A stretch of DNA of 56,083 bases from Atopococcus tabaci DSM 17538 (lineage in GTDB: Bacteria > Bacillota > Bacilli > Lactobacillales > Carnobacteriaceae_A). Position 1 is the stretch's first letter; each line of letters starts with the position of its first letter. The translations under genes were made by a program, and so were the position numbers. The DNA is taken from NCBI RefSeq assembly GCF_000429585.1, contig NZ_AUCD01000007.1:1-56083 (forward strand), in the 5' to 3' direction. The notes beneath the pieces were generated by a model that saw nothing but the letters and a program-made list of their open reading frames with translations, ran no database searches and was not told the DNA's origin. Of this stretch, positions 1 to 56,083 are shown piece by piece.

Positions 1-228
1 AATCTCAACAGCCCCGTAAGAGAACTGAACGGTACGTTTCATTGTTTTCTGTATATCGTATCCTTTTTCTTTATAAGTATGAATTAATTCCAAATCAATC
101 ATCTCGATTGCTTTGGAAACCAGCTCACACATGACTTTTGGAAGGTATTGATCTAATCGTATTTCACTGTCTAATAATGTTTCAGAATCCTTTAATATAC
201 TGGCAATTTCTGCTATAATTTGATTCAT
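1..228 (-). CDS. ISLre2-family transposase, N-terminal part (runs off window)
   Basis: Reading leftwards, an ATG at 228 opens 76 codons that continue past the window edge. The protein begins MNQIIAEIASILKDSETLL, which resembles the N-terminus of ISLre2-family (UPF0236) transposases. An AGAGG ribosome site lies just upstream of the ATG. Only the first 76 residues are visible, so the catalytic core and the intactness of the element cannot be judged. The start of the element should lie between about 229 and 340, because the sequence beyond that is a truncated IS256-type transposase. The simplest reading is that an ISLre2 copy inserted into an older IS256-type element. Confidence 0.6.
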   Translation of the reverse strand, partial: MNQIIAEIASILKDSETLLDSEIRLDQYLPKVMCELVSKAIEMIDLELIHTYKEKGYDIQKTMKRTVQFSYGAVEI

Positions 229-339
229 AAGAAGACCTCTTTTCTGGATTTGTGGTTATCTCTAGATTAAGGGTCTTCTTCCTTTTTGTCTACTTTAATT
301 TCTTACCCTACTATTTTACTTTCCGACAACTATTTTACA

Positions 340-762
340 CATAGGAGATGCCAAGTTCACTTCTTAAGGAATATCTTTACTAGCATTCCCAAGAAAAACT
401 CAAAACCTTTTCGAGAAGCGATTAAATCTATCTTTAAGATTACAGATATCGATTTAGCACGAGACACTAAAAATCGACTCGTTGCCGACTATATCGACCA
501 AGCTAAATATACAAAAGCTTGCGAGACCTTAGATAATGGCTTCGAAGATGCCTTTCAATACACAGTTACCGGGAATGGCCATAATAGACTGAAAAGCACA
601 AACCTTCTTGAACGATTGAACCAAGAAGTACGCCGAAGAGAAAAGATTATACGTATCTTTCCCAACCGTGCGTCAGCCAATCGATTAATTGGTGCTGTCC
701 TCATGGACACACATGATGAATGGATAAGTTCTACAAGAAAATATATTAAGTTTGACCAGTAA
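340..762 (+). pseudogene. IS256-family (mutator) transposase, C-terminal remnant
   Basis: About 140 codons match the C-terminal third of IS256/mutator transposases: the RRCQVHFLRNI segment, then NRLKSTNLLERLNQEVRRRE, which contains the last catalytic Glu region, then FPNRASANRLIGAVLMD. The N-terminal two thirds, including the first two catalytic Asp residues, are absent, and homology starts abruptly at the HRRCQVH codons. A longer open frame exists upstream to 286, but those residues look unrelated. This is therefore a dead fragment, not a gene with its own start. It sits directly next to the presumed end of the ISLre2 copy, which probably disrupted it. Confidence 0.75.
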
Positions 763-784
763 GAGACCGGTAAAACATTGTATA

Positions 785-812
785 CTATTTTACACAGGAT
801 TATGGACTTGAC
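785..812 (+). mobile_element. Probable right terminal inverted repeat of the IS256-type remnant
   Basis: Downstream of the transposase stop, CTATTTTACACAGGATTATG followed by GACTTGAC resembles the outward end of IS256 elements, whose ends contain TGTGTAAAA and AAGTCC-like blocks in inverted orientation. The 12-mer CTATTTTACACA also occurs at 330-341, just before the truncated transposase begins, in the same orientation. The left end of the element is not in the window. The exact terminal base is uncertain. Confidence 0.45.
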
Positions 813-927
813 TGAGATGTATGATGCAGATCCATTTATACACTACAGTAATAAGTTGAATATAGAAAAAAGAATTACCTCTAGTTTAAGCCGAATCATA
901 ACCTCTGATAATATTTATCATTGTAGA

Positions 928-949
928 ATGATACGGAGAACCGTATCAT
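928..949. other. Perfect 9-bp stem-loop in the IS256-IS1380 interval
   Basis: ATGATACGG and CCGTATCAT flank an AGAA tetraloop. There is no T-tract after it, so it is not a standard intrinsic terminator. Apart from this hairpin and the minus-strand open stretch at 1001-1140, nothing recognisable is seen between 813 and 1200. Confidence 0.4.
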
Positions 950-1000
950 AAATGATGCAGAAAAAATAAGCTGAATAAGTAACCTGAATTATTCATACCT

Positions 1001-1140
1001 CTAAAATTTAAGTCCAAAAAGTAAAAGTAGTTCTTTTTCTCTCAATTTTTCCTGAATCTTGTAAAAAAATCGATATCCATTTGCTTCAGTCAATTTACTA
1101 AACACAAAAAAGCGAATAGAACCTAAATTTTGAGCGCACT
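1001..1140 (-). pseudogene. Unidentified C-terminal coding remnant
   Basis: Read leftwards, about 45 codons stay open and end in TAG at 1003-1001. They encode a hydrophobic/basic tail around SIRFFVFSKLTEANGYRFF. No start codon or ribosome site is visible, and the stretch begins where the IS1380 side of the sequence starts. It could be the end of a gene cut by the IS1380 insertion, or chance. The family is not recognised. Confidence 0.25.
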
Positions 1141-1200
1141 TCCCCCTGGGAATTGATTTATATTTTTAAATGGGGAAACTCACTGTTTTAGTTGTTGTTT

Positions 1201-2520
1201 TTATGTCCAACATCGAATCTCTCGGATTCGATGGAAAGCTTGATAAAATTCTTTTTGAAAGACGTGATGACTGGACAGTTTCAAGTAAATACTTCTACCA
1301 GTACGAACTAGTTTTCCTGCTACTTTCAGAAGCCGCAAACGGATTGTATTGATTTGTAGTCCAGTCCATTCCTGTTGGAAACAGGTCGTTCTGAGAAAAT
1401 TAACCAAGTTATACGCTAGCACACTAAACATCATACGCGCATGGTTCTCAATGAAATAGGGACTATCCGTCTTATCAAAGAAAAAACCGTTTTTCGCTTC
1501 TTTGATGAAGTTTTCCATCGTTCCACGTTTGGCGTATGTTTTGAAGACCATTTCTGAAGAGGTATCCTCTGATAAAGTGGTCACGACGAACTCATGACGG
1601 AAGAGAAGTTCTCCACCCTCACGGGTTGAGCGAACACAGACGCGACGGGCTTGGGTCCATTTTTGGGCTTGATACGAAATCGAATGGTAATGGACTTCTG
1701 TCTTCTCCCATGGGTGGTTGTCTCCGATACGGACATATTGTTCCGCCAACTGAACGAGCCGACGATTATTTTTCATCCGGATGACATAGTGACTTTTGTG
1801 TTCTTCGCACAGCTCGTATAGTTCAGGAGTCGCAAATCCACTATCTCCTCGAACGAGAATATTGGTGACTGGGACGACTTTCTCATAATGCTCAAACAAT
1901 GGCGTCATGAACTCTTTGACGCCCTTAGAGGTATACTGATTCCCTGAACGGAGTTCTGCTTTTAAGAAATCACCCGTCATCCCATCAAAAGCTACCAATG
2001 GATGGTACCCATAGGTTTGATAGTGTGCGTTATAATCTGTTTGTTCTTGATCGCCGAACGTATCGGAATGGGTAGAATCCAAATCAAAAATCATTTCATT
2101 CGTATTGCGAATAAGCCGTGCTTTGTCAATCAACACTTGATTCAATTCTTGAAGTTGGAGAATGTTTTTTCCCGTGAAGCGATCCAAAAAGCGAGAAATC
2201 GACGACTGAGAAGCGAGAGATTCTTTTCCCAAAATGGTTTGAAATACTGGATCATGCCGCAAAATATTAGCAGAAGAATCAGCGGCGTAACCAGCAATTA
2301 ACTGAAGGACCAATTGTTCAAGAATCGTATGATTCTCGTGCTGCCAATAAGCACGATTTTCTGGTAACTGAAGCTTTTTCTCAGCTAGTTCAGAAAACTC
2401 GAGAGCGTCCATAAATTCTTTCACTAACATCAAACCTGAATCACTAGAAAGATTGCCACCTGTGTGAGAGACAAAAATATTTTGATTGAATTTTACTGAT
2501 TTTTCTTGTAATGTAACCAT
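1201..2520 (-). CDS. IS1380-family transposase (full length)
   Basis: A 439-residue DDE transposase. Visible features are the N-terminal FVSHTGGNLSSDSGLMLVKEF segment, an Asp in FDLDSTHSDTFGD, a second Asp in LVRGDSGFATPELYE, and a C-terminal Glu in ENFIKEAKNGFFFDK, in the order expected for the IS1380 group. Length is normal for the family and there is no interruption, so the enzyme may be active. The ATG is preceded by GAAAGGAG. The gene points away from the helicase at 2995. A strong hairpin at 2580-2610 lies upstream and could shield it from read-through. Terminal inverted repeats of the element were not identified with certainty. Confidence 0.85.
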   Translation of the reverse strand: MVTLQEKSVKFNQNIFVSHTGGNLSSDSGLMLVKEFMDALEFSELAEKKLQLPENRAYWQHENHTILEQLVLQLIAGYAADSSANILRHDPVFQTILGKESLASQSSISRFLDRFTGKNILQLQELNQVLIDKARLIRNTNEMIFDLDSTHSDTFGDQEQTDYNAHYQTYGYHPLVAFDGMTGDFLKAELRSGNQYTSKGVKEFMTPLFEHYEKVVPVTNILVRGDSGFATPELYELCEEHKSHYVIRMKNNRRLVQLAEQYVRIGDNHPWEKTEVHYHSISYQAQKWTQARRVCVRSTREGGELLFRHEFVVTTLSEDTSSEMVFKTYAKRGTMENFIKEAKNGFFFDKTDSPYFIENHARMMFSVLAYNLVNFLRTTCFQQEWTGLQINTIRLRLLKVAGKLVRTGRSIYLKLSSHHVFQKEFYQAFHRIREIRCWT

Positions 2521-2579
2521 TGAGAGAACTCCTTTCTTTGGTTGGGTTTCGGCACTTCAACCATATCAGAAAGGGGTTC

Positions 2580-2610
2580 TTTTTTCATCACCCAAGGGGT
2601 GACGAAAAAA
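2580..2610. terminator. Bidirectional hairpin upstream of the IS1380 transposase
   Basis: TTTTTTC-A-TCACCC pairs with GGGTGA-C-GAAAAAA around a short AAG loop, with one mismatch. The A/T arms make it terminator-like in both directions. Placed 60 bp upstream of the transposase start, it would stop transcription entering the element, a common arrangement in insertion sequences. Confidence 0.5.
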
Positions 2611-2627
2611 GACTAGCGAAACACGAT

Positions 2628-2685
2628 TACATTACTATTCCGAAGCAATATTACAAAAAGTATGAATAATCTAGGAGTAATGTAA
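2628..2685. repeat. 10-bp inverted repeat TTACATTACT / AGTAATGTAA
   Basis: Perfect arms at 2628-2637 and 2676-2685 with a 38-bp spacer, between the IS1380 copy and the polyprenyl-synthetase stub. It may be the end of a small mobile element or the IS border. No coding content is seen in the spacer. Confidence 0.35.
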
Positions 2686-2694
2686 ACAAAAAAA

Positions 2695-2832
2695 TCAGTT
2701 TACCAGATTCGTGACCGTTTGTTCAATTTCTTTATTTTCAATGGCTGTTTTTTCTATAATCAGTTCAAGGCATTCCAGTAAAAGGGCTTGGATGTCAGGG
2801 AAGTTGTTCCACATTGGATGAGTTTTAAACAT
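2695..2832 (-). pseudogene. Polyprenyl diphosphate synthase-family gene, N-terminal stub
   Basis: From ATG 2832, preceded by AAAGGAG, 45 codons read MFKTHPMWNNFPDIQALLLE and onward, then hit TGA. The HPMWxxFP opening followed by an amphipathic helix is how short-type polyprenyl (geranylgeranyl/heptaprenyl) synthetases of Lactobacillales start. All catalytic parts, including both DDxxD motifs, are missing. The frame ends where IS-associated sequence begins, so the gene was probably cut off by the IS1380 insertion or an associated deletion. The ribosome site and upstream region still look intact, so a short peptide may be made. Family assignment rests on only 45 residues. Confidence 0.45.
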
Positions 2833-2939
2833 ACCGATCTCCTTTATTAAAAGCTGGGTTATGCATAATTACCTCTATTTAATCAGTATACTTGAAAAGT
2901 CACAAAGTTGTGCATAAAAACATTCCCCACTTTTAAAAA

Positions 2940-2963
2940 AGAAGGGGCGAAGTGTGGTACAAT
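2940..2963 (+). promoter_or_regulatory. Extended -10 promoter for the DEAD-box helicase
   Basis: TGGTACAAT (TACAAT at 2958-2963) is an extended -10 element 31 bp before the helicase ATG. No convincing -35 hexamer is seen, as is usual for extended -10 promoters. The 5' leader would be only about 25 nt. Confidence 0.5.
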
Positions 2964-2994
2964 CATTTAGCACAGAAAAAGAAAGCAGGAGAAT

Positions 2995-4452
2995 ATGAAG
3001 AAAAATTCATTTGAAACATTTGGGCTCAGTCCCGAAATAGCAAAAGCATTGGCAAGCTTGCGTTACTTCAACCTGACAGCGGTACAGGAAGCGGTCATTC
3101 CATTGGCCTTGGAGAAACAGGACATCCTCGTCGAGTCCCACACAGGCAGCGGCAAGACGGTCGCTTTTGGCATTCCGCTTTGTGAACAAGCCGTCTGGGA
3201 AGAAAACCGCCCGCAAGCCTTGATTTTGGTCCCGACCCGCGAGTTGGCGCTGCAAGTCAAGAATAACCTCATGAACATCGGCCGGTTGAAGCGGATAAAG
3301 GTGACGGCGGTATTCGGGAAGTCTTCCTTCAAAACACAGAAATCCGAACTGAAACAAAAAAGCCACGTCGTTGTCGGTACGCCGGGCCGAATCTTGGAGC
3401 ATCTAAAAGAAGGCACTCTGGCGATAGATAAAGTCAGCAGCTTGGTTTTGGATGAAGCGGATGAAATGCTCAATATGGGGTTCATCGAACAGGTGGAAGA
3501 AATCATTTCCCATTTACCGGAAGAACGCCAAACGATGTTGTTTTCGGCCACCATGCCGCCGGAAGTAGAACGTTTAGCCAGTTTTTACATGGGTTCTGAC
3601 CGCGTTTCTGTCAAAATGGAACCTTCAGCGGAGAACGCGCCAAAAATTCTGCACTCGTACATGAACGTGGAAGAAACAAACAAGGAAAAACTGCTGTTGG
3701 ACTTGTTAACCATTGAAAATCCAGATGCCTGCATCATCTTTTGTAACACCAAAGATGTGGTGGACTCTGTTTTCAGTTATTTAGACAAAGCCGGTTTACC
3801 CATCGACAAGTTGCACGGAGGAATGTACCAGGACGATCGATTGGCCGTCATGGATGATTTCCGCTCCGGAAAATTCCGTTATTTGGTGGCGACCGATGTG
3901 GCCGCCCGTGGAATCGACATTGACCAGGTGACACACGTCCTGAACTACGATGTTCCCTTTGAAAAAGAGAGCTACACTCACCGGATAGGACGGACAGGCC
4001 GGGCAGGTAAATCGGGCTTGGCATTGACATTGGTCAGCGAATCTGACCGGAGACGCTGGCAGGAGATCCGTGATTATGCCTTTGAGGACAGCCGTGAGGT
4101 GACGGAAGTGTTTGCCCCTGGTGAACGTTCGGTGGCACGCGCTAAACCCGCTTTTGAAAAGAAACTGCAGACACGCGTGGCTCCAAAATTTGTCCGCAAC
4201 AAAGAGTTGAACAAAGAGATCACGAAGGTGTACTTCAACGGCGGCAAGAAGAAAAAATTGCGCGCGGGTGATTTCGTAGGAACATTGACCAGTATCCGGG
4301 ATGTGACAGCCGAAGACATCGGCATCATCACGATTCAAGAAAATGTCACCTATATTGAAGTCATGAACGGAAAAGGACCGTATGTCATTTCCGAAATGCA
4401 GGACCGCACGGTAAAAGGGAAAACGTTGAAAGTCCGTAAAGCTCGCAAATAA
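2995..4452 (+). CDS. DEAD-box ATP-dependent RNA helicase (DbpA/YxiN-like)
   Basis: A 485-residue cytoplasmic RNA helicase expected to remodel structured RNA, probably rRNA during ribosome assembly. Motifs in order: Q motif region FETFGLSP (6-13), Walker A SHTGSGKT (48-55), PTRELAL (80-86), DEAD (153-156), SAT (184-186), and HRIGRTGR (329-336). The C-terminus from about residue 400 (KVYFNGGKKKKLRAGDFVG) matches the DbpA RNA-binding domain, which in DbpA/YxiN targets the 23S rRNA hairpin 92. The start ATG has GCAGGAG upstream. It is monocistronic, with an extended -10 promoter before it and a strong terminator after it. CshB-type helicases are an alternative, but the DbpA-like tail argues for the DbpA group. 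Confidence 0.9.
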   Translation: MKKNSFETFGLSPEIAKALASLRYFNLTAVQEAVIPLALEKQDILVESHTGSGKTVAFGIPLCEQAVWEENRPQALILVPTRELALQVKNNLMNIGRLKRIKVTAVFGKSSFKTQKSELKQKSHVVVGTPGRILEHLKEGTLAIDKVSSLVLDEADEMLNMGFIEQVEEIISHLPEERQTMLFSATMPPEVERLASFYMGSDRVSVKMEPSAENAPKILHSYMNVEETNKEKLLLDLLTIENPDACIIFCNTKDVVDSVFSYLDKAGLPIDKLHGGMYQDDRLAVMDDFRSGKFRYLVATDVAARGIDIDQVTHVLNYDVPFEKESYTHRIGRTGRAGKSGLALTLVSESDRRRWQEIRDYAFEDSREVTEVFAPGERSVARAKPAFEKKLQTRVAPKFVRNKELNKEITKVYFNGGKKKKLRAGDFVGTLTSIRDVTAEDIGIITIQENVTYIEVMNGKGPYVISEMQDRTVKGKTLKVRKARK

Positions 4453-4472
4453 AGCGTATGGAAAATACAACA

Positions 4473-4507
4473 AAAACGCCTGTCGGCAGCTGCCGGCAGG
4501 CGTTTGT
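4473..4507. terminator. Intrinsic terminator between helicase and VOC gene
   Basis: AAACGCCTGTCGGCAG pairs with CTGCCGGCAGGCGTTT with one G:U pair. It is A-rich on the left and T-rich on the right, so it can serve both convergent genes. Confidence 0.85.
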
Positions 4508-4520
4508 TTAATTGGAAACC

Positions 4521-4901
4521 TTATTTGGCGCGTTTGACTTCAATGCGGTAACCGTCAGGGTCGGTCACAAAGAAATACGTAGGCGTGCCGTCTGTAAGGC
4601 CTCTTAACTCACCGGTTTCGTAAGCGGAAGCTTTACAGATTTCATGCATTTTTTCCAAGTCATCGACCGTTACGCCCAAATGGCTGAAGCCGTCTCCTAT
4701 ATTATACGGATCGGCATCGTAGTTGTACGTGAGTTCAATCTGTACAGATGAACCGGGAGAATTCAGGTAGATCAAATCAAATTTGTTTTCAGGGAATTCT
4801 CTGCGGCTGGCCACTTCAAAATCAAACAGATTCGTATAGAAGTCCAAAGTCGCATCAATATCTCTGACACGCAGACAAATTTCGACTAATTGTTGTTTCA
4901 T
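4521..4901 (-). CDS. VOC/glyoxalase I-family protein (lactoylglutathione lyase-like)
   Basis: A 126-residue single VOC domain with two beta-alpha-beta-beta-beta halves: LRVRDIDATLDFYTNLF in the first and HLGVTVDDLEKMH in the second, closing with FVTDPDGYRIEVKRAK. Glyoxalase I metal ligands appear as Glu in QIEL, His in FSHLG and Glu in RIEV. The usual first ligand His is replaced by Glu7 (LVEICLRV), so the metal site is E/E/H/E-like. An ATG 15 bp further upstream lies inside the ATGGAGGG ribosome site, so the start at 4901 (MKQQLVEI) is preferred. With GloB at 11523 and a GST at 6724 it suggests glutathione-linked methylglyoxal detoxification. Another VOC activity cannot be excluded. Confidence 0.75.
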   Translation of the reverse strand: MKQQLVEICLRVRDIDATLDFYTNLFDFEVASRREFPENKFDLIYLNSPGSSVQIELTYNYDADPYNIGDGFSHLGVTVDDLEKMHEICKASAYETGELRGLTDGTPTYFFVTDPDGYRIEVKRAK

Positions 4902-5010
4902 TTTATCACCCTCCATAAGTTCTTATATTCATTCTAGCATGAATCGACGATGGAGGCATTTTATTCCGCCAAGTTCTTTTCCAACCTGCTTTCTAACAGA
5001 CGTCCACAGA

Positions 5011-5041
5011 CAAAAAAGTGCAGGCAGCCCGCACTTTTTTG
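5011..5041. terminator. Intrinsic terminator downstream of the pterin dehydratase gene
   Basis: AAAAAAGTGC and GCACTTTTTT form a 10-bp stem with a 9-nt loop, 20 bp past the minus-strand stop at 5061. It is symmetric, so it works in both directions. Confidence 0.8.
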
Positions 5042-5060
5042 AGAGAAGAGACTTCACGCA

Positions 5061-5354
5061 TTAATCTATCTGGTCGATTCTTTCCGCGAGTTGAAAATCA
5101 GCTTCCGTCAGTTGATCCGTCCGGTGAGTGTAAATCTCAATGTTGACTTTTCCCCAGGTGAGATAAATGTCGGGGTGGTGCTGAAGTTCTTCTGCTACAG
5201 AACCAACTTTGTTTGTGAACGCAAGTGCCTGTTTGAAATTCTTGAACGTATAGGATTTATGAATCTTCTTCGAACCTTCCAGTTCCCAGCTGTCGAGTGT
5301 GTCCAATCTTTGTTGAATTTCTTCTGGCGTCAGCTTCTTTTGATTTTTTTCCAT
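5061..5354 (-). CDS. 4a-hydroxytetrahydrobiopterin dehydratase (PCD/DCoH family)
   Basis: A 97-residue protein with the whole pterin-4a-carbinolamine dehydratase fold. The signature is AEELQHHPDIYLTWGKVNIE, containing the catalytic His-His-Pro and the paired Trp/Lys, then IYTHRTDQLTEADFQLAERID. The family dehydrates 4a-hydroxy-tetrahydropterins, recycling the cofactor of aromatic amino acid hydroxylases. No such hydroxylase is in the window, and in many bacteria the protein's role is uncertain (a link to molybdopterin has been proposed). ATG with GGAGG seven bases upstream. Single gene with its own terminator. Confidence 0.9.
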   Translation of the reverse strand: MEKNQKKLTPEEIQQRLDTLDSWELEGSKKIHKSYTFKNFKQALAFTNKVGSVAEELQHHPDIYLTWGKVNIEIYTHRTDQLTEADFQLAERIDQID

Positions 5355-5449
5355 AATTACCGCCTCCTCATCATTATAAGAAATAAATATTGGAGGCTGA
5401 TACGAAGCAAAAGGATTGTTCTAAAATATGCTCGGTATATTTCATTAGA

Positions 5450-5660
5450 TTAAATTTCGTTTGTTTGTAGTTCACCTAAAGTATCGACTCTATGTTGATT
5501 CAATTCTCCTGCCCACTCGAACCCTTTCTTAGCCGCAATGACCGCTATAAGTTCGTTGATAACCGCTGCAGCAGCAATCGTCCCTTGGAGGATCGTTGCT
5601 GATTGGGGATCAAAAGCAGACAACTGGGTCGCTGCTATCCCTGTGAACACAAGGGAAACT
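5450..5660 (-). pseudogene. Cation:proton antiporter C-terminal remnant
   Basis: Read leftwards, about 70 codons (GVSLVFTGIAATQL, then ATILQGTIAAAAVINELIAVIAAKKGF and AGELNQHRVDTLGELQ) look like the last membrane helices and tail of a CPA-type Na+/H+ or K+/H+ antiporter. No start codon belongs to it. The similarity ends abruptly near 5660, where the opposite strand becomes the tail of a SNF2 helicase. It is a fragment left by a rearrangement. Assignment is from membrane-helix pattern and the INEL.A.xAxKxGxEWAGE-like motif, so it is moderate only. Confidence 0.45.
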
Positions 5661-5661
5661 C

Positions 5662-5914
5662 CCGAATGGGGCAAACGAGAAACGTGATTGTTTATCGTTT
5701 GTTGACGGAAGAATCGATTGATGAAACGATGATGGACATTCTGGGGCATAAAACGGATATTTTTAATCTGTACGCTAGAGATTCGGATGTTGCCGATGCA
5801 TATGAAAGAAGGACGACAACCAGCGAAGTCTCTGAATCTCAAGCTAAAAACAAAGTATTCGAAGTGGAGAAGAAGCGTTTGGAAGAAAAAGAAAGCATTC
5901 CTGTTGAAGCATAG
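5662..5914 (+). pseudogene. SNF2-family helicase, C-terminal remnant
   Basis: Starting at RMGQTRNVIVYRLLTEESID, the frame encodes the end of the second helicase domain of SNF2 proteins (the usual HRIGQT..V.VYRL....T(V/I)DE), then MMDILGHKTDIFNLYARDSD and a charged tail ending at 5914. The rest of the helicase (about 90% of a usual 400-1000+ residue protein) is missing. An upstream ATG at 5603 only reads through unrelated antisense sequence of the antiporter stub, so it is not a real start. The fragment is joined to a minus-strand stub at about 5661. Confidence 0.65.
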
Positions 5915-6008
5915 CTTCCTTTCTCCGAAGGTTTGTGATTAACCAGACTGTGTATTAACATAAAGATATATGACAAGGTTTTCAGAGACTTATAAGGAGC
6001 TCAATAAA

Positions 6009-6644
6009 ATGCAAAATAATTTTCTCCGTTATTTGCTCATTGCGGTGATAGTAACGGTTGTTTCATTCGGTGTCCGGTTCGTCAGACATAAACTTTATAA
6101 GCCCAAATACGAAGACAACGTACAGAAACCTGGGAAATTAGAGACTTTTATTGCGAATTTTCTTCTCGTTCTAGGGGTCTTTTTACTATTGTGAACCATT
6201 GCAGGTCTTCTTATGCAAGAAATGGAAATGGTCCTGGTAATGGGCGCCATCACCCTGATATACTTCGCGCTTGTTTTCGTTCTAAAAAGAGCGCACGACA
6301 CCTCTTATCAGGAGAACGAGGAATACTTCATCTTGACAGTTCAGAAGAAAGAGTACAAAGTGTTTTATGAGGACATCACTGATTGGCAGCCTTTTTATAA
6401 TGAAATCGGCGTTTTTGATAAGACCCAGCCAGAAAAGGACTATATCCGGGTCAACATCAAGATTTTCAAACCAGAAATTTTGCTGCGGAAGATTGCCGAC
6501 ATGGCGGTTGAAGGGAAATTCGATGGCACGAGTGAAATTTTTATGGAAAATCAAGACAGGACAGAAGAGACAATCAATTATATTGTGAACAACCGATACG
6601 GCTATTTGGTGGATGACTATGTGAAACAAATAAATGATAATTGA
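6009..6644 (+). pseudogene. Membrane protein gene interrupted by one in-frame TGA
   Basis: From ATG 6009 (ATAAGGAG nine bases upstream) the frame runs 61 codons to a TGA at 6192-6194, then continues in the same frame without a further stop to 6644. The two halves form one sensible protein of about 211 residues: a short N-terminal helix, a second helix NFLLVLGVFLLL running up to the stop, a third helix VLVMGAITLIYFALVFVLKR, then a soluble domain containing EEYFILTVQKKEYKVFYEDI. The stop sits where Trp (TGG) would fit in a membrane segment. The family is not recognised. Read-through or re-initiation at ATG 6213 could make the second half alone. It could also be a sequencing error. Confidence 0.6.
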
Positions 6645-6723
6645 AAGAAGCAGCTGGAAATTGCGCTTTTTAGTGTATTAATAGTATGATAAATATACCA
6701 ATCATTTTATAAGGAGTGGGAAG

Positions 6724-7512
6724 ATGGCAGCATACGAATTACCAAAAGTTTGGAAATGGGAAGACGAAAACGATAAAAAAGGCGGCAACCGCCCGACAGC
6801 CGGAGCGCGTTTCGAACAGAAGTTGCCGGTGGGGGATGCACCGTTCCAGCTCTATTCGCTGGGAACGCCGAACGGCATTAAAGCCACCATCATGCTTGAA
6901 GAGCTGAAAGAACTGGGCGTAGAAGGCGCAGAGTATGATTTATACAAAATCAACATCGGGGAAGGCGATCAGTTCGGTTCGGATTTTGTGGAAATCAACC
7001 CGAACTCCAAAATCCCTGCATTGGTGGACCAAAGTCAAAATCCGCGTCTGAATATTTTTGAATCAGGTTCCATCCTTCTATACTTAGCTGAGAAATTCAA
7101 CCAGTTGATTCCGACCGATATTCAAGGGCGGACTGAAACGTTGAATTGGCTGTTCTGGCAGATTGGGGCGGGGCCGTATGTCGGCGGCGGATTCGGCCAC
7201 TTCTTCGCGTATGCACCGGAGCCGATGGAATACCCGATTGACCGCTTCACGATGGAAACAAAACGCCAATTGGACTTGCTCGACAAAACATTGGCGGAGC
7301 GTCCATATATCGCAGGCGACATGTATACCATCGCGGACATCGCCATTTGGTCCTGGTACGGCCGTTTGGCATTAGGCGAGCTGTACGAAGGATCGTATGA
7401 ATTCTTGAATATGGATGAATACACTCATCTCTTGGAATGGGCTCGCCGCATCAACGAACGTCCGGGTGTCCAAAAAGGACTGGCCGCAGATTACCAGCCG
7501 CTTGAGGACTAG
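6724..7512 (+). CDS. yghU: Glutathione S-transferase family protein, YghU-like
   Basis: 262 residues. The N-terminal extension (YELPKVWKWEDENDKKGGNRP, then GARFEQKLPVG) is characteristic of YghU. It is followed by a thioredoxin-like GST domain (FQLYSLGTPNGIKATIMLEEL, NPNSKIPALVD, FESGSILLYLAEK) and the alpha-helical C-terminal domain (QIGAGPYVGGGFGHFFAYAPEP, YIAGDMYTIADIAIWSWYGR). E. coli YghU binds two glutathiones and reduces disulfides. Start ATG has ATAAGGAG upstream. Monocistronic with a strong terminator after it. With glyoxalases I and II nearby it implies that this organism makes or imports glutathione. Confidence 0.88.
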   Translation: MAAYELPKVWKWEDENDKKGGNRPTAGARFEQKLPVGDAPFQLYSLGTPNGIKATIMLEELKELGVEGAEYDLYKINIGEGDQFGSDFVEINPNSKIPALVDQSQNPRLNIFESGSILLYLAEKFNQLIPTDIQGRTETLNWLFWQIGAGPYVGGGFGHFFAYAPEPMEYPIDRFTMETKRQLDLLDKTLAERPYIAGDMYTIADIAIWSWYGRLALGELYEGSYEFLNMDEYTHLLEWARRINERPGVQKGLAADYQPLED

Positions 7513-7538
7513 TTCCAGAAAATACTCTATAAACAAGG

Positions 7539-7566
7539 AAAACCGCAGCTTCTCAGCTGCGGTTTT
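7539..7566. terminator. Bidirectional intrinsic terminator between yghU and fabV
   Basis: AAAACCGCAGC pairs with GCTGCGGTTTT around a TTCTCA loop, followed by more T. It serves two convergent genes. Confidence 0.85.
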
Positions 7567-7580
7567 TTGTGTTTCTCGGC

Positions 7581-8777
7581 TTAATACTCCAATGCTTTCA
7601 ATTCTTCCAACGTCACGTCTTGTTCCACATACCCATCGACCATAAAGCCGCTTAAGTTGGAGAATTCCTTGAAGAAGGTGTCGTAAGCGGTCAAGTCGGA
7701 AGTGAAGTTGTCTTCGTTCAACTGCTCAATCAACGCTTTTGTTTTGGCCTGGGTGTCTGAATCCAATTCCCAGCTGTCCGGTCTCAAACGACCGACTTCA
7801 TCGTATTCAGGTTTGTCGCCGTAAATCATTTCCCGGTAGGTCCGGTCGATGTGCATGATCGGCGTTTCGTGCGTGCCTTTTTCTTCCATTACCTTGTACA
7901 GGCCGATGCAGTAAACTGGGAAAAACGGAATGACCGAGCTGGCTTTGGTGGTGACTGCAGTAGCCACAACGACTTGAGCTTTACCGTTGATATCTGCTAA
8001 CAAATCGTTGATGGTGTCCGCTTTTTTGTCCACATCCGCTTTCGCACGGCCAAGCGTGCCGCCGCCGTAATACGGGTGGTTCAGTTCGGTTCCCAAATAC
8101 GAATAATTGGTTGTCAACACGCCGTCCGCCAACACACCAGCTTCTTTCAAGGCTTCCATCCATAACTGCCAGTCTTCTCCGCCCATCACTTTGACGGTAT
8201 TCGCAATTTCCTGGTCGTCAGCGGGTTCCAGAGTTTCGGTGTAGAACGTTTCTTTTTGCATGTTGATGTTCGGGCCGACGACCGGCTCACCAATGGCTTT
8301 GATGGAAGACTTGTAAGTCTCTCCAGTATCCGGATCTTTCCGGACGCCACTTGCCAAACTGTAAACGACCAGGTCCACTTTTCCCCCGAATTCGTTTTTG
8401 ATGTACTCAATGACTTCTTGTTTGGTTTCATGACTGAAGGCATCCTGCACAAAGTTTTTGGCAATCAACCCTTCTTTTTCCGCTGCTTCCCGGAAAGCGA
8501 TGTTGTTGTACCAACCGGCAGTGCCGAGGTTTCGTTCGTTCTTCGGTCCTTTTTCAAACGAAACCCCGATGGTGTCTGCTCCAGCGCCGAAAGCCAGACT
8601 GATACGGGTCGCCAATCCGTAACTGGAAGACGCGCCGATGATCAAGACTTTTTTCGGACCTTTATATGTTCCTTTGCTTTTCACATAGTCAATTTCGTTC
8701 AATACTTCTTGTTTGCATCCGAGTGGATTCACACCTAAGGCGACATTTCCACGTACATTTTGCTTAAATTCCAACAT
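7581..8777 (-). CDS. fabV: Trans-2-enoyl-ACP/CoA reductase FabV
   Basis: 398 residues, the normal FabV length. It reduces trans-2-enoyl thioesters with NADH in the last step of fatty-acid elongation. The dinucleotide-binding motif is GASSSYGLATRISLAFG (48-64), with Glu75 in VSFEKG after beta-2 favouring NADH. The catalytic FabV pattern Tyr-(X8)-Lys is seen as Y237 GGGTLGRA K246. The C-terminal FabV-specific helices (PIMHIDRTYREMIYG, LSGFMVDGYVEQDV) are present. FabV is usually triclosan-insensitive compared with FabI. Single gene. A short out-of-frame ATG overlaps the region just before the fabV ATG, so initiation may be slightly complex. Confidence 0.93.
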   Translation of the reverse strand: MLEFKQNVRGNVALGVNPLGCKQEVLNEIDYVKSKGTYKGPKKVLIIGASSSYGLATRISLAFGAGADTIGVSFEKGPKNERNLGTAGWYNNIAFREAAEKEGLIAKNFVQDAFSHETKQEVIEYIKNEFGGKVDLVVYSLASGVRKDPDTGETYKSSIKAIGEPVVGPNINMQKETFYTETLEPADDQEIANTVKVMGGEDWQLWMEALKEAGVLADGVLTTNYSYLGTELNHPYYGGGTLGRAKADVDKKADTINDLLADINGKAQVVVATAVTTKASSVIPFFPVYCIGLYKVMEEKGTHETPIMHIDRTYREMIYGDKPEYDEVGRLRPDSWELDSDTQAKTKALIEQLNEDNFTSDLTAYDTFFKEFSNLSGFMVDGYVEQDVTLEELKALEY

Positions 8778-8923
8778 AATCCATTTTCCCCCAAAAAATT
8801 GTTATAGGAGTATCATATCAGAAAAAACCGTTCAAAAAGAATCCTTGTCTCAAAAAACGGAAAAATTAAAAAAATTCCAAGAATGCCTCAAATTTATTCC
8901 ATCCGCTTTCTTTATAAATGAAA

Positions 8924-8957
8924 AACCCTGCCAGTCTGTTTAGGAACTGGCGGGGTT
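8924..8957 (-). terminator. Terminator of the rhodanese gene
   Basis: AACCCTGCCAGT and ACTGGCGGGGTT (one G:U pair) form the stem. On the minus strand the hairpin is followed by a T-rich stretch. It lies within 10 bp of the rhodanese stop. Confidence 0.75.
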
Positions 8958-8962
8958 ATCGG

Positions 8963-9541
8963 TTAGTGGGAAGCTTCTTGGACGGCTTTTATTCCGCCTT
9001 CGATGACGGTCGGCTTGAAGCCCTTGGTGGCCAGATAAGAAGCCGCCGCGGTGCTGCGGTTGCCCGATCCGCAAAGGGTATAGATGTCTTTGCTGCTGTC
9101 CAGTGACGCGTGGTCGTGGAGCAAGTCTTCAAACGGGATGTTGACCAGATTTTTTTCAGGAGCCGGACGGGTGATTTCGTCGGGGTGTCTCACGTCCAGT
9201 AAAATATAGTCGTCTTCTTTCTCGAGAAACGCTGCAGCAGGAATGGTCGCTGTTGTCTCCAGGTTTTCCTGTGGAAGCTCGTCCGCCAGTACAAACCCAT
9301 CGATGTGGGTGAATCCCAACTCTTCGGCAAGAGTGGCCATTTCGTCCAGCTCAGCTTGTTGCTCACGGCTGATGACAAATACGACAGGATGGTCTGCATC
9401 AAGGTAGATGGCCGCATATTTTTTGAAGTTGCTGAGGTTCAAGTTCAAGGAACCCTTCAAGTGACCGGATTGGAACGCATGCTGCAGGCGGCTATCGACC
9501 AACTGCTGGTCTTTGATTTCAGAATAGTTCAATTTGTTCAT
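8963..9541 (-). CDS. Two-domain rhodanese-like protein
   Basis: 192 residues with two short rhodanese modules. The first (1-85: QLVDSRLQHAFQSGHLKGSLN) has no catalytic Cys and looks inactive. The second (100-192: YILLDVRHPDEI, YTLCGSGNRSTAAASYLATKGF, VIEGGIKAV) keeps the active-site loop with Cys157. The expected role is sulfur transfer or cyanide/persulfide handling in the cytoplasm, as there is no signal peptide. This inactive-active pairing is typical of thiosulfate sulfurtransferases, although both domains are short here. Preceded by GGAGG and followed by its own terminator. Confidence 0.85.
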   Translation of the reverse strand: MNKLNYSEIKDQQLVDSRLQHAFQSGHLKGSLNLNLSNFKKYAAIYLDADHPVVFVISREQQAELDEMATLAEELGFTHIDGFVLADELPQENLETTATIPAAAFLEKEDDYILLDVRHPDEITRPAPEKNLVNIPFEDLLHDHASLDSSKDIYTLCGSGNRSTAAASYLATKGFKPTVIEGGIKAVQEASH

Positions 9542-9728
9542 TTTCCGTGCCTCCTTAAAATAACAAGTTTTTATATAACCTCAGTATAATGGATAGAAGA
9601 GAGACAAAACAATCAGAATATTTTGTAATGGTACCCTGTGAACGTAAAATTTGAACAAGCAAGTTGTAAGGATTAAAATAAGGCATGAGAACGACGACCT
9701 TAATAAAAAGGCAGTTAGGAGCGAGCAT

Positions 9729-10617
9729 GTGATAAAATTTATGCGAAGGGTTCCGGTTGGCCGAATTTGTTTCGTATCGGTGGACCAAGTGAGGCTTTCT
9801 TCTCGAGTGCCGGGACAAATTATATTATGGGGTTGCTGGTCTTTGCTTCCGGAACAACGGTGAAGCTATCCAAAATCGGTAAACTCTTGAAACATCAGGG
9901 CTATTTGGTCCTCTTTAAAATCATTATTTCCATTGTGTTCGCCTACGCCTTTTTGTTCTTTTTCGGACTGGACGGCATTTGGGGGATTTCCGGATTGAGC
10001 TTTGTCTCCATCATTTTGTCTATCAATCCGGCCATCAATCTGTCCATCACAGACCAGTACGGCGACAAGGAAGATGCGGCCATCTATCCGTTTGCGGTGA
10101 TTCCGTCGCTGCCGGCCATTCCGCTCATCATCATGAGTACGTATGTGTACGGTGGTTTGGGAGATGTGGACTGGATGCCGGTCATTTCGGTTTTCCTGCC
10201 TCTTGCAGTAGGGATTCTTCTTGGAAATTTGGATGAAGACATGGCCAAGGTCTTTGGCGCCTGCATGCCGGCATTGTTGATTTTATTGGGGTGGCTTTTG
10301 GGACAGAGCATGAACCTCTTTTCCGCCATTCGAACCGGAGTGTCTGGAGTACTCGTGTCCATTTTGTTCATCATTCTGACCATGCCGGTAATAGATTTCT
10401 TTGAAACAAAAATTCTGCATTACGAAGGCTATTCGGGTATCGGCTTGAGCACCGTTGCGGGAGTGACGACGGCGGTCCCGGCGATTGTGCGTTGGCGCTG
10501 CCACAAGTGAGTGAGTATGTCGCTCCGGCTACTGCTCAAATCTTGACGGCAAGTATCATCACGAATATCCTGGCGCCGATTATCGTGCGGCGACTGTACG
10601 GAAAACGACACCATTAA
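9729..10617 (+). pseudogene. kdgT: 2-keto-3-deoxygluconate permease (KdgT), decayed
   Basis: The central frame (LFRIGGPSEAFFSS to VAGVTTAVPAIV) covers most of a KdgT-type 10-helix permease for the pectin breakdown product KDG. Two lesions are visible. Near 9765 the expected start (VIKFMRRVPVG from GTG 9729, AGGAG seven bases upstream) is joined out of frame to LFRIGG, with about 20 residues of the first membrane helix missing. Near 10489 a one-base deletion shifts the frame. The correct tail (ALALPQVSEYVAPATAQIL to LYGKRHH) continues in the other frame to TAA 10615-10617. The gene is therefore not functional. No kdgK/kdgA neighbours are seen. The beta-helix protein at 19275 is also a carbohydrate-type relic. 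Confidence 0.8.
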
Positions 10618-10707
10618 ATGAAACAGGAGATGGGAGATGGATGGAGCTCGGAAGAAGAGTCATCTGTTTCCCATTTTTTCTTACATACTGCGAGGTGGAG
10701 AAAAAAT

Positions 10708-11022
10708 ATGAGCAGAATCATGGATGAACACTTAATCTATGAAGTTTTATCGGTGGTTGAAGAAATTCCTTTGGGGAAAGTGGCCACATACGGGCAAATT
10801 GCCCGGTTGATCGGCAGGGAAAGGAACGCCCGGCTGGTGGGCCGCGTATTGAGCATGGCAGAATTTTATGGGGACTACCCTTGCCATCGCGTAGTGAACC
10901 ATGCCGGCAGACTGGCACCCGGCTGGATGGCACAACGACACCTGCTGGAAGAGGAAGGGGTACCGATGAAGGATGACACCCATGTGGACATCAAAGCCTG
11001 CCAGTGGGATGGGGACCTGTAA
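10708..11022 (+). CDS. MGMT-family DNA-binding domain protein (alkyltransferase-like)
   Basis: 104 residues, consisting only of the C-terminal methyltransferase/DNA-binding half of O6-alkylguanine-DNA alkyltransferases. Visible are IPLGKVATYGQIARLIG (wing helix), RLVGRVLSMA (helix-turn-helix with arginine finger) and YPCHRVV with the reactive Cys retained. Classical ATL proteins have Trp instead (PWHR), so this one may still accept alkyl groups, or may act as a lesion flag for nucleotide excision repair. The start at ATG 10708 is chosen because GAGGTGGAG precedes it. An ATG 90 bp upstream has no homology after it. The gene is followed 12 bp later by a damaged ybaK gene, probably in one operon. 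Confidence 0.82.
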   Translation: MSRIMDEHLIYEVLSVVEEIPLGKVATYGQIARLIGRERNARLVGRVLSMAEFYGDYPCHRVVNHAGRLAPGWMAQRHLLEEEGVPMKDDTHVDIKACQWDGDL

Positions 11023-11034
11023 GGAGAGGCAAAG

Positions 11035-11520
11035 ATGCTCGTTAACCTCGAGGAGTTTTTAACTGAACACGAGATTTATTTTGAACTGTACCGCCATGAC
11101 TCCATTTACACAAACGAAGATGCGGTGATCATGAAAGAAGCGAAAGGATTTACGGGAACGGAAACCAAAGCGCTCTTTCTGAAAGGGAAGTCGGGGCAGT
11201 ATTATTCATTTGTGACGTTCACGACGAAAAACACGGATTTCAAACGTCTGAAACAAGTGGTGGGGGAAAAGGTGGCGATTGTGAAACCGGAGGAGATGGA
11301 AAATCTCACCGGCCAAACAGCGGGCGCCGTCACGCCGTTGGGGTAGGAACGCTCGGTCCCGATCATTGTGGATGAGGAGCTGTTCAAGCAGGAAAAGCTG
11401 GTCTTTGCGCCGGCGCGGCCCGATCAAACCATGGTGATCTTGGCTCGTGATTTGAAACGGATTATTGATATACTGGGAAATGAGTTGTTTGTTTACAACG
11501 AGAAACAGAAGGAGGAATAA
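11035..11520 (+). pseudogene. YbaK/ProX-type aminoacyl-tRNA deacylase gene with in-frame TAG
   Basis: The frame opens MLVNLEEFLTEHEIYFELYR and carries the YbaK/ProRS-editing fold hallmarks: GFTGTETKALFLKGKSGQYY, then VGEKVAIVKPEEMENLTG and AGAVTPLG. A TAG at 11344-11346 follows PLG, where family members usually have Phe/Tyr. The same frame then stays open for 57 codons (ERSVPIIVDEELFKQ to NEKQKEE) and ends at 11520, overlapping the ribosome site of gloB. So one nonsense change separates it from a full-length 161-residue trans-editing deacylase. A truncated 103-residue product would lack the final beta strands. Sequencing error is possible. Confidence 0.75.
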
Positions 11521-11522
11521 AG

Positions 11523-12224
11523 ATGAAGATTCACCCAATCAAAGCTTTTTCTGACAACTACATTTGGCTCATGGAAGAAGGAGCAGCTGTCATCGTGATC
11601 GATCCAGGCGAAGCAAAAGGGGTCTTGGCTTACTTAGAAGAACAACAGCTGCAGTTGACTGCCGTTTTGTTGACGCACAACCACAACGATCATGTGGGAG
11701 GAGTCAAAGACGTGTTGGCCGAATACCCGGATACTCCGGTGTATGGACCGGAGGAAACAAAGGAATTGGCAGACCACATCGTCGGGGACGGCGATTCCTT
11801 TGAACTGCTGGGTCAACGTTTCGACGTCTTCAAAACCGCTGGACACACCGAAGGGCATATCAGCTATTTAACGGAAGCCGTTCTTTTCTGCGGTGATGCG
11901 TTGTTTTCAGGGGGATGCGGCCGGGTCTTCACAGGCGACTACCAAGCGCAATACGATGCCTTGCAGAGATTCAACCGCTTGAATGACGACGTGCAGGTGT
12001 ACGCGGCTCACGAGTACACGCAGACGAATCTGCGCTTTGCCCATTCGGTGCAGCCGTCCAACGAGAAAGTTTTTGAGGCGTTGACCCGAGTCGAGGAGTT
12101 GCGCAAACAAGACGTGCCTACCTTGCCGTCCAACATCGGCCGGGAAAAAGAAATAAACCTCTTTCTACGAGCAGAGACACTGGAAGAGTTTATCCAGCTG
12201 CGTCAGGCGCGGGATGATTTTTGA
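11523..12224 (+). CDS. gloB: Hydroxyacylglutathione hydrolase-type metallo-beta-lactamase (glyoxalase II)
   Basis: 233 residues. It hydrolyses S-lactoylglutathione to lactate and glutathione, completing the glyoxalase pathway. Two-metal ligands are visible: THNHNDH (H52, H54, D56, H57), AGHTEGH (H108), FCGDALF (D125) and AAHEYT (H163). The C-terminal substrate-binding part (PTLPSNIGREKEINLFLR) fits GloB, and length is close to the usual 250. The ribosome site AGGAGG lies in the last codons of the ybaK frame, so the two genes are translationally adjacent. The nearby VOC protein at 4521 could supply glyoxalase I. Confidence 0.9.
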   Translation: MKIHPIKAFSDNYIWLMEEGAAVIVIDPGEAKGVLAYLEEQQLQLTAVLLTHNHNDHVGGVKDVLAEYPDTPVYGPEETKELADHIVGDGDSFELLGQRFDVFKTAGHTEGHISYLTEAVLFCGDALFSGGCGRVFTGDYQAQYDALQRFNRLNDDVQVYAAHEYTQTNLRFAHSVQPSNEKVFEALTRVEELRKQDVPTLPSNIGREKEINLFLRAETLEEFIQLRQARDDF

Positions 12225-12250
12225 CAGATGCATCCATTTTAACCGGCTGC

Positions 12251-12278
12251 TTGACATATGAAATAAATGGAGTACAAT
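12251..12278 (+). promoter_or_regulatory. Sigma-A promoter of the riboswitch-pfeT unit
   Basis: Perfect -35 TTGACA (12251-12256) and -10 TACAAT (12273-12278) with a 16-bp spacer. Transcription should start near 12285, about 40 nt before the riboswitch aptamer. Confidence 0.8.
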
Positions 12279-12321
12279 AAATGTATGGTAGTTCAACGTT
12301 TCACAATCAAAAACATAAACC

Positions 12322-12425
12322 ATCTGAACAGGCGGTGAATCCCGGAGATTCATGCAGCCGGGCCACCGGATGCGTGGCAGCAGAGTGATGCGGAAGGCAC
12401 ACCTGTGGGACAGTACTTACTGTTC
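12322..12425 (+). promoter_or_regulatory. NiCo (czcD-type) metal-sensing riboswitch aptamer
   Basis: The leader contains the conserved blocks of the czcD/NiCo motif in order: an AGGCGGTGA start with a short hairpin (TGAATCCCGGAGATTCA), then TGCAGCCGGGC, a second hairpin (GCCACCGGATGCGTGGC), a third around AGAGTGATGC, and the closing TGTGGGACAG. Outer pairing GAACAG (12326-12331) with CTGTTC (12420-12425) can close the junction. This class binds Co2+/Ni2+ and has also been reported to respond to Fe2+. It sits directly before a P1B-4 ATPase, the expected partner. The identification is from remembered consensus; a covariance-model search would settle it. Confidence 0.8.
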
Positions 12426-12443
12426 TATGGGTATGCCTTTTTT
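12396..12443 (+). terminator. Riboswitch expression platform: intrinsic terminator
   Basis: GGCACACC plus TGTGGGACAGTA can pair with TACTGTTCTATG plus GGTATGCC around a CT loop (several G:U pairs), followed by T6 at 12438-12443. The 5' arm of this stem is the 3' part of the aptamer, including the conserved GGGACAG. Metal-bound aptamer and terminator are therefore mutually exclusive, which predicts a metal-induced ON switch. Confidence 0.8.
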
Positions 12444-12467
12444 ACATATCAAAAGGGGAGATGCAAC

Positions 12468-14336
12468 ATGTTCACTTATTTGAGAACCACACGGCCGGGC
12501 CAATTCTTGGTCATCGGCATCCTGTTTACCATACTCGGGTTCGTAGCCGGCGGCATATACAGTCGCTTGGCGTTTTATGCAGCGATTTTTTTCTTGGGAT
12601 TCTTTGCAGCCAAGCAAGCCATGGTGGAGACAGTAACATCCAAATCGCCAAATGTAGATTTATTGATGATTTTGGCGGCTCTCGGCGCAGTCGTCATCAA
12701 CTATGAATCGGAAGGGGCTATGCTGCTGCTGATTTTTGCCGGGGCGGAATTTTTGGAGAACTTCGCCACCGACAAATCTACGAATGCCATCAAAGAGCTG
12801 ATGGCCCATGTCCCGTCTGTCGCCCAAGTCCTGCAGGCGAATGGCGAAGTGGTTGAAGTACCCACAGAGGAGTTGAAAATCGGGGACATTGCGGTGGTGT
12901 CCAAAGGAGCGCAAATTCCGATTGATGGCCTCATTGACCGGAAAACGCAAATCAATGAGGCTGCGTTGACGGGAGAATCGCTGCCGGTTGAGAAAACGGA
13001 AGGAGACGAAGTGTTTGCCGGAACGTTGAATGAAGGCAACGCATTTCATTTGACTGTCAACAAAACAAGCGATCAAACAGTGTTTTCGAATATCATCCGC
13101 ATGGTGGAAGAAGCTCAGAGCCGTCCTTCTAAAATTTCTAAATTCATCGACCGATTTGAAAAGCAATACGTGATCGGTGTGTTGATTGCGGTGCCGCTGT
13201 TTATTTTCGCTTTGTACTTCTTCAGCAATTTCGCGTTTGAAGATGCTTTTTACCGCGGAATGGTTCTGCTGACGGTAGCCAGCCCATGTGCATTGGTAGC
13301 TTCCGCCACCCCGGCTACGCTGAGCGCCATCAGCAACGGAGCGAAAAACGGGGTTTTGGTGAAAGGCGGCGCTGCCATGGAAGCTTTGGCCACAATGGAA
13401 ATATTGTACAGCGACAAGACCGGCACGCTCACTTTTGGAGATTTTCAGGTGATGGAATATCAGATACCTGAATCCGTCCTCCCGGAGGTGGTGTTCATGG
13501 AACAACAGTCCACGCATCCGATTGCCAGAGCGATTGTGCAACAGTTCAGTGACTTGAAGTTGGATGGTATCGATCAAACGGAACCGGTCGAAGAAATTCC
13601 GGGTTCCGGGTTAAAGAAAGGCGCCATCAAAGTGGGGAAACCTTCCGCCTTTGACGGTTTCCATGATGAACATCAGTACCGTAGCAAAACGACAGAAGAT
13701 CATACCACTGTTCTTGTGGCAGAGGGACAAAACATTGTAGGGTATATCGCTTTGAGTGATCAAATCCGTCCTGAAGCGATTGAGGCGGTTGACGGCTTTC
13801 AAGAAGAAGGCATTCAGGTAGAATTGTTGACCGGGGACAACCAAGCGGTGGCGGAAAAGGTGGCGGGTGAAGTAGGCGTGGATGCTTTTGCGGCCGCGTG
13901 TCTGCCCGAGGATAAAATCAACTTCATTTTACGAAGCCAAGAAGACGGGCAAGTTGTGGGGATGGTCGGAGATGGAATCAATGACGCGCCGGCGTTGGCC
14001 ACTGCTGACATCGGAGTGGCGATGGGCAGCGGCTCTTCGGTGGCGATGGAATCCGCGGATGTGGTCATCGTGAAAAATGATTTGATGAAGCTGCTTTACA
14101 GCTACCGTTTGAGTCATCGGTTGAACACCATCATCAAGCAAAATGTGGTTTTTGCCGTCGGGGTGATTGTCGTATTGATCGTGTTGAACCTTCTTGGGTA
14201 TTTGGATTTGCCGGCCGGCGTAGTGTTCCACGAAGGCTCGACCATTCTGGTGATTCTAAACGGGCTGCGCTTGTTGAGAATGGAGGACAAGTCGGCAGCG
14301 GCTCAACCCGCTGGAGAAAAGCCCGTACAAATTTGA
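12468..14336 (+). CDS. pfeT: P1B-4 metal-exporting ATPase (PfeT/CoaT-like; Fe(II)/Co/Ni efflux)
   Basis: 622 residues. A heavy-metal P-type ATPase without an N-terminal metal-binding domain. Motifs: TGES (168-171), ASPC with metal-site SPC (272-274), phosphorylation DKTGT (316-320), HP (350-351), GDGINDAP (501-508), and HEGST in the last membrane part (588-592). SPC plus HEGS(T) marks the P1B-4 class, which exports Fe2+, Co2+ and sometimes Ni2+/Zn2+. B. subtilis PfeT (formerly ZosA) belongs here. The NiCo riboswitch in the leader independently points to Co/Ni/Fe. Start ATG 12468 is preferred because AAAGGGGAG precedes it. An in-frame ATG 63 bp upstream would lie inside the riboswitch terminator. 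Confidence 0.9.
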   Translation: MFTYLRTTRPGQFLVIGILFTILGFVAGGIYSRLAFYAAIFFLGFFAAKQAMVETVTSKSPNVDLLMILAALGAVVINYESEGAMLLLIFAGAEFLENFATDKSTNAIKELMAHVPSVAQVLQANGEVVEVPTEELKIGDIAVVSKGAQIPIDGLIDRKTQINEAALTGESLPVEKTEGDEVFAGTLNEGNAFHLTVNKTSDQTVFSNIIRMVEEAQSRPSKISKFIDRFEKQYVIGVLIAVPLFIFALYFFSNFAFEDAFYRGMVLLTVASPCALVASATPATLSAISNGAKNGVLVKGGAAMEALATMEILYSDKTGTLTFGDFQVMEYQIPESVLPEVVFMEQQSTHPIARAIVQQFSDLKLDGIDQTEPVEEIPGSGLKKGAIKVGKPSAFDGFHDEHQYRSKTTEDHTTVLVAEGQNIVGYIALSDQIRPEAIEAVDGFQEEGIQVELLTGDNQAVAEKVAGEVGVDAFAAACLPEDKINFILRSQEDGQVVGMVGDGINDAPALATADIGVAMGSGSSVAMESADVVIVKNDLMKLLYSYRLSHRLNTIIKQNVVFAVGVIVVLIVLNLLGYLDLPAGVVFHEGSTILVILNGLRLLRMEDKSAAAQPAGEKPVQI

Positions 14337-14342
14337 ATAGAT

Positions 14343-14377
14343 AAAAACAAGGCCGAAAGTTAGGCCTTGTTTTTTTC
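14343..14377 (+). terminator. Intrinsic terminator after pfeT
   Basis: AAAAACAAGGCC pairs with GGCCTTGTTTTT around GAAAGTTA, followed by more T. It closes the metal-efflux unit. Confidence 0.88.
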
Positions 14378-14465
14378 TTTTGGGGTTAAAAAGTGAAACG
14401 GGTGACTTGTTCGCCGCCATCCTCGTCGATTCCATTCAGTGTTGCACTTATTCGTACAATTCATT

Positions 14466-14598
14466 ACAAAGAAAAAATGAGTTACAATTCTTTGGCAATG
14501 AGGACACTACTATTCAACAAAGAATCGCCCCAGTCTTATTTCTTTGTTGAAAACAGTCTCCCTATTTGACAAAGAAATCTGTTTCAAGAATTCTTTGT
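14466..14598. repeat. Intergenic alternating-hairpin cassette, locus A (word ACAAAGAA)
   Basis: The word ACAAAGAA occurs at 14466, 14517 and 14569. Its reverse complement TTCTTTG(T) occurs at 14488, 14540 and 14591. Unit period is 51 then 52 bp. Each pair can form a hairpin with a 14-15 nt loop, and neighbouring pairs can also fold with the alternative partner. Spacers between arms are not conserved inside this locus. It lies between the pfeT terminator and the promoter of the flavin cluster. The same word with the same 51/52 spacing recurs at 43424-43557. Confidence 0.8.
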
Positions 14599-14716
14599 GT
14601 TCGCCGAAGCTTGAAAACGAACTATAAGTAGTGAGTATTGCTCAGCGCCCTTTTATAATAAATTCACAAAATATACAAAGACAAAAGCGAAAATATATAA
14701 AATTTTATATATGTTG

Positions 14717-14745
14717 TTGACAAACCTGGTATATAGGCATACAAT
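14717..14745 (+). promoter_or_regulatory. Consensus promoter of the flavin cluster
   Basis: TTGACA (14717-14722), 17-bp spacer, TACAAT (14740-14745). It is a near-ideal sigma-A promoter about 70 bp before the regulator gene, and the only clear promoter for the four-gene cluster. Confidence 0.85.
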
Positions 14746-14813
14746 CAAGATGCTTAGTAATGTGAATTCAGTAACATGAAAAGGGCTGTTAGTTGACGGA
14801 AGGCGGGTTGAGC

Positions 14814-15704
14814 GTGAACATTGAACGGTTTGTCGAAGCGCGCAAAGCTTTGGGCATGTCGCAAAGCGAATTAGCGGAAGACATTTGTACGCAGGCCACA
14901 TTGAGCCGTTTTGAAAACAACGGCAAAGTCCCCAATCTAAAAATCCTCATTCAACTTTGTAACCGGCTCAATTTGCCTCTGGGAGAGCTGTTTCCCCGGG
15001 TGGGAGTGAAATATTCAGAAACAATTGAAAAGATGAATCAAGTGGAGTTCTTCTTGATTACGAGTGAGTATACCCAAGCGGCTGAGCTGCTGCAGACTGT
15101 TTCTATCCCTGAAGTGGAGGAAGCCCGTCTTTCTATGCGGCACCATTACTTGAACGGTTATATCATGATTTTCCAAAACCGCCCGGTGACCGACATATTA
15201 TTTGTCTTTGACCAGATTTTGCTGGCGGAAGAAACTGAAGAAGCGAAGATTTTCCGGTTGCTCGCTTATACCGGGATCGGCATGGTGTATTCACGGGAAG
15301 GAGACCAAGAAAAAGCGGAGTTTTACTTCAACCGCGTGTTGGAAAAGATTTATAGTTACCCCACAGTCACACTTGAGGATACATGGCGTGTGTTGAATAT
15401 TGTGTTTCAGTGCGGAGTGTTTTATTCGACCATTGAAGAGTTGGACGTCAGCAATGCATTGTTGAAATATGCCGTCTCTATTTGCTCAGATAATCACGTG
15501 ACGTATTACCTTGCCCGGGCTGCTATTCAATTAGCAAAAAATGCCATCCGTCAAAGAAAATCGAAAGAAACCATCTTGGAACTTATCTATGACGCCCGCG
15601 CGTATTCCAAAATCAATCGAAACCAAGTTGCGTTGAGCGAGCTGGCTGCTCTGGAAGAACAAGTCACATCAGGTGCGTCAAAGGTTGAAAAAAGGGAGGA
15701 TTGA
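14814..15704 (+). CDS. HTH (XRE)-TPR transcriptional regulator, Rgg/PlcR-like
   Basis: 296 residues from GTG 14814. An N-terminal Cro/C1-type helix-turn-helix (MSQSELAEDICTQATLSRFE, then KVPNLKILIQLCNRL, about 15-60) is followed by a helical repeat domain of TPR type (about 75-280), the layout of Rgg/MutR and PlcR-family regulators that usually bind short peptides. No small peptide gene is seen next to it. It is the first gene of the flavin cluster, overlapping the ApbE start region, and probably controls it. GTG 14814 has GGAAGGCGGG upstream. A TTG 21 bp earlier is an alternative start. Confidence 0.82.
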   Translation: MNIERFVEARKALGMSQSELAEDICTQATLSRFENNGKVPNLKILIQLCNRLNLPLGELFPRVGVKYSETIEKMNQVEFFLITSEYTQAAELLQTVSIPEVEEARLSMRHHYLNGYIMIFQNRPVTDILFVFDQILLAEETEEAKIFRLLAYTGIGMVYSREGDQEKAEFYFNRVLEKIYSYPTVTLEDTWRVLNIVFQCGVFYSTIEELDVSNALLKYAVSICSDNHVTYYLARAAIQLAKNAIRQRKSKETILELIYDARAYSKINRNQVALSELAALEEQVTSGASKVEKRED

Positions 15705-15706
15705 AT

Positions 15707-16639
15707 GTGGACACTAAAAGAGAATCCATCCGCTTGATGGGGACCATCATTGATTTGGTGATCGAACATCCGTCCGCGGATGCAGTGATGGCGGAAGTCA
15801 TTCACCGTCTGCGGGAGTACGAGCACCGGTTCAGTGCCAACAGTCCGGATTCGGAGTTGATGGCGGTCAATAAACAGGCCGGGATCAAACCGGTGAAGGT
15901 CCATCCGGAATTGTACCACTTGATTGAAGTGGGAAAACACCACAGCTGCGCTCCCGACAGCAACTTGAACATCGCCATCGGTCCGTTGGTACAGACGTGG
16001 CGGATTGGGTTCAAAGATGCGAAAGTCCCGACTTCCGAAGAGATTGACCGTCTCCTCCAGAAGACAAACCCGCAGAAGATTCGGTTGGACGACGAAGAAC
16101 AAAGCGTGTACTTGGAAGATACGGGAATGTCGATTGATTTAGGTTCGCTGGCGAAAGGTTACATAGCGGATTTGATTGTGGCGTATTTGAAGAGCGAAGG
16201 GGTCGAATCGGCACTGCTCAATCTGGGCGGAAACATTCTTGGTTTGGGCCCTCCCAAGGACCGGAAGAAAAATCACTGGACGATTGGGATTCAACATCCG
16301 CTGTCTCCTAGGAGCCATTACGTGGCGGCTTTGAAGGTGGCGGACCAGTCAGTTGTGACTTCAGGCATTTATGAACGAAGCTTGGAAAAAGAAGGACGGA
16401 CGTACCATCATATTTTGGACCCTCACACGGGTTATCCCACCTCCACCGATGTTGCCAGCTTGACAATTCATTCCAAACGGTCAGTGGATGGAGAAATATG
16501 GACCACGCGTCTGTACGGAAAAACTTCAGAAGAAGTGATTGATGCGTTGAATCGGCTCGAAGGAATCGAAGGACTGGTTCTTACGAAAGACGGACAGATG
16601 CTGTATTCAAAAGGATTAGAAGAAAACATCATTAAGTGA
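15707..16639 (+). CDS. apbE: FAD:protein FMN transferase (ApbE), cytoplasmic type
   Basis: 310 residues. ApbE cleaves FAD and links FMN covalently to a Thr/Ser in target proteins. Family segments: FSANSPDSELMAVNKQAG near the N-terminus, IDLGSLAKGYIADLIVAYLK and LLNLGGNILGLG in the middle, then VVTSGIYERS and the HHILDPHTGYPTS stretch. The late family motif (usually DALSTALFVLG) is altered to VDGEIWTTRLYG. There is no signal peptide or lipobox, so it acts in the cytoplasm, unlike the lipoprotein ApbEs used for extracellular electron transfer. Start GTG 15707 is preferred (AGGGAGG nine bases upstream); TTG 15701 is in frame but too close to it. The only visible candidate target is the protein at 17300. 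Confidence 0.9.
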   Translation: MDTKRESIRLMGTIIDLVIEHPSADAVMAEVIHRLREYEHRFSANSPDSELMAVNKQAGIKPVKVHPELYHLIEVGKHHSCAPDSNLNIAIGPLVQTWRIGFKDAKVPTSEEIDRLLQKTNPQKIRLDDEEQSVYLEDTGMSIDLGSLAKGYIADLIVAYLKSEGVESALLNLGGNILGLGPPKDRKKNHWTIGIQHPLSPRSHYVAALKVADQSVVTSGIYERSLEKEGRTYHHILDPHTGYPTSTDVASLTIHSKRSVDGEIWTTRLYGKTSEEVIDALNRLEGIEGLVLTKDGQMLYSKGLEENIIK

Positions 16640-16658
16640 ATGGGAAGGAAGTAAGCAC

Positions 16659-17267
16659 ATGAAAAAATTTGTTGGACTCGTAGGCACGAATTCAGAACAA
16701 TCAACAAACCGGATGTTGCTGCAGTACATGAAGCACCATTTCTCCGGTGAAGCAGACATTGAAGTGGTCGAAATCAAGGACATTCCGGTATTCAACAAGC
16801 CGGAAGACAAACAAATTCCCGAAGAAGTCCAGGTCATCGCGGATAAAATCGAAGCCGCCGACGGGGTCATCATCAGTACGCCGGAATACGACCATGCCGT
16901 TCCTGCAGCATTGATCAACGCGTTGAACTGGTTGTCGTACGGCATCTATCCGTTTGTGGACAAACCGGTGATGATTACCGGGGCGTCGTACGGCACGTTG
17001 GGGTCATCCCGGGCACAGGCACACTTGCGTCAAATTTTGGATGCCCCCGAATTGAAAGCCCGCATCATGCCAAGCTCAGAATTTTTGTTGAGCCATTCGC
17101 TCCAAGCGTTTGACGAAGATGTCAACTTGAAAGACCAAGAACAGGTGGACAAGTTGGACGGATTGTTCAAAGATTTCTTGACCTTTGTTGCCATCACAAA
17201 CCAAATGAACCACAACCATGAACAAAATAAAAAAGACGCCGCAAACTTTTCTTGGGAAGCAAACTAA
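16659..17267 (+). CDS. NAD(P)H-dependent FMN reductase (flavodoxin-like)
   Basis: 202 residues with the FMN_red fold. Visible are [20 protein letters not shown] (phosphate-binding loop), [21 protein letters not shown] and [20 protein letters not shown]. The family reduces FMN, quinones or azo compounds using NAD(P)H. It lies 19 bp after apbE and 32 bp before a paralogue sharing the same N-terminal domain, which points to one operon and probable hetero-association or electron transfer between the two. The tail ([17 protein letters not shown]) has no flavinylation motif. Start ATG has GGAAGG upstream. Confidence 0.88.
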
Positions 17268-17299
17268 GAAAAAATCAGCCAACAAAAGGAGCCAATAAA

Positions 17300-18529
17300 A
17301 TGAAATTAGTGGGTATTGTAGGATCCAACGCAGACAAATCATATAACCGCTTGTTGTTGCAGTTTATCAAAAGACAATTCAACCAGTTGTTTGAATTGGA
17401 CATTGTGGAAATCACCGACGTGCCGCTGTTCAATCAAAGCAACGACCAGACGAACAGCGAACCCATCCAACGAATCAAAAACAAAATTTTGCAGGCAGAC
17501 GGGGTGATCATCGCGACACCCGAACACAACCACACCATTCCCGCCGGATTGAAGAGTTTGCTTGAATGGTTGTCTTTCAACATCCATCCTTTGGAAAATA
17601 AACCGGTCATGATTGTGGGTGCTTCCTATTTCAGCCAAGGGTCTTCCCGCGCGCAGCTGCACCTGCGCCAAATTTTGGACGCGCCGGGGGTCAACGCCAT
17701 CGTCATGCCGGGGAACGAATTCCTGCTTGGAAACGTCAAAGAAGCGTTTGATGAAAACGAGAACTTGAAAGACCAAGGGACGGTCGACTTTTTGGAAAGC
17801 TGTTTGAAGAAATTCCTGCGTTTCATCCAAGTGGTATCTGTCTTGGAAGAACCGAAAAAAGCCCAGCCGGAACCGGAAGACTTGTATGCGACCGGAAAAA
17901 TCGACACAACCGTGGAAGGCGTCGATATGTACGCCGACGACTGGTTGGAGCAGGCCGCAGAAAAAGTGAATGCGGTGGAAGGGGACACGTATGTGAAACT
18001 GGACCGTGGTTTGTTGACGGTCGACCAGTTGAACATGTTCCTGGCATCGATGCCGTTGGAACTCACATACGCCGATAACAACAACCAGTTCCTCTACTAC
18101 AACCGCACGATGCCGGCGGAAGAGATGTTGGCTTCCCGGACACCGGGACAAGTCGGGAACCCATTGGCGAAATGCCACCCGGAAAGCAAGCACAACAACG
18201 TTTCCTGGGTGATCCAACAGCTGCGCTCCGGCGCGATGGACGTGTTCCGCGTCAATGTACCGACACACGGACCGGACAAATATGTCGTACACAACTACCA
18301 AGCGATGCACGACAAAGACGGCAACTATGCCGGAATCAATGAGTACATTCTGGATCTCCAACCGGTCATCGACTGGTATTTGGAACAAACCGGCCAAAAA
18401 CTGGTGGGGGACGTCGACGCCGTTTCGAGCGCAACAAAGAAAGGCGCCAATGAAGAGGTGGACGCGGTTTCCAGCGCAACCAAAAAAGACACCGTCGATG
18501 CCGTATCCAGCGCTTCGATAAAAGGTTAA
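17300..18529 (+). CDS. FMN reductase-PAS fusion with three tandem ApbE flavinylation motifs
   Basis: 409 residues from ATG 17300 (AAAGGAG upstream). Residues 1-190 form an FMN_red domain ([59 protein letters not shown]) paralogous to the preceding gene. Residues about 225-365 resemble the PAS domain found in DUF438-type proteins ([42 protein letters not shown]). The last 39 residues hold three copies of DAVSSA(T/S) at 373-379, 388-394 and 400-406, separated by short KK-rich linkers. This matches the ApbE target pattern D-x-x-S/T-G/S-A-T/S, with acceptors predicted as T379, T394 and S406. No separate FMN_bind domain is present. The inferred role is a cytoplasmic electron carrier or reductase with up to three covalent FMNs plus one bound FMN. 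The terminal substrate is unknown. Confidence 0.88.
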
Positions 18530-18542
18530 TAGAATAAATAAT

Positions 18543-18571
18543 AAAAGCTGAGAGCTCCTCTCAGCTTTTTT
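18543..18571 (+). terminator. Terminator of the flavin cluster
   Basis: AAAAGCTGAGAG pairs with CTCTCAGCTTTT around a CTC loop, followed by T-rich sequence, 14 bp after the stop codon. Confidence 0.88.
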
Positions 18572-18588
18572 CGTGTGTCCATCCGATG

Positions 18589-18730
18589 GGACCAAATTTT
18601 TCATGAGAAATTTTCAGATTTGGGCTTGTTTCACCGGAAGTGACCAAATCTTCCAGAGAAATACAAGCGATTTGGACCTTCCACCGGTTATTGGACCAAA
18701 TCCTCTCGAAATACTCGTTTTATTTGGTCC
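18589..18730. repeat. Intergenic alternating-hairpin cassette, locus C (word GACCAAAT)
   Basis: GACCAAAT starts at 18590, 18642 and 18694, exactly 52 bp apart. The reverse word ATTTGG(N)C starts at 18618, 18670 and 18722, also exactly 52 bp apart. Between them are weaker conserved cores: GAAAT in one half-unit and TTCACCGG/TCCACCGG in the other. Forward and reverse arms alternate almost evenly (28/24 bp), so either neighbour can be the pairing partner. It sits between the flavin-cluster terminator and the truncated pseudouridine synthase gene. Confidence 0.85.
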
Positions 18731-18838
18731 GATTCCGCTCTTCTAAACTTAAAAGAAAAATTTAAAGATATGTGGCATAATGTTGTAAGATGATTAGTGA
18801 AATGGAAACCAGATTAGTAGATTAAAAGGAGAAGAGGA

Positions 18839-19324
18839 TTGAATAACGTATCTGTACTATTTGAAGACAACCACTTACTGCTGGTAGAAAAACCGGTAAA
18901 CATACCGGTGCAGGAAGACAGCAGCCGCGACCTGGATATGTTGACCCTGTTGAAACAAGACTTGAAAATCCGCCACCAAAAGCCAGGAAATGTATACTTG
19001 GGACTGGTGCACCGCCTGGATCGGCCGGTCGGCGGCGCCATGGTGTTTGCCAAGACGTCCAAAGCCGCATCCCGTTTGTCGGACATGATCCGAAGACAGG
19101 CAATGGAACGCCGGTATCTGGCGGTCGTTCACGGCACGCCGGAAAAGAAAAAAGGCGAATTGGAACACTATTTGTATAAGGACAAAAAGAAAAATCAAGT
19201 CTTTGTGTCACCCAAACACCCAAAAGCGAAAAAAGCGGTCTTGGATTATGAAGTGTTGGAATCCAAAGACGGCTTCAGCCTGCTTTCGGTAAACCTGCAT
19301 ACCGGCCGTCCGCACTTGTTTTGA
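18839..19324 (+). pseudogene. RluA-family pseudouridine synthase, C-terminally truncated
   Basis: From TTG 18839 (AAAGGAG upstream) the frame encodes VLFEDNHLLLVEKPVNIPVQ, the catalytic motif VHRLDRPVGGAMVFAKT, and ends at LSVNLHTGRPHLF. Family members continue GRxHQIRVQ with about 60 more residues that form part of the active-site fold, so the gene is cut exactly at the GRPH motif. The next bases belong to the truncated end of a minus-strand beta-helix gene. This is probably non-functional. A complete paralogue is present at 23389. It was most likely an rRNA/tRNA uridine isomerase. Confidence 0.85.
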
Positions 19325-20327
19325 CGGTGATGCCGTTCCTTGTTTCGATTGTGTTTTTATAGATGTGCAAATTGTCGTTTTTGAACCAAATATACAGATC
19401 CTTCACGGTAAACGTGTTGTTGTAAATTTCTGAGTCTTTTGTTTCTTTTACCATGAAACGTCCGCTCAGACCTTTTATTGTGTTGTTATAAAACCAGATG
19501 TCATGGAAATAGTTCCCGGGTTCAGGGGTGCCTTCAATTTGAATGGTGTAGGTGTCAGACGCATTGGATCCAAAGGTGTTTTCGTACACCTCCGCTCCGT
19601 AAAGATCCATCTCTTCAAACGGTTCAAAATGAAGGGTGGGGCGTCCAATGTTGGAGGTGCTTTGGTTGCGGAAAATCTTGATGTCATTCACTTGTTCCAC
19701 GACGATGTTGGAACGGTGATTGTCGAGGAGAATGTTGTTGGAAATCGTGACATCTTCGCTTGCTTGAGTGGAACCGGTGATGGAAACCCCGTCGCCGATG
19801 GCATGCTGCATCCGGTTGTTGTCCACCACAATATGTTTGCTGTCCCAGATGAAGAGGGTGTGCATGTGTTCCGTTCCGCCTTCATGAGCCGGCGCATTGC
19901 CGTCGAAAGTGATATTGTGGATTTGGATATTTTCCGCCTCTTCGATGTTCACCAACCGGGTCAACCCTTGATTGTCTGCGTCATCCGATAGTTTCAACGT
20001 CACTACATCCCGGTCCGCGCCAATCAAGTCCACATGAGACTGCAAAAATATCGGATGCAGCACATACGTTCCGACAGGGACAAAAACTTCTCCGCCGCCG
20101 TTGGAAGCAGCGGCTTCAATGGCTTGTTCGAAAGCGGGGGTGTCATCTGTCCGGCCGTCTCCCGCGGCACCAAACTCTTTCACATTATAGGTACTCTCGG
20201 AGGGGGTGCTGCCTCCAAGGTCGAGTTGAGACGTCAGAGGACTCCCCAAAACAATGGCTCCAACAATAAACACAAGGCCGCCAGCCGCCAAAAGTAGGAA
20301 TAGTAGTTTTTTCATCATGGTCACCAT
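19275..20327 (-). CDS. Secreted or membrane-anchored right-handed parallel beta-helix protein (pectate-lyase-3/GH28-like), probably 3'-truncated
   Basis: 350 residues. The N-terminus MKKLLFLLLAAGGLVFIVGA is a signal peptide or membrane anchor. From about residue 46, NVKEFGAAGDGRTDDTPAFE and ASNGGGEVFVPVGTYVL are the classical opening of Pectate_lyase_3/GH28-related beta-helices, followed by many short I.N.xF.xN coils. It should act on an extracellular polysaccharide, or belong to a polymer epimerase/lyase type; the catalytic class cannot be told. The C-terminal 13 residues (TSADGRYAGLPKAG region) are read antisense through the truncated rluA gene, so the true C-terminus is lost. The start may be the ATG at 20315, because GGTGA lies just before it. 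A cre-like site lies upstream at 20417. Confidence 0.65.
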   Translation of the reverse strand: MVTMMKKLLFLLLAAGGLVFIVGAIVLGSPLTSQLDLGGSTPSESTYNVKEFGAAGDGRTDDTPAFEQAIEAAASNGGGEVFVPVGTYVLHPIFLQSHVDLIGADRDVVTLKLSDDADNQGLTRLVNIEEAENIQIHNITFDGNAPAHEGGTEHMHTLFIWDSKHIVVDNNRMQHAIGDGVSITGSTQASEDVTISNNILLDNHRSNIVVEQVNDIKIFRNQSTSNIGRPTLHFEPFEEMDLYGAEVYENTFGSNASDTYTIQIEGTPEPGNYFHDIWFYNNTIKGLSGRFMVKETKDSEIYNNTFTVKDLYIWFKNDNLHIYKNTIETRNGITVKTSADGRYAGLPKAG

Positions 20328-20416
20328 TTTCTGTTATATAGGAAACTAAAAGGTGCAGGAAAAAGCGAGGCAAGACTGAAGAAATTCCGTTGCGTTGATT
20401 AAACTATAGCTGATTT

Positions 20417-20430
20417 TGAAAGCGCTGTAA
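20417..20430 (-). promoter_or_regulatory. Possible catabolite-responsive element (cre) upstream of the beta-helix gene
   Basis: On the minus strand TTACAGCGCTTTCA matches the CcpA consensus TGWAARCGYTWNCW at 12 of 14 positions, about 90 bp upstream of the beta-helix start. This fits carbon control of a polysaccharide-active protein. Binding is inferred only. Confidence 0.35.
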
Positions 20431-20531
20431 ATGATAAAGCTGGTTCAAGTTGGAAAATGCGTTCCGTGCCCCTCTCTTCAGCTGATAAGGTATAATCCAT
20501 CTAAAGAACAAGTGCAAGGAGGAGTAAGCGG

Positions 20532-21431
20532 ATGGAAGCGGTCGAGCATGTATATGTGGAAACAAACGGCATCAGACTCCATGTTGCCCAGAAAGGGCCT
20601 GCAGACGGGGAGTTGGTCTTGTTGTTGCATGGGTTCCCGGAATTTTGGTACGGCTGGCACAAACAACTCACCTCTTTGGCAGAAAAAGGGTTCCGCATGT
20701 GGGCGCCCGACCAGCGCGGGTACAACCTCAGTGACAAGCCGAAAAAAGTGGCAGACTACCGAACGGGAGAGCTGGTAAAAGATGTCGTGGGGTTGATCAA
20801 AGCTTCCGGGAGGGAAAAAGTCTTCCTTGTCGGCCATGATTGGGGTGGCATCGTTGCCTGGCGGGTGGCACGGGAGTACCCGGGATTGCTGCACAAATTG
20901 GTGATTTTGAACGCCCCCCACGAAGCAGCGATGCGCCAGCAAATCCGGCAGCATCCCGGTCAATTGGTGCGAAGCTCGTATGCGGCGTTTTTTCAAATCA
21001 GGGCACTTCCGGAAAAACTGTTTCAACTTTCCGACTGGACGCCGGCTTCGCATGCGCTGCGAAACACCAGCCGAGAAGGAACGTTCAGCGACGACGACTT
21101 GCAGCGTTACCGTTCTGCGTGGGACCAACCCGGAGCGATGCGTTCCATGCTCCATTGGTATCGGGCCAATATCGGAAGAGTCGCCCTTCCTAAAAGGCCG
21201 CTGAGGGTGTCTGTTCCTACGCTGGTGATTTGGGGAGCGAAAGACCAGTTCCTTGGCCACGAGCTGGCCGAAAAAAGCTTGAGTTATTGTGAAAAAGGGC
21301 AGGGCATCCTGCTCGGAGAAGCGACACATTGGGTGCATCACGAAGAAGCGGAGCGCGTGAATCGATTGATGCTGCAATTTATCCATGAAACAGGAACAAT
21401 CTACGATGAAACGCTGTATCAACGCAGATAA
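20532..21431 (+). CDS. Alpha/beta hydrolase, epoxide hydrolase/haloalkane dehalogenase-like
   Basis: 299 residues with the alpha/beta hydrolase core. The oxyanion segment LLHGFPEFWYGW (HGFPEFW is typical of epoxide hydrolases), nucleophile elbow GHDWGG with Asp103, acid region VIWGAKDQFLG and His in ATHWVHHEEAERV are all visible. An Asp nucleophile with the HGFPE motif favours soluble epoxide hydrolase activity. The cap-domain Tyr pair was not mapped. ATG with AAGGAGGAG upstream. The last codons (CGC AGA TAA) coincide with the GCAGATAAGTGG unit of the repeat cassette that follows, so the cassette supplies the stop codon. Confidence 0.85.
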   Translation: MEAVEHVYVETNGIRLHVAQKGPADGELVLLLHGFPEFWYGWHKQLTSLAEKGFRMWAPDQRGYNLSDKPKKVADYRTGELVKDVVGLIKASGREKVFLVGHDWGGIVAWRVAREYPGLLHKLVILNAPHEAAMRQQIRQHPGQLVRSSYAAFFQIRALPEKLFQLSDWTPASHALRNTSREGTFSDDDLQRYRSAWDQPGAMRSMLHWYRANIGRVALPKRPLRVSVPTLVIWGAKDQFLGHELAEKSLSYCEKGQGILLGEATHWVHHEEAERVNRLMLQFIHETGTIYDETLYQRR

Positions 21432-21627
21432 GTGGGTGAAAGGCGGAGTATTTCGTTTGAGAGGCCTTTTCGATGGAAATAATGAGAGAAAAGACAAACT
21501 ATTTCCATTGAGAAGCCGTCTCGAAGCAGATAAGTGGAAAAATTCATCAGTAATTCACTTGAGAACGCTTCTCAAGTGAATTACTGGGTGAGGTTGCAAA
21601 ATAACTGAGTTGAGAACGGGAGAAAGG
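21424..21627. repeat. Intergenic 51-bp tandem cassette, locus D (core TTGAGA)
   Basis: TTGAGA occurs at 21457, 21508, 21559 and 21610, exactly 51 bp apart. Unit starts are 21449 (TATTTCG), 21500 (TATTTCC), 21551 (TAATTCAC) and 21602 (TAACTGAG). GCAGATAAGTGG occurs at 21424 and 21526, 102 bp apart. Arms pair within units: TATTTC with GAAATA, and in the third unit a perfect 17-bp stem AGTAATTCACTTGAGAA with its complement around CGC. The arm sequence changes from unit to unit while complementarity is kept. It lies between two convergent genes. Confidence 0.85.
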
Positions 21628-21668
21628 AAAAAAGCACCGGCGAAGCATGTCGCTTCGCTGGTGCTTTT
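21628..21668. terminator. Bidirectional terminator between hydrolase and abgT genes
   Basis: AAAAGCACCGGCGAAGC pairs with GCTTCGCTGGTGCTTTT (one G:U) with a short loop, flanked by A and T runs. Confidence 0.85.
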
Positions 21669-21681
21669 GTGTGTTCCATTT

Positions 21682-23217
21682 CTAAAGGGTCAACCATGCT
21701 CCCGGACCGATTGCCAGTCCCAGCAAGTACCAGATGCTGAGAAGAATCAGCCAACCAACTAAAAAGGAGAGGGAATACGGAAGCATCGTCGATACGACAG
21801 TTCCGATTCCGGCCTTTTTGTCGTACTTCTGGAAAAAGGCGATGATCATCGGGAAAAACGGCATCAACGGGGTGATGATATTGGTGGTGGAGTCTCCAAT
21901 CCGGTACGTCAATTGCGTGGCTTCAGGAGACAGCCCCACCTGCATGAACATGGGCACGAAAATCGGAGCCATCAATGCCCACTTGGCGGTATCCACCGGC
22001 ATGATGAAATCAATGAGCGCCGCCAACAAGATAAACAACAGCAATAACGGCAGGCCGGTCAACCCGATTTGCGTCAACCATTGGGCTCCGTTCACCGAGA
22101 GGATGATTCCCAAGTTGGAGTAACCGAAGATAGCTGTGAACTGAGCGGCCCAAAAAATCAGCACAAGGAAATTCGAGATGCCTTGGATCCCCTTGGTCAT
22201 CAATTCCGTCACATCCTGGCTCCGCTTGATGACACCTGAGCCGATTCCATATGCGATACCTGGAATCAAGAAGAACAGCATCAAAAAGAAAATGATTCCC
22301 GACATGAACGGGGAGTTCAAGATTTCTCCCGTTTCTGGATTTCTAAGCAGCCCGTTTTCCGGAAGCACCATCCAAGCCATCCCCAACAGATAGATGGCTT
22401 CCGCAATCCCGGCGTACAGTAACCCTTTTTTCTCCACAGGGGTGATGTCTTCCACTTCTTCTTGGGTGGAAAACTCGTACTCCGGCAGGCTCGGTTCGAT
22501 GATTCTGTCGGTGACAAACGTTCCGACGATGGTCACCAAGAAAGTGGACGCAATCATGAAAAACCAGTTATCCGTCGGCAAAACCGTATAAGACGGGTCG
22601 AGGATGCGGGCGGCTTCGGAGGAAATTCCCGCATACAACGGGTCGTTGGAACCTAGCAGCAAGTTGGCTGTCCATCCGCCTGAAACACCGGCGTATGCGG
22701 CCGCCAAACCGGCGATGGGATGCCGTTTGCTGGCTAAGAAAATGATGGCGCCCAACGGAACCAAGACAATGTAACCTGTGGAAGACGCGATATTGGACAT
22801 GACCCCCAAAAATACGACCATCGCTGAAATGAATGTTTTGGGTGTTTTAGAAACAATCCGCCGCAGCAGAACCGCCAGCATTCCGGTTCCTTCCATCACG
22901 CTCACCCCGAGGATGACGGTGAACACCGTCCCCAACGGGAAGAAGCTCGTGAAGTTAGTGACGGCATTGGTCACTATGTAGTGCAGTCCTTCGACAGACA
23001 ACAAATTGTTGACCGTTGTGGTGATTGTTTCAATGGTACCCGTGGCGCTGTTCACGCCTTCGTAAGTGACCGACAAATCGAACTGCGCAGCCACCGCGGA
23101 AGCGACCATGGTGATGACCGCCAGGATGACAAAAAGAAAGGCCGGGTCGGGAAGTTTGTTGCCGACTCGCTCCAGCCATTTTAAAAGACCGATATTGATT
23201 TTCTTGTTTTTCTTCAT
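21682..23217 (-). CDS. AbgT-family transporter (p-aminobenzoyl-glutamate or drug/short peptide)
   Basis: 511 residues, about 11-13 membrane helices and two re-entrant hairpins. AbgT-family segments: WLERVGNKLPDPAFLFVILA at the start, VLGVSVMEGTGMLAVLLRR, ASSTGYIVLVPLGAIIFL, AGVSGGWTANLLLGSNDPLY, and the late YRIGDSTTNIITPLMPFFP. Members import p-aminobenzoyl-glutamate or export sulfonamides by ion coupling. The start ATG 23217 (MKKNKKINIG) has GGAGG nine bases upstream; upstream in-frame codons lie in the promoter. Monocistronic. No abgA/abgB hydrolase genes are next to it. Confidence 0.88.
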   Translation of the reverse strand: MKKNKKINIGLLKWLERVGNKLPDPAFLFVILAVITMVASAVAAQFDLSVTYEGVNSATGTIETITTTVNNLLSVEGLHYIVTNAVTNFTSFFPLGTVFTVILGVSVMEGTGMLAVLLRRIVSKTPKTFISAMVVFLGVMSNIASSTGYIVLVPLGAIIFLASKRHPIAGLAAAYAGVSGGWTANLLLGSNDPLYAGISSEAARILDPSYTVLPTDNWFFMIASTFLVTIVGTFVTDRIIEPSLPEYEFSTQEEVEDITPVEKKGLLYAGIAEAIYLLGMAWMVLPENGLLRNPETGEILNSPFMSGIIFFLMLFFLIPGIAYGIGSGVIKRSQDVTELMTKGIQGISNFLVLIFWAAQFTAIFGYSNLGIILSVNGAQWLTQIGLTGLPLLLLFILLAALIDFIMPVDTAKWALMAPIFVPMFMQVGLSPEATQLTYRIGDSTTNIITPLMPFFPMIIAFFQKYDKKAGIGTVVSTMLPYSLSFLVGWLILLSIWYLLGLAIGPGAWLTL

Positions 23218-23251
23218 TTGTGTCCTCCATGATTTAAAAATACTCTTACTT

Positions 23252-23280
23252 AATATAAGTGTCGGATCGTTTTTTGTCAA
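23252..23280 (-). promoter_or_regulatory. Promoter of the abgT-family gene
   Basis: On the minus strand TTGACA (23280-23275), 17-bp spacer, TATATT (23257-23252), 35 bp before the start codon. Confidence 0.75.
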
Positions 23281-23321
23281 AAAGAAGTACCCTAAAACCG
23301 TATGCATGGTACATATCCAAC

Positions 23322-23354
23322 AAAAAAACGGCCGGGACAAGGGGTCTCCGGCCG
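23322..23354 (-). terminator. Terminator of the RluA-type gene
   Basis: On the minus strand CGGCCGG and CCGGCCG form a GC-rich stem with a 12-nt loop followed by T7. Confidence 0.8.
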
Positions 23355-23388
23355 GTTCGGCACAATATGGGATTTTTTTCGGTGTTGC

Positions 23389-24342
23389 TTAGTTCGACAA
23401 TCTCAAAAACGCAGGCGGTACCTCAGCGGTATAGCGGACGAGTTTGTTTGTTCCCGGGTGGACAAGAACCAACGTGGTCGCGTGCAACCCCAGGCGTTTC
23501 ATCGGGTTGGTGGCCGCGCCGTACTGCTTGTCGCCGGCGACGGGATGGCCGATTTCTTTCAATTGGACGCGGATTTGGTGTTTGCGGCCGGTTTCCAATT
23601 CGACTTCCAACAACGTGTAGTTTTCGTTGCCGCGGACTTTTCGGTAATGCGTGACGGCGTGTTTGCCGCCGTTGTCGACAGGACTCGCGTAGATTTTCAT
23701 CGCTTTGTTTTCAGTGAGCCAGGAAGAAAGGGTGCCGTGGTCATTTTCCACTGTTCCTTCAACCAGCGCAGTGTAGATACGCTCTTTGACGATGTTTTTC
23801 CAATCCGCTTGCAACGCTTCTTTGATTTCTTCCGATTTGGCGTACAACATCACACCGGACGTGTCACGGTCGAGGCGGTGCACCACAAAGATTTTGTTGT
23901 TCGGGTTTTCTTTTTTCACGTACTCACTGAGTTGGGAATACGCGGTCAATTCTGTCGGGTCGTTGGCTGCGATGGAAAGTAGGCCGGCGCCTTTGTTGAT
24001 GACGATGATGTCTCTGTCTTCATGCAGAATGGTCATGTCGATCAATTCAGAACGACGCATAGCTTCTTTGTTGCTCAACACGGAAACGGTTTGTCCGGGA
24101 GTCAACGGGTGGTTGTGCTTGGTGTAGATGTTGCCGTCCACCGCCACTTGTCCGCGGGTCAAAATGGATTTCACGGAATTCCGGCTGCGGTTGTTCATCA
24201 CTTTCAATAAAAACGGCAGCAGTTCCATCGGTTCTTCCACTTTGTAGTTGGTGACGCCTTGTGCGGCTGTGTTGGCTTTTGATTTCATCGGTTTTCTGTG
24301 CTGCGGGTTACGGTTTCTGTTTCGCTTATTGATGTTCTTCAC
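23389..24342 (-). CDS. RluA/RluD-family rRNA pseudouridine synthase with S4 domain
   Basis: 317 residues. A basic N-terminal tail (KNINKRNRNRNPQHRKP) is followed by an S4-like RNA-binding segment (NRSRNSVKSILTRGQVAVDG) and the catalytic domain with VHRLDRDTSGVMLYAKS (catalytic Asp in HRLDRDTSG), then GRKHQIRVQLKEIGHPVAGD and LGLHATTLVLVHP. It isomerises specific uridines, probably in 23S rRNA; the exact site cannot be told. The truncated gene at 18839 is a distant paralogue cut at the same GRxHQIRV motif. An own promoter was not resolved; terminator at 23322. Confidence 0.9.
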   Translation of the reverse strand: MKNINKRNRNRNPQHRKPMKSKANTAAQGVTNYKVEEPMELLPFLLKVMNNRSRNSVKSILTRGQVAVDGNIYTKHNHPLTPGQTVSVLSNKEAMRRSELIDMTILHEDRDIIVINKGAGLLSIAANDPTELTAYSQLSEYVKKENPNNKIFVVHRLDRDTSGVMLYAKSEEIKEALQADWKNIVKERIYTALVEGTVENDHGTLSSWLTENKAMKIYASPVDNGGKHAVTHYRKVRGNENYTLLEVELETGRKHQIRVQLKEIGHPVAGDKQYGAATNPMKRLGLHATTLVLVHPGTNKLVRYTAEVPPAFLRLSN

Positions 24343-24390
24343 GCTCCTGAAGGCTTTTTTGCTCCATATTTCTAATTTGAAGTATAACAG

Positions 24391-24428
24391 AAAAACCGCC
24401 GGGATTCTTTAGAAGAATTCCGACGGTT
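24391..24428 (-). terminator. Terminator of the NCS2 permease gene
   Basis: On the minus strand ACCGTCGGAATTCTT pairs with AAGAATCCCGGCGGT around a 3-nt loop, then a T-rich tail. Confidence 0.85.
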
Positions 24429-24443
24429 AGGGAAGGTCGCTAA

Positions 24444-25817
24444 TTATTCAGCGACGGTTTCGTTTTTTTCTTTCAAAAGGATGTTCAATGTCAATGCAAC
24501 GATGGTTCCGGCAGAGATTCCGGAAGAGAACAATCCGCTCAAGAAACCTGGAAGACCTGCAGTGACTTCCGGACGGAACGCCACGCCAAGGCCGACAGCC
24601 ATTGAACCTGCAACGATCAACATGTTGCGGTTGGTAAATTTCACGCGGGAAAGAGACTGGATTCCAGCTGCAGCCACGTTACCGAACATCAACAATCCAG
24701 CTCCGCCCAAAACCGGCATCGGCATGATGGAAACGAGAGTAGCGAATTTCGGCAGAAGACTCATCGCAATCATGATGAAACCAGCAGCGATGGCGACTTT
24801 ACGGGACGCGTTTTTCGTCATTGGAATCAATCCGGCATTTTGACTGAAGGTGGCGGAAGGGCCGGAACCGAAGATTGGGCCAATGATGGAACCAATCCCA
24901 TCAGCACGGACACCGGCTGCGATGTCTTCATCTGTGATGTCTGTTTTCGTAACTTGTCCTAATGTCTGCATCACGCCGACGGTTTCAATGATGGTAACCA
25001 AGTAACCTGTGACGAACGGCAGGGCGTATTCCCAACGGAACGTGATGCCGTATTTGAACAATTGCGGCAAAGCAAACCAAGCCGCGTCATTGACTTGTTG
25101 GAAGTCCACCATGCCCAATGGGATACAGATGATATATCCGATTACGGCACCGATCAAGACTGAATAAGGAGCGAATTTTTTCCCGCCGTAGTGGTTGATG
25201 GCGGCGATGATGACAAAAATGAGAGCAGCAATGAAAATGTTGCGTGCGGCACCAAAGTCTGCGGCACCGACTCCGCCCGCAGCCCATTCCATCGCAACAG
25301 ACATCAACGTCATCCCCATCAAGGAAATAACGGATCCCGTCACAACCGGTGGGAAGAACTTCATGACCGGTTTGATGAAATAACTCATGACCAGTTCAAC
25401 CAAAGACGCCAGCATGGTTCCACCGAAGTATGCTGCGATACCGCCGTGTGCGATAACGGAAGCAGCCGGTCCCACGAATGCAAAGTCTGTTCCCATGATG
25501 GTCGGCATTCCTGCCCCCACACGGAAGAATTTTGGTCCAAACCCTTTTGACTGAATAATCGAAACAATTCCTGAAACCAACAAAGCGGCACTGACCATGT
25601 ATGCCGTATCGGCGATGCCGAAGCCGGCCATTCCGGCAATGATAAGAGGGACGGCCACCAAGCCGCCGAAAGCGGTGATGACGTTTTGAAAACCTAAGAC
25701 AGTGGTGGTGACGAGATCCGGTGTGTCTTCCACCCCGTAGTACAATTCCGTGTCGGCAGTTTGCTCGGTGTAACTTTCTGTTACCTCCACAACGTGTTCA
25801 TCCAATCGTGTTTCCAT
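24444..25817 (-). CDS. pbuX: NCS2-family purine (xanthine/uracil-xanthine) permease, PbuX-like
   Basis: 457 residues with about 14 membrane helices. NCS2 features: VVAVPLII-like first helices (TAFGGLVAVPLIIAG), VGAGMPTIMGTDFAFVGP, FPPVVTGSVISLMGMTLM, TIIETVGVMQTLGQVTKTD with the conserved Glu of the substrate site, and GIGSIIGPIFGSGPSATFSQNAG. It imports xanthine or guanine by proton coupling. Start ATG 25817 is used because AGGAGG precedes it. A guanine-class purine riboswitch with terminator lies in its 5' leader, which supports xanthine/guanine as substrate. No xpt gene accompanies it. Confidence 0.9.
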   Translation of the reverse strand: METRLDEHVVEVTESYTEQTADTELYYGVEDTPDLVTTTVLGFQNVITAFGGLVAVPLIIAGMAGFGIADTAYMVSAALLVSGIVSIIQSKGFGPKFFRVGAGMPTIMGTDFAFVGPAASVIAHGGIAAYFGGTMLASLVELVMSYFIKPVMKFFPPVVTGSVISLMGMTLMSVAMEWAAGGVGAADFGAARNIFIAALIFVIIAAINHYGGKKFAPYSVLIGAVIGYIICIPLGMVDFQQVNDAAWFALPQLFKYGITFRWEYALPFVTGYLVTIIETVGVMQTLGQVTKTDITDEDIAAGVRADGIGSIIGPIFGSGPSATFSQNAGLIPMTKNASRKVAIAAGFIMIAMSLLPKFATLVSIMPMPVLGGAGLLMFGNVAAAGIQSLSRVKFTNRNMLIVAGSMAVGLGVAFRPEVTAGLPGFLSGLFSSGISAGTIVALTLNILLKEKNETVAE

Positions 25818-25935
25818 TTGTTCCTCCTGGATAAAAAAAGTTTTTTCTGAAACAGGATGCAAATTAATCTGCGTCTAGCGGTAATAGAAGAAAGAGAGAA
25901 GCCGTTCCTGCTTGGACCATCCGGCCCGTGGAAAG

Positions 25936-25982
25936 AAAAAAGCCCACAAAAAGCATCACAAAGAGTGACCTTTTTGCAGGCT
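25936..25982 (-). terminator. Expression-platform terminator of the purine riboswitch
   Basis: On the minus strand AGCCTGCAAAAAGGTCAC can pair with GTGATGCTTTTTGTGGGCT around TCTTT (small bulges), followed by T6. It lies between the aptamer and the permease gene. This supports transcriptional attenuation, where ligand binding favours termination, as in xpt-pbuX. Confidence 0.7.
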
Positions 25983-26065
25983 AGTGCAAGAGCAGGACAA
26001 TTGTCCCAATTTCTATCTATTCATCAACAGAGTATCCACCAAAGAACGAATGATGAACCCATGCT

Positions 26066-26135
26066 GATCTAATAGTCGGACGTTTACGGTGTCCGGTAGA
26101 AACTTCTAGCCCATATCGCTAAATTATATTAGATC
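26066..26135 (-). promoter_or_regulatory. Purine (guanine-class) riboswitch aptamer
   Basis: On the minus strand the aptamer starts and ends with the P1 pairing GATCTAAT / ATTAGATC. It contains the conserved purine-riboswitch blocks TATAATTTAGCGATATGG, AGAAGTTTCTACCGGACACC, GTAAACGTCC and GACTA. The base before GACTA is C, which sets guanine/hypoxanthine/xanthine rather than adenine specificity. The loop pair GGC..AGA/CCGTAAA kissing interaction is conserved. Confidence 0.93.
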
Positions 26136-26152
26136 CTTGTTCAGTTGCTTTC

Positions 26153-26180
26153 AGTATACGGCATCCAAACGAGAAAACAA
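26153..26180 (-). promoter_or_regulatory. Promoter of the purine riboswitch-pbuX unit
   Basis: On the minus strand TTGTTT (26180-26175), 16-bp spacer, TATACT (26158-26153), just upstream of the aptamer. Confidence 0.55.
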
Positions 26181-26334
26181 GGAATTTTCTTAACAATAAG
26201 TTATTAATTTTTTCTAATGTTCGGAAGTGAATGGCTTTCATTGCTTTTCTGGTCCGATGATCCATGGTATCAATGCAATCCGAGGTTTGTTATAATGAAG
26301 CCACAAAAAATGAACGCACAAAAAGGAGTACACA

Positions 26335-26850
26335 ATGAATAACAACGATCGCTTGGTACGGTTAAGGTACGCATTGGACCTAAAGGATGAAGAAGTGGCG
26401 GAGATAGTCGGCCTGGGCGGGATGGACATCACCGTCGAAGAGGTCCAAGCGCTGCTCATCAAACAAAAAGGACACGAAGACGACGAGGAAGAGTATGTGG
26501 AAAATGTCTACATGGAAGAGTGCCACAACCACACACTGGAATCGTTCTTGAACGGGTTGATTATTCATAAAAGAGGAAGACAAACCACCAAATCCGGAGA
26601 GCCGGTCAAACCGACCTTTTCGCTTAAACACGACAAGGACGCCAACAATGTCTTGTTGAAAAAAGTGAAAATTGCCCTTAAGCTGACAAGCGAGGACATC
26701 TTGGATATCCTGGATGACACCGGCGTCTACCTGTCCAACAGTGAACTGAGCGCCGTGTTGAGAAAAGAAGGCCACCGCAACTACAAGGAGTGCGGGGACC
26801 GGTACGCCCGCAATTTCTTGAAAGGGCTAGCGATGGAATACCGCAGCTGA
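26335..26850 (+). CDS. DUF1456 (YehS-like) protein
   Basis: 171 residues made of two similar halves of about 70 residues. Each starts with a short helix pair (NDRLVRLRYALDLKDEEVAEI; NNVLLKKVKIALKLTSEDIL) and ends in ESFLNGLIIHKRG / RNFLKGLAMEYR. This duplication is the DUF1456/YehS signature. The molecular function is unknown; it is a cytoplasmic, acidic protein. ATG with AAAAGGAG upstream. Monocistronic, with a weak terminator-like hairpin after it. Confidence 0.85.
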   Translation: MNNNDRLVRLRYALDLKDEEVAEIVGLGGMDITVEEVQALLIKQKGHEDDEEEYVENVYMEECHNHTLESFLNGLIIHKRGRQTTKSGEPVKPTFSLKHDKDANNVLLKKVKIALKLTSEDILDILDDTGVYLSNSELSAVLRKEGHRNYKECGDRYARNFLKGLAMEYRS

Positions 26851-26868
26851 TGCGGAAGTTTGAGACGG

Positions 26869-26900
26869 AAAAGACGTTTCTGAAGGAGGGGTGTCTTTTT
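26869..26900 (+). terminator. Weak terminator-like hairpin after the DUF1456 gene
   Basis: AAAAGAC pairs with GTCTTTT (7 bp, 17-nt loop) and a T-run follows. The stem is short, so efficiency is doubtful. Confidence 0.35.
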
Positions 26901-26980
26901 TGATTTTCCCGAACATTCTGTACGTGAAAATTTGTGTGCGGAAATTCATCAAATTCTTTTTATTTTATAAGGAAGAAGCC

Positions 26981-27009
26981 TTGACGGAAGAGAGCACTGT
27001 CTCTAGAAT
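26981..27009 (+). promoter_or_regulatory. Promoter of the amino acid permease gene
   Basis: TTGACG (26981-26986), 17-bp spacer, TAGAAT (27004-27009), about 50 bp before the start codon. Confidence 0.65.
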
Positions 27010-27057
27010 GGGAAACAGTTTACTTTATCAAGGATACGAGAGAAAGTTGGAAAAGAG

Positions 27058-28398
27058 ATGAAGGAACCACAATTGAAAAAATCCGTCAGCGGCTTGACGG
27101 CGTTGACTGTGTTGGTAGGAACCGTAATCGGGGCGGGCGTGTTTTTCAAGCCTGCCGCTGTCTTCACTGCCAGCGGAGCTCCGGGTGTCGGACTTTTGGC
27201 TTGGCTTATCGCAGGAATCATCACCATTGCCGGAGGGTTGACAGTGGCGGAAATCGGGACCATCTACTCGCAGACCGGCGGCTTGATGGTCTATATGGAA
27301 GAAGTATACGGAAAGTTTTGGGGATTCCTTGCCGGTTGGGCCCAGATGGTGGTGTATTTCCCTGCCAACTTCGCTGCGCTGGCGATTATCTTCGCGGCCC
27401 AAGTCATCAGTCTTTTCGGGTTAAGCAGCGGACTGACCGTTCCGATCGCCATAGGGACCGCTTTGTTCATCGCCTTGATGAATTTTATGGGCACCCAATA
27501 TGGCGGCCGGATCCAGACTGCAGCCACCTTCTTGAAATTGATTCCTCTCCTCGTCATCATTGTGGCCGGTCTTCTCTACCCAGGTGGCGGTTCAACGCAG
27601 TTGTTGCCTTTCGCTGCCGCGGACCGGCCCTTCATGACCGCCATCAGTTCGGCTTTGGTCGCGACGCTCTTTGCTTATGATGGATGGATCAACGTCGGTG
27701 CTTTGGCCGGGGAGATGAAGAACCCCGGAAAAACCTTGCCGCGCGTGATTGTCGGAGGACTTTCTATCGTGATGGCTGTGTATCTGGCCATCAATGTGGC
27801 GTATCTCTTTGTCGTTGACAGTGCTGTGTTGGCCGCAACAGAAACCCCGGCGGCCGCCGTTGCCACGCAGTTGTTCCCTGGAATCGGCGGGAAACTGATC
27901 ACCATTGGGATTCTCATCTCCGTTTTCGGTGCGATGAACGGGTACTTCCTGTCCGGCATGCGCATTCCGTATGTCTTGGCTCAAAGAGGGATGCTGCCGT
28001 TTTCCGGCTGGTTCGGACACGTGCATGCCAAAACGAATATCCCGATGAACGGGGGTATTTTCATCTTGTTTGTTTCTGTTATGATGATGCTGACCGGTTC
28101 TTTCAACCAACTGACGGATCTCATTGTCTTTGTCATCTGGATATTTTCGACCATGACGTTCCTGGCGGTCTTGCTCTTGCGGAAGCGTGCACCCGAGTTG
28201 AACCGCCCGTACAAAGTGCCGCTTTATCCGTTCATCCCGCTTGTGGCTATGGCGGGAGGAGTCTTCATATTGACAAGCATCCTGCTCACCCAGCCGCTGA
28301 ATGCGTTGTTGGGGATTGTGTTGACCTTGTCCGGGGTGCCGTTTTTCTTATCCGGAAAAAAGAATAAAAAAATCTCCTATATCTCGGAAGATTCTTGA
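27058..28398 (+). CDS. APC-family amino acid transporter (LAT/SteT-like)
   Basis: 446 residues, 12 predicted membrane helices. The APC/LAT start TALTVLVGTVIGAGVFFKP carries the GTVIGAGVF substrate-binding unwound helix. GGLMVYMEEVYGKFWGFLAGW and ALFAYDGWINVGALAGEMKNP follow, and LNRPYKVPLYPFIPLVAM is near the end. B. subtilis SteT exchanges serine/threonine. The exact amino acid here is unknown. A weak ribosome site (GTTGGAAAAGAG) precedes the ATG. Monocistronic between a good promoter and a strong terminator. Confidence 0.85.
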   Translation: MKEPQLKKSVSGLTALTVLVGTVIGAGVFFKPAAVFTASGAPGVGLLAWLIAGIITIAGGLTVAEIGTIYSQTGGLMVYMEEVYGKFWGFLAGWAQMVVYFPANFAALAIIFAAQVISLFGLSSGLTVPIAIGTALFIALMNFMGTQYGGRIQTAATFLKLIPLLVIIVAGLLYPGGGSTQLLPFAAADRPFMTAISSALVATLFAYDGWINVGALAGEMKNPGKTLPRVIVGGLSIVMAVYLAINVAYLFVVDSAVLAATETPAAAVATQLFPGIGGKLITIGILISVFGAMNGYFLSGMRIPYVLAQRGMLPFSGWFGHVHAKTNIPMNGGIFILFVSVMMMLTGSFNQLTDLIVFVIWIFSTMTFLAVLLLRKRAPELNRPYKVPLYPFIPLVAMAGGVFILTSILLTQPLNALLGIVLTLSGVPFFLSGKKNKKISYISEDS

Positions 28399-28410
28399 TG
28401 TAGGTAGACA

Positions 28411-28449
28411 AAAAAAGGAGACCGTCTCTAGTGAGAAGGTCTCCTTTTT
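28411..28449. terminator. Bidirectional terminator between permease and F420-ligase-like gene
   Basis: AAAAAAGGAGACC and GGTCTCCTTTTT form a 12-bp stem with a 14-nt loop between convergent genes. Confidence 0.88.
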
Positions 28450-28460
28450 GATGCATTGGG

Positions 28461-29651
28461 TTAATTTGTGTAGTTGTCGAAGTACCCTTGGATGTAAACG
28501 AATGGTGTTCCTTTGTCGCCGCTGCCTGACGTCAAGTCAGCCAGTGAACCGATGAGGTCCGTCAGACGACGCGGGGTGGTGCCTTGGGCTTCCATCTCTC
28601 CGACCAAGTCTTCTTTTTTGTTTTGGATATGGTTGGCGATCGCTTCCCGAAGTTCTTCGCCGCGCAAATCGGAGAAGTTGTTGTCTGCCAAGTATTTCAG
28701 CTTCACTTCGTTTGGCGTACCTGTCAAACCGGAAGTGTAAGCAGGGGAGACAACCGGGTCAGCCAGTTCCCAGATTTTTCCGACTGGGTCTTTGAAGGCC
28801 CCGTCTCCATAAACCATCACTTCAACGTTTTTGCCTGTCGCGTCTTTCAATTTAGCTTGGATGTCTTCTACAAGTGGTTGGCAGTTGGCCGGGAAGAGCT
28901 TGACAGTGTCTTCTGTCGCTTTGTTTGAACCCAACAAACCGTATTCAGGGTTAAAGCCGCTTCCGTTCAAGGATTCTGTCAACAAATCGTCCAATCCGTA
29001 AACCGTTTCAGCACCGCGGCTGTTCAAAATGCGTTTGGTCCGCACGCGGCTGTGGATGTCACACGTCAATACATGTTTTGTATAGTCCAAAATGGATTGC
29101 GGGTTGTTGGAGAAGATGACTTTGCATGTTGCGCCTTCTGATTCCACCAGTTCTTTGTAGTAGTCGATGTAGTCCACACCGGTGAACGCATGCTTTTTGT
29201 ATCCGAAATGCTGACGGAATTCTTCTTCGTTCAAGACATCCGTCCAAGGATTCACGCCTTTTGCGTCCAATTCATCAATGTCAACCAAATGGTTTCCCAC
29301 TTCGTCCGCAGGAAAACTCAACATCAATACGATGTCTTTGGCTCCACGGGCGATTCCTTTTAGAAGGTTGGAGAAACGGTTCCGACTGAGGATCGGGAAA
29401 AGCACTCCGATGGTTTTTCCGTCAAACTTAGCTTGGACATCTGCGGCGATGTCATCAATGGACGCATAATTTCCTTGTGCCCGGGCGACGACGGATTCCG
29501 TGATGGCGATGATGTCTTGGTCTTGGATGTCATACCCTTCCACTTTGGCGGTGTTCAAGACAGTATCCACTACGATTTGTCCGATGTCATCCCCTTGATT
29601 GACGATAGGGCCGCGAAGTCCGCGTACGACTGTTCCAACTGCTCTTTTCAC
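28461..29651 (-). CDS. Coenzyme F420-0:L-glutamate ligase (CofE) homologue, function unknown
   Basis: 396 residues. The F420_ligase fold is recognised from GTVVRGLRGPIVNQGDDIGQI, then DQDIIAITESVVARAQGNY, PILSRNRFSNLLKGIARGAKD, VTCDIHSRVRTKRIL-like and VMVYGDGAFKDPVGKIWELA. True CofE adds glutamate to F420-0 with GTP. No F420 biosynthesis or F420-dependent enzyme is visible and Lactobacillales are not known F420 producers, so it probably glutamylates something else. This solo, longer form (about 395 versus about 250 residues) is what Bacillota carry. GTG start with GAGGAGAG upstream. It follows the aspartate decarboxylase gene in the same direction with a 170-bp gap. Confidence 0.75.
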   Translation of the reverse strand: MKRAVGTVVRGLRGPIVNQGDDIGQIVVDTVLNTAKVEGYDIQDQDIIAITESVVARAQGNYASIDDIAADVQAKFDGKTIGVLFPILSRNRFSNLLKGIARGAKDIVLMLSFPADEVGNHLVDIDELDAKGVNPWTDVLNEEEFRQHFGYKKHAFTGVDYIDYYKELVESEGATCKVIFSNNPQSILDYTKHVLTCDIHSRVRTKRILNSRGAETVYGLDDLLTESLNGSGFNPEYGLLGSNKATEDTVKLFPANCQPLVEDIQAKLKDATGKNVEVMVYGDGAFKDPVGKIWELADPVVSPAYTSGLTGTPNEVKLKYLADNNFSDLRGEELREAIANHIQNKKEDLVGEMEAQGTTPRRLTDLIGSLADLTSGSGDKGTPFVYIQGYFDNYTN

Positions 29652-29823
29652 TGTAATCTCTCCTCATGTTTTGCTAAAAAGTTTCCTGAATAATCATATA
29701 GGTAAATGCTTCCGATGTCCAGTTTTTTTCGTTATATCCGAAAGCTAATCGGATTAGAATCTTCCAATGAAGTGGAAAACCGAACAATGCGGCCTTGGTT
29801 ATCGCCGGAAAGTGTCGGTGTGT

Positions 29824-31425
29824 TTATTGATGGCGGGACGAAGGAAATTCAGACTGGTATTCCTGATGGATACAGTCGGTCAACGTAACGATGCGGTTGC
29901 CCACTTCTGCATAGTGTTCGGTCGCCAGATTCGCCAACGATACCCGCACGGTCCATTCGCCGCTTCCGAAGGCATCGGTCTTCAACAACATCAAGTGTTC
30001 CTCTTCGGCCAGACGGGTCAAGAAATCCGTGACGGTCCATTCTTCCCGGACATGTGCCGCAAAGGAAGTGCCGTACCGGTCCGCCATCCAGTCTTGGAGG
30101 TCAATCTCACAATAATAGGCGGTACTTAATGAAGGAAGAGGATGTTCCAAGCCGAGATGGTCAAAGAGGAGGGTTTCCCGTTCATGGCAGATGGCCATGA
30201 CTTCTTTTTTATACCCGTGTTCTTTGTCCAGCAGGGAGTACAGGCTGAACAACACCATCATCACCTGTTGCGGGGAAGACAATCCGGCCGCATGATTCAA
30301 AGCGATGTCCCGGCTGTCCGCCACCATTCGGTCGATGAATTTGATCTTTTCCGGTTCCGACGCCAACGTCCCGTACCGTTCGTTCAACGCTTTTTTCTCG
30401 CGTCGGGAATGCTTGGCCAACAGATGGTCGAACAAGTTGTCTTTTGCGACCGCGATGGTGCCGATGCGCCATCCGGTGGCCCCGAAGTATTTGGAATACG
30501 AATAGATGCAGGCCGTATTGTATGGGATGGCGGTGAACAAGGACGTGAACTTAGGCAAAAACGTGCCGTACACGTCGTCGGTCAGAATCATCAAGTTCGG
30601 GTTGTCTTCTTGGATGATTTCCTGCAACAACGCGATGGTCGCCTCACTCAGGGCATCCGAAGTCGGGTTGCTTGGATTGACGACAAACAAGGCTTTGATG
30701 TCCTTGTTTCTCAGACGGTTGAGTTCTTCGTCGGGGTACTGGTGGCTCAGCTGTCCGTCAATCCGGACCGGCTGGGCTTTGATGTATTCGACATCGAATT
30801 CATACTGAGGCAGCTCAGGGATCTCCAAATAAGGGGCAAACGTCGGAATCATCAAGGCGATTTTGTCTTTGGGATGCAGGAGCCCGTTATTGACCAGCGA
30901 ATCGAAGACGTAACAGATCGCTGCCGTCCCGCCTTCCACCGCAAACACGTCGAAAGGGGCGGAGTCGGAATCAAACAATTCATGGTGCAAATACTGTTTG
31001 ATCGGCAGTTCGCATGCTTTCAACACGCGTTCCGGGTTCGGGTAATTGTCACCGATGATGTAATCCATCATATGGGCCAGCCATTTCTCGCGGGCCATTC
31101 CCAGGAAGTGGGTGCCGTTCTCCCAGATGTCACGCAAGAACGCACTGCCTTTTCCGGGGTGTTCGTCCAAAAAGCGCAGCAGCGACTCCCCGTAAATTTC
31201 TTCGGTGTCCACCATTCCAGCGGTGAATCCAGTTGAGTGGCGCATCGTCATCTCGGTGGCAAACTGCCCTAACAGGAAGTAGGCTTCGCGGGGAACAAAC
31301 GCCGTCCAATTGGGGTTTCCTCTCCCGGCATTCAACCATTCTTTCGGATGGTCAATGGATCGTACTTTTTTCTCCAGGTACAAACTCAATTCAAACGGAC
31401 TCAAACTCTCCAAATCAGGGGTCAT
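29824..31425 (-). CDS. asdA: Bifunctional aspartate aminotransferase / aspartate 4-decarboxylase
   Basis: 533 residues, fold-type I PLP enzyme. The length, the extended N-terminus (LSPFELSLYLEKKVRSIDH, NAGRGNPNWTAFVPREAYFLL) and GTHFLGMAREKWLAHMMDYI mark the AsdA subgroup rather than ordinary aminotransferases. The PLP lysine lies in YSYSKYFGATGWR; FVVNPSNPTSDALS and ILTDDVYGTF supply the other PLP contacts. It decarboxylates L-aspartate to L-alanine and CO2 in the cytoplasm, which can generate proton motive force when paired with an Asp/Ala antiporter (AspT). No aspT is in the window. Start ATG 31425 (MTPDLESLSP) is chosen by homology; GGAG is about 15 bases upstream. Confidence 0.87.
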   Translation of the reverse strand: MTPDLESLSPFELSLYLEKKVRSIDHPKEWLNAGRGNPNWTAFVPREAYFLLGQFATEMTMRHSTGFTAGMVDTEEIYGESLLRFLDEHPGKGSAFLRDIWENGTHFLGMAREKWLAHMMDYIIGDNYPNPERVLKACELPIKQYLHHELFDSDSAPFDVFAVEGGTAAICYVFDSLVNNGLLHPKDKIALMIPTFAPYLEIPELPQYEFDVEYIKAQPVRIDGQLSHQYPDEELNRLRNKDIKALFVVNPSNPTSDALSEATIALLQEIIQEDNPNLMILTDDVYGTFLPKFTSLFTAIPYNTACIYSYSKYFGATGWRIGTIAVAKDNLFDHLLAKHSRREKKALNERYGTLASEPEKIKFIDRMVADSRDIALNHAAGLSSPQQVMMVLFSLYSLLDKEHGYKKEVMAICHERETLLFDHLGLEHPLPSLSTAYYCEIDLQDWMADRYGTSFAAHVREEWTVTDFLTRLAEEEHLMLLKTDAFGSGEWTVRVSLANLATEHYAEVGNRIVTLTDCIHQEYQSEFPSSRHQ

Positions 31426-31605
31426 GGGACCATTTCCAACTCCTTCTATACAGTGGCAATTCAATTGTCTTTTACAATAGCAGAGTATACCAAAAATCCC
31501 CTCCTGAACCAAATGCAAATCCGCCAATCGGACGGGAGATTTGTCATGAATGGAAGCGGACTGGTAACATAAATACGTATACCACACACAAGGAGGAGGG
31601 AGACC

Positions 31606-32613
31606 ATGCGAAACATATATTTGATTGTCGGCCTGTTTATCCTGGGGTTGACCGTCATCGATTTGATTTGGACGACGCTTTGGGTGAACGGGGGAGCGGG
31701 ACCGGTTTCGAACCGGCTGGCATCCGGCACATGGCGGGTGTTCCGAAAGATGGCAGGAAAGAAGAAGCGGTTGTTGAGCTTATCGGGCCCGGTGATTTTG
31801 GTGCTGACATTGGGCATGTGGGTGCTGTCGATGTGGATTGGTTGGTCCTTCGTGTTTGCGGCGGAAGCGGACGCCATCTCCGACACGATGAATGGAGGCG
31901 ACATTTTATGGTATGAACGGGTGTATTTCACCGGGTATTCCTTGTTTACGTTAGGCAACGGCAATTATTCCCCCAAAGAGGGATTGTGGCAGATTGTGTC
32001 GACGCTGGTCTCCGGCAGTGGGATGCTTTTTTTGACCCTGGGCGCCTCTTACATCATCTCGGTGGTGGATGCGGTGGTCCGCAAGCGCGCGTTCGCGTCC
32101 AGCATCACCGCCCTTTCTACAGATGCTTCCACAATCGTCAAGGAAGCGTGGAACGGAGAAGAGTTCCATCAATTGGATTTGCTACTCATGAACCTCTCTT
32201 CGGAATTGAGCGCGTTGACCCAGCAGCATGATGCGTACCCTTTGCTTCATTTTTACTACAGTGAAAAATCTGGGCAGTCGGCAGCTGTGGCGGTTGCGGC
32301 ACTGGACGAGGCTTTGACAATCATCGAATGCGGCGTGGAACCGGAATCTCGTACGAACGCCGTTCTCATGCGCAATATGCGTTCCACTATCCAAGAGTAC
32401 CTAGAGACACTTGATTTCTCCCGCATCGCTTCTTCCGACGACGTGCCGCCGCTTCCGGATCTGCGCTCGCTGAGGGAGACGGGTATTCCGGTCGTTTCTG
32501 ACGAAGAATTTGAAGCGAACGTGGAAGAGCTGGCGGGCCGACGGAAGAAATTGTACGGTCTGATCAAAGCGAACGCCCGGAAGTGGCCGGGAAAACAAAG
32601 GACCTCCTCATAA
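31606..32613 (+). CDS. Ion-channel (two-helix pore) membrane protein
   Basis: 335 residues. N-terminal helix YLIVGLFILGLTVIDLIW, then VILVLTLGMWVLSMWIGWSF, a pore loop YFTGYSLFTLGNGNYSP and a second pore helix IVSTLVSGSGMLFLTLGASYI. The rest (about 170-335) is a soluble helical domain. The pore loop resembles K+ channel filters (T-V-G-Y-G-D) but reads T-L-G-N-G-N, so ion selectivity is uncertain. ATG preceded by AAGGAGGAGG. It is divergent from asdA, with a 180-bp shared intergenic region. Confidence 0.75.
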   Translation: MRNIYLIVGLFILGLTVIDLIWTTLWVNGGAGPVSNRLASGTWRVFRKMAGKKKRLLSLSGPVILVLTLGMWVLSMWIGWSFVFAAEADAISDTMNGGDILWYERVYFTGYSLFTLGNGNYSPKEGLWQIVSTLVSGSGMLFLTLGASYIISVVDAVVRKRAFASSITALSTDASTIVKEAWNGEEFHQLDLLLMNLSSELSALTQQHDAYPLLHFYYSEKSGQSAAVAVAALDEALTIIECGVEPESRTNAVLMRNMRSTIQEYLETLDFSRIASSDDVPPLPDLRSLRETGIPVVSDEEFEANVEELAGRRKKLYGLIKANARKWPGKQRTSS

Positions 32614-32616
32614 GAT

Positions 32617-32645
32617 TTGACAACTTGTACAGACAAGTATAATAT
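32617..32645 (+). promoter_or_regulatory. tre operon promoter with TreR-like operator
   Basis: TTGACA (32617-32622), 17-bp spacer, TAATAT (32640-32645). The spacer holds the inverted repeat ACTTGT-ACAG-ACAAGT (32623-32638), which resembles the GntR-family TreR operator (CTTGTATATACAAG). Its position between -35 and -10 implies repression, relieved by trehalose-6-phosphate. No treR gene is in the window. Confidence 0.7.
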
Positions 32646-32710
32646 AAGGAGCGTAACGCTTACAAAAAGTAAGCATGATAATGTAACCGTTTGACGAAAG
32701 GATGAAAAAC

Positions 32711-34114
32711 ATGGCAATTGATAAAAAAGAAGTCAGTGAAATTGTCGAAGCCATCGGCGGCAAAGACAACATCAACAAAGCCACGCACTGTGTGACGCGT
32801 TTGCGCTTTGCGTTGGCTGACGAAGATAAGGTCGACAAGGAAAAGCTGGAATCGATTGGGTTGGTGAAAGGGTCGTTCTCGGCGAACAACCAATTTCAAG
32901 TCGTCATCGGCCAGGGCACTGTCGACAAAGTGTACGACGAGATGGTCAACCAGACCGGCATCGGTGAAGCTTCGAAAGACGACGTGAAACAGGCGACAGA
33001 AGACAAGATGAATCCATTGCAGTGGGCCGTGAAGGTCTTGGCGGATATCTTCATCCCGATTCTACCGGCGATCGTCACCGCGGGTCTGTTGTTGGGGATC
33101 AACAACCTGCTGACCGGAGAAGGCATCTTCTTCGAACAAGCTGTAGTTGAAGCGTATCCGCAGTGGTCGGGATTGGCTGGAATGATCGCCACCATCGCGA
33201 ACACCGCCTTCACGTTCCTGCCGGCATTGGTCGGGTGGTCGGCGGTCAACCGGTTCGGTGGCAGCCCGTTGCTCGGGATTGTCCTCGGATTGATTTTGGT
33301 CCACCCGGATTTGTTGAGTGCCTATAGTGTGGCCACAGCGGAAGAAATCCCGACGTGGAACCTGTTCGGCCTTGACGTGCAGCAGGTCGGGTACCAAGGA
33401 CAGGTCTTGCCGGTATTGGTGGCCTCCTATATCTTGGCGAAAATGGAACGGTATTTGAGAAACAAGGTGCCGGATTCCATTCAGATGCTGGTGGTCGCAC
33501 CGGTCGCCCTGTTGGTCACTGGGTTGCTCTCGTTCATTGTCATTGGTCCTGTCACGTTTACCATCGCCAACTGGATTACCAGTGCCATTGTCGGCATCTT
33601 CAATTTCTCTCCAATTTTGGGTGGCCTCGTCTACGGCGGATTGTACGGCCCGTTGGTCATCACCGGGATGCACCACTTGTTCCTGGCGGTTGACCTACAA
33701 TTAATCAGCAGCATCGACGGCACGTTCTTATGGCCGATGGTGGCACTCTCCAATATCGCACAGGGTTCAGCGGCATTGGCGATGATGTTTGTGACCAAAC
33801 GCGAACAGACAAAAGGATTGGCGTTCACGTCCGCGATTTCTGCTTATCTCGGGGTCACGGAACCGGCGATGTTCGGGGTGAACTTGAACTACCGCTTCGC
33901 CTTCCTCTCCGCCATCCTAGGATCTGCCCTGGCAGGCGCATGGATTTCCTTCCGCGGTGTGTTGGCAGCGTCCATCGGTATCGGCGGACTGCCGGCGTTC
34001 TTGTCCATCTTCGCAGAACACTGGGTCTCCTTCTTCATTGGAATGGCCATCGCTGTGGCGGTTCCGTTTGTATTGACATTCATCATTGGAAAATCGAAAC
34101 GTCAAGAAGCATAA
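32711..34114 (+). CDS. treP: PTS trehalose-specific EIIBC component
   Basis: 467 residues. An EIIB domain (1-85) with the phosphorylated Cys in ATHCVTRLRFAL is followed by a linker and a 10-helix EIIC domain (from about 105: FIPILPAIVTAGLLLGINNLL, PALVGWSAVNRFGGSPLLGIVLG, ITGMHHLFLAVDLQLI, SAYLGVTEPAMFGVNLNYRFAF). It closely follows B. subtilis TreP. It imports trehalose as trehalose-6-phosphate. No EIIA domain is fused, so a shared glucose-type EIIA is needed. Start ATG 32711 is preferred: GAAAGG lies nine bases before it, whereas the ATG at 32702 directly abuts that ribosome site. It is cotranscribed with the GH13 gene 18 bp downstream. Confidence 0.92.
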   Translation: MAIDKKEVSEIVEAIGGKDNINKATHCVTRLRFALADEDKVDKEKLESIGLVKGSFSANNQFQVVIGQGTVDKVYDEMVNQTGIGEASKDDVKQATEDKMNPLQWAVKVLADIFIPILPAIVTAGLLLGINNLLTGEGIFFEQAVVEAYPQWSGLAGMIATIANTAFTFLPALVGWSAVNRFGGSPLLGIVLGLILVHPDLLSAYSVATAEEIPTWNLFGLDVQQVGYQGQVLPVLVASYILAKMERYLRNKVPDSIQMLVVAPVALLVTGLLSFIVIGPVTFTIANWITSAIVGIFNFSPILGGLVYGGLYGPLVITGMHHLFLAVDLQLISSIDGTFLWPMVALSNIAQGSAALAMMFVTKREQTKGLAFTSAISAYLGVTEPAMFGVNLNYRFAFLSAILGSALAGAWISFRGVLAASIGIGGLPAFLSIFAEHWVSFFIGMAIAVAVPFVLTFIIGKSKRQEA

Positions 34115-34132
34115 ATCAACTGGAGGATCGAT

Positions 34133-35809
34133 ATGACTAGAGCATGGTGGAAAGACAGCGTCGTTTACCAAATTTATCCGCGCAGCTTCATGGACAGCGA
34201 CGGGGACGGCATCGGGGACATTCCCGGCATCGTCTCCAAGCTGGACTACTTGGAAAATTTGGGTGTGGACGTCATCTGGTTGTCCCCGGTGTACGAGTCA
34301 CCCAATGACGACAACGGGTACGACATCAGCGACTACAAGAAAATTATGGACACGTTCGGCACGATGGCGGACTGGGAAGAGCTGTTGGATGAACTCCACA
34401 GCCGCGGCATGAAGCTGGTCATGGACTTGGTCGTGAACCATACCTCAGATGAGCACGCGTGGTTTGTGGAAGCCAAACAATCCAAAGACAACCCGTACCG
34501 CGACTATTACATCTGGCGGCCGGGAAAAGACGGGAAAGAACCATCCAACTGGTATTCCAATTTCGGCGGTTCGGCATGGCAATATAATGAAGAAACAGGT
34601 GACTACTACCTGCACTTGTTTTCGAAAAAGCAGCCCGATTTGAACTGGGAAAACCCGGCCGTACGCGAAGAAGTGTACGACATGATGCGCTGGTGGCTGG
34701 ACAAAGGGGTGGACGGGTTCCGGATGGACGTCATCAACTTCATCTCCAAACCCGACACCTTTGAAGACGGCGAACCGAAACCCGGGAAGAAATACGCTTC
34801 GGGAAGCAGCCAATACCGGAATGGCCCGCGCATCCATGACTACTTGCACGAGATGCACCAAGAAGTCCTGTCCAAGTATGACGTCATGACGGTTGGCGAG
34901 ATGCCGGGTGTCACGCCGGAACTGGCGCGTCTGTACACCGACGAAGCGCGGGAAGAGTTGAACATGGTGTTCCAATTCGAACACATGGGACTCGACAGCG
35001 GCCCGAGCGGCAAATGGGAGTTGAAGCCGTTGGAGCTGAGGGATTTGAAAGAGAACCTCACCAAATGGCAGGAAGCGCTGGAAGAGGTGGGGTGGAACAG
35101 CCTCTACTTCAACAACCACGACCAGCCGCGCGCCGTTTCCCGTTTCGGAGACGACACGCGTTACCGCAAGGAGTCCGCGAAGATGCTGGCAACTTTATTG
35201 CATATGATGAAAGGGACACCTTACGTTTATCAGGGTGAAGAAATCGGCATGACCAACGTCTCGTTCGATTCCATCGACGACTACCGCGACATCGAAACGC
35301 TGAACGCGTATGACGAGATGAAAGAAGAAGGCAAGTCGGAAGAAGACATCATGGAAAGCATCCACGCGAAAAGCCGGGACAACGCCCGCACGCCGATGCA
35401 GTGGGACACTTCCGAAAACGCCGGCTTCACCACCGGAGAGCCGTGGATTGGAGTCAATCCGAATTACACAGACGTCAATGCCGAAGAAGCGTTGAACGAC
35501 ACGGACTCCATCTATCATTACTATCGGACATTGATCTCCCTGCGCAAACACCACGATGTGATTGTCGACGGGAAGTACGCGTTAATTCTGGAAGACCATC
35601 CAGAAATCTACGCCTACACCCGCACACTGGGAGAAGAAACCTTATTGGTCATCTGCAACTTCTACGACGGCGAACCGGAACTCGACTGGCCGGAAGACTT
35701 GCGCGGCAAGGAACAAGAATTGTTGATTGCGAACTATCTGGTGGAAGAACCAGAGGAAACAACGATTAAATTGTGCCCGTACGAAGCACGAGTGTATTTA
35801 GTGAAATAA
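34133..35809 (+). CDS. GH13 alpha-glucosidase: phosphotrehalase or oligo-1,6-glucosidase type
   Basis: 558 residues of the GH13 oligo-1,6-glucosidase subfamily. Catalytic residues: nucleophile D199 in GFRMDVIN, acid/base E256 in TVGEMPG, and D330 in NNHDQPR; calcium loop DSDGDGIGD (21-29). Val200 after the nucleophile is shared by alpha-1,6-glucosidases and by trehalose-6-phosphate hydrolases. By operon position after treP it should split trehalose-6-phosphate into glucose and glucose-6-phosphate. Its sequence, however, reads more like oligo-1,6-glucosidase (WWKDSVVYQIYPRSFMDSDG, WIGVNPNYTDVNAEEAL) than like classical TreA/TreC. Start ATG has GGAGG upstream. It ends at a strong terminator. 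Confidence 0.88.
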   Translation: MTRAWWKDSVVYQIYPRSFMDSDGDGIGDIPGIVSKLDYLENLGVDVIWLSPVYESPNDDNGYDISDYKKIMDTFGTMADWEELLDELHSRGMKLVMDLVVNHTSDEHAWFVEAKQSKDNPYRDYYIWRPGKDGKEPSNWYSNFGGSAWQYNEETGDYYLHLFSKKQPDLNWENPAVREEVYDMMRWWLDKGVDGFRMDVINFISKPDTFEDGEPKPGKKYASGSSQYRNGPRIHDYLHEMHQEVLSKYDVMTVGEMPGVTPELARLYTDEAREELNMVFQFEHMGLDSGPSGKWELKPLELRDLKENLTKWQEALEEVGWNSLYFNNHDQPRAVSRFGDDTRYRKESAKMLATLLHMMKGTPYVYQGEEIGMTNVSFDSIDDYRDIETLNAYDEMKEEGKSEEDIMESIHAKSRDNARTPMQWDTSENAGFTTGEPWIGVNPNYTDVNAEEALNDTDSIYHYYRTLISLRKHHDVIVDGKYALILEDHPEIYAYTRTLGEETLLVICNFYDGEPELDWPEDLRGKEQELLIANYLVEEPEETTIKLCPYEARVYLVK

Positions 35810-35813
35810 ATGA

Positions 35814-35856
35814 AAAACAGACCTGAGCCCCATTTAAGAGGTTCAGGTCTGTTTTT
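35814..35856 (+). terminator. Terminator of the tre operon
   Basis: AAAACAGACCTGA pairs with TCAGGTCTGTTTT around a 16-nt loop, followed by T. Confidence 0.85.
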
Positions 35857-35861
35857 GTGTC

Positions 35862-36002
35862 CACTCTTCCATGAGCACGGCTTTGACGAAAGAGTGGAGT
35901 GGGTTTTCTTCTGTACTCTTTCATCAAATATGGTTTCACGAAAGAGTGAATTGTTTAATGACTTCTCACTTCCTCATGGGCAAAAGGTTCACGGAAAAGT
36001 GA
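35862..36002. repeat. Intergenic alternating-hairpin cassette, locus E (word ACTCTT / GAAAGAGT)
   Basis: Left arms CACTCTTCC, TACTCTTTC and TCACTTCC have their AC at 35863, 35915 and 35968 (52, 53 bp apart). Right arms ACGAAAGAGTG, ACGAAAGAGTG and ACGGAAAAGTGA start at 35886, 35938 and 35991 (52, 53 bp). In the third unit both arms change together (CTCACTTCC with GGAAAAGTGAG), so pairing is kept. A core CATGAGCACGGCTTTGACGA / CATCAAATATGGTTTCACGA is partly conserved inside the loops. It lies between the tre terminator and two small genes. Confidence 0.82.
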
Positions 36003-36084
36003 GGACAACTTCCCCATGTTTTTTCATGCTTGACTTCCTCGAGAATCGATCGTACGATCGGATCGCAAAAAAGGAGGAGAAGCC

Positions 36085-36390
36085 ATGTATCGACAATTGA
36101 TGGAGAAAGTATACGATGAATACAAAGAGTTTAAGGCACGGGAGCTGTGTAAACCTCCACACGAAATCTTCGCTGACGCCTTCATGATTGCAGAGTACGA
36201 GAACATTCTTTTTCATTATGAAACGACATTGCTGGAAAAAGACAGGAACGCGTTGAACAACATCTGCCATGCAGCTCTTATCACTCCGAATTTGCTTCAA
36301 AAAACATATGAGTATGCCATAGGCGGTATTCGTCCGTTGATGGATGAAGAAGATTTCAAACTGTTTCTGGAGGAGGAGTTGTCGAAGTGA
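36085..36390 (+). CDS. Small alpha-helical protein, DUF3848-like (paralogue 1)
   Basis: 101 residues, acidic and helical, no membrane segment. The layout LMEKVYDEYKEFKARELCKP, PHEIFADAFMIAEYENILFHY, then a second half with LQKTYEYA and FKLFLEEEL resembles small DUF3848-type proteins found in accessory regions, but the match is tentative. The next gene overlaps it by 4 bp (GTGA) and encodes a similar protein (E-x-x-x-F-K, then EI.....xxAxYExI), so the two are probably duplicates acting together. ATG with AAGGAGGAG upstream. Function unknown. The position beside a DUF262 gene suggests, but does not prove, a defence-associated role. Confidence 0.65.
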   Translation: MYRQLMEKVYDEYKEFKARELCKPPHEIFADAFMIAEYENILFHYETTLLEKDRNALNNICHAALITPNLLQKTYEYAIGGIRPLMDEEDFKLFLEEELSK

Positions 36391-36677
36391 AAGACGAATT
36401 GATGAAAAAGTTGGAGAGGGAAGTCCATGGCTTCAAAGAACAGTTGCTCGAGAAATCAAAAGAAGAGATACTGGAAAACAGCTACAAAGTGGCGGCATAC
36501 GAAGAGATATTCTTTCTGTTCCAGGATGACATAGAAAAGAACCCCGAGAAATACGAAGACCTCTATCTGCATTTGATGGATACAGAAGAGGTCATTGGGT
36601 TGGTTTATTCGGAAGTGTTGGAAAGTGAGTATAACTTTCCTCAGAAGAATCATTTAGATTTTTTGTTCAGCCTATAA
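36387..36677 (+). CDS. Small alpha-helical protein, DUF3848-like (paralogue 2)
   Basis: 96 residues starting at GTG 36387, overlapping the stop of the preceding gene (GTGA), with AGGAGGAG upstream inside that gene. Sequence KDELMKKLEREVHGFKEQLL, then KSKEEILENSYKVAAYEEIF, aligns with the first half of the upstream paralogue at spaced positions. Helical, highly charged, no signal peptide. Translational coupling implies equal dosage of the two products. No known function can be assigned. Confidence 0.65.
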   Translation: MKDELMKKLEREVHGFKEQLLEKSKEEILENSYKVAAYEEIFFLFQDDIEKNPEKYEDLYLHLMDTEEVIGLVYSEVLESEYNFPQKNHLDFLFSL

Positions 36678-36725
36678 AGCAAATACTGGAATCGAGTTGT
36701 ACTAAAATCTCTAATTTCCTACTAT

Positions 36726-38433
36726 CTATTCTGACAGAGTATCTAGATAATTAATAACTTTATCAGCTAGGGCGGCCGTTCGAGCATCTATATCTTTTTT
36801 TGTCCATTTGCTTTTCGCAGCTAATTGTTTATTCTCAGGTACAGCACTTTCAGCGTACTTATGTCTTTTCTCGTTAAAGTCCTTATTGCCGATGTTCTTA
36901 TTCAATTTTTCTAGTAACAAAGTTGCATTTCCTAATTTTCTTGTATATTTCTCACGTTCTTCTGAATTAGGAAAATCCTTCATCCATTGACTGTCCTTAA
37001 CAGGATTTTGAGGAAGAATATGCTCATAGTGAATGTCACTTAAACTCTGCTTTATTTCCAACTCATTCTTGAGGTCATTTTCATTGTAGGTTTCTCTTAA
37101 AATAAACTTTAATCTTCTTTCATCTGTTTGTGTGGTTACTGACTTTCCATGAATAGCTGTTTTCAGTTCGTCGTCTTTTATAATCATCTTTCCAATTCTA
37201 CGTGTAATTTCTTCAAGGGAGAGATCAGCATTATAAACATCTTTAGCTAAGTCGGCTATAGGTTTTTCAATTGTGTTAGCTCTTTTTTCTTTGAAATAAA
37301 AATTTCTAATAGAAAGATTTAAAATTAAGCCTAAAACAGCATTTATTTCTGCTATTGATTTTTCCTTCATAAACATTGCTAATAACAGAGAATGATGTTG
37401 TTTAACATTGAAGACGTTTATGTCAGTAGTAAGTTTTCTGTATTTTTTAATTTCGGTAAGATTGCCATGTTCCTTTAGTTGAGAAGGATTGCGAATTTGA
37501 AGATAGTTTTCTGACGCAATAACTAACTTATCAAGTAACTTTCGCATATCTGTTTTTGAATTTTTATCAAAATAATCATAAATTTTGGACAGTGAATTAT
37601 TTTTTGTGCTTTTTCCTGCAAATAAGGTTGCAAAAGAAACTAAAAACTGACTTGGATCATAATTTTCTAAATTACTATCTACTTTTGCCCATTTTTCTTT
37701 CACGGCAGGCTCTGATAAGGTGATAACTAAATCATTTTTCAGGACGTAGAAATTTTCAAGTTTTTTACCCGTATTATTTAGAGTTTCAAACATAGCCATA
37801 GCTAATTCATCAGTGGCAGTTTTTATAGTGATTAAACTAGTGTTTCTTAAGATTACTTTTATAAGTCTTAAGAGTTCGTCTGAGTTGATTTGCCTTTCTT
37901 CGATGAAATTATCTAATAAGTTATTCAAATAATTATAGTTTCTAATCAAGTTTTGAACGGTTTTATTAGTGTAATCTTTTTCGGAAAATTCTTCTTCAAC
38001 ATTTCGCTTTACTAATTTGTAAAAAAAACTCATTTACTTCTGAATTTTCAAACTTCAACTTTGTCGTTTTTATAGGTGGATCAGTTAAAAAGTCGCTGTT
38101 TACTAAATAACCTTTGTACAACTGCTCGGCAGCATCTTTCTTGTTTAATTCGTCAAGTTTTCTAATAAAAGAAGAAACGAACAATAAGGAAGAGACAGTA
38201 CGTTGTTGTCCATCAAATAGTTTTGTATCCTCGCCCTCGCCAGATAAGGTAAAGAAATTTAACATATGTATTTCCTCATTCGTATCATAAAGAGCTGTTA
38301 AGTCATTAAACAACCTCTCTATTTGTGAAGTACCCCATTCATAAGGTCTTTGGGAAAAAGGAATCAACAGTGTTCCTTCTGATATAGACAAATATTTTCC
38401 TAAATTTGTCTCATGAGCATCAATTTGTTTCAT
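36726..38433 (-). pseudogene. DUF262/DUF1524 (GmrSD-like) protein gene, frameshifted at a poly-T tract
   Basis: The N-terminal frame (38433 to about 38020) has the DUF262 ParB-like signature: FSQRPYEWGTSQIERLFNDL and FFTLSGEGEDTKLFDGQQRT. The second frame (about 38033 to 36726) carries the middle and the C-terminal DUF1524 HNH-like motif YEHILPQNP...LGNATLLLEKLNKNIGN. The frames meet at a run of eight T on the coding strand (38020-38027). Removing one T would give the continuous join EVNEFF-YKLVKRNVEEEF. The full protein would be about 565 residues, like GmrSD-type restriction enzymes that attack modified phage DNA. The gene is markedly more AT-rich than its neighbours, suggesting transfer. 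It may be a true pseudogene, phase-variable, rescued by slippage, or a base-count error. Confidence 0.8.
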
Positions 38434-38636
38434 GTTTTTTCAAAACCTTTCTTATTTTAGATTTAGTCAGTATAGCAACTTGAAAATTATTACGTATTCA
38501 TCATAGAAAATGAAAAACTGAGAAAAAGTATTTAGGTTATATAATTATCAAAACACAAATAGCTATTTTTTCAAGATCCTATAAGAATTTTCTTTTATTA
38601 ATAATGGTTTTGTCCTTCTTTTAGGAAGAGGAAATC

Positions 38637-38672
38637 AAAAAAGCGCTGAAGACATCTCGTCTCCAGCGCTTC
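38637..38672 (-). terminator. Terminator of the opuA operon
   Basis: On the minus strand AAGCGCTGGAGAC pairs with GTCTTCAGCGCTT (one mismatch region) and is followed by T6, 13 bp after the opuAC stop. Confidence 0.85.
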
Positions 38673-38684
38673 TCTTATATCTAA

Positions 38685-39587
38685 TTATTCTGCAGAAGCA
38701 GAAGTGTCGATTCCTTCTGTCCATTCTGCAACTTTTTCTGGGTTGGCTTCGATCCATGCTTGTGCAGCGTCTTCTGGGTCTTCACCTTCTTGGATGTCCA
38801 ACATGATGGCTTCGATGTCTTCAACAGTCCATTCGAAGTTGTCCAACACTTGGTAAGCTTCCGGCATGTCTTCTTGCAAGCCTTCACGGACCATGGTGTT
38901 GATGGTTTCTGCTTCACCGAATGTTCCTTGTGGGTCTTCCAAGTATTTCAAGTCCATTGCTTGGAATTTCCAGTGTGGAGACCAACCGGTAACAACGATG
39001 TCTTCTTGGTTTTCGTATGCCTGAGTCAACTGAGTGGTCATGGCACCGGAAGAAGACGTTTCAACGGTCCAGTCGCTCAAGTTGTCGTAGTCTTCCAACG
39101 CGCGTTGGGAAGCTGCAACAACACCGGCTCCTGGCTCGATAGCAGTGATGGATTTGCCAGCTTCGTCGCTCAAATCAGCGATGGAGTTGACGTCCATGTA
39201 AGACGGAACAACCAATCCGATTGCGGCGCCTTCCAAGTTTGGTCCCAAATCTTCCATTTGGTCGCCGTAGCTTTCAAACTGAGCGTTGTGGGTCAAAGGC
39301 AACCATGCGGATACCATTGCGTCCGCTTCGCCGTTAGCGACAGCTTCCCACATGATGGCGTTGTCCAACTGGGTCAACTTAACATCGTAGCCCAAGTCTT
39401 CCAATACCGTTCCGATAACGTTGGTAGAAGCAATCTCTGTGTCCCATGCAACGTAAGCCAATTCGATTTCCTGGCCGCCGCCTACAGTGGCTTCTTCGTC
39501 ACTTCCGCCGCCAGCACAAGCTGCCAACAAAACAGCAGAAGAAGCGGTCAAACCTAGTCCAAGACGTTTCAAATTCAATTTAGTCAA
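38685..39587 (-). CDS. opuAC: Glycine betaine-binding lipoprotein OpuAC
   Basis: 300 residues from TTG 39587 (GAGGAGAG upstream). A signal peptide with lipobox LLAAC puts the lipid-modified Cys at residue 24. The mature part is an OpuAC-type binding protein: IELAYVAWDTEIASTNVIGTV, MWEAVANGEADAMVSAWLPLTH and VVTGWSPHWKFQAMDLKYLED, containing Trp residues of the aromatic betaine cage. It captures glycine betaine or proline betaine outside the cell for the OpuAA/OpuAB importer, protecting against osmotic stress. It is the last gene of the operon and is separated from opuAB by 155 bp, as expected for a separately expressed binding protein. An upstream in-frame ATG at 39722 lies in non-homologous sequence. 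Confidence 0.9.
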   Translation of the reverse strand: MTKLNLKRLGLGLTASSAVLLAACAGGGSDEEATVGGGQEIELAYVAWDTEIASTNVIGTVLEDLGYDVKLTQLDNAIMWEAVANGEADAMVSAWLPLTHNAQFESYGDQMEDLGPNLEGAAIGLVVPSYMDVNSIADLSDEAGKSITAIEPGAGVVAASQRALEDYDNLSDWTVETSSSGAMTTQLTQAYENQEDIVVTGWSPHWKFQAMDLKYLEDPQGTFGEAETINTMVREGLQEDMPEAYQVLDNFEWTVEDIEAIMLDIQEGEDPEDAAQAWIEANPEKVAEWTEGIDTSASAE

Positions 39588-39742
39588 AATGAATCTCTCC
39601 TCAATAATAGTTTTTATATATTTTCTTACGGTAAAGACGTTTGATGGGCAAACCTTGACCCCCGAAGGCAACAGATATATCAGCTTGTTCAAGGCCTGAT
39701 CACTATTTGTCACGGGGGTCAAAGCGTTTTTGCTTTGTTTGC

Positions 39743-40588
39743 TTACTTATTGAAGTTTTGCATCAAGCGGTCCAAGATGATGGCCAAAACCACCAATCCA
39801 AGACCCGCAACGAATCCGGATCCGACTTGTGCACGTTGCAAGGCGGTCAAGACGTCTTCTCCAAGTCCTGGTGCACCGATCATGGACGCAATAACGACCA
39901 TGGACAATGCCAACAGGATAGTTTGGTTGATACCGGCCATGATGGTCGGTTTCGCCAAAGGCAATTCTACCTTGAAGAGTTTTTGTGAGCCGGTACTTCC
40001 GAATGACTCTGCCGCTTCGACCATTTCTTCAGAAACTTGGCGGATACCCAAGTTGGTGAAACGAACAGTCGGAGGCAGGGCAAAGATAACAGATGAGAAG
40101 ACTCCCGGTACCATTCCGATTCCGAAGAAGGCAACTGCCGGAATCAAGTACACAAACGCCGGCATGGTCTGCATGAAGTCCAAAATCGGTTGGATGATGG
40201 CGTTGGCCCATTGGCTTTTCGCCATCCAAATCCCGACCGGAATTCCAATGATGATGGAAATCAAGCTGGCGATGATCACCAATGTGAGAGTTTCCAACAA
40301 CTGCTCCCACAATCCTTGGTTGTAGATGTACAACAAGCCAACGATGGAGAACGCAGCCAGTCCGAACTTCTTGCCGGTGGCGAAGAAGGCGGCGGCAGCG
40401 ACCAACAAGATGAAGAGGACAGGCGGGATGAATGACAGCAAATCCACCATGCCGTCCATCAATGTGTCTCCGCCGTCTTTCAATGCATCAAACAAGAACG
40501 CGAGGTTGTCGGTTAACCAATCGACCCCGGTTTCGACCCAATCTGCAACGGGTAACTCTGGAATGTTGTTCAAGATACTGTTATCCAT
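39743..40588 (-). CDS. opuAB: Glycine betaine ABC transporter permease OpuAB
   Basis: 281 residues from ATG 40588 (GAGGAATCG upstream). An N-terminal stretch with [20 protein letters not shown] (typical of ProW/OpuAB) is followed by helices [40 protein letters not shown] and the permease EAA-like loop [26 protein letters not shown]. It forms the membrane channel of the betaine importer. The start overlaps the end of opuAA by 8 bp, so translation is coupled. The separate lipoprotein gene is the Bacillus-style arrangement, rather than the fused permease-binding protein of Lactococcus OpuA. Confidence 0.92.
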
Positions 40589-41780
40589 TCGTATTCGATT
40601 CCTCACTTTCTTTAGCCAAAGCGGCGATGACAAAGCTTCTTACGACGATGCCCTGAAGTTTTCCATCTTCCACAACTGCGACTGGTGTTTGAATGTTGTG
40701 AATCAGGTCAAACAACTCATTCACGAGTGCTTTACGAGGTACTTGCGGGATGTCTGTGTGCAAGATGCTGGTCAAGTCGGTGTTGCCTTGTTTGACAGCA
40801 GCTGCCACTTCTTCGTCCGTCACATAACCGCGGAGTGTACGGTCTTTGTCAACGACCAACATGTTGGACAATCCTTCTTGCTGCATACGCTGCAATGCCA
40901 CACGTGGGCCGGCTTGACCCAATGTCAGGAAGGTAGGACGTTCCATGATGTTCTCGGCGGTCAATACTTTCGCACGGTCGACGTCTTCTACGAAACGTTG
41001 AACATACTCGTTCGCCGGGTTGGTCAAGATTTCTTCACCGGTTCCGATTTGGACGACTTCTCCGTCTTTCATGATGGCGATACGGTCGCCCAGGCGGAGA
41101 GACTCGTTCAAGTCGTGGGTGATGAAGATGATGGTTTTGTTCATGTTCTTTTGCATTTCAATCAATTCGTCCTGCATGTCGCGGCGGATCAATGGGTCCA
41201 AGGCAGAGAACGCCTCGTCCATCAAGAGGATTTCCGGGTCATTTGCCAATGCACGCGCCAATCCGACACGCTGCTGCATCCCACCGGAAAGCTGGTTTGG
41301 ATATTGGTCTTTGTAAGGAAGGAGTCCGGCATTTTCCAAAGCTTTCTCCGCTTTTTTCTGACGAGTTTCTTTGTCGATGCCTTGGACTTCCAGTCCGTAC
41401 TCGGTGTTTTTAAGGATGGTGCGGTGCGGGAAGAGTCCGAAGTTCTGGAAAACCATGCTGATTTTCTTTCTTCTGACTTCACGCAGTTCTTGTTCGTTCA
41501 TGGTGGAGATGTTTTCTCCATCGATATAGATGTTTCCTTCTGTCGGTTCAATCAATCGGTTCAGCATACGCACCAATGTGGATTTTCCACTTCCGGAAAG
41601 CCCCATGATGACAAAAATTTCTCCTTCTTCTACAGAAAAGTTTGCTCTGTTGACACCAACCGTTGCACCTGTCTGTTTCAAAATTTCTTCTTTGGATTTT
41701 CCTTCACGGACAAGTTTCAATGCTTGTTCTTCGCGTCGCCCAAAGATTTTGACGAGGTTTTCTACTTTTACCTTGGCCAA
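40581..41780 (-). CDS. opuAA: Glycine betaine ABC transporter ATP-binding protein OpuAA
   Basis: 399 residues from TTG 41780 (GGGGG upstream). The N-terminal helix region [20 protein letters not shown] is typical of ProV/OpuAA. Walker [10 protein letters not shown] (60-68), signature LSGGMQQR, Walker [12 protein letters not shown] and switch His FITHD are all intact. The C-terminal part (about 275-390) holds two CBS domains that in OpuA sense ionic strength or c-di-AMP, so activity is probably gated by osmotic conditions. First gene of opuAA-opuAB-opuAC. The promoter region is shared with thlA, transcribed the other way. Confidence 0.93.
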
Positions 41781-41922
41781 TGTATTTCCCCCATTTCTTT
41801 TTTTAAGTTATTGCTTGTTTCAAAGTTGCTCACGTCGTTTTCAAAGTTACACGGCGTCTCTTGTAAATTTCACACATACATAACCGTAACAAAAACGAAA
41901 TCACATGTAAAATGAAAGGTTC

Positions 41923-41949
41923 TGAAAACATTGGTGTGGAGCGTTTTCA
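41923..41949. promoter_or_regulatory. Inverted repeat TGAAAAC-N13-GTTTTCA in the opuA-thlA intergenic region
   Basis: Seven-bp perfect arms with a 13-bp spacer, about 145 bp upstream of opuAA and 185 bp upstream of the thiolase. It may be an operator for an osmotic or fatty-acid regulator. No strong consensus promoter was identified in the 350-bp gap 41781-42131, only AT-rich sequence and a short leader frame at 42082. Confidence 0.3.
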
Positions 41950-42081
41950 ATTGTTTACATATAAGGACTATGAGAGTTTTATTAGAAATGAAGAATCTGT
42001 GTTATTTATGGCTTTATTTAAGCATAGGAGGCGCAATTAAGCAATTTCTTAAACTTTTAAAGGTATGATAGGAGGCAGAAA

Positions 42082-42099
42082 ATGAAAAACCATCATTAG
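42082..42099 (+). CDS. Possible 5-codon leader peptide MKNHH
   Basis: ATAGGAGGCAGAAAATG is a better ribosome site than that of the thiolase itself, but the frame stops after ATG AAA AAC CAT CAT. Its stop is 32 bp before the thlA ATG. It may be a regulatory leader frame, or the relic of a start. Confidence 0.3.
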   Translation: MKNHH

Positions 42100-42131
42100 A
42101 GAAAAAGAAACAGACAGAAGGGAAGAAAAAG

Positions 42132-43346
42132 ATGACCAAAGTATTTATCGCTGGAGCCAAACGGACTCCGATCGGTTCTTTTTTAGGCGCGTTGAAAGAT
42201 GTGCCGGCTGGAGAGTTGGGAAGTTATGCCGTCAAAGGTGTGTTGGACCAAAGCGGCATCAACCCGGATGACATCGATGAAGTGGTATTGGGGAATGTGT
42301 TGCCTGCAGGGCAAGGGCAAGGGGTTGCGCGACAAGCGTCCATCAAAGCCGGCATCGGGAAACACGTCCCGGCGTATTCATTGAACATGGTGTGCGGCAG
42401 CGGCATGAAGACCGTCATGAATGCCTACCTTGGCATCAAAGCAGGCGAGTACAACGCCATCGTGGCCGGCGGGGTGGAATCGATGAGTCAAGCACCTTAT
42501 TTGATTCCATACACTGCCCGCACCGGCAACAAGATGGGCGGATTTGAGACCATCGACCACATGCTTCACGATGCGCTGACCGATGCGTTTGAAGGATACC
42601 ACATGGGCGTCACGGCGGAAAACATCGTCGAACAATACGGATTTTCTCGTGAAGAACAAGACGAATTCGCGTGGGCTTCCCAACAAAAAGCCATTGCAGC
42701 GGTCGACAACGGGGAATTCAAAGATGAAATCGTTCCGGTCGAAACCACTGTCAAACGGGAAACCGTTGTGATAGACACGGATGAATACCCGAACCGCAGA
42801 ACGAATTTGGAAAAATTAAGCAAACTGCGCTCGGCTTTCAAAAAAGACGGCACGGTTACAGCGGGCAACGCGTCCGGCATCAACGACGGCGCCAGCGCTA
42901 CGTTAGTGGTTGGAGAAGAATATATGAATGAACACGGGTTGACCCCGCTCGTGGAAATTGTCGGTATCGGTCAAGGTGGAGTGGATCCGTCCATCATGGG
43001 TCTTGGACCAACGCCCGCCATCAAGCAGGCGTTGAAACGTGCCGGATTGGCTTTTGAAGACGTGGACGTATTCGAGTTGAATGAGGCGTTCGCTTCCCAA
43101 AGTTTGGGCGTCATTCATGAACTGGCGGAAGAATTCGGCGTGGAAAAAGACGCTATCATGGAAAAAACCAACTTGAACGGCGGGGCCATTTCGCTGGGAC
43201 ACCCGGTCGGCGCAAGCGGAAACCGTGTGTTGGTGACGCTGATCCATACGATGAAGAGAAGAGGCTTGAAATACGGTGTGGCTTCCCTCTGCATCGGCGG
43301 CGGCATGGGCGCTGCGATTGTCGTGAAGAACACTGAAGTGGAATAA
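42132..43346 (+). CDS. thlA: Acetyl-CoA C-acetyltransferase (thiolase)
   Basis: 404 residues. It joins two acetyl-CoA into acetoacetyl-CoA, feeding the mevalonate route or reverse beta-oxidation. Catalytic residues: Cys88 in NMVCGSGMKTV, His in ISLGHPVGASGNR, and the second Cys in SLCIGGGMGAAI; FELNEAFASQSL is the conserved NEAFA loop. Length and motifs fit biosynthetic thiolases. The start ATG has a modest site (GAAGGGAAG) upstream. Monocistronic, with a strong terminator after it. No HMG-CoA synthase gene is next to it. Confidence 0.93.
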   Translation: MTKVFIAGAKRTPIGSFLGALKDVPAGELGSYAVKGVLDQSGINPDDIDEVVLGNVLPAGQGQGVARQASIKAGIGKHVPAYSLNMVCGSGMKTVMNAYLGIKAGEYNAIVAGGVESMSQAPYLIPYTARTGNKMGGFETIDHMLHDALTDAFEGYHMGVTAENIVEQYGFSREEQDEFAWASQQKAIAAVDNGEFKDEIVPVETTVKRETVVIDTDEYPNRRTNLEKLSKLRSAFKKDGTVTAGNASGINDGASATLVVGEEYMNEHGLTPLVEIVGIGQGGVDPSIMGLGPTPAIKQALKRAGLAFEDVDVFELNEAFASQSLGVIHELAEEFGVEKDAIMEKTNLNGGAISLGHPVGASGNRVLVTLIHTMKRRGLKYGVASLCIGGGMGAAIVVKNTEVE

Positions 43347-43351
43347 AACAA

Positions 43352-43389
43352 CAGACCCGGAAGTCGTATGCGGCTCCGGGTCTGGTTTT
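43352..43389 (+). terminator. Terminator of the thiolase gene
   Basis: CAGACCCGGA pairs with TCCGGGTCTG around a 13-nt loop, followed by GTTTT. Confidence 0.8.
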
Positions 43390-43423
43390 GTGTGATACAA
43401 GCGGGTAAGGGAGCGGCTCTCCG

Positions 43424-43557
43424 ACAAAGAATGTGCAAAATAAAGTTCTTTGTCGAATAGAGGGCTTTTCTTCCACAAAGAAGTCCTCGTTTTCCAAATC
43501 TTTGTCGTAGAGAAGCGAGCTCTCCAACAAAGAAACCCAAAAACGGATATTCTTTGT
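43424..43557. repeat. Intergenic alternating-hairpin cassette, locus B (word ACAAAGAA)
   Basis: ACAAAGAA at 43424, 43475 and 43527; TTCTTTGT at 43446 and 43550, with the variant ATCTTTGT at 43498. Unit spacing is 51 then 52 bp, identical to locus A. The sequence between a right arm and the next left arm is itself partly conserved (TCGAATAGAGGGCTTTTCTTCC, TCGTAGAGAAGC...GCTCTCC, and GAGCGGCTCTCC before the first unit) and can fold as an inner hairpin, like the TTGAGAAGCC core of locus D. It lies between the thiolase terminator and the FGGY-kinase terminator. Confidence 0.85.
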
Positions 43558-43583
43558 CAAAGACCCCTTTTTTACTCAGCCCC

Positions 43584-43631
43584 AAAAGGGTCACTTATCC
43601 GTGAAGGGTATCTCTACGGACAAGTGAGCTT
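43584..43631 (-). terminator. Terminator of the FGGY kinase gene
   Basis: On the minus strand TCACTTGTCCGT pairs with ACGGATAAGTGA (one mismatch) around a 13-nt loop, then CCCTTTT. It starts directly after the stop codon. Confidence 0.65.
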
Positions 43632-45137
43632 TTAGTTGTGTTCTGTCAACAGGTTGTTCATCTCACGAATGTGGGCGCCCATCTTTTGGTAAAGCGGAAT
43701 GATGTTCCGGTATTCATTCACTGCTTCCGGATTGGGTTGCAAGGCATCTTTCTGTGCCGTCGATTCATTGACAGTACCATCCAGGCCGATCAGCACCGCC
43801 CCTAAACAGGAACTCTCAAACTCTTCGGGCAGGTAAACGGTTTGTCCAAAGATATCTGCCAACATCTGTTTCCATAAGGCGGAATTCAAAAATCCGCCGG
43901 TCGCTTTGATGGATGTGGACGGGCCGCCGACCTCTTGGATGATCTCCCAGACTTTATACAGGTTGAACAACGCCCCTTCCATAGCGGCGCGCACCATGTG
44001 GCCGGATTTGTGGAACGATGACAGGCCGACGTAACTGCCTTTGGCTTCCGGATCCCAGAGCGGAGCCCGTTCGCCGTTGATATAAGGATAGAAAAACAAC
44101 TTGTCGGCTCCTGCAGGCACTTTTTCCGCCAAGCGGTTCATCTGGTCCAGCTCGCTCAAAAACTGTTCGCTTTCTCCGTAAACGCCGTTTGGATACAAGA
44201 CGGAAGACAGCCAAGACATGACGTTGCCGCCGTTGTTTACTGCGCCCCCGATGACCCAGCGGTTTTTGGATAAGTAATAACAAAACGTCCGGCCTTCCGG
44301 ATCCAATACAATGCGGTCGGTGACCATGCGGATGGCGCCGCTCGTGCCGATGGTGATGGCTGTTTCCCCGGTGTCCACCGCGCCGACCCCCAGATTGGAC
44401 AAACACCCATCACTGGCGCCGATTACAAGAATGGTATCAGGAGCGATGTGCATTTGCCGGGCGGCATCCGTGTCGATGCCTTCCCATGTGTGCGTCACGT
44501 CAACGGTTTCCGGCAAGGAAGACTTGTCGATGCCGGCCATCGCCAAAATGTCTTCATCCCACTCGAGTCGGTGGATGTTGAACAACCCGGTAGCGGAAGC
44601 CAATGAGTAATCGACTTTGAACTCGCCGGTCAACTTGTGCAAGACGTATTCTTTGATGCCGATGATTTTTTCCGTCTGGGCAAACACCTCCGGCCGGGTT
44701 TCCTTCAGCCACAGAACTTTGCTCAAAGGCGTCATCGAATGGACTGGTGTGCCGGTTTTTTTATACAACGCTTTCCAATCCGTTGTTTCTTTCAGCTGTT
44801 TCACAATGTCGGCAGAGCGGTTGTCCGCCCAAATGATGCAGTTCGTCAGCAAGTCCTGGTTTTTGTCTAGGAAAATGACGCTGTGCATGGCGCTGGAAAA
44901 AGAGAGAAAACGGATTTTGTCGGACAGCTCTTTGTTTTTGTCCATCAATCCCCGAACCGCCGCCAATACGGCTTGAAGAATGGCTTCAGGATTTTGTTCC
45001 GCCATCCCGTCTTCCAGTTGGATGACGTCGTATCCTTCGTTCGTGCTGTCCAATACATTCAAATATGGGTCATACAGCACCGCTTTCGTGCTGGTAGTGC
45101 CGATATCAACTCCGATTGTGTACTGCTTGTCGTTCAC
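43632..45137 (-). CDS. gntK: FGGY-family carbohydrate kinase, probable gluconokinase
   Basis: 501 residues from GTG 45137 (GAAGGAGGAG upstream). FGGY fold: IGVDIGTTSTKAVLYD phosphate loop, FSSAMHSVIFLDKNQDLLTNCIIWADNRS, the catalytic Asp in VIGASDGCLSNLGVGAVD, TIGTSGAIRMVTDR, ERAPLWDPEAKGSYVGLS and IKATGGFLNSALWKQMLADI. The SSAMHSV and RAPLWDPEAKG segments are typical of gluconokinase/xylulokinase members; gluconate is the best guess. No gluconate permease or 6-phosphogluconate dehydrogenase gene is adjacent. The frame extends upstream in antisense to the PPK2 leader, but that is not coding. It is divergent from ppk2. Confidence 0.85.
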   Translation of the reverse strand: MNDKQYTIGVDIGTTSTKAVLYDPYLNVLDSTNEGYDVIQLEDGMAEQNPEAILQAVLAAVRGLMDKNKELSDKIRFLSFSSAMHSVIFLDKNQDLLTNCIIWADNRSADIVKQLKETTDWKALYKKTGTPVHSMTPLSKVLWLKETRPEVFAQTEKIIGIKEYVLHKLTGEFKVDYSLASATGLFNIHRLEWDEDILAMAGIDKSSLPETVDVTHTWEGIDTDAARQMHIAPDTILVIGASDGCLSNLGVGAVDTGETAITIGTSGAIRMVTDRIVLDPEGRTFCYYLSKNRWVIGGAVNNGGNVMSWLSSVLYPNGVYGESEQFLSELDQMNRLAEKVPAGADKLFFYPYINGERAPLWDPEAKGSYVGLSSFHKSGHMVRAAMEGALFNLYKVWEIIQEVGGPSTSIKATGGFLNSALWKQMLADIFGQTVYLPEEFESSCLGAVLIGLDGTVNESTAQKDALQPNPEAVNEYRNIIPLYQKMGAHIREMNNLLTEHN

Positions 45138-45300
45138 CCGCTGCTCCTCCTTCTGATTCACCTTCTCTTCATTATACTGAAGAAAAAGAGGAACAACAAC
45201 GAAGCGTTTCCAGAATGGAAGGTGAAATGTTTCCAAATTCTTCTCAATTGTTGGAAAATGAAGGTGTGAAAGTTGGAAGAACAAACAAGGAGGAACGCAG

Positions 45301-46167
45301 ATGGAACTAGATATCACTCAATTTCGAGTAAACGGCGAAACAGAAGTGGACTTAAGCCAAACAAGTGTCATTAAAGACCTTTCGATTACCGAAGAAGAGA
45401 TTCGAGATGATTTGATTCCGAAAAGCATAGACAAACTGAGGGACCTCCAAGTGAAACTGTTTGCGGAAGAAAAACAAGGCATCCTCGTTGTGTTGCAGGC
45501 AATGGATGCAGCCGGGAAAGACGAAGCCATCACCTTTATCTTCTCCAAACTTTCCGCGCAGGGACTCCGGAGCAGCTCCTTCAAGAAGCCGACTGATTTG
45601 GATTTGAAACACGATTACTTGTGGCGGTTCCAACCGGCCATGCCGGAGCGCGGCGAAATCTCCATTTTGAACCGTTCGTATTATGAAGAAGTGATCGGTG
45701 CCAGGGTGCAGGGACAGTTGGAAGAAGAGCCAATACCGGAAAATAAGGTGAATGAAGACATTTGGGACATCCGCTACCGGCAGTTGCGGGACTTTGAGCG
45801 CTACCTCACCGAGAACGGGTTTCCGGTCGTCAAGTTCTTCTTGAACGTCAGCAAAGACGTCCAAAAAGACCGGCTGTTGGAACGCATGAAAGACAAGGAG
45901 AAAAACTGGGACTTCTCGTTCAGCGATGTGGAAGACCGCGACAAGTGGGACGATTTTCAAGACGCATTCAAAGACATGATCCGCCACACCGCAACCGACT
46001 ATGCGCCGTGGTACGTGCTGCCGGCGGATGACGAATGGCTGAGCCGTTACTTGATTTCTGAAATCATGGTCGATCAACTCGAAAGACTCGACCCTCAAAA
46101 ACCGGTCATCACTGATGAAGACAGAGAAAAATTGGACGAATACATCAAAAAATTGGAAAACGAATAA
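45301..46167 (+). CDS. ppk2: Polyphosphate kinase 2 family phosphotransferase
   Basis: 288 residues, one PPK2 domain. The Walker A-like loop is QAMDAAGKDEAI (68-74 MDAAGKD). FQPAMPERGEISILNRSYYEEV carries the lid and Walker B region, and later HTATDYAPWYVLPADDEWLSR is typical. PPK2 enzymes transfer phosphate between polyphosphate and nucleotides (ADP or AMP phosphorylation, class I versus III undecided). ATG with AAGGAGGAA upstream. It is divergent from the FGGY kinase; a GC-rich hairpin without a T-tract separates it from the MscS gene downstream. Confidence 0.9.
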   Translation: MELDITQFRVNGETEVDLSQTSVIKDLSITEEEIRDDLIPKSIDKLRDLQVKLFAEEKQGILVVLQAMDAAGKDEAITFIFSKLSAQGLRSSSFKKPTDLDLKHDYLWRFQPAMPERGEISILNRSYYEEVIGARVQGQLEEEPIPENKVNEDIWDIRYRQLRDFERYLTENGFPVVKFFLNVSKDVQKDRLLERMKDKEKNWDFSFSDVEDRDKWDDFQDAFKDMIRHTATDYAPWYVLPADDEWLSRYLISEIMVDQLERLDPQKPVITDEDREKLDEYIKKLENE

Positions 46168-46180
46168 CCCATTCACAAAG

Positions 46181-46205
46181 GCCTTGCCGACACGCCCGGC
46201 GAGGC
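46181..46205 (+). terminator. GC-rich hairpin after ppk2 (no clear T-tract)
   Basis: GCCTTGCCG pairs with CGGCGAGGC (one G:U) around a 7-nt loop, then ATTGTG. It may attenuate read-through into mscS, but lacks the T-run of a good terminator. Confidence 0.4.
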
Positions 46206-46234
46206 ATTGTGCCGTAAGTGAGGGGGGAGAGTGG

Positions 46235-47137
46235 ATGGAGAGCATCAGAGAATTTTTGACGTCGTATCCATTATTGGTCAACCTTTTTTGGATTGCTCTG
46301 ATTGCGACGATTTTGTATTTCTTGAGAAAAACGGTGTTGAATCGGTTGTATCCTCATATGAGGGAATCGAGCAGCTGGTATGCTGTCCGGAAAATCGCGA
46401 CGTGGATCAGCAACACCATCATCGTGTTGTTCGTGGTATATGCCTTTGGAGACAATTTGAGAGGATTTTCCACGACGCTCGGCCTCGCGGGTGCGGGAAT
46501 CACCTATGCGCTTCGGGAGGTCATTGTCAGTTTTGCCGGTTGGTTTGCGATTATGTTCGGTGATTTCTTCAAAACCGGAGACCGGGTGCTCTTGGGAGGC
46601 ATCAAAGGGGACGTGGTGGACATCGGACTGCTTCGGACGACCTTGATGGAAATGGGCGAGTGGGTCAACGGCGACCAGTACACCGGACGAATTGTCCGGG
46701 TGGCAAACAGTTATATATTCAATTCTCCTGTTTACAACTACACCGCGTACTTCAATTTTTTATGGGATGAAATTCATATTCCGATTCGATTCGGAAGTGA
46801 CGTGAAACTGGCGAAAACATTGGTCATGGAGACAGCGGAAGAAATCATTGACCAATATGATGAAGAAGCCGACCTTCAATGGCGGAACATGCGGCGCCGC
46901 TACCGTCTTGAAAATGCCTCGATTGAACCGCAAGTCTTCGTTTCCTTCGATGACAATTGGATTGAAGTCAGCCTGCGGTACATCGTAAAAAATAAAAGAC
47001 GCCGCGGGACACGCGATGAATTGTTTTCCCGGCTGTTAAAAAAATTCGAAGAGGCGGGAGACAGCATACAATTAGCGTCTGAAACAATAGAGGTTGTGCG
47101 CAGTCAAACTCTCCAGACAGATGAAGACAATCAGTGA
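46235..47137 (+). CDS. MscS-family mechanosensitive channel
   Basis: 300 residues from ATG 46235 (AGGGGGGAGA upstream). Three N-terminal helices: LLVNLFWIALIATILYFL, ISNTIIVLFVVYAFG and the pore helix region STTLGLAGAGITYALREVIVS. The beta domain FAIMFGDFFKTGDRVLLGGIKGDVVDIGLLRTTL is the MscS hallmark (F-K-x-GDxV...G.V..I). The C-terminal domain is about 110 residues. It opens under membrane tension to release osmolytes; together with OpuA it gives the window both uptake and release of solutes. Upstream in-frame codons overlapping ppk2 are not used. Confidence 0.87.
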   Translation: MESIREFLTSYPLLVNLFWIALIATILYFLRKTVLNRLYPHMRESSSWYAVRKIATWISNTIIVLFVVYAFGDNLRGFSTTLGLAGAGITYALREVIVSFAGWFAIMFGDFFKTGDRVLLGGIKGDVVDIGLLRTTLMEMGEWVNGDQYTGRIVRVANSYIFNSPVYNYTAYFNFLWDEIHIPIRFGSDVKLAKTLVMETAEEIIDQYDEEADLQWRNMRRRYRLENASIEPQVFVSFDDNWIEVSLRYIVKNKRRRGTRDELFSRLLKKFEEAGDSIQLASETIEVVRSQTLQTDEDNQ

Positions 47138-47226
47138 ACCGTCATAGAGGCAGTTCTTTTTTTTGGAATATTCCACTTTCTATTTGCTTGCGGTAAACTA
47201 GTAGTAATAAACAAATCAGAAAGTGG

Positions 47227-48984
47227 GTGAAGGCTATTTTTTCTTTGTTTGTCTTAATGTTGGAGCGGGCAGGATTGATTATTATTCTGGCATACCTTTT
47301 GGTCAACATCCCGTCGTTCCAAAACTTGGTGGATGAGCGCTGGCAGTTGGACGCTAAGGTCGGGTTGATTTTGATTTTTGGACTTTTCGCCGTCATCTCC
47401 AACTTCACGGGAGTGGAAATTCAAAGCAGTCAGGTGATCCTCGATCAATTATTCTCGCCGCTCTCTCCAGAATCGTCTCTCGCCAATACACGCGTGCTGA
47501 CCATCGGGGTTTCCGGCATCATCGGCGGACCGATTGTGGGAGTGATGGTGGGACTCATCTCTGCGCTCATCCGTTTTGGGCAGGGTGGAGCGGATCCGTA
47601 CATTTATGTCGTGTCCTCTTTATTGATCGGGGCCTTTTCCGGGTGGTATGGTCAGCAGTTCATGCAGAAAAAAAGGTGGCCGGACTACAAGGAAGGTGCG
47701 GCAGTAGGAGCATTGATGGAGGTCGTTCAGATGGCGTGTATACTGACGCTGGGGAGTGACTTCGGGAACTCATGGGAGTTGGTCAGTTTCATCATTCTGC
47801 CGATGACGTTGACCAACAGCATCGGCACAGCGATGTTCTTGTTCATCTTGAATTCCACCCGCCGGCAGGAAGAACAAACCCGCGCGGTCCAGACGCACGA
47901 CGTTTTGCAGCTGGCCAACGCGACGCTGCCGTATTTCCGGTCGGGGTTGGACGAAGAATCCTGCGCAAAAGTGGCCGACATCATCCAGCGGTTCATCAAA
48001 GTGGATGCGGTGAGTTTGACGAACCAAGACAGCATCCTGGCACATGTCGGAGCTGCGAGCGACCACCACAAACCGTCCAAAAAAATTGTGACCGATTTGT
48101 CTCGGGAAGTCATCCACACCGGAGAAATTAAAGAAGCCCATTCCCGCGAGGAAATTGGGTGCATGTATCCCGGCTGTCCGTTGGAGGCGGCGATTGTCAT
48201 CCCGCTTAAGGTGAAAGAACGGACGGAGGGTACCTTGAAGCTGTATTTCACCGACAGCGACGAATTGACCTTTGTGGAGCGGCAGTTGGCGGAAGGCTTG
48301 GGGAACATCTTCTCCAGCCAGTTGGAATTGGGGCAGGCGGAGGAAGAATCGAGGCTCTTGCAGGATGCGGAAATCAAATCGTTGCAGGCCCAGGTGAACC
48401 CGCATTTCTTCTTCAATGCATTGAACACCATTTCCGCATTGATCCGCGTGGACAGTGAAAAAGCCCGCACCTTGTTGATTCAATTGAGCCGTTTTTTCCG
48501 CTCCAACCTGCAGGGCGCGCGGACGAATCTCATCCCCCTTTCCAAAGAATTGGAACAGGTGGAAGCGTACCGTCAACTGGAACAGGCTCGGTTTCCGGAG
48601 CGCGTGGAGATGCACATGGATATGGAAGTCGGCGTGGAAGAATCACTGGTTCCACCATTTTTGATTCAAATATTGGTAGAGAATGCCTTCAAGCATGCGT
48701 TCGGGACGAGAAAACAAGGCAATGAAATCCGAGTGGTGATTCGCAAAAGGGAAGGATGCATCCATATCACCGTCAAAGACAACGGATACGGATTGGATGA
48801 GGAAAAAACCCAGAAGATCGGAGAAGTGGCCGTTACATCTGAAAGTGGGACCGGCTCCGCTTTGGAAAATTTGAACAAGCGGCTGGTGAGCCTGTTCGGG
48901 GAAGACAGCAAACTGCAATTTGTTTCTGATGAGAAGGGGACAACCGTGACCTGTACGATTCCGGAGAAAGTAAAGGAGGATTGA
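47227..48984 (+). CDS. lytS: LytS/BtsS-type sensor histidine kinase
   Basis: 585 residues. A 5TMR_LYT membrane domain (about 1-200; NFTGVEIQSSQ, SGIIGGPIVGVMVGLISALIR) is followed by a GAF-like domain (about 225-365, with Cys residues in REEIGCMYPGCPLEAAIV), then the kinase: AQVNPHFFFNALNTISALIR with phospho-accepting His about 392, and ATPase boxes FLIQILVENAFKHAFG and DNGYGLDEEK. This family senses pyruvate-related signals (BtsS, YpdA, B. subtilis LytS). Start GTG 47227 has only a weak site (GAAAGTGG). Its stop overlaps the ribosome site of the response regulator, so the pair is translationally coupled. Confidence 0.9.
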   Translation: MKAIFSLFVLMLERAGLIIILAYLLVNIPSFQNLVDERWQLDAKVGLILIFGLFAVISNFTGVEIQSSQVILDQLFSPLSPESSLANTRVLTIGVSGIIGGPIVGVMVGLISALIRFGQGGADPYIYVVSSLLIGAFSGWYGQQFMQKKRWPDYKEGAAVGALMEVVQMACILTLGSDFGNSWELVSFIILPMTLTNSIGTAMFLFILNSTRRQEEQTRAVQTHDVLQLANATLPYFRSGLDEESCAKVADIIQRFIKVDAVSLTNQDSILAHVGAASDHHKPSKKIVTDLSREVIHTGEIKEAHSREEIGCMYPGCPLEAAIVIPLKVKERTEGTLKLYFTDSDELTFVERQLAEGLGNIFSSQLELGQAEEESRLLQDAEIKSLQAQVNPHFFFNALNTISALIRVDSEKARTLLIQLSRFFRSNLQGARTNLIPLSKELEQVEAYRQLEQARFPERVEMHMDMEVGVEESLVPPFLIQILVENAFKHAFGTRKQGNEIRVVIRKREGCIHITVKDNGYGLDEEKTQKIGEVAVTSESGTGSALENLNKRLVSLFGEDSKLQFVSDEKGTTVTCTIPEKVKED

Positions 48985-48986
48985 GG

Positions 48987-49718
48987 ATGCATACCTTGAT
49001 TGTGGATGACGAACCGTTGGCCAGGAATGAACTGGCGTACTTATTGAATCAATGCGAAGAAATCAGTGCCATTGAAGAAGCGGATTCTATCGCAGGGGCA
49101 CTGGAAAAGCTGCTCCAACACCCGATTGATTTGGTGTTTTTGGACATCCATTTAACCGAAGAAAGCGGCCTGGAACTGGCGGATAAAATCAACCGGATGC
49201 CCAATCCGCCGCTGATCGTGTTCGCAACGGCGTATGACGAATACGCGATTCAGGCATTTGAACAGAACGCACGGGATTATGTGTTGAAACCTTTTGAACT
49301 GGAACGTGTCCGGCAGGCGGTCAACCGGGTGCACGCCACGTGGATGGAATCGCAGACAGTGAAAACACCTACAACAACCGGGAGTGACACCGTTCCGGTG
49401 CAGTCCGAAGAACGGATCTTCATCGTGAAGACGGACACGGTTTTGGCCCTGGAAGTCAACCAGGGTGAGACGACGATTTACACCACCGATAAACAGTACA
49501 TCGTCCACGAACCACTCGCTTTGTGGGAGAAAAAACTGGACGGCGATCCGTTTATGCGGGTGCACCGCTCGTATTTGGTGAATGTGAACCATATCCGGGA
49601 AATCCAGCCTTGGTTTAACCAAACCTATCAGCTCACCATGAGCAACGGGTTGAAAATCCCGGTCAGCCGCTCGTACCTTAAGAGCTTTAGGGAAAAAATG
49701 GACTTGAAAGAAGAATGA
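48987..49718 (+). CDS. lytR: LytTR-type response regulator (LytR/BtsR/YpdB-like)
   Basis: 243 residues from ATG 48987 (AAGGAGG upstream). The receiver domain (1-118) has IVDDEPLARNEL, phospho-accepting Asp53 in VFLDIHLTEESG, and the switch ATAYDEYAIQAFEQNARDYVLKPF. The LytTR DNA-binding domain (about 140-240) has FMRVHRSYLVNVNHIREIQPW and NGLKIPVSRSYLKSFRE. LytTR proteins bind direct repeats placed one or two helical turns apart. Three GCATTT boxes 21 bp apart follow immediately downstream, before the cstA-type gene, which is the likely target. Confidence 0.92.
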   Translation: MHTLIVDDEPLARNELAYLLNQCEEISAIEEADSIAGALEKLLQHPIDLVFLDIHLTEESGLELADKINRMPNPPLIVFATAYDEYAIQAFEQNARDYVLKPFELERVRQAVNRVHATWMESQTVKTPTTTGSDTVPVQSEERIFIVKTDTVLALEVNQGETTIYTTDKQYIVHEPLALWEKKLDGDPFMRVHRSYLVNVNHIREIQPWFNQTYQLTMSNGLKIPVSRSYLKSFREKMDLKEE

Positions 49719-49730
49719 ACGGCTCGCTGT

Positions 49731-49780
49731 GCATTTCAACCGGGAGAAGCTGCATTTGAGCAAAAGATTCTAGCATTTCG
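49731..49780 (+). promoter_or_regulatory. Three GCATTT direct repeats at exact 21-bp spacing: predicted LytR binding sites
   Basis: GCATTTCAAC (49731), GCATTTGAGC (49752) and GCATTTCGGC (49773) are each 21 bp apart, two turns of DNA. The E. coli LytTR regulator YpdB recognises GGCATTTCAT repeats separated by 11 bp, the same box and phase. The last box ends about 35 bp before the -10 hexamer at 49814, a normal activator position, and no good -35 hexamer is present. Confidence 0.7.
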
Positions 49781-49813
49781 GCTCCATTCCCGCCCACTTC
49801 CTCCTATCTATCG

Positions 49814-49819
49814 TACAAT
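49814..49819 (+). promoter_or_regulatory. -10 element of the cstA-type gene
   Basis: TACAAT at 49814-49819. The region 16-18 bp upstream (CGCCCA/CCCACT) does not resemble TTGACA, as expected for an activator-dependent promoter. Confidence 0.5.
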
Positions 49820-49863
49820 TTTGTTAAATAAATCGTTTCCAAATATTGGGAGGAGGAAAACAA

Positions 49864-51345
49864 TTGGTTACTTTTTTAATAGGTGTAGCGTTATTGATAC
49901 TTGGGTATTTCACGTACGGGAAGTTTATCGAGAAGAACTTTGCGATCGAACCAGATCGGAAAACGCCCGCAGAGGTGTTGCAGGACGGATATGATTATGT
50001 CCCAATGCCAAAGTGGAAGAACGGCATCATTCAATTATTGAACATAGCGGGGACAGGTCCGATATTCGGCCCCATCATGGGTGCGTTATACGGCCCTGTT
50101 GCCTATCTTTGGATTATTTTTGGCTGTATTTTCGCCGGTGCGGTACACGACTACATGCTCGGAATGATTTCGCTTCGAAACAACGGGGCCCACTTGCCGG
50201 AACTGGCTGCCCGTTATTTGGGGAAAGTCATGAAGCACATTGTCAATGTGTTTTCGATGTTGCTGTTGATGCTGGTGGGAACAGTATTCGTCACTACACC
50301 GGCCAACTTGATCAACAGCATCACGCCGTCTTGGGTCGGGGTCGGAGTGGTCACGCTGTTAATCTTTGGGTATTACATCATTTCTACTATTTTGCCTATC
50401 GATAAAGCGATGGGGAAAGTCTATCCCATCTTTGGCGCCGTGTTGATTCTCAGCACGCTTGCAATCGGCGGTACACTGTTGGTGCAGCACGGAGGAGCGA
50501 TGCCGAACTTGACGCCGACAACGATGCAAAACTTCCATCCGGGTGGATTGGCGATTTTCCCAGCCTTGTTCTTCACCATTTCGTGTGGAGCGATGTCCGG
50601 GTTCCATGCCACGCAGGCGCCGTTGGTATCACGGACAACGACGGATGAACGCGAAGGGCGCTTCACTTTCTACGGCATGATGATTGCAGAAGGCGTCATC
50701 GCTATGGTTTGGGCTGCTGCAGCTATGACATTGTTTGATGGTCAAACGCTCGGCGAAATGATCAACGCCGGCACCGCGTCTCTTGTCGTCAACGAAGTTT
50801 CCTTGCTGCTGTTGGGAAGCGTACTCGGAACGGCAGCTATCATGGGAGTGATTGTCCTGCCGATTTCTTCCGGATTGTCTGCTTTTAGAAGCTTACGAAC
50901 CATTGTGGCGGATTACTTGAACATCAAGCAAGACACCATCACAAAAATCTTGGCCATCACCATCCCGTTGTATCTCATCTCCTTCTTCTTGACGCAAGTG
51001 GACTTCAATAACTTGTGGAGATACTTCAACTGGGCCAACCAAGTGACTGCGGTTATCGCTTTGTTTGTGTCCACGCGTTACCTGTATTTGAAAGACAAAA
51101 ACTACTGGGTCACCCTTGTTCCGGGAGTGTTCATGTTGTACGCTGTGTTGGTTTACATCATGAGTGAACCAATTGGCTTCCGTTTAGGGTTAACGCCAGC
51201 TGCGTATATCGTCAGTGCCATTCTCTCGGCTGCCCTTTTGTGGATTTTCTGGGAGAGTGGGAAAAAACAAAAAGCCCAATTGGATCCGGGACATGCGTTG
51301 TTGAACGATGAGCTGCCGATTGGAACTTTTTCTTCCAATGGTTGA
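49864..51345 (+). CDS. cstA: CstA-family transporter (pyruvate/peptide), BtsT-like
   Basis: 494 residues from TTG 49864 (GGGAGGAGG upstream). CstA-family features: LGYFTYGKFIEKNFAIEPDRKTPA near the N-terminus, IAGTGPIFGPIMGALYGPVA (helix pair), GAVHDYMLGMISLRNNGAHLP and ISCGAMSGFHATQAPLVSRT. About 13 membrane helices; the N-terminal CstA domain is complete and the C-terminus is short. E. coli BtsT (YjiY) and CstA import pyruvate with protons, and BtsT is controlled by the LytS/LytR-type pair BtsSR. The same gene order here (lytS-lytR-cstA), with LytTR boxes in between, supports a pyruvate-responsive uptake system. It could also be a peptide carrier. Confidence 0.9.
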   Translation: MVTFLIGVALLILGYFTYGKFIEKNFAIEPDRKTPAEVLQDGYDYVPMPKWKNGIIQLLNIAGTGPIFGPIMGALYGPVAYLWIIFGCIFAGAVHDYMLGMISLRNNGAHLPELAARYLGKVMKHIVNVFSMLLLMLVGTVFVTTPANLINSITPSWVGVGVVTLLIFGYYIISTILPIDKAMGKVYPIFGAVLILSTLAIGGTLLVQHGGAMPNLTPTTMQNFHPGGLAIFPALFFTISCGAMSGFHATQAPLVSRTTTDEREGRFTFYGMMIAEGVIAMVWAAAAMTLFDGQTLGEMINAGTASLVVNEVSLLLLGSVLGTAAIMGVIVLPISSGLSAFRSLRTIVADYLNIKQDTITKILAITIPLYLISFFLTQVDFNNLWRYFNWANQVTAVIALFVSTRYLYLKDKNYWVTLVPGVFMLYAVLVYIMSEPIGFRLGLTPAAYIVSAILSAALLWIFWESGKKQKAQLDPGHALLNDELPIGTFSSNG

Positions 51346-51402
51346 GATATCAGAATTCTCCGCTGCCCTTTTGTAATAGAAGTCAAAAAATGACTGGAAA
51401 AC

Positions 51403-51444
51403 AAATAACCGCCTTCCGGACAACTCTCCGGAAGGCGGTTATTT
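51403..51444 (+). terminator. Terminator of the cstA-type gene
   Basis: An 18-bp perfect stem (AAATAACCGCCTTCCGGA with its complement) around CAACTC. Confidence 0.9.
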
Positions 51445-51519
51445 GTGTCAAGTATGTGACGAGGTGCGTGAATAATTGGTGACATTACGGTTGAATTTCG
51501 CCATTTAAACATAAGGACT

Positions 51520-51528
51520 TGCTATAAT
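51520..51528 (+). promoter_or_regulatory. Extended -10 promoter of the small acidic protein gene
   Basis: TGCTATAAT, a consensus extended -10 with a perfect TATAAT, about 65 bp before the start codon. Confidence 0.65.
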
Positions 51529-51594
51529 AACTTTCTATAAGATGCGTTATCCTCTTTTCGATAAAAATACGCCAGTACAAGGGGGAGTGGTTAG

Positions 51595-51870
51595 ATGGTT
51601 GAAGAAGACAGCTTACTGATGGATGTACAAGAAGAATATGTGTATATCGTTGAAGGAAGGGAAGAGACGATCACACTTCCTGTTGATGCAGCAGATGTCA
51701 TCTTGAATGCAGATGGGGAGTTGGATTGTCCTTTTGATACGGTGTTGCGAAAAAACAGTCGTACGTTTGAGGACTTGAACAACTGGAACGCAAAAGAAAT
51801 CCGATTTGTCCGTATCAAAAACAAAGTAGAAGAGACTCTGCGCCGAATTGAAATGAACGTCAATCTGTAA
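51595..51870 (+). CDS. Small acidic cytoplasmic protein, unknown
   Basis: 91 residues with no signal peptide or membrane helix. The centre VEGREETITLPVDAADVILNADGELDCPF looks like a small beta-sheet domain, followed by a basic helix ending KVEETLRRIEMNV. The composition is acidic at the N-terminus. The ATG has AAGGGGGAG upstream, an own extended -10 promoter and a terminator, so it is a genuine single gene. No family is recognised. The neighbours (cstA, MATE exporter) give no functional hint. Confidence 0.7.
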   Translation: MVEEDSLLMDVQEEYVYIVEGREETITLPVDAADVILNADGELDCPFDTVLRKNSRTFEDLNNWNAKEIRFVRIKNKVEETLRRIEMNVNL

Positions 51871-51917
51871 CAAGGGGCAACCCCGACAGAATGCCTTCTA
51901 CATAAGAAAATAAAAGC

Positions 51918-51953
51918 AAAAAAGAAGCCGGGATTTCTCCTGGCTTCTTTTTT
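51918..51953. terminator. Bidirectional terminator between the small protein and MATE genes
   Basis: AAAAAAGAAGCCGGGA pairs with TCCTGGCTTCTTTTTT (one G:U) around a 4-nt loop. Confidence 0.9.
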
Positions 51954-51962
51954 ATATAGAAA

Positions 51963-53333
51963 TTATTTGAAAATGCTGGCCAAGTTTGGAACAGGGAGTT
52001 TGGTTTTTCCTTCCATGCTGCGTTTCAACATGTAGTAAGAGCCCATCAAAGGAACCAAAGCGCCCAACCAAGCGAGCGGGTTGGCGATGCTGACGCCTGC
52101 AAATCCAAATGGGTGGGACAGCAAAGCGGCAGAAATGATGCGGCCGACCAATTCCATCAATCCGGCTGCTGTAGGAGCAGCACTTTTTCCGAAACCTTGA
52201 AGGGTATAACGGTAGATGAACAACAACGCAAGCAAGAAGTAAAATGTTGCATTGGTTAAGAAATAGGTATCCACCAATTCCAATACTACCGTATTCTCAC
52301 TTCCTACGAATACTCTGGAGAATGTAGAACCAAACAAGACAAGAATGATGGCCATAACCATGCTGTAAGCAAGGACAACTTTGATGACTTTGTGGACACC
52401 TTCCCAGATACGGTCGATTTTATTCGCGCCGAAATTTTGAGCTGTGTACGTAGCCATGGTGATTCCGAATGAAAGCAGCGGCATGGTGGCAAAACCGTTG
52501 ATTTTGCTGGCAGCGGCTGTGGCAGCAACGGCATCTGCGCCCAAACGGTTCAAAGTGATTTGGAGGGCGATTGAACCGACAGCAATGACGGAACTTTGGA
52601 AGCCCATCGGCAAGCCGATTCTCAAATGTTCTTTGATTTCATCGACGCTGACTTTCCAATCTTCTTTATGAATACGAAGAAGCGGGATGTATTTCCAAAT
52701 GTAGAGCAGGCACAATAAGCTGGCGACCAGCTGGGAAAGGATGGTGGCATACGCAGCACCTTCCACACCGGTGCCCAAGAACAAAATGAACAAGTAGTCC
52801 AATGCAATATTCATGATGGAAGTGAGTGCCAAGAAAATCAACGGTGTTTTGCTGTCACCGATGGCGCGCAACACGTTGGACAAGAGGTTGAACATCACGG
52901 TCGCGCCGATTCCGGCGAACATGACCACGACATACGCGTAAGCTCCATCAAGAAGTTCAGCAGGGGTCTGCATGAAAACGAGAATCGGGCGCGCGAACAG
53001 GACAGAAAAGATGGTCAAAACAATGCTCGATCCGGCACTGATAAGAACGCTGGAAGCTAAGTTTCTACGGATACCTGCTTCATCTTTTTGACCGTAACGT
53101 TGGGATGTGATGACAGAAAGACCTGCCGTCAAACCGATGGCCAACCCAATGATCAAGGCAGTGATACTTCCGGTGGCTCCGACTGCCGCAAACGACTCGA
53201 CACCTAATGTTTGGCTGACGATCAGCATGTCGGCCATGCTATAAAATTGTTGAAAAAGGTTGCCTAAAAGAATCGGGAGGGTGAACAGAAGAATCAGCTT
53301 CATTGGATTGCCTTTGGTTAAATCTTGTCCCAT
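51963..53333 (-). CDS. MATE-family multidrug efflux protein
   Basis: 456 residues, 12 helices in two MatE repeats. Visible family segments: LFTLPILLGNLFQQFYSMADMLIVS, GAAYATILSQLVASLLCLLYI, and in the second half IGLPMGFQSSVIAVGSIALQ and FGITMATYTAQNFGANKIDR. It belongs to the NorM/DinF superfamily and exports cationic drugs or metabolites using Na+ or H+. The closest ribosome site (AGGAGG) is 13-14 bases from the ATG, longer than usual, so translation may be modest. Monocistronic. Confidence 0.88.
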   Translation of the reverse strand: MGQDLTKGNPMKLILLFTLPILLGNLFQQFYSMADMLIVSQTLGVESFAAVGATGSITALIIGLAIGLTAGLSVITSQRYGQKDEAGIRRNLASSVLISAGSSIVLTIFSVLFARPILVFMQTPAELLDGAYAYVVVMFAGIGATVMFNLLSNVLRAIGDSKTPLIFLALTSIMNIALDYLFILFLGTGVEGAAYATILSQLVASLLCLLYIWKYIPLLRIHKEDWKVSVDEIKEHLRIGLPMGFQSSVIAVGSIALQITLNRLGADAVAATAAASKINGFATMPLLSFGITMATYTAQNFGANKIDRIWEGVHKVIKVVLAYSMVMAIILVLFGSTFSRVFVGSENTVVLELVDTYFLTNATFYFLLALLFIYRYTLQGFGKSAAPTAAGLMELVGRIISAALLSHPFGFAGVSIANPLAWLGALVPLMGSYYMLKRSMEGKTKLPVPNLASIFK

Positions 53334-53672
53334 GGTGGGTGATAAATCCTCCTATAAATTGTGTAAATTTTGTTAGCTGAATAATTGCGTTGTTTTTGCA
53401 TACTTTGACTAGTATAGGAGGAATTTCAGAAAAAACAAGAGTTATTTACAGAAAAATTGTGTCAACATTTTTAACAAAAAAGTCGCTAAAAAAAACAAAC
53501 GTTTTCATTGTGTTATCCATGCGGTTCCTTATTTTTGGACGTTTTTTTGAAAACGAAAAAGAAGCAGGTGGACATTAAAACCTTGTAAGAAAATGAGGAC
53601 AAAATGACAGCGTATGGAATTTCAAAAAAAGACGGGCGCTTTTTTTATTCAATTTTGTGTGTCGACGGAAAT
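53334..53672. other. 340-bp AT-rich gap without a gene
   Basis: Between the MATE gene and the MalT-like gene. It holds the MATE upstream region on the minus strand and many A- and T-runs. No open frame has a convincing ribosome site, and no riboswitch or repeat pattern was recognised. Confidence 0.5.
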
Positions 53673-53711
53673 AAAAAAAAGAAGCCGACCCTTCGAAAGG
53701 GCGGCTTCTTA
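53673..53711 (-). terminator. Terminator overlapping the stop of the MalT-like gene
   Basis: On the minus strand AAGAAGCCGCCCTTT pairs with AAGGGTCGGCTTCTT (one bulge) and is followed by T8. The stem begins within the stop codon. Confidence 0.85.
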
Positions 53712-55670
53712 ATCAGTGGTTTTCTCTAAATACGCTTCGATGTAGGACACCATGGCCAAGTCGATTGCCTCTTTTTTTGCAAAGGCAAGAAGCGGGTCAA
53801 TCAAACCGGAAAGAAGGAAAAAGTAATTGTTCCCGGTTTCTTCACACACGGTGAAGAAGCGGTGGGTTAAGAATTTCGCTTGGGCGGTATGGTTGACTTG
53901 TATGGCAGCCAGTGCAGAGAGCGCATACGCCAGGGCGAATTCCGCTTTTTGTTTGGATGTTTCGCCGACTTCAATGGCGTACATTCCGTAGTACAGCGTC
54001 AATTGATAGTTTTCTTTTTTCCATGCATCCCACGTGAAGGCGTTCAGGAGAAACAGGTTGAACGGCGGCGGTGCATAAGTCAATGAAGCCATCAACTCTT
54101 CGCGGCCGTAGCCCATTCCGTTTTCATTCAAAAACGAAAACAAAGTCCCGTGTTCCCGGATAAGCGCCAAGTTTTCTTCGCTGGGACATATCAGCCTTCC
54201 ATACACACCATGCAAACGGAGAGCCTCCGCTGATTTTTGTTTGGCCTCTTCCGCTTGAGGGCCATCTAAGCGGACGGACTCCCAAAAATACAACTCACCG
54301 AGTGCAAAATAATGGGACTGCAGTTTGTGCAGGCGGCCGTTATCTTTCAATTCCCGAACGGACTCTTCCAATAAGGTCAATCCTTTACGAACTTCTCCGG
54401 CCGTAAAATACGCGCGGGCCGCATAAGGAATGACCGTGCTTGCACGGATGAAGGCACGCTCTTTTTGGGACAGTGACAAGGAAGCTTCATAGTACGCAAT
54501 GGCTTCTTTTATATTTCCGTAATGGTAATGGATGGGAACCATCAAACATTCGTACCATTTCTTTAAACGGGCGTTTCCCGCAATCTCACAAATGGTGATC
54601 AAATTCCGCACCAACTCGTCGGCTTTTGCCCAGCGGTTGTTCATGATCAAGTTTTGGATTTTTTCGTACAACCAAAAATAAGCGGATTCGGTGCTTAAAT
54701 CTTCCATCTCGAAAATCAACGGATTCACTAATTCATTGGACGCATCGCACGAAATGGTTTGGCGGATGAGCCGCGCTTGAAATACGGTTGCCTGCATATG
54801 AACCGGCGTACCGGGAGGGCACGTAGCCACTGCCCGATCCAAGTGTATTTTTGCCTTGTCATACTGAGCAGTGGCGGCGTAATACGCACCCATTGCCGCA
54901 GCAAAGTCATGTTCTGGATTTGAGAATTCTTCTTCCAGTCGATTGACCCAGGCGTGCATCGCCCAAACTCGTCCAGCTTGCATGACGGACAGGTGATGAT
55001 CAATCAAGGTGCTTTTCAACATCTGCACGTCATTTTCATCCAAGGCCTTGTTCCCGGTTCTCAACACACTTTCCAGTGAAGAACCAGCTTCTTCGTTAGC
55101 CGTGGAAGCAAGAGAGGATTGAAGAGGTAGGTCTTCGACTGTCAGGTAGGCGACACCTTGCATTTCTTGCATGGTCCGGGGGATGCACAATCCGCTCAGC
55201 ACCAAACAATGGGAAGCTGGAAACCGCTGTGCCAGCAAGCTCAAAAAATCTTCCACCGAACGGTCCGTTATTCTCTCCAAATGGTGCAGGGAAAGGAGAA
55301 GCGGCTGATCGAAATCAGAAAGAGACAAAATGAATGCGGTTGCAATTTCCGGTAAAGGAATATTTTCTTTTTCCATGCGCCATAAATCGGTGATGGTAAA
55401 GTCCGTGTATACCCCTTCTTTCCGGAGTGACCAAAGAATTTCTTCCATAAAAGACATCAATGTGCCGTGTGCGTGCAATTCAATCGACAGAAAGGCAAAA
55501 GTGTCGTTGAGTGCACGGGGCTGCCAATCTGCCCATCCTTGTTGATCCGGTGTTTCCACCACAACTACCGAGGACGACCCAGAATGCAGTGCCTCTTTGA
55601 TTCTTTTTTTAATTGTTTGGGTCTGAGAAGCGGAGTTCATCCCGGAATTGGGAAACTTCAAGGTATTCAC
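53709..55670 (-). CDS. MalT/LuxR-like NTPase-TPR protein lacking P-loop and HTH
   Basis: 653 residues from GTG 55670 (GAAAGGAAA upstream). The overall order resembles the N-terminal and TPR parts of MalT-type STAND regulators: an NTPase-like region (about 20-190; LSLHHLERITDRSVEDFLSLL, SHCLVLSGLCIP, AYLTVEDLPL) followed by helical repeats (about 230-650; AMGAYYAATAQYDKAKIHLDRA, HYGNIKEAIAYYEASLSLS). Where MalT has GxxGxGKT this protein reads VVVVETPDQQGWADW, with no nucleotide-binding loop, and the usual C-terminal LuxR helix-turn-helix is absent although the gene ends at a perfect terminator. It is therefore unlikely to bind ATP or DNA in the standard way. It may be a partner or decoy of a full-length relative elsewhere. 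Confidence 0.65.
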   Translation of the reverse strand: MNTLKFPNSGMNSASQTQTIKKRIKEALHSGSSSVVVVETPDQQGWADWQPRALNDTFAFLSIELHAHGTLMSFMEEILWSLRKEGVYTDFTITDLWRMEKENIPLPEIATAFILSLSDFDQPLLLSLHHLERITDRSVEDFLSLLAQRFPASHCLVLSGLCIPRTMQEMQGVAYLTVEDLPLQSSLASTANEEAGSSLESVLRTGNKALDENDVQMLKSTLIDHHLSVMQAGRVWAMHAWVNRLEEEFSNPEHDFAAAMGAYYAATAQYDKAKIHLDRAVATCPPGTPVHMQATVFQARLIRQTISCDASNELVNPLIFEMEDLSTESAYFWLYEKIQNLIMNNRWAKADELVRNLITICEIAGNARLKKWYECLMVPIHYHYGNIKEAIAYYEASLSLSQKERAFIRASTVIPYAARAYFTAGEVRKGLTLLEESVRELKDNGRLHKLQSHYFALGELYFWESVRLDGPQAEEAKQKSAEALRLHGVYGRLICPSEENLALIREHGTLFSFLNENGMGYGREELMASLTYAPPPFNLFLLNAFTWDAWKKENYQLTLYYGMYAIEVGETSKQKAEFALAYALSALAAIQVNHTAQAKFLTHRFFTVCEETGNNYFFLLSGLIDPLLAFAKKEAIDLAMVSYIEAYLEKTTD

Positions 55671-55739
55671 TTTCCTTTCTAAAAAATGGTTGCGCTTATT
55701 ATAGCATGGAGCAGCGTATTTTTTATTAAATTTGATTTG

Positions 55740-56083
55740 TCAAATTAAGCGAGACAAAATATCATTGTCTACATGATCTAAGAAACACTCAAGTGGTGTT
55801 CGATAATTTAATGACTTTCTTGGAATGTTGTTTCTTCTAGAAGAAACGCTTGAAATGTACTCTTGTGTAACTGAATTGAAATCCATTTCTTTTGGTAGAC
55901 CGGTTTTTCGTAGTAACCCATTTGAATTTTCATTTAGAGCTCTTTGAGAGGGCGTGCCTGGGTCTGCAAAATAAATGTCGATATCCTGTTGATTGCTGAT
56001 GTTTTTCCAGTTTGAAAATTCTTTCCCGCAATCAAAAATAATCGATTTGAATAAGTTTTTTGGAACACCTTGAAACCAGTTGT
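55740..56083 (-). CDS. IS30-family transposase, C-terminal part (runs off window)
   Basis: Reading leftwards from the window edge to TGA at 55742-55740, about 114 codons encode FKSIIFDCGKEFSNWKNIS (second catalytic Asp region), IYFADPGTPSQRALNENSNG (the IS30 YFADP...QRG.NEN.NG motif with catalytic Glu) and RNNIPRKSLNYRTPLECF (the usual LN.RPRK.L.Y.TP.E.F end). The frame is open throughout, so the element may be intact beyond the window. The nearby TTTGATTTGTCAAATT is probably part of its terminal repeat. Confidence 0.85.
   Translation of the reverse strand, partial: NWFQGVPKNLFKSIIFDCGKEFSNWKNISNQQDIDIYFADPGTPSQRALNENSNGLLRKTGLPKEMDFNSVTQEYISSVSSRRNNIPRKSLNYRTPLECFLDHVDNDILSRLI

Follow-up and report, generated by a model that had tools for sequence, protein, structure and literature searches.

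The window analysed here is the whole 56,083-bp stretch of contig NZ_AUCD01000007.1 of Atopococcus tabaci DSM 17538. It contains five intergenic arrays, A to E, in which a short word alternates with its complement (Table 1). In array A, the word ACAAAGAA starts at 14466, 14517 and 14569 and the complement TTCTTTGT at 14540 and 14591, in agreement with the original prediction of three hairpins with a 51/52-bp period, except that the arm at 14488 is TTCTTTGG, a 7/8 match to the complement with a single mismatch. Arrays B, C, D and E were found to follow the same plan, with different words in C, D and E, as had also been predicted. Array B is flanked by convergent genes for a thiolase (+) and an FGGY kinase (-). 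A scan of the window for six arms at a period of 51-53 bp, with a maximum score of 40, gave scores of 39, 39, 38, 34 and 32 for arrays A, B, C, D and E, respectively; when the window sequence was Markov-shuffled five times, the same scan gave best scores of 27-28.

Table 1 Features of the window (NZ_AUCD01000007.1) and NERD genes of the A. tabaci genome (G000, contig handle and position).
Feature	Position	Strand	Remarks
Array A	14466..14598	.	six ACAAAGAA arms, alternating orientation, period 51/52
Array B	43422..43557 (locus at 43424)	.	six ACAAAGAA arms, three units
Array C	18588..18731 (locus at 18590)	.	six GACCAAAT arms
Array D	35862..36001	.	six arms, CACTYTTNCRTGA type / CACTCTTCCATGA-like; two of six diverged
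Array E	21447..21585	.	AGTAATTCACTTGAGA-type arms, three units; last unit a near-perfect palindrome
P-type ATPase gene	12405..14336	+	upstream of array A
Terminator-like hairpin and T run	14343..14376	+	between the P-type ATPase gene and array A; by eye
HTH_3/TPR regulator gene	14793..15704	+	downstream of array A; neighbour only
HTH/TPR regulator, ApbE and FMN reductase genes	14793-17267		in a row
NiCo riboswitch	12314-12415		before the P-type ATPase gene; Rfam search
Purine riboswitch	26053-26151	-	Rfam search
NERD gene	G000:C10:600-1487		broken by two TGA; ACAAAGAA array on each side
NERD gene	G000:C3:492-1394		intact; CCAAAT arrays both sides, the 3' one seen by eye only
NERD gene	G000:C3:18724-19626		intact; CACTTTTACGTGAA at 3' end
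NERD gene	G000:C10:33130		TGCGTGGAGTG array on each side
NERD gene	G000:C54:7013		two arrays of GAGTTGnGGnCA word at 3' end

An Rfam search of the window at gathering scores returned two matches, both riboswitches and neither located at an array. Of the 15 loci found with the regulator, 12, in Desemzia, Amphibacillus, Oceanobacillus and others, are 61-79% identical. A reading of the arrays as operators of the neighbouring HTH gene was dropped because this class of array sits mostly at gene 3' ends.

Arrays across the A. tabaci genome

A genome scan for alternating arrays had been set beforehand as a test of the original prediction, and its outcome was positive. The scan covered 809,818 bp in 41 stretches, the window included, or 36% of the genome. 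It returned 48 arrays with a score of at least 35 out of a maximum of 50, compared with none in one block shuffle of the same sequence and one each at control periods of 60-64 and 40-44. Four arrays were dropped by eye (two coding repeats and two weak low-complexity hits), and the 44 arrays that were kept fell, by eye, into more than ten word classes. Class logos, built from sites found via a 5-6 bp core, gave the words TCTnnnGACAAAGAA (51 sites in 8 arrays), GGnCCAAAT (43 sites), CTATnTcAAACTCA and CACTtTTnCgTGAA, with less than 0.5 bit in most loop and spacer columns. In the whole genome, the pattern ACAAAGAA-N10..20-TTCTTTGT occurred 13 times and the reversed pattern did not occur; all 13 pairs had 14-15 bp between the arms. 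At locus L064 (7341-7650), an array was seen by eye to switch word in register, with three GATTCCAACTC units followed by two ATCGACCACTC units. Tandem repeats of 51-52 bp that are possibly coding, in five to seven copies, were observed in two relatives (L083 17915, L084 6842, L085 10857 and L094 2726).

The arrays proved to be intergenic, with a conserved period and varied words on one plan, as originally described. Among the 44 arrays, 22 were located between convergent genes, 17 between tandem genes, with one further tandem case overlapping a called gene, one between divergent genes and three at the edge of a stretch. Of the tandem arrays, 13/17 lay closer to where the upstream gene ends than to where the next one starts. 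The background of spacers of at least 150 bp, which comes from a simple gene caller and is biased because arrays lengthen their own spacers, comprised 32 convergent, 124 tandem and 55 divergent spacers. Relative to this background, the 22 convergent versus 18 other placements among the 40 arrays used gave a Fisher p of 7e-12, with overlapping and edge cases left out and two spacers with two arrays each counted twice.

The original prediction suggested that structure is either selected or copied, and selection of the hairpin was not borne out. Arm agreement was 0.752 within hairpins and 0.742 between hairpins in the 44 A. tabaci arrays, and 0.814 and 0.807, respectively, in 29 Desemzia arrays. 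Since mates were no more alike than non-mates, it is the word that is conserved and not the pairing, and selection on a hairpin or RNA was rejected on this comparison. The sequences show conserved words without hairpin covariation. The alternative suggestion of a gene-conversion-like copying process stood in part. Copying of whole 52-bp units was visible by eye in places (e.g. unit 3 at 5400 and unit 2 at 8909 of locus L016), but the same word also occurs at distant loci with unrelated spacers, which points to a trans-acting reader of the word, an idea absent from the original prediction.

NERD-domain genes as partners of the arrays

Clustering of the predicted proteins led to a NERD-domain family as the partner of the arrays. 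Five NERD copies were found in A. tabaci, all of which adjoin arrays of one word each, three of them on both flanks. Array A is assigned to the class of the broken gene on contig C10 because that gene sits between ACAAAGAA arrays; the gene carries two TGA codons, yet the ACAAAGAA arrays look well kept. The words of arrays C and D are in the classes of the two intact genes on contig C3, at 492 and 18724, respectively, and no NERD gene with the word of array E was found. Overall, 29 of the 44 A. tabaci arrays match the word classes of the five NERD genes (8, 8, 6, 5 and 2 arrays, the 5 via a loose pattern), while 15, including array E, match no NERD gene's word. The ACAAAGAA palindrome, present 13 times in A. 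tabaci, gave one or two matches in 4 of 59 other genomes, with a maximum of two.

All five A. tabaci genes score over the PF08378 (NERD) cut-off of 22.1 bits, and the matches in 3 of 3 proteins had 47-53 bits (E 3e-12 to 6e-14). The family proteins, about 300 aa long, consist of a nuclease-related domain, a zinc-ribbon-like part with four cysteines, and a C-terminal region. Residues were counted in the 77 of 83 proteins of at least 260 aa: E42, D74 and K89 were present in 77/77, as was E or D at position 87, and the four cysteine positions were occupied in 77, 76, 77 and 77 proteins, the lone exception being a histidine. We take the conserved acidic residues and the lysine to form a PD-(D/E)XK site; to our knowledge, NERD proteins have little assigned function. 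Defence models gave no full-length match to four NERD proteins, only weak partial matches to PglW, MkoA, PDC-M16A and MADS6 (best E 1.5e-5). One NERD protein (P0003) had no tblastn match in plasmids and phages, one (A1) had no match in viral contigs, and matches to solved structures were weak and meaningless.

A profile built from four NERD copies detected the family in 61/295 genomes of the order, in 70/398 genomes of the class (E<=1e-15) and, at a stricter E<=1e-40, in 4/398 genomes of a phylum sample, with the A. tabaci genome counted each time. Several NERD copies contain in-frame stops. At 57 NERD loci, two duplicates included, we found 116 arrays compared with 4 in one shuffle, and 51 of these loci had at least one array; all 16 of the best loci from other Bacilli families (L180-L195) had arrays of 51-54 bp. 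In the set of 83 NERD loci from Bacilli that was obtained after removal of 2 duplicates, with an array threshold score of 36, an array was present 3' of 67 genes and 5' of 30; arrays stood on both sides of 22 genes and on neither side of 8, which amounts to 75/83 with an array on at least one side and 16/83 with no 3' array at threshold. The loci with an array on neither side were L125, L145, L147, L148, L174, L176, L178 and L205, of which L125 has arrays visible at a lower score or by eye.

The 83 loci contained 161 arrays, compared with 0, 0 and 2 in three shuffles; at control periods of 45-48, 56-60 and 66-69, the real loci yielded a single array, and none of the genes had one on its 3' side. 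By region, arrays numbered 107 in 56.9 kb of 3' sequence and 45 in 57.8 kb of 5' sequence, with none inside the gene and 9 in 126 kb further off. The 5' and 3' words of one locus had a similarity of 6.75, versus 2.84 for other loci. The word was shared (above the 95th percentile) in 20 of the 22 both-flank loci; the two exceptions, L198 and L200, had AT-rich 5' matches with a word unlike the 3' word. Judged by these scans, most NERD genes of the family carry one-word phased arrays 3', and some also 5'. A word was readable for 72 of the 77 long NERD proteins. Word similarity increased with protein identity, being 2.8 at less than 40% and 5.4-5.7 at more than 60% (26 pairs), with a correlation that is weak overall (rho 0.129; 6/2000 permutations as high) and that partly reflects common descent.

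A motif like TTTTTGCGTATCTT was shared upstream of NERD genes with different array words (L124, L126, L056 and L016). A loose pattern of this type matched 21/83 loci, with some matches inside array words, and TTTGCGT was present in 14/83 NERD upstream regions versus 1/82 control regions.

When the period was left free from 30 to 86 bp (85 loci, maximum score 50), 66 loci reached a score of at least 40, and none did so in one shuffle. The best periods were 40-42 bp (4 loci), 50-53 bp (55), 61-63 bp (4) and 81-83 bp (3), the last of which is perhaps twice 41. Single loci also reached at least 40 at periods of 77-78 and 84 bp, and a score of 40 was reached by none of the 85 loci at periods of 30-39, 43-48, 54-60 and 64-76 bp. 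One turn of B-DNA is about 10.4 bp, and by this spacing of the sequence periods those near 41, 52 and 62 bp are 4, 5 and 6 turns. Since the periods step by a B-DNA turn, the reader would most simply be a protein on duplex DNA. Among more remote NERD genes, arrays of about 41 bp were observed at L160, L166, L170, L196-L198, L202, L206 and L207, and arrays of about 62 bp instead of 52 at L200, L201, L203 and L204.

The other genomes covered include Desemzia sp. RIT 804 (G060), D. incerta (G061) and Marinilactibacillus piezotolerans (G062). Dispersed copies of a gene's word were looked for in three genomes, A. tabaci included, and occur elsewhere in all three, in A. tabaci mainly just past gene 3' ends. 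The GGAACGCA palindrome was found 14 times in RIT 804 and once in D. incerta, and GGCCATGAG 11 times in D. incerta and not in RIT 804; for these two words in the two Desemzia genomes, word abundance tracks the presence of the NERD gene. The syntenic comparison that the original prediction had proposed revealed presence or absence and word change at a few Desemzia loci. At one syntenic locus, RIT 804 has an array-NERD-array arrangement with GGAACGCA and D. incerta an array-NERD-arrays arrangement with GGCCATGAG, with NERD proteins that are 44% identical. The NERD proteins of a second locus share 71% identity, and there the words, read by eye, differ in part (approximately CTAATCGACA versus CTACTTCACA). 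Of four syntenic gaps, two had an array in a single species each (RIT 804 in one gap, D. incerta in the other), one had no array in either, and in the fourth a 41-bp tandem repeat of RIT 804 stood opposite three arrays of D. incerta. L108:6010 and L113:11708 were rejected as orthologous, as they have a 167-bp element in common and different flanks. The empty-site alignment of L030 and L031 was of poor quality, with element ends not visible. A higher-order repetition was seen in D. incerta, where complete arrays of three hairpins recur at superperiods of about 225-269 bp (L113 5285-5900 and 18496-19190; L115 14976-15950).

Interpretation of the arrays

From sequence comparison, the cassettes are probably target arrays of chromosomal NERD-domain proteins, with gene and dispersed arrays acting like RAYT and REP/BIME but with a different enzyme. 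The NERD protein would form a regular oligomer on duplex DNA through cooperative binding to the alternating words of an array, and its nuclease activity may help to copy or insert arrays and so take part in their spreading. In a stronger form, which we put forward tentatively and rate at somewhat below an even chance, this would be a self-spreading gene-and-target system. A PD-(D/E)XK-type NERD nuclease would polymerise on its own phased array, cut and copy arrays into gene 3' ends and co-evolve with the word, with several such systems per genome and sister species switching words at the same locus. Since Y1 transposase genes are present in A. tabaci, mobilisation by another enzyme is also possible.

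The main rival, rather unlikely in our judgement, is that the arrays are sites serving the host, with NERD as an architectural or regulatory DNA-binding protein, arrays that function at gene 3' ends as supercoil sinks or roadblocks, and spreading that is incidental. The excess between convergent genes is in line with this, as is the conservation of the arms where loops and spacers drop to background. Nine RIT 804 copies that align over at least 175 bp agree at 0.919 in the arms and 0.795 in the other element columns, versus 0.365 in the flanks. However, a family present in only 70 of the 398 class genomes, with in-frame stops in several copies and with a word and array set that differ between two congeners, argues against a host function.

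REP/BIME elements of the ordinary type, mobilised by a Y1 (RAYT or IS200) transposase, would also appear as alternating inverted repeats at gene 3' ends, and Y1_Tnp matches, four of them partial, occur at 5 places in the A. tabaci genome. This explanation is nevertheless improbable, as the word-flanked gene found is NERD, and in A. tabaci, the genome in which Y1 was sought, the sole full-length Y1 gene (C2:52147) has its nearest array about 1.6 kb away. Structured RNA or cruciform elements, with hairpins under selection, would account for the inverted arms, some of which are long, as in the third unit of array E. We consider them very improbable given that mates are no more alike than non-mates, and given the period quantised in steps of about 10.4 bp, which is a property of B-DNA, and the lack of an Rfam match at any array in the window. 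Neutral minisatellites with chance inverted matches are scarcely credible as a general explanation, for although tandem identity reaches 0.99 in some arrays, whose units are thus nearly the same, and 7 of 71 single arrays could be of this kind, 64/71 arrays, and 35/35 of those with low identity, exceeded all 30 versions per array in which the unit columns were permuted with tandem identity kept, so that a tandem-repeat artefact is ruled out for the 64 and not for the 7, and the control periods yielded one array versus 161.

Comparison with known systems

The original prediction knew of no named family of this description, and our literature search, limited in extent, likewise found none. No link between a NERD protein and a repeat array was found among the matches listed in the open literature searched, nor was a paper with both RAYT and NERD, and the parts available of PMC2817692, PMC3116915, PMC3049150, PMC3733652, PMC2267715, PMC6563490 and PMC11407518 contain no such link. 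On this limited open-literature search, as distinct from the whole literature, the gene-plus-repeat system is apparently undescribed. It would supply a large group of Bacilli intergenic repeats with a partner gene, a geometry and a mechanism open to testing, and would place NERD proteins in a genomic context. The 72 protein-array pairs with a readable word are material for studying how a protein family changes its DNA specificity.

The arrays resemble MITEs in being short, non-coding, dispersed copies whose presence varies between congeners at a few loci. They differ from MITEs in their internal phased words and in a partner gene that is not a known transposase; the element ends, with any terminal inverted repeats or target duplication, are indistinct in the nine-copy RIT 804 alignment. 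The BOX elements of pneumococcus, also from Lactobacillales, are likewise small, intergenic and built of modules that include tandem units, according to the portion of PMC3049150 available. In contrast to the arrays, the boxA, boxB and boxC sequences of BOX are fixed, with a predicted RNA fold, and that portion reports no gene with its own word (PMC3049150).

The closest likeness is to REP/BIME-RAYT (REPINs). REP/RAYT is described as a chromosomal gene beside its own repeats, with words that are dispersed extragenically in alternating orientation, are abundant where the gene is present and change together with it (PMC2817692, PMC3116915). Here too a NERD gene stands beside its own repeats, with dispersed alternating words whose abundance follows the gene and which change along with it. 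However, the partner is a NERD protein with four conserved cysteines and not a Y1 tyrosine transposase (IS200/IS605-like). Each REP is a small palindrome, whereas the words examined here, such as ACAAAGAA and CCAAAT, are not palindromes and their mates lack covariation. The arrays here are also phased at 4, 5 or 6 turns. A less clear-cut difference lies in the flanks: cognate repeats would be expected on both sides of every RAYT gene, and here 22/83 loci have arrays on both sides and 75/83 on at least one at a score of 36. Because the enzyme belongs to another class and the words examined are not REP-like palindromes, the NERD genes and their arrays would be a separate kind of system that works like REP/RAYT, apparently an independent counterpart with unrelated chemistry.
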